DNA of 9,631 nt from an uncultured Methanosarcinales archaeon. GTDB taxonomy: Archaea > Halobacteriota > Methanosarcinia > Methanotrichales > Methanotrichaceae. This document shows, in pieces, positions 1 to 9,631 of this stretch. Position numbers and translations under genes: made by a program. Numbering within the stretch: the first letter of the stretch is position 1; each line of letters opens with the position of its first letter. The stretch spans positions 1 to 9,631 of the forward strand of contig CALMJN010000368.1 in the NCBI GenBank assembly GCA_937864385.1, given 5' to 3'. The notes below the pieces were generated by a model, which saw only the letters and a program-made list of their open reading frames with translations, made no database searches and was not told the DNA's origin.

Positions 1-8
1 GAAATATC

Positions 9-58
9 TCGCTTGAGGATGGACAATCGGAATATTCGATCCTTCGTGCCTCAAGCGA
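9..58. repeat. 10-bp perfect inverted repeat upstream of the TPR gene
   Basis: Arm TCGCTTGAGG at 9-18 is the exact reverse complement of CCTCAAGCGA at 49-58, with 30 bases between. An 8-bp palindrome, GAATATTC, lies at 30-37 inside the loop. If the TPR gene starts at 94, this is leader or promoter-proximal DNA. It could be an RNA stem in the leader, an operator, or the terminator hairpin of a gene to the left, but no T-tract follows it. Function unknown. Confidence 0.45.
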
Positions 59-69
59 AATCTATATCC

Positions 70-100
70 ACTTCATGCAATACATTAGGATGCATGAAGT
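70..100 (+). promoter_or_regulatory. Hairpin enclosing the start codon of the TPR gene
   Basis: ACTTCATGCA (70-79) is the exact reverse complement of TGCATGAAGT (91-100), giving a 10-bp stem with an 11-base loop. The ATG at 94-96 lies within the 3' arm, and the Shine-Dalgarno-like AGGA (87-90) sits at the 3' side of the loop. Such a fold would hide the start codon and could tune translation. That consequence is inferred; the pairing itself is directly visible. Confidence 0.45.
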
Positions 101-873
101 CCATAACATTCCTCTTCCTGGCATTTTTCCTGGCTGCAATGCCCTCTGCATCTGGTCAGGACGCCAGCTACTGGCAGGCTCAGGCGCTGAGCGATCATCA
201 GAATGGGTCAAGCAACCTGGCCCTGGAAGACATTGAAGAATACCTGGCGTTAGAACCCGACGACCCTTGGGGCTGGAGCTTCAAGGCCAACCTGCTCAAG
301 GATATGAATCGATACAGTGAGGCGGTGGACAGCTTTGACCAGATCATTCGCATCGATCCGGACAATGCCCAGGCCTACAACGATCGTGCTCTTCTACTCT
401 CCGGAGGATTGAATCAGCATGATGATGCCCTGGATTCCATCAAAAAGGCCATAGAAATCAATCCGGGCAACGCCAATTATTATTTCAATATGGGCATCAT
501 CCTGGAGGCCCAAGAGAGCTATGATGATGCTCTACAGTCCTACAGCCAGGCCACGACATTGAATCCTTCTCTAGCTGTGGCCTGGTACAGGCAAGGCATG
601 GTCTATAAAGATCTGGAAAAGATCGATGAGTCCCTCTCATCCCTGAGCCGGGCACTGGATCTGGATGCCAGCAACGCCGATGCCTGGAATGAGAAAGGTC
701 TGGCTCTCATGGATCTTGGCTCCCGGGACGAGGCTGTAAGCTGCTTTGAGAGAGCTGCGGCAATTGAGCCCTCCAATCTGGAGTTCCAGAACAACCTGGT
801 GATGGCAAAAGGCGGATCAGATATGCAGCCTGACCGGATCATGGAGTTTGGCAGCAATTCCCAGGATGCCTGA
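94..873 (+). CDS. Secreted TPR-repeat protein
   Basis: A 259-residue protein. The first ~21 residues are a typical signal peptide: Lys at position 2, a hydrophobic run (ITFLFLAFFLAA), then a small-residue cleavage region ending near SASGQ. About six consecutive ~34-residue tetratricopeptide units fill residues ~24-230, with the usual W/Y-x2-G/A-x2-L and A-x3-Y/F patterns and acidic-Pro linkers such as DPDNAQ and NPGNAN. A short polar tail follows. The third unit carries an extra residue. No catalytic domain is seen, so it probably acts as a protein-binding scaffold outside the membrane or at the cell surface. The frame stays open to the left edge, with TTG at 13 and ATG at 19 as earlier candidates. 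ATG 94 was chosen because the signal peptide begins exactly there. T-tracts follow the gene, so it is probably transcribed separately from glnA. The TPR assignment is secure; the partner is unknown. Confidence 0.85.
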   Translation: MKSITFLFLAFFLAAMPSASGQDASYWQAQALSDHQNGSSNLALEDIEEYLALEPDDPWGWSFKANLLKDMNRYSEAVDSFDQIIRIDPDNAQAYNDRALLLSGGLNQHDDALDSIKKAIEINPGNANYYFNMGIILEAQESYDDALQSYSQATTLNPSLAVAWYRQGMVYKDLEKIDESLSSLSRALDLDASNADAWNEKGLALMDLGSRDEAVSCFERAAAIEPSNLEFQNNLVMAKGGSDMQPDRIMEFGSNSQDA

Positions 874-931
874 ATCGGATCAACTTTGATTTTTCATGAA
901 AGGCGAGAGAGGATCAAAAAGCCGCAGCCTA

Positions 932-960
932 TCTTTTTTGGCCGGATTTTCTTTTTTCTC
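932..960 (+). terminator. Tandem T-tract transcription terminator
   Basis: Two runs of six T (934-939 and 952-957) with a T4 run between them (947-950) lie about 60 bases after the TPR stop codon. U-rich tracts without a strong hairpin are the usual termination signal in archaea. A small hairpin follows (GGCCG 963-967 with CGGCC 973-977, 5-base loop) but is not needed for the call. Confidence 0.55.
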
Positions 961-1007
961 ATGGCCGATCACCGGCCTCGCTGTACTGGCTTTTAGCCCG
1001 CCCTTCT

Positions 1008-1088
1008 GGATAATGCCTCTGCCCTGCAGGATAACGCATCTGTCCTGGAGGATATGCCTCTGCCCATACGGATAATGCCTGCCCTGCA
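1008..1088. repeat. Four imperfect ~20-nt tandem repeats upstream of glnA
   Basis: Units occupy 1008-1028, 1029-1049, 1050-1069 and 1070-1088 (21, 21, 20 and 19 bases). Each opens with GGATAA or GGATAT, then roughly GCCTCTGCCC. Junctions between units often read CCTGCAGG or CCTGGAGG. Directly after the last unit comes GATATAAAAG, which begins like a fifth copy and contains a TATA box. The spacing is close to two helical turns, as expected for a row of factor-binding sites, though simple slippage repeats cannot be excluded. Confidence 0.7.
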
Positions 1089-1090
1089 GA

Positions 1091-1098
1091 TATAAAAG
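1091..1098 (+). promoter_or_regulatory. Candidate distal TATA box for glnA
   Basis: TATAAAAG directly follows the tandem repeats. An archaeal start site would be expected ~25 bases on, near 1117-1122, giving a leader of roughly 175 bases before glnA. The flanking BRE position is not clearly A-rich, so this is weaker than the proximal box at 1249. Confidence 0.35.
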
Positions 1099-1113
1099 AC
1101 GGTTTAATTCTGC

Positions 1114-1223
1114 TCATAATCCAGTTTGGTTATCATTATGATCAATTCATATGACTTATTATCCTTGAAAATAGAATTGCTTATCATTTGAATAGGCAAT
1201 TTGGCGATCATAAATTCTCATAA
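1114..1223. promoter_or_regulatory. Cluster of TCATAA/TTATGA boxes upstream of glnA
   Basis: TCATAA occurs at 1114-1119, 1208-1213 and 1218-1223, and its complement TTATGA at 1136-1141. The longer form GATCATAA appears at 1206-1213 and, inverted, at 1136-1143. An 11-base version, CGATCATAAAT (1205-1215), recurs upstream of the glutamate synthase operon at 2735-2745. A 10-bp inverted repeat with one G-T pair (1175-1184 with 1192-1201, 7-base loop) and two copies of TTATCATT (1130 and 1181) lie in the same stretch. These are candidate operator sites for a nitrogen regulator. I could not match them to the published NrpR operator forms. Confidence 0.4.
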
Positions 1224-1248
1224 CTATTAGGACTGGATCTCAAATACA

Positions 1249-1256
1249 TATAAATT
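1249..1256 (+). promoter_or_regulatory. Proximal TATA box of glnA
   Basis: TATAAATT, preceded by the A-rich stretch CAAATACA that can serve as a BRE. An archaeal start ~25 bases downstream falls near 1275. That would leave a leader of about 20 bases carrying the strong AGGAGG ribosome site at 1280-1285, 10 bases before the ATG. This is the best promoter candidate for glnA. Confidence 0.6.
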
Positions 1257-1295
1257 CGGACCGAGGACTTTGAGCTTTTAGGAGGCTAAATTAAA

Positions 1296-2630
1296 ATGGC
1301 CCTAGATATAAAGACAAAAGATGAGGTCTTTGAGGCAATAGACAAATACAATGTTAGATTTGTCCGGATTTGGTTTACTGATATCCTGGGTGTTCCCAAG
1401 AGCTTCGCCATCAATCCCTCCGAGCTGGAGGGAGCATTTTCCGAGGGCATGGGCTTCGACGGCTCCTCCATCCAGGGCTTTGCCCGCATTCACGAGTCGG
1501 ACATGGTGGCCAAGCCCGATCCAACCACCTTCCAGCTCATTCCCTGGAGGCAGCAGGAAAACTCCGTGGCCAGGATGTTCTGCGATATCCAGAATCCCGA
1601 CGGCAGTCCTTACGAGGGTGATCCCAGGTACGTCCTGAAGAGAAACCTGGCCCGGCTCAAGGATAAAGGCTACAGCTTCTTGGTCGGCCCGGAGCTGGAG
1701 TTCTTCTATTTCAAGAATGAGCACTGCACCGAGATACTGGACAGCGGAGGATACTTCGACCTGACCACGGCGGACAATGCCTCTGATCTGCGGCGTGACA
1801 CCATCCTGGCTCTGGACTCCATGGGGATAGATGTAGAATACAGCCACCATGAGGTTGCTCCATCCCAGCATGAGATCGACCTGCGCTACAAAGATGCACT
1901 GTCCATGGCCGACACGGTCATGACCTACAAGGTCACAGTCAAGGAGATCGCCAGAAGGTACGGCTATCACGCCAGCTTCATGCCCAAACCCATCTTCGGT
2001 CAGAACGGCAGCGGCATGCACGTGCATCAGTCCCTCTTCGCTGGCAAGAGAAATGTTATGTTCGATGCCGGCGACGCCTATCACCTATCCGACGAGGGCA
2101 AGTATTACATCGCCGGGCTGCTCAAACATGCGCCTGAGATCACAGCCGTCACCAACCAGTGGGTCAACTCCTACAAGCGCCTGGTCCCCGGCTATGAGGC
2201 ACCGGTCTATATCTGCTGGGCGAGAAGAAACAGATCCGCTCTGGTCAGAGTGCCCATGTACAAGCCCGGAAAGGAGGCTGCCACCAGGGTGGAGTTCAGA
2301 AGCCCCGATCCCGCCGCCAATCCCTACCTGGCCTTCTCGGTCATGCTGGCAGCGGGCCTGGCGGGCATCGCCAACAAGTACGATCTGCCTTCTCCTCAGG
2401 AAGAAGACATCTACCACATGAGCGATGAGGAAAGGAAGAAGGCGGGAATCACCTCTCTGCCGGGAAGCCTCAATGATGCCATCCAGCTGGCTGAGGGAAG
2501 CAAGCTCATCCGCGAGGCCCTGGGCGAGCACACCTTCAAAGCCTTCATCGCAAACAAGAAGGCAGAGTGGGATGCCTACCGCACCAATGTCACCCAGTGG
2601 GAGCTGGACAGGTACCTGTCCCTGCTCTAG
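1296..2630 (+). CDS. glnA: Glutamine synthetase, type I-alpha
   Basis: Cytosolic enzyme joining ammonium to glutamate with ATP. It forms the first half of the GS-GOGAT route whose second half is encoded next door. The 444 residues match the usual GSI-alpha length. Visible motifs: FDGSSIQGF (54-62), VGPELEFF with a metal-binding Glu (~131-138), HEVAPSQHEID (185-195), NGSGMHVHQS (from 237), GYEAP (299-303, Glu flap), then the RNRSA and EFRSPDPAANPY nucleotide and substrate motifs. Arg64 in GFARIHESD matches the Arg that mediates feedback inhibition in Bacillus and Methanosarcina enzymes. The tail reads DIYHMSDEER as in GSI-alpha, with neither the beta-type insertion nor the adenylylation Tyr context. 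Control is therefore more likely by glutamine, 2-oxoglutarate and small proteins than by adenylylation. The start follows AGGAGG (1280-1285). No glnK or amtB lies beside it here. Confidence 0.97.
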   Translation: MALDIKTKDEVFEAIDKYNVRFVRIWFTDILGVPKSFAINPSELEGAFSEGMGFDGSSIQGFARIHESDMVAKPDPTTFQLIPWRQQENSVARMFCDIQNPDGSPYEGDPRYVLKRNLARLKDKGYSFLVGPELEFFYFKNEHCTEILDSGGYFDLTTADNASDLRRDTILALDSMGIDVEYSHHEVAPSQHEIDLRYKDALSMADTVMTYKVTVKEIARRYGYHASFMPKPIFGQNGSGMHVHQSLFAGKRNVMFDAGDAYHLSDEGKYYIAGLLKHAPEITAVTNQWVNSYKRLVPGYEAPVYICWARRNRSALVRVPMYKPGKEAATRVEFRSPDPAANPYLAFSVMLAAGLAGIANKYDLPSPQEEDIYHMSDEERKKAGITSLPGSLNDAIQLAEGSKLIREALGEHTFKAFIANKKAEWDAYRTNVTQWELDRYLSLL

Positions 2631-2660
2631 AGCCCTTCCGGGCTCGTCTTTTATATTTAT
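2630..2660 (+). terminator. Hairpin terminator of glnA
   Basis: GAGCCC (2630-2635) pairs perfectly with GGGCTC (2640-2645) across a TTCC tetraloop, followed by TCTTTTATATTTAT. The stem begins on the last base of the stop codon. This should separate glnA transcripts from the glutamate synthase operon. Confidence 0.75.
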
Positions 2661-2734
2661 CTTGGCCCTTGATCTAAATACGAAGAGATTCCTGGTGGAG
2701 ATGAATGAAAGACGAGTCTCGCATCGACTGGCTT

Positions 2735-2752
2735 CGATCATAAATATTATGA
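2735..2752. promoter_or_regulatory. Palindromic box shared with the glnA promoter
   Basis: TCATAA (2738-2743) and TTATGA (2747-2752) form a 6-bp inverted repeat with 3 bases between. The left half is embedded in CGATCATAAAT (2735-2745), identical to 1205-1215 before glnA. It starts 34 bases upstream of the TATA box here and 44 upstream of the proximal glnA TATA box, a difference of about one helical turn. Candidate operator for shared nitrogen control; the regulator is unknown. Confidence 0.45.
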
Positions 2753-2768
2753 ATGCTTCTTAAATAGA

Positions 2769-2775
2769 TATAAAG
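2769..2775 (+). promoter_or_regulatory. TATA box of the glutamate synthase operon
   Basis: TATAAAG preceded by AAATAGA, a good BRE-like context. Transcription would start near 2794-2800, giving a leader of about 140 bases before the ATG at 2938. It is the only convincing TATA box between the glnA terminator and the operon. Confidence 0.6.
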
Positions 2776-2795
2776 CATTTATTGAAAACCAATAT

Positions 2796-2937
2796 AGCCC
2801 ACAGCTCCTGGCAGGCAAAATATGATTGAACAAAGCCGGCGAGAAGCTGTCCAGTGACACGAGCTGGAATCCGAAAAGCGGAGAAATACCTGAAATGTCG
2901 GTGACCGGGCCCAGGGTTAAGGGAGTTTGAGAGGAAT
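2796..2937 (+). promoter_or_regulatory. Long 5' leader of the glutamate synthase operon
   Basis: About 140 bases with no convincing gene. Possible pairings are CAGCTC (2802-2807) with GAGCTG (2861-2866), GCAGGC (2811-2816) with GCCGGC (2835-2840, one mismatch), and the competing stem TCCAG (2850-2854) with CTGGA (2864-2868). Because 2864-2866 can join either the first or the third stem, two alternative folds are possible. The GC-rich CGGTGACCG palindrome lies at 2899-2907. The ribosome site before the gene is GAGG at 2931-2934. No known riboswitch was recognised. Confidence 0.3.
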
Positions 2938-4065
2938 ATGCCAAGGATTAGAAGGGAGCTTTACAGCAAAGAGATCTGCTCCTGCTCCATCTTTGGAGCC
3001 ATGAACCAGGGTGGAGAGCGCTTCAACGCCGCAGGAGTGATGAGGGCCATAGCCAATATGCATGTCCGAGGCAACGGCCTGGGCGGAGGTTTTGCCGCTT
3101 ACGGCATTTACCCCCACTACAGTGACTACTACGCCTTCCATCTCATGTTCACAGGCAAGAGCATGCAGGATCGGCTGGAGGCCAAAGCAGAGCTGGAGGA
3201 ACTCCTCTGCCATAAGTTCGATGTGGTCTACGATGAGGAGATTCCCCATGAGGATGAGTCAACGATGATCGATCCTCCTCTGATATGGCGCTACTTCCTC
3301 CTTCCTCATAAACGGGGAGAGGAGGAGGCCCTCTCCGACGAGGAATATATTGTCTCCAAGATCATGCAGGTGAACACCAAAATAGAGAATGCCTATGTCT
3401 TCTCTTCCGGCAAGAACATGGGCTGCTTTAAGGGCGTTGGTTACCCGGAAGAGATCGGTCAGTACTTTATGCTGGACCGGCTCTATCAGGCTTACACCTG
3501 GACGGTGCACGGCCGATTCCCCACCAATACCCAGGCCTGGTGGGGGGGAGCCCATCCTTTCAGCCTGCTGGACACCTCCATAGTGCACAACGGCGAGATC
3601 TCCTCTTACGGCACCAACCGCTGGTATCTGGAGATGTACGGCTATGCCTGCACCCTCCAGACCGATACCGAGGTCATAGCCTATGCCGCAGACCTGCTCA
3701 TGAGGAGGCAGAGGCTTCCCATAGATATAGTGGCCAAGATCCTGGCTCCACCCATCTGGAATGCCATCGACAGAATGAACCAATCGGAGAGAAAGCTGCT
3801 CACCACCCTGAGGATGGTCTACGGGCCTCTGCTCATGAATGGGCCTTTTGCCATCATCATCGGCCAGACCGGGAGGATGATCGGCCTTACGGACAGGATA
3901 AGGCTGCGGCCTCTCACTGCCGCCAGGCGGGGGGATATGTTCTATCTCTCCTCGGAGGAAGCATCAATCAGACTGATCTCGCCAGAGCTCGACCGGGTCT
4001 GGACCCCCAACGGCGGAGAGCCGGTCGTGGGCGAGCTAAATAATATGAGGACGGTTCTGCAATGA
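2938..4065 (+). CDS. gltB1: Glutamate synthase, glutamine amidotransferase (class II) subunit
   Basis: A 375-residue class II (Ntn-type) glutaminase. It releases ammonia from glutamine and channels it to the FMN subunit encoded next. It corresponds to the N-terminal domain of bacterial GltB, made here as a separate protein as in many archaea. The likely nucleophile is Cys16 in CSIFG, which would need removal of 15 residues; Cys14 lies two residues before it. Other family marks are VHGRFPTNT (His191, Arg193), AHPF, HNGEI (217-221) and TDTEVIAY (~243). The start codon has GAGG at 2931-2934. The stop overlaps the next ATG in an ATGA (4062-4065), indicating coupled translation and a probable equimolar complex. 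The symbol follows archaeal split-gene usage. Confidence 0.93.
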   Translation: MPRIRRELYSKEICSCSIFGAMNQGGERFNAAGVMRAIANMHVRGNGLGGGFAAYGIYPHYSDYYAFHLMFTGKSMQDRLEAKAELEELLCHKFDVVYDEEIPHEDESTMIDPPLIWRYFLLPHKRGEEEALSDEEYIVSKIMQVNTKIENAYVFSSGKNMGCFKGVGYPEEIGQYFMLDRLYQAYTWTVHGRFPTNTQAWWGGAHPFSLLDTSIVHNGEISSYGTNRWYLEMYGYACTLQTDTEVIAYAADLLMRRQRLPIDIVAKILAPPIWNAIDRMNQSERKLLTTLRMVYGPLLMNGPFAIIIGQTGRMIGLTDRIRLRPLTAARRGDMFYLSSEEASIRLISPELDRVWTPNGGEPVVGELNNMRTVLQ

Positions 4066-5576
4066 AATCATTCGTCTTTCCTGAGTTTCAGATCATACGG
4101 GACGAAGAGAAATGCGGCCAGTGTAGAGGCTGCGAGAGACAGTGCGCCTTTGGCACCCATACCTATGATCCGGTGGCTGACAGGCTGATATCCGATGAAA
4201 CTAAGTGCGCCGGATGCCAGAGATGCGTCATCTTCTGTCCCAAGCATGCCATAGTGGTCCGGCCTGCTCCCTCTTTCTACCGGCCCAATGCCTCCTGGTC
4301 TCGAGAGAAGCTGGATGACCTCAAAAAGCAGGCGGAGACTGGGGGAGTGATCCTCACCGGATCGGGAAACGACAAGCCCTTCCGCATTTACTGGGACCAC
4401 ATACTGCTCAACGCCTCTCAGGTGACCAATCCCTCCATAGATCCCCTGCGTGAGCCCATGGAGCTGCGCACCTTCCTGGGAGCCAAGCCGGATATAATGG
4501 ACATATCCGCCGGCGATGGAAAGGTCGAGATCAAGACCGAGATTGGACCCAACCTCATGGTAGAGACTCCCATATTGTTCTCCGCCATGTCCTATGGAGC
4601 CATAAGCTACAATGCCTTCGGCTCACTGGCCAGAGCCGCCTGCAAATCCGGAACCTACTTCAATACCGGTGAGGGGGGACTGCCAAAAGAGATGAGGCAG
4701 GAGTTTGGCAGATGCGCCATAGTCCAGGTGGCCTCGGGCCGGTTCGGCATAGATGCGGAGTACCTCAACTGCGCTGCTGCGGTGGAGATCAAGGTGGGCC
4801 AGGGAGCTAAACCAGGAATCGGTGGCCATCTGCCCGGAGAGAAGGTCTCCCAGCTGGTAGCTGAGACGCGCATGATTCCCCAGGGAACCGACGCCATATC
4901 CCCGGCGCCGCATCATGACATCTACTCCATTGAGGACCTCTCCATGCTCATCACTGCCTTGAAAGAGGCCACCAATTATGAGAAGCCCATATCGGTCAAG
5001 ATCGCTGCGGTGCATAACTTTGCCGCCATAGCCTCGGGAATAGTGAGGGCGGGGGCGGACATCATTGCCATCGACGGCCTGCGAGGGGGAACTGGCGCCG
5101 CTCCCAAGGCTATCCGGGACAATGTGGGCATACCAATAGAGCTGGCCATATCCTCATTGGATCGCAGGCTGCGGGGAGAGGGCATCAGGAACAGGTGCTC
5201 GATCATTGCTGCCGGAGGGATCCGCTGCAGCGCCGATGTGGTCAAGGCCATTGCTTTGGGAGCGGATGCGGTTTACATCGGATCGGCGGCTCTGATCGCC
5301 ATGGGCTGCACCCTCTGCCAGAAGTGCTATACCGGCAAATGCAACTGGGGCATATGCACCACCGATCCCCGCCTCTCCGGCCGGCTCAATATGGATATCG
5401 CCTCCCAGAGGCTGGCCAATCTCATCTCCGCCTGGTCTCATGAGATAGCGGAGATGCTGGGTGGCATGGGCATCAATGCCCTGGAGAGCCTGAGGGGCAA
5501 CCGGGACCACCTCAGGGGTGTGGGCCTTTATGAGTGGGAACTGGATGTCCTGGGCATCAAGGGAGCCGGAGAGTGA
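4062..5576 (+). CDS. gltB2: Glutamate synthase, ferredoxin-FMN catalytic subunit
   Basis: A 504-residue protein that reduces 2-iminoglutarate, formed from 2-oxoglutarate and ammonia, to glutamate. Residues 1-60 form a ferredoxin domain with two [4Fe-4S] sites (Cys18/21/24/28 and Cys49/52/55/59). The remainder is the FMN-binding barrel, with TGEGG (202-206), KPGIGGHLPGEKV, ISPAPHHDIYSIEDL and GLRGGTGAAP closely matching bacterial GltB. The [3Fe-4S] spacing Cys416-x5-Cys422-x4-Cys427 is present, with extra cysteines at 419 and 432. The built-in ferredoxin domain suggests it accepts electrons directly from ferredoxin-like donors. No GltD-type NADPH subunit is encoded in the window. It overlaps gltB1 by four bases and lies six bases before gltB3. 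Confidence 0.95.
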   Translation: MKSFVFPEFQIIRDEEKCGQCRGCERQCAFGTHTYDPVADRLISDETKCAGCQRCVIFCPKHAIVVRPAPSFYRPNASWSREKLDDLKKQAETGGVILTGSGNDKPFRIYWDHILLNASQVTNPSIDPLREPMELRTFLGAKPDIMDISAGDGKVEIKTEIGPNLMVETPILFSAMSYGAISYNAFGSLARAACKSGTYFNTGEGGLPKEMRQEFGRCAIVQVASGRFGIDAEYLNCAAAVEIKVGQGAKPGIGGHLPGEKVSQLVAETRMIPQGTDAISPAPHHDIYSIEDLSMLITALKEATNYEKPISVKIAAVHNFAAIASGIVRAGADIIAIDGLRGGTGAAPKAIRDNVGIPIELAISSLDRRLRGEGIRNRCSIIAAGGIRCSADVVKAIALGADAVYIGSAALIAMGCTLCQKCYTGKCNWGICTTDPRLSGRLNMDIASQRLANLISAWSHEIAEMLGGMGINALESLRGNRDHLRGVGLYEWELDVLGIKGAGE

Positions 5577-5582
5577 GAGAGA

Positions 5583-6395
5583 ATGGCCAGAGCGGAAGAG
5601 GTCAATGGCAGCGGCAGTTTGGATGATGCCCCGGCAAGCCCCAGGGAGGTGGAGATAGATGCCGCTGACCAGGACACCAGAGCCCTGAACGACCGGCTCA
5701 GAGAGCTTTTGCTCTCGGGAGTGGAGAAGGTTGTCATCAGAAATGTCTGTGGCCAGAGGTACATAGGAACCCGGCTCTACACTCCTCAGCATCTGAAGAT
5801 GGATATTGAGATCTTTGGAACTCCCGGCAACGACCTGGCTGCCTTTCTCTTCGGCCATAAGATAACCGTTCACGGCAACGCCCAGGACGGTGTGGGAAAT
5901 ACCATGGATGCAGGAGAGGTGGTGGTACATGGCCGTTCGGGAGATGTTCTCGGCTTTTCCATGCGTGGCGGCGAGATCTATGTGAGGGATGGCTGCGGGT
6001 ACAGAACTGCCCTGCATATGAAAGAGTATGAGGACAAGAGGCCGGTGCTGGTCATAGGAGGCACAGCCCAGGACTTTCTGGGGGAGTACATGGCAGGAGG
6101 AATTGTGGTTTTGCTGGACCTGGAAGAGAGGGGCCATCAGGCCAATTTCATAGGAACAGGAATGCACGGAGGGGTGATCTATCTGCGGGGTGCCGTGGAT
6201 GGATCCCAGCTGGGAAGCCAAGTGGGCTGTTCGCCTGTAGATCCGTCAGATCGCAAGGTTCTGGATCATTATATCACCCGGTTCCTGGAAAGGCTTCCTG
6301 AGGTGGGCCTGAGTAGGGAGGAGATAATCAACTCTCCCTTCCTCAGGCTGACCCCCAAATCGAAGAGACCTTATAGCACTCTGTATACCTACTAA
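5583..6395 (+). CDS. gltB3: Glutamate synthase, GXGXG (beta-helix) subunit
   Basis: A 270-residue protein matching the C-terminal domain of bacterial GltB, a right-handed beta-helix. That domain has no catalytic residues and holds the amidotransferase and FMN domains in place around the ammonia tunnel. Repeated Gly-rich turns run over residues ~90-210, for example GNAQDGVGNTM, GRSGDVLGFSM, GGTAQDFLGEYM and GTGMHGGVIYL. VCGQRYIGTRL near residue 55 is typical of the family entry strand. The first ~20 residues are a polar, acidic extension of uncertain role. The same fold occurs in the C subunit of formylmethanofuran dehydrogenase, but the two upstream genes fix it as the GOGAT subunit. It begins six bases after gltB2 with a weak GAGAG ribosome site, so coupling is likely. 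Confidence 0.92.
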   Translation: MARAEEVNGSGSLDDAPASPREVEIDAADQDTRALNDRLRELLLSGVEKVVIRNVCGQRYIGTRLYTPQHLKMDIEIFGTPGNDLAAFLFGHKITVHGNAQDGVGNTMDAGEVVVHGRSGDVLGFSMRGGEIYVRDGCGYRTALHMKEYEDKRPVLVIGGTAQDFLGEYMAGGIVVLLDLEERGHQANFIGTGMHGGVIYLRGAVDGSQLGSQVGCSPVDPSDRKVLDHYITRFLERLPEVGLSREEIINSPFLRLTPKSKRPYSTLYTY

Positions 6396-6415
6396 ATAGA
6401 TCCCCAGTGATAAAG

Positions 6416-8452
6416 ATGACAAAAGTGCTTGTTCCAACTGTCTGTCCCTATTGCGGTGCAGGCTGCGGATTTTACGTTGCGGCAGAGAGGGAGAAGGCCA
6501 TCGGGATAGAATATATGCTTGACCATCCCGTAAGCCAGGGGGCTTTATGCGCCAAGGGAAATGCGGCTTTGGAGATCCTATACCACCCGGATAGGCTCAC
6601 CTCTCCCCTCAAGAGAAGAGGCGAAGGCTGGGCCAGGATCTCCTGGCAGGAGGCCCTGGATCTGGTGGCTAAGGGCCTGGGCCAGGCCAGGAAAAAGCAC
6701 GGTCCCCGGAGCCTTGCTTTCCTGTCCTCCTCCAAGTGCAGCAATGAGGACAATTACCTGATGCAAAAGCTGGCCCGCCTGCTGGGCTCGCCCCACATAG
6801 ACAATTGCGCCCGCCTCTGCCATGCTCCGTCCGTGGTTGGGCTGAACAAAACCCTGGGGGCGGCGGGAATGACCAATCCCATACCGGACATCGCCAGCTC
6901 CAGGTGCATATTCATCATCGGATCGAACCTGGCCGAGAACCATCCGGTCATATCCCGCTGGGTCCACCGGGCCAAGGACCGGGGAGCGATGGTGATCGTG
7001 GCCGATCCCCGCGCCACGCCCACCTCATGGATGGCGGATGTATTTCTGCAGCTGGAGCCCGGAACGGATGTGGCTCTCTTGAATGGCATGGCCCATGTGA
7101 TCATCAATGAGGGGCTGATAAACAGAGAATATATCGCCCAGAAGACGAAAGGCTTTGAGGCTCTGTCCCGGGCGGTAAAGGATTTTACTCCTCAGAGGAC
7201 AGCAGAGATCACCGGGATTGCCCCAGAGGATATAGTGCGGGCAGCCCGGGCCTATGCCACCTCTCCTGCTTCTGCCATTTTATACTCCATGGGCATAACC
7301 CAGCACAGCACGGGAACAGACAATGTTCAGTCAATATCCAACCTGGCCCTGATCTGCGGCCAGATGGGAAGGCCCGGCACGGGAGTCATGCCCCTGCGGG
7401 GCCAGAACAACGTCCAGGGAGCCTGCGATATGGGTGCCCTGGCAGAGTTTTATCCCGGTTATAAAAAGGCTGATGATCCCAATACCATCCGTTATTTCCG
7501 AGAAGCCTGGAATGCCCCGGATCTGCCCCCGGGGCCGGGGCTCACTGCCACAGAGATGATTGAGGCCGCAGGGGCAGGAGAGATTAAAGCCATGTATATC
7601 ATGGGCGAGGACCCGGCCAACTCCGATCCCTGCAGCGAGCATGCCAGGCGGTCTTTAGAAAGCCTGGACTTTTTAGTGGTGCAGGATATATTCATGACCG
7701 CCACAGCCCAGCTGGCGGATGTTGTTTTGCCCGGAGCGGTCTGGGCGGAGAAGGAGGGAAGCTTCACCAATACGGAGAGGCGGGTGCAGTGGAGCCATAA
7801 AGCCATTGAGCCGCCGGGAGAGGCCCGCTCCGACAGGGGTATAATCTGCGATGTGGCCCGGTCCCTGGGGCTGCAATTCGATTATCCTGATGCAGCAAGC
7901 GTTCTGGCCGAGATAAACCGGACCGTTCCCCAGTATGCCGGCATCCTCCGGGAGCGGCTGGAGGGCTCCAGCCTGGTCTGGCCCTGCCCCACTGTCGATC
8001 ATCCGGGAACTCCCATACTTCATCGCTCCGGATTCAATCTGGCGGAAGGCAGAGCCAGCCTAATCCCCGTTCCCTTCAGTCCGGCGGCGGAAGCAGCAAG
8101 CCGGAATCATCCTTTTATCCTCACCACAGGCCGGGTGGCGGTGCACCACAATGCCGGGTCCATGACCAGAAGAAGCCCCTCGCTGATCAGCCGGGAGCCC
8201 GATCTCTTTGTAGAGATGAACCGGGAAGATGCGGCGGCTCTGGATGTGGAAGATGGTGACGAGGTCAGAGTTGCTACAGCGCGGGGGGAGACAGCAGCTT
8301 ATGCCCGGCTCACGGATCGGCTGAAAAAGGGTGTGGTCTTCATGCCCTTCCACTTCCCCGGAACCAATATCCTCACCACGGATGCTATAGATCCGGAGGC
8401 CCGGATACCTGAATTCAAGGTCTGTGCCTGCAATGTCTTTCGGAGGGATTAA
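6416..8452 (+). CDS. fdhA: FdhA-like molybdopterin oxidoreductase (formate dehydrogenase catalytic subunit, Cys type)
   Basis: A 678-residue member of the DMSO-reductase superfamily, close in length to methanogen FdhA and E. coli FdhF. One N-terminal [4Fe-4S] cluster is bound by Cys10, Cys13, Cys17 and Cys45. Lys47 matches the Lys that links the cluster to the cofactor in FdhF. NCARLCHAPSV places Cys135-His136 at the FdhF Sec140-His141 site, so the metal ligand is cysteine. Arg328 and Gln330 in LRGQNNVQGACDMG match the formate-binding pair. A C-terminal cofactor-binding domain (~560-678) is present. Expected reaction: formate to CO2 plus two electrons. ATG 6416 was preferred over GTG 6407 because GTGAT (6407-6411) then serves as ribosome site. 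It lies 20 bases after gltB3 and abuts the HycB-like gene. No F420-reducing FdhB is seen. Formate is the likeliest substrate; another small substrate is possible. Confidence 0.88.
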   Translation: MTKVLVPTVCPYCGAGCGFYVAAEREKAIGIEYMLDHPVSQGALCAKGNAALEILYHPDRLTSPLKRRGEGWARISWQEALDLVAKGLGQARKKHGPRSLAFLSSSKCSNEDNYLMQKLARLLGSPHIDNCARLCHAPSVVGLNKTLGAAGMTNPIPDIASSRCIFIIGSNLAENHPVISRWVHRAKDRGAMVIVADPRATPTSWMADVFLQLEPGTDVALLNGMAHVIINEGLINREYIAQKTKGFEALSRAVKDFTPQRTAEITGIAPEDIVRAARAYATSPASAILYSMGITQHSTGTDNVQSISNLALICGQMGRPGTGVMPLRGQNNVQGACDMGALAEFYPGYKKADDPNTIRYFREAWNAPDLPPGPGLTATEMIEAAGAGEIKAMYIMGEDPANSDPCSEHARRSLESLDFLVVQDIFMTATAQLADVVLPGAVWAEKEGSFTNTERRVQWSHKAIEPPGEARSDRGIICDVARSLGLQFDYPDAASVLAEINRTVPQYAGILRERLEGSSLVWPCPTVDHPGTPILHRSGFNLAEGRASLIPVPFSPAAEAASRNHPFILTTGRVAVHHNAGSMTRRSPSLISREPDLFVEMNREDAAALDVEDGDEVRVATARGETAAYARLTDRLKKGVVFMPFHFPGTNILTTDAIDPEARIPEFKVCACNVFRRD

Positions 8453-8893
8453 ATGGCGGTTTATATTGATATAAACAGATGCATCGGCTGCCGCTCCTGC
8501 GAGGTGGCCTGCCAGAGGGTGCACGGCGGACATGGACATATCAATGTGCACTATGTAAGAGAATATGCCGCCGTTCCCGTTTTATGCCATCATTGCCAGG
8601 AGGCAGGCTGCACTATGGTCTGCTTTACCGGAGCCCTGCATAAAGAGGGAGAGTGCACCGCCTTTGATGTAGAGAAGTGCACCGGCTGCGGCTTATGCGC
8701 CCTGGCCTGCCCCTTCGGGGTGGTCTGGACGGATAAGATAGCTCATAAGTGCGACCTCTGCCAGGGCCGAGAGGAAGGGCCGGCCTGCATCGCCACCTGT
8801 CCGGCCAATGCCCTGTCTGATGATTTTGATCTGGCGACTCGCCGGGCAAGGGAGCGTGCCGTTCGAGCTGCAGCCGTAGGAGGCAAAAGATGA
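8453..8893 (+). CDS. HycB/HydN-like four-cluster [4Fe-4S] electron-transfer subunit
   Basis: A 146-residue polyferredoxin of the type that pairs with molybdopterin enzymes (HycB, HydN, DMSO-reductase beta family). Four clusters can be read: Cys10/13/16/20, Cys45/48/53/57, Cys76/79/82/86 and Cys100/103/112/116, with the family's cross-ligation expected. The second motif ends in Cys-Phe rather than Cys-Pro. No signal peptide or membrane segment is present, so it is cytosolic. The ATG abuts the fdhA stop codon and follows GGAGGG (8442-8447). The stop overlaps the next gene by an ATGA. It probably takes electrons from the FdhA cluster and passes them on, replacing the F420-dependent FdhB of other methanogens. 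Confidence 0.9.
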   Translation: MAVYIDINRCIGCRSCEVACQRVHGGHGHINVHYVREYAAVPVLCHHCQEAGCTMVCFTGALHKEGECTAFDVEKCTGCGLCALACPFGVVWTDKIAHKCDLCQGREEGPACIATCPANALSDDFDLATRRARERAVRAAAVGGKR

Positions 8894-9309
8894 TACGAGT
8901 CGACGCCAGGCTCTGTCTGGGATGCATGTCCTGCTCCAATGTCTGTCCCAGCCAGAATATAACCAGAAGCGAGATCGATGGGAAAAGGACAGTTCACTGG
9001 AAGAGATGCAAAGAGGAGTGCGACCTATGCGTGGAGCTCTGTCCGGCCAAAGCTCTATCTTTAGTGCCCTGGGATGAGAATGTTCCTGAGCCCGAGATCT
9101 CCTTTGATCTGGTTGCCTGCAAGATCTGTGGTTCTCCCTATGCCACGGAGCCCATGCTGCAAAGAATCGAGTCATCCCTTCCTCAAGAGATGCAGAAGGA
9201 TGCGGGCGGCCTGGAGTGGATCCGCATCTGTCCTGTCTGCAGGCGCAATTTAGAGGCGGAGGGGACTGCCAGGCAGGTGGTGCTGGCCAGGAGCAGGAAA
9301 AGAGCCTGA
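8890..9309 (+). CDS. HycF/HyfH-like ferredoxin protein with two Cys pairs at the C-terminus
   Basis: A 139-residue protein. One standard [4Fe-4S] motif is Cys9/12/15/19 followed by Pro. A second has unusual spacing, Cys40-x3-Cys44-x2-Cys47-x3-Cys51-Pro. CKICGSPYAT (Cys77/80) and CPVCRRN (Cys114/117) form two CxxC knuckles ~34 residues apart, as in HycF/HyfH-type subunits, and may bind zinc or iron. No membrane helix is seen. In formate hydrogenlyases this subunit carries electrons from the HycB-like protein to the hydrogenase. Here the hydrogenase is not in view, so it may feed another acceptor. Translation starts at an ATGA overlap with a strong AGGAGG (8878-8883) six bases upstream. Confidence 0.82.
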   Translation: MIRVDARLCLGCMSCSNVCPSQNITRSEIDGKRTVHWKRCKEECDLCVELCPAKALSLVPWDENVPEPEISFDLVACKICGSPYATEPMLQRIESSLPQEMQKDAGGLEWIRICPVCRRNLEAEGTARQVVLARSRKRA

Positions 9310-9362
9310 AAAGAGAGATTCGGATATTTCAAAGGCCCATCTTTCAGGCAAAATCGAAAAAG

Positions 9363-9631
9363 ATGGAAAGGAATGGACCCATAATCGTTGACGGGGATCT
9401 CCGCACTCGCTGTGGGATCTGCTCGGTAGTCTGCCCCTCGGTAATCACCGTCGCCGGATACGATGGCGGCCTTCCTTTGGTCGGAAGAGAGTATGCGGCC
9501 ATCTGTCTGCAATGCGGCCACTGCCAAGCCTTTTGCCCCACCGGAGCGCTGACACTCAACCTGCGCCCTAAGAGAGAATGCCCCTGCCGGAGGGGGCAGG
9601 CGAGATCGCGCTGCGGTCGCGCGGCACGCCG
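9363..9631 (+). CDS. Partial ferredoxin-domain protein, possibly a ferredoxin-nitroreductase fusion (cut by window edge)
   Basis: The frame opens at ATG 9363, 53 bases after the HycF-like gene, and stays open to the right edge (89 complete codons). A first cluster motif has Cys17/20/24 followed by Pro, but the expected leading Cys at position 14 is Arg (CGC). The second is complete: Cys48/51/54/58, in ICLQCGHCQAFCPTGAL. This spacing and wording resemble the N-terminal ferredoxin domain of flavin nitroreductase-like proteins; the flavin domain would lie beyond the window. After residue 72 the annotated frame becomes Arg/Cys-rich, whereas the +2 frame from 9581 reads PLPEGAGEIALRSRGTP. This hints at a frameshift or sequence error. 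No strong ribosome site precedes 9363. The ferredoxin domain is well supported; the fusion is a guess. Confidence 0.6.
   Translation, partial: MERNGPIIVDGDLRTRCGICSVVCPSVITVAGYDGGLPLVGREYAAICLQCGHCQAFCPTGALTLNLRPKRECPCRRGQARSRCGRAAR

Follow-up and report, generated by a model that had tools for sequence, protein, structure and literature searches.

Formate dehydrogenase genes behind the glutamate synthase genes of Methanotrichaceae: a predicted route from formate to glutamate

Methanothrix, one of the major producers of methane, is considered to grow on acetate, and the role of its formate dehydrogenases has been disputed. What does a formate dehydrogenase gene do directly behind the genes of glutamate synthase (GltS) in an archaeon of this family, and could formate be the reductant for glutamate formation? 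The window considered here, 9,631 nucleotides from an uncultured member of the Methanotrichaceae, was compared with 50 genomes of the family. A preliminary description had read six genes in a row as an electron path from formate to GltS, and all six proved real in the order claimed, by profile matches and open reading frames. With the upstream neighbour, the features are:

glnA, 1296..2630, + strand, glutamine synthetase type I (TIGR00653, 547.7 bits, above cut-off)
gltB1, 2938..4065, + strand, glutaminase subunit (class-II amidotransferase PF00310, 7.2e-15)
gltB2, 4062..5576, + strand, FMN synthase subunit with an N-terminal two-cluster ferredoxin domain (PF01645, 472.9 bits)
gltB3, 5583..6395, + strand, GXGXG subunit (PF01493, 7.5e-29)
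fdhA, 6416..8452, + strand, molybdo-/tungstopterin formate dehydrogenase catalytic subunit of the Cys type
hycB-like, 8453..8893, + strand, four-cluster iron-sulfur protein
hycF-like, 8890..9309, + strand, two-cluster iron-sulfur protein with a C-terminal CxxC...CxxC domain

The glnA gene is a same-strand neighbour that probably has its own transcript; a terminator-like site lies at its end (2630-2645). Relatives suggest that fdhA starts at ATG 6416, which agrees with the 20-base distance to gltB3 given in the preliminary description; an alternative in-frame start at GTG 6407 would shorten this gap to 11 bases. In a scan made for the bacterial type of terminator, the gltB3-fdhA interval contained no such site, and three lay inside gltB3 or fdhA (5695, 5937 and 6451).

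Separate genes for the amidotransferase, the FMN synthase with ferredoxin domain and the GXGXG subunit mark a three-gene archaeal GltS. Cys16 of GltB1 is kept in all 32 rows covering its column, and GltB2 matches the GltS structures 2vdc and 1ea0 (E 6e-70). Although the Pfam scores of the ferredoxin part lie at the cut-off (Fer4 21.3 vs 21.1, Fer4_9 26.8 vs 27), its eight cysteines (C18/21/24/28/49/52/55/59) were each found in 35/35 rows covering the column, out of 39 rows in total. GltB2 thus carries its own two-cluster domain, as had been described.

FdhA scores well above the cut-off of TIGR01591 (807.8 vs 666.25 bits) and aligns with the formate dehydrogenase 9t1s (679.6 bits) and with FdhF of the hydrogen-dependent CO2 reductase (HDCR) 7qv7 (656.7 bits), including the Cys-His pair and the string RGQNNVQG. 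The active-site Cys (or Sec), His and Arg, which we take to be the catalytic residues of FdhF-type subunits, are all present, and C138-H139 (numbered from GTG 6407) occurs in 28/28 rows. Exact RGQNNVQG is absent in G001, and G006 lacks an LC-[APS]-KG string; neither of these FdhAs is linked to glt genes. Molybdopterin proteins of other Hdr clusters are argued to be non-catalytic in the accessible part of PMC12054007; given the Cys138-His139 count, we set this explanation aside for FdhA.

The HycB- and HycF-like genes directly after fdhA are named from best matches that lie under the NCBI curated cut-offs. For the former, these are AegA (the top two being AegA/YgfT) and HydN types; for the latter, PRK12387 (46 vs 204 bits). 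The HycB-like protein matches HDCR HycB3 and formate hydrogenlyase HycB best (the latter at 8e-23), and its 16 cysteines, as expected of a four-cluster HycB, are present in 31/31 rows. The HycF-like protein shows the full formate hydrogenlyase HycF fold with its C-terminal domain, a comparison in which most PDB rows span residues 1-71 and two formate hydrogenlyase rows cover the C-terminal part; its model was built from 39 homologs chosen among the 120 matches listed of 201. Residue counts for both proteins covered four of the six genomes that have the pair beside gltB3 without fdhA.

Three kinds of gltB locus were distinguished in the family: F, with gltB3 and fdhA linked; H, with gltB3-hycB-hycF without fdhA; and N, with neither module. 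The gltB3-fdhA junction was found on one contig in 24/50 genomes, 22 of which also have hycB and hycF, with 0-3 bases between fdhA and hycB in 22/22. The adjacency that the preliminary description wished to see checked is therefore not limited to one strain. The row stays while its flanks turn over: glnA precedes gltB1 in many other loci too, yet is absent there in the eight g8 loci, and downstream genes differ. Because the junction recurs in 24/50 genomes and down to 64% FdhA identity, the adjacency is not due to chance, an explanation that the flank turnover also led us to set aside. In a quick FdhA tree, the glt-linked FdhAs (22/24 used, G022 and G026 left out) group in a single clade together with the unlinked FdhAs of G001 and G006; judged by eye, this clade branches much like GltB.

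In six genomes the gltB3-hycB-hycF row is kept and fdhA alone is missing. The GltB tree used, a careful one in place of an earlier quick tree, comprised 42 rows (39 family genomes and three outgroup rows; four rows cover less than half of the columns, and the gltB-bearing G025 and G037 were left out). The five H genomes in it are not one clade (p-AU 9.3e-49), and at least five changes between the F and H states are needed. HycBF of the H loci are placed much as GltB places them, in a tree with open forks and a long-branch warning. In 13 chosen pairs (Biopython YN00 with NG86 as fall-back; G003, G037 and G039 left out), dN/dS of HycB and HycF was 0.06-0.16 in five pairs with G018 and G033 and 0.05-0.18 in seven F-F pairs; G016 gave higher values (HycB 0.18, HycF 0.30). 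An FdhC-type transporter was matched in 20/24 F, 5/6 H and 3/10 N genomes, counts that ignore shared descent. The gene linkage and the path drawn in the preliminary description agree with these findings. Since HycB-HycF stay at GltB3 without fdhA in six genomes, they are better read as wiring on the GltS side, with FdhA as an optional plug.

This wiring is not strictly part of GltS, because G027 (directly after glnA) as well as G028 and G031 (close to an NfnA-like FAD protein) have HycBF-like pairs without gltB, and free second copies exist in G018 and G037; strict dedication to GltS is weakened accordingly. A second HycF-type match was seen in ten genomes, its context being examined in G009, G018 and G037. 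Moreover, fdhA-hycBF and gltB are on different contigs in G001 and G006, the former adjoining the CO dehydrogenase gene cooS in G001, and related CooS-HycB-FdhA-HycB-HycF rows occur in G009, G046 and G049. Such arrangements would suit a self-standing enzyme, a formate dehydrogenase or CO2 reductase linked to ferredoxin, providing for instance formate for purine synthesis and sharing an operon with GltS as both are anabolic. We consider this unlikely, as it leaves unexplained why fdhA is the missing gene and hycBF is kept by gltB3 in the H genomes, and why the row is retained although flanking genes are exchanged.

GltS with neither module is found in 10/50 genomes; these include G002 and G047, the latter with GltB2 broken across two frames. 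In G002, a distant molybdopterin protein (24%) lies convergent with gltB3. Given these ten genomes, ferredoxin alone may suffice for GltS. Soluble ferredoxin might generally enter through the GltB2 domain, conserved in the F, H and N rows alike, with HycB-HycF, and FdhA if present, refilling the pool from formate and no complex being formed. Free HycBF copies are in line with such coupling, but tight spacing and the repeated retention of HycBF by GltB3 would exceed the needs of a diffusing carrier, and we rate it as slightly less probable still than a self-standing enzyme.

Could the electrons come from, or go to, another partner? No GltD adjoins gltB in the window, as had been noted, which speaks against an NADPH-type GltBD. 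Genome-wide this does not hold: contig C389 encodes one TIGR01316 protein (above cut-off; NCBI name NADPH-dependent glutamate synthase), which may act in trans as a partner of GltS. An FrhB/FdhB-type subunit, the mark of an F420-dependent GltS, is likewise missing from the window. The genome's single PF04432 (FrhB-type) match, a fusion with a NuoG-like ferredoxin region, is on contig C413; as this is not the gltB contig, F420 coupling was set aside. The NiFe hydrogenase subunits HycE and HycG of formate hydrogenlyase were not found in the window either. In the genome itself (93% complete), the sole PF00374 match covers the first 68 of 508 positions with 28.6 bits; PF00374 was matched in 42/50 genomes, among the rows listed never beyond these 68 positions. 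Two frames that were scored (L237 and L238, from two relatives) are FpoD by NCBIfam, above cut-off, with an FpoC part. A formate hydrogenlyase with its hydrogenase in trans was set aside on these partial matches and the two FpoD assignments. It is very improbable that FdhA-HycBF feeds the membrane complex Fpo, a complex-I relative, in trans and is linked to GltS incidentally, as gltB is the recurrent neighbour in the loci inspected (where fpo genes were not specifically sought).

The nearest known system is formate hydrogenlyase of E. coli, in which FdhF, HycB and HycF join the HycEG hydrogenase. By family and fold the three-part formate wire is the same, whereas GltS here replaces the NiFe hydrogenase, of which none was found. 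According to the accessible text of PMC6004506, E. coli fdhF lies apart from the hyc operon, a separation resembling the fdhA-less loci. HDCR likewise combines FdhF with HycB proteins (HycB3/HycB4) and ranks among the top PDB matches of FdhA and the HycB-like protein; it differs in that no 7qv7 chain is among the matches listed for the HycF-like query. The partner in HDCR is an FeFe hydrogenase. AegA/YgfT of E. coli join a HycB-like domain to a part resembling the glutamate synthase small subunit, but that part is a GltD-like module rather than a GltB synthase, and their NCBI names refer to formate-dependent use of uric acid. Characterised glutamate synthases use NADH, NADPH or reduced ferredoxin, and F420H2 has been proposed, as far as the accessible text of PMC3448663 goes; the F420-dependent enzyme proposed there, a third putative group in the part of PMC9012536 available, shares the archaeal core with an adjoining electron-input gene. 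Its input is an FrhB/FdhB-type F420H2 dehydrogenase; here it would be FdhA-HycB-HycF. Among 20 loci sampled of 131 outside the family, gltB neighbours were FrhB-type in seven and HdrB-like in ten, with one representative of each cluster scored and the HdrB-like one below cut-off (282.9 vs 345.15). Another Methanothrix FdhA with a redox partner is the FdhA-HdrABC cluster MCON_3277-83 of M. soehngenii, proposed to feed methanogenesis in the available part of PMC7382037. In G016, an FdhA of a different clade adjoins HdrA2 (L209).

We think it rather probable that the locus encodes one complex in which formate electrons drive glutamate synthesis. Formate would be oxidised at FdhA and its electrons passed via HycB and HycF to the ferredoxin domain of GltB2, and the three-part synthase would convert glutamine and 2-oxoglutarate to glutamate; the findings partly support this path, which is predicted from sequence. 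HycB-HycF would be the standing input wire of GltS and FdhA a removable formate-oxidising plug; where fdhA is lost, another source, ferredoxin or an FdhA encoded elsewhere, may feed the wire. Where FdhA, HycBF and GltS occur together, formate would probably serve as donor for glutamate synthesis in the cell. It may be supplied by syntrophic neighbours and spare ferredoxin for energy conservation. The chances seem evenly balanced for a broader reading: that the FdhA-HycB-HycF half of formate hydrogenlyase moved from a hydrogenase to GltS, giving a formate:glutamate synthase, and that the GltS core is a general socket whose inputs vary by lineage (FrhB for F420H2, HdrB-like proteins elsewhere in the class, FdhA-HycBF in Methanothrix), the formate plug being repeatedly lost.

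No statement of a link between fdhA and glutamate synthase in Methanothrix was found in the literature searched, with its thin coverage of subscription journals; the accessible parts of PMC12072023, PMC9853277, PMC11087674 and PMC8674449 held nothing bearing on the locus, and the terms sought were absent from PMC3349665. If the proposed function is true, one Methanothrix formate dehydrogenase would gain a biosynthetic job and glutamate synthase a new reductant, formate. The formate hydrogenlyase wire would be shown to have been transferred to a different enzyme, and species lacking fdhA alone would provide a natural control for experiments.

Among the 50 Methanotrichaceae genomes compared (G000-G049), gltB3 and fdhA lie on a single contig in 24 (class F), and in 22 of these hycB and hycF follow on that contig; in G022 and G026, both of class F, fdhA is truncated by the contig end. 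FdhA identity to the window is lowest in G004 (64%), the next value being 73%. Six genomes (G003, G016, G018, G033, G037 and G039; class H) carry gltB3-hycB-hycF without fdhA, G037 being placed here by a 38-residue terminal piece of GltB3 where its contig begins. Neither module accompanies gltB in ten (G001, G002, G006, G041-G047), contig ends interrupt the gltB locus in two (G025, G036), and gltB was not found in eight (G005, G015, G023, G027, G028, G031, G048, G049), G023 being 58% complete. Downstream of hycF, G008 and G010 have a second, paralogous fdhA on the same strand (L062 11080-13134; L063 5444-7420). A glutamate dehydrogenase gene lies near the locus in G037 (L242 1664-2920; NF040817, 591 bits against a cut-off of 750), as do BLAST-clustered glutamate dehydrogenase-like copies in G035 and G018 (L081, L082).

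The class H loci do not form one lineage. Five rows had enough sequence for a careful GltB1+2+3 tree (G037 was left out), in which G018 stands beside G035 (class F), G033 falls with the window's clade and G016, G039 and G003 branch elsewhere. A single H clade was rejected (p-AU 9.3e-49), and at least 5 changes between F and H are needed, or 8 when gltB with neither module is included as a third state. In the HycB+HycF tree, the positions of the H rows largely match those in the GltB tree, thus hycBF descended together with gltB. Because the FdhA tree, judged by eye, also branches much like that of GltB, several losses of fdhA explain the pattern more simply than several insertions at an identical position, and we infer from these sequences that fdhA was probably lost repeatedly. 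No FdhA of the glt-linked clade, which holds the gltB-adjoining FdhAs, was found in the six H genomes (best matches 47-59% identical), nor a full-length FdhA match in G039 (78% complete). The dN/dS of HycB/HycF in H-F pairs is 0.06-0.16 (G018, G033) and 0.18/0.30 (G016), compared with 0.05-0.18 in F-F pairs; HycBF is therefore constrained even without an adjoining FdhA. A precedent exists in E. coli, where fdhF is located away from the hyc operon of formate hydrogenlyase, according to PMC6004506.

At E <= 1e-15, a HycF profile matched 40 of the 50 genomes: 24/24 F, 6/6 H, 2/2 cut by contig ends and 8 others. In G027 (L239 5297-6556), hycB-hycF follows glnA, matched in three pieces, with gltB1-3 and fdhA absent between. 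The pair lies near an NfnA-like FAD protein (PRK06222) in G028 and G031, downstream of fdhA in G001 and G006, within CooS-HycB-FdhA-HycB-HycF rows in G046 and G049, and in G047 (L245 340-944) after a degenerate FdhA remnant matching only at residues 2-76 and 539-681. G018 and G037 hold free second pairs. HycBF is therefore not strictly dedicated to the three-part glutamate synthase (GltS); it is a portable wire, with GltS as its commonest partner in the family.

The CooS rows occur in four Methanotrichaceae genomes (L087 5447-11009, L224, L213, L246), and their CooS is a CO dehydrogenase (TIGR01702, over cut-off), suggesting a putative CO-formate exchange complex. In G001, the FdhA of this row falls within the glt-linked clade. 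Further FdhA paralogs adjoin NfnA-like, sulfhydrogenase-beta-like, FmdE, FdhD or HdrA2 genes (L221, L203, L219, L210, L217, L209). Methanothrix thus pairs FdhA with many redox partners.

A class-level search of 237 genomes found GltB2 (E <= 1e-100) in 170, 39 of them Methanotrichaceae. In 20 loci picked, not at random, from the other 131, an HdrB-like protein is encoded immediately upstream of gltB1 in ten and an FrhB-type protein adjoins gltB in seven, one representative of each label having been scored; one locus has neither and two meet a contig edge. The HdrB-like gene overlaps gltB1 in eight cases, with gaps of 14 and 117 in the other two (L182-L188, L190, L192, L193), and in L182 an HdrA2-like gene lies farther upstream. 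These loci possibly encode an Hdr-fed glutamate synthase. The FrhB neighbour corresponds to the F420-dependent GltS proposed previously, as described in PMC3448663 and PMC9012536. Variation by lineage in what adjoins the shared GltS core supports, across these 20 non-randomly picked loci, interpreting the neighbour as the core's electron input.

The genome carrying the window's contig (2.26 Mb, 489 contigs, 93% complete) is assigned to Methanothrix, an aceticlastic methanogen, since its FdhA has its nearest named relatives in Methanosaeta/Methanothrix MAGs (92-94% identity, best segment). The contig ends within the ferredoxin-type gene at 9363-9631, whose relative in L099 extends into a nitroreductase domain (PF00881). 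PMC6687939 cites formate dehydrogenase activity for two strains and its absence in another. A formate/nitrite transporter family protein is encoded in 35 of the 50 genomes (F 20/24, with partial matches in G000 and G024; H 5/6; gltB alone 3/10; no gltB 5/8; cut 2/2), a distribution consistent with formate supply but confounded by descent.

Every part of the glt-fdhA-hycBF row belongs to a known family; its genes, order, families, residues, conservation and loss pattern are observed. In the open-access literature searched, we found no earlier description of the combination, its family-wide conservation or the fdhA-loss pattern. The formate couple, at about -0.43 V, is low enough for the proposed route. 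FdhA would oxidize formate, HycB and HycF would relay the electrons to the two-cluster domain of GltB2, and FMN would then reduce the imine made from 2-oxoglutarate and glutamine-derived ammonia. On balance, we favour this passage of electrons from formate to glutamate synthase as the somewhat probable function of the row.
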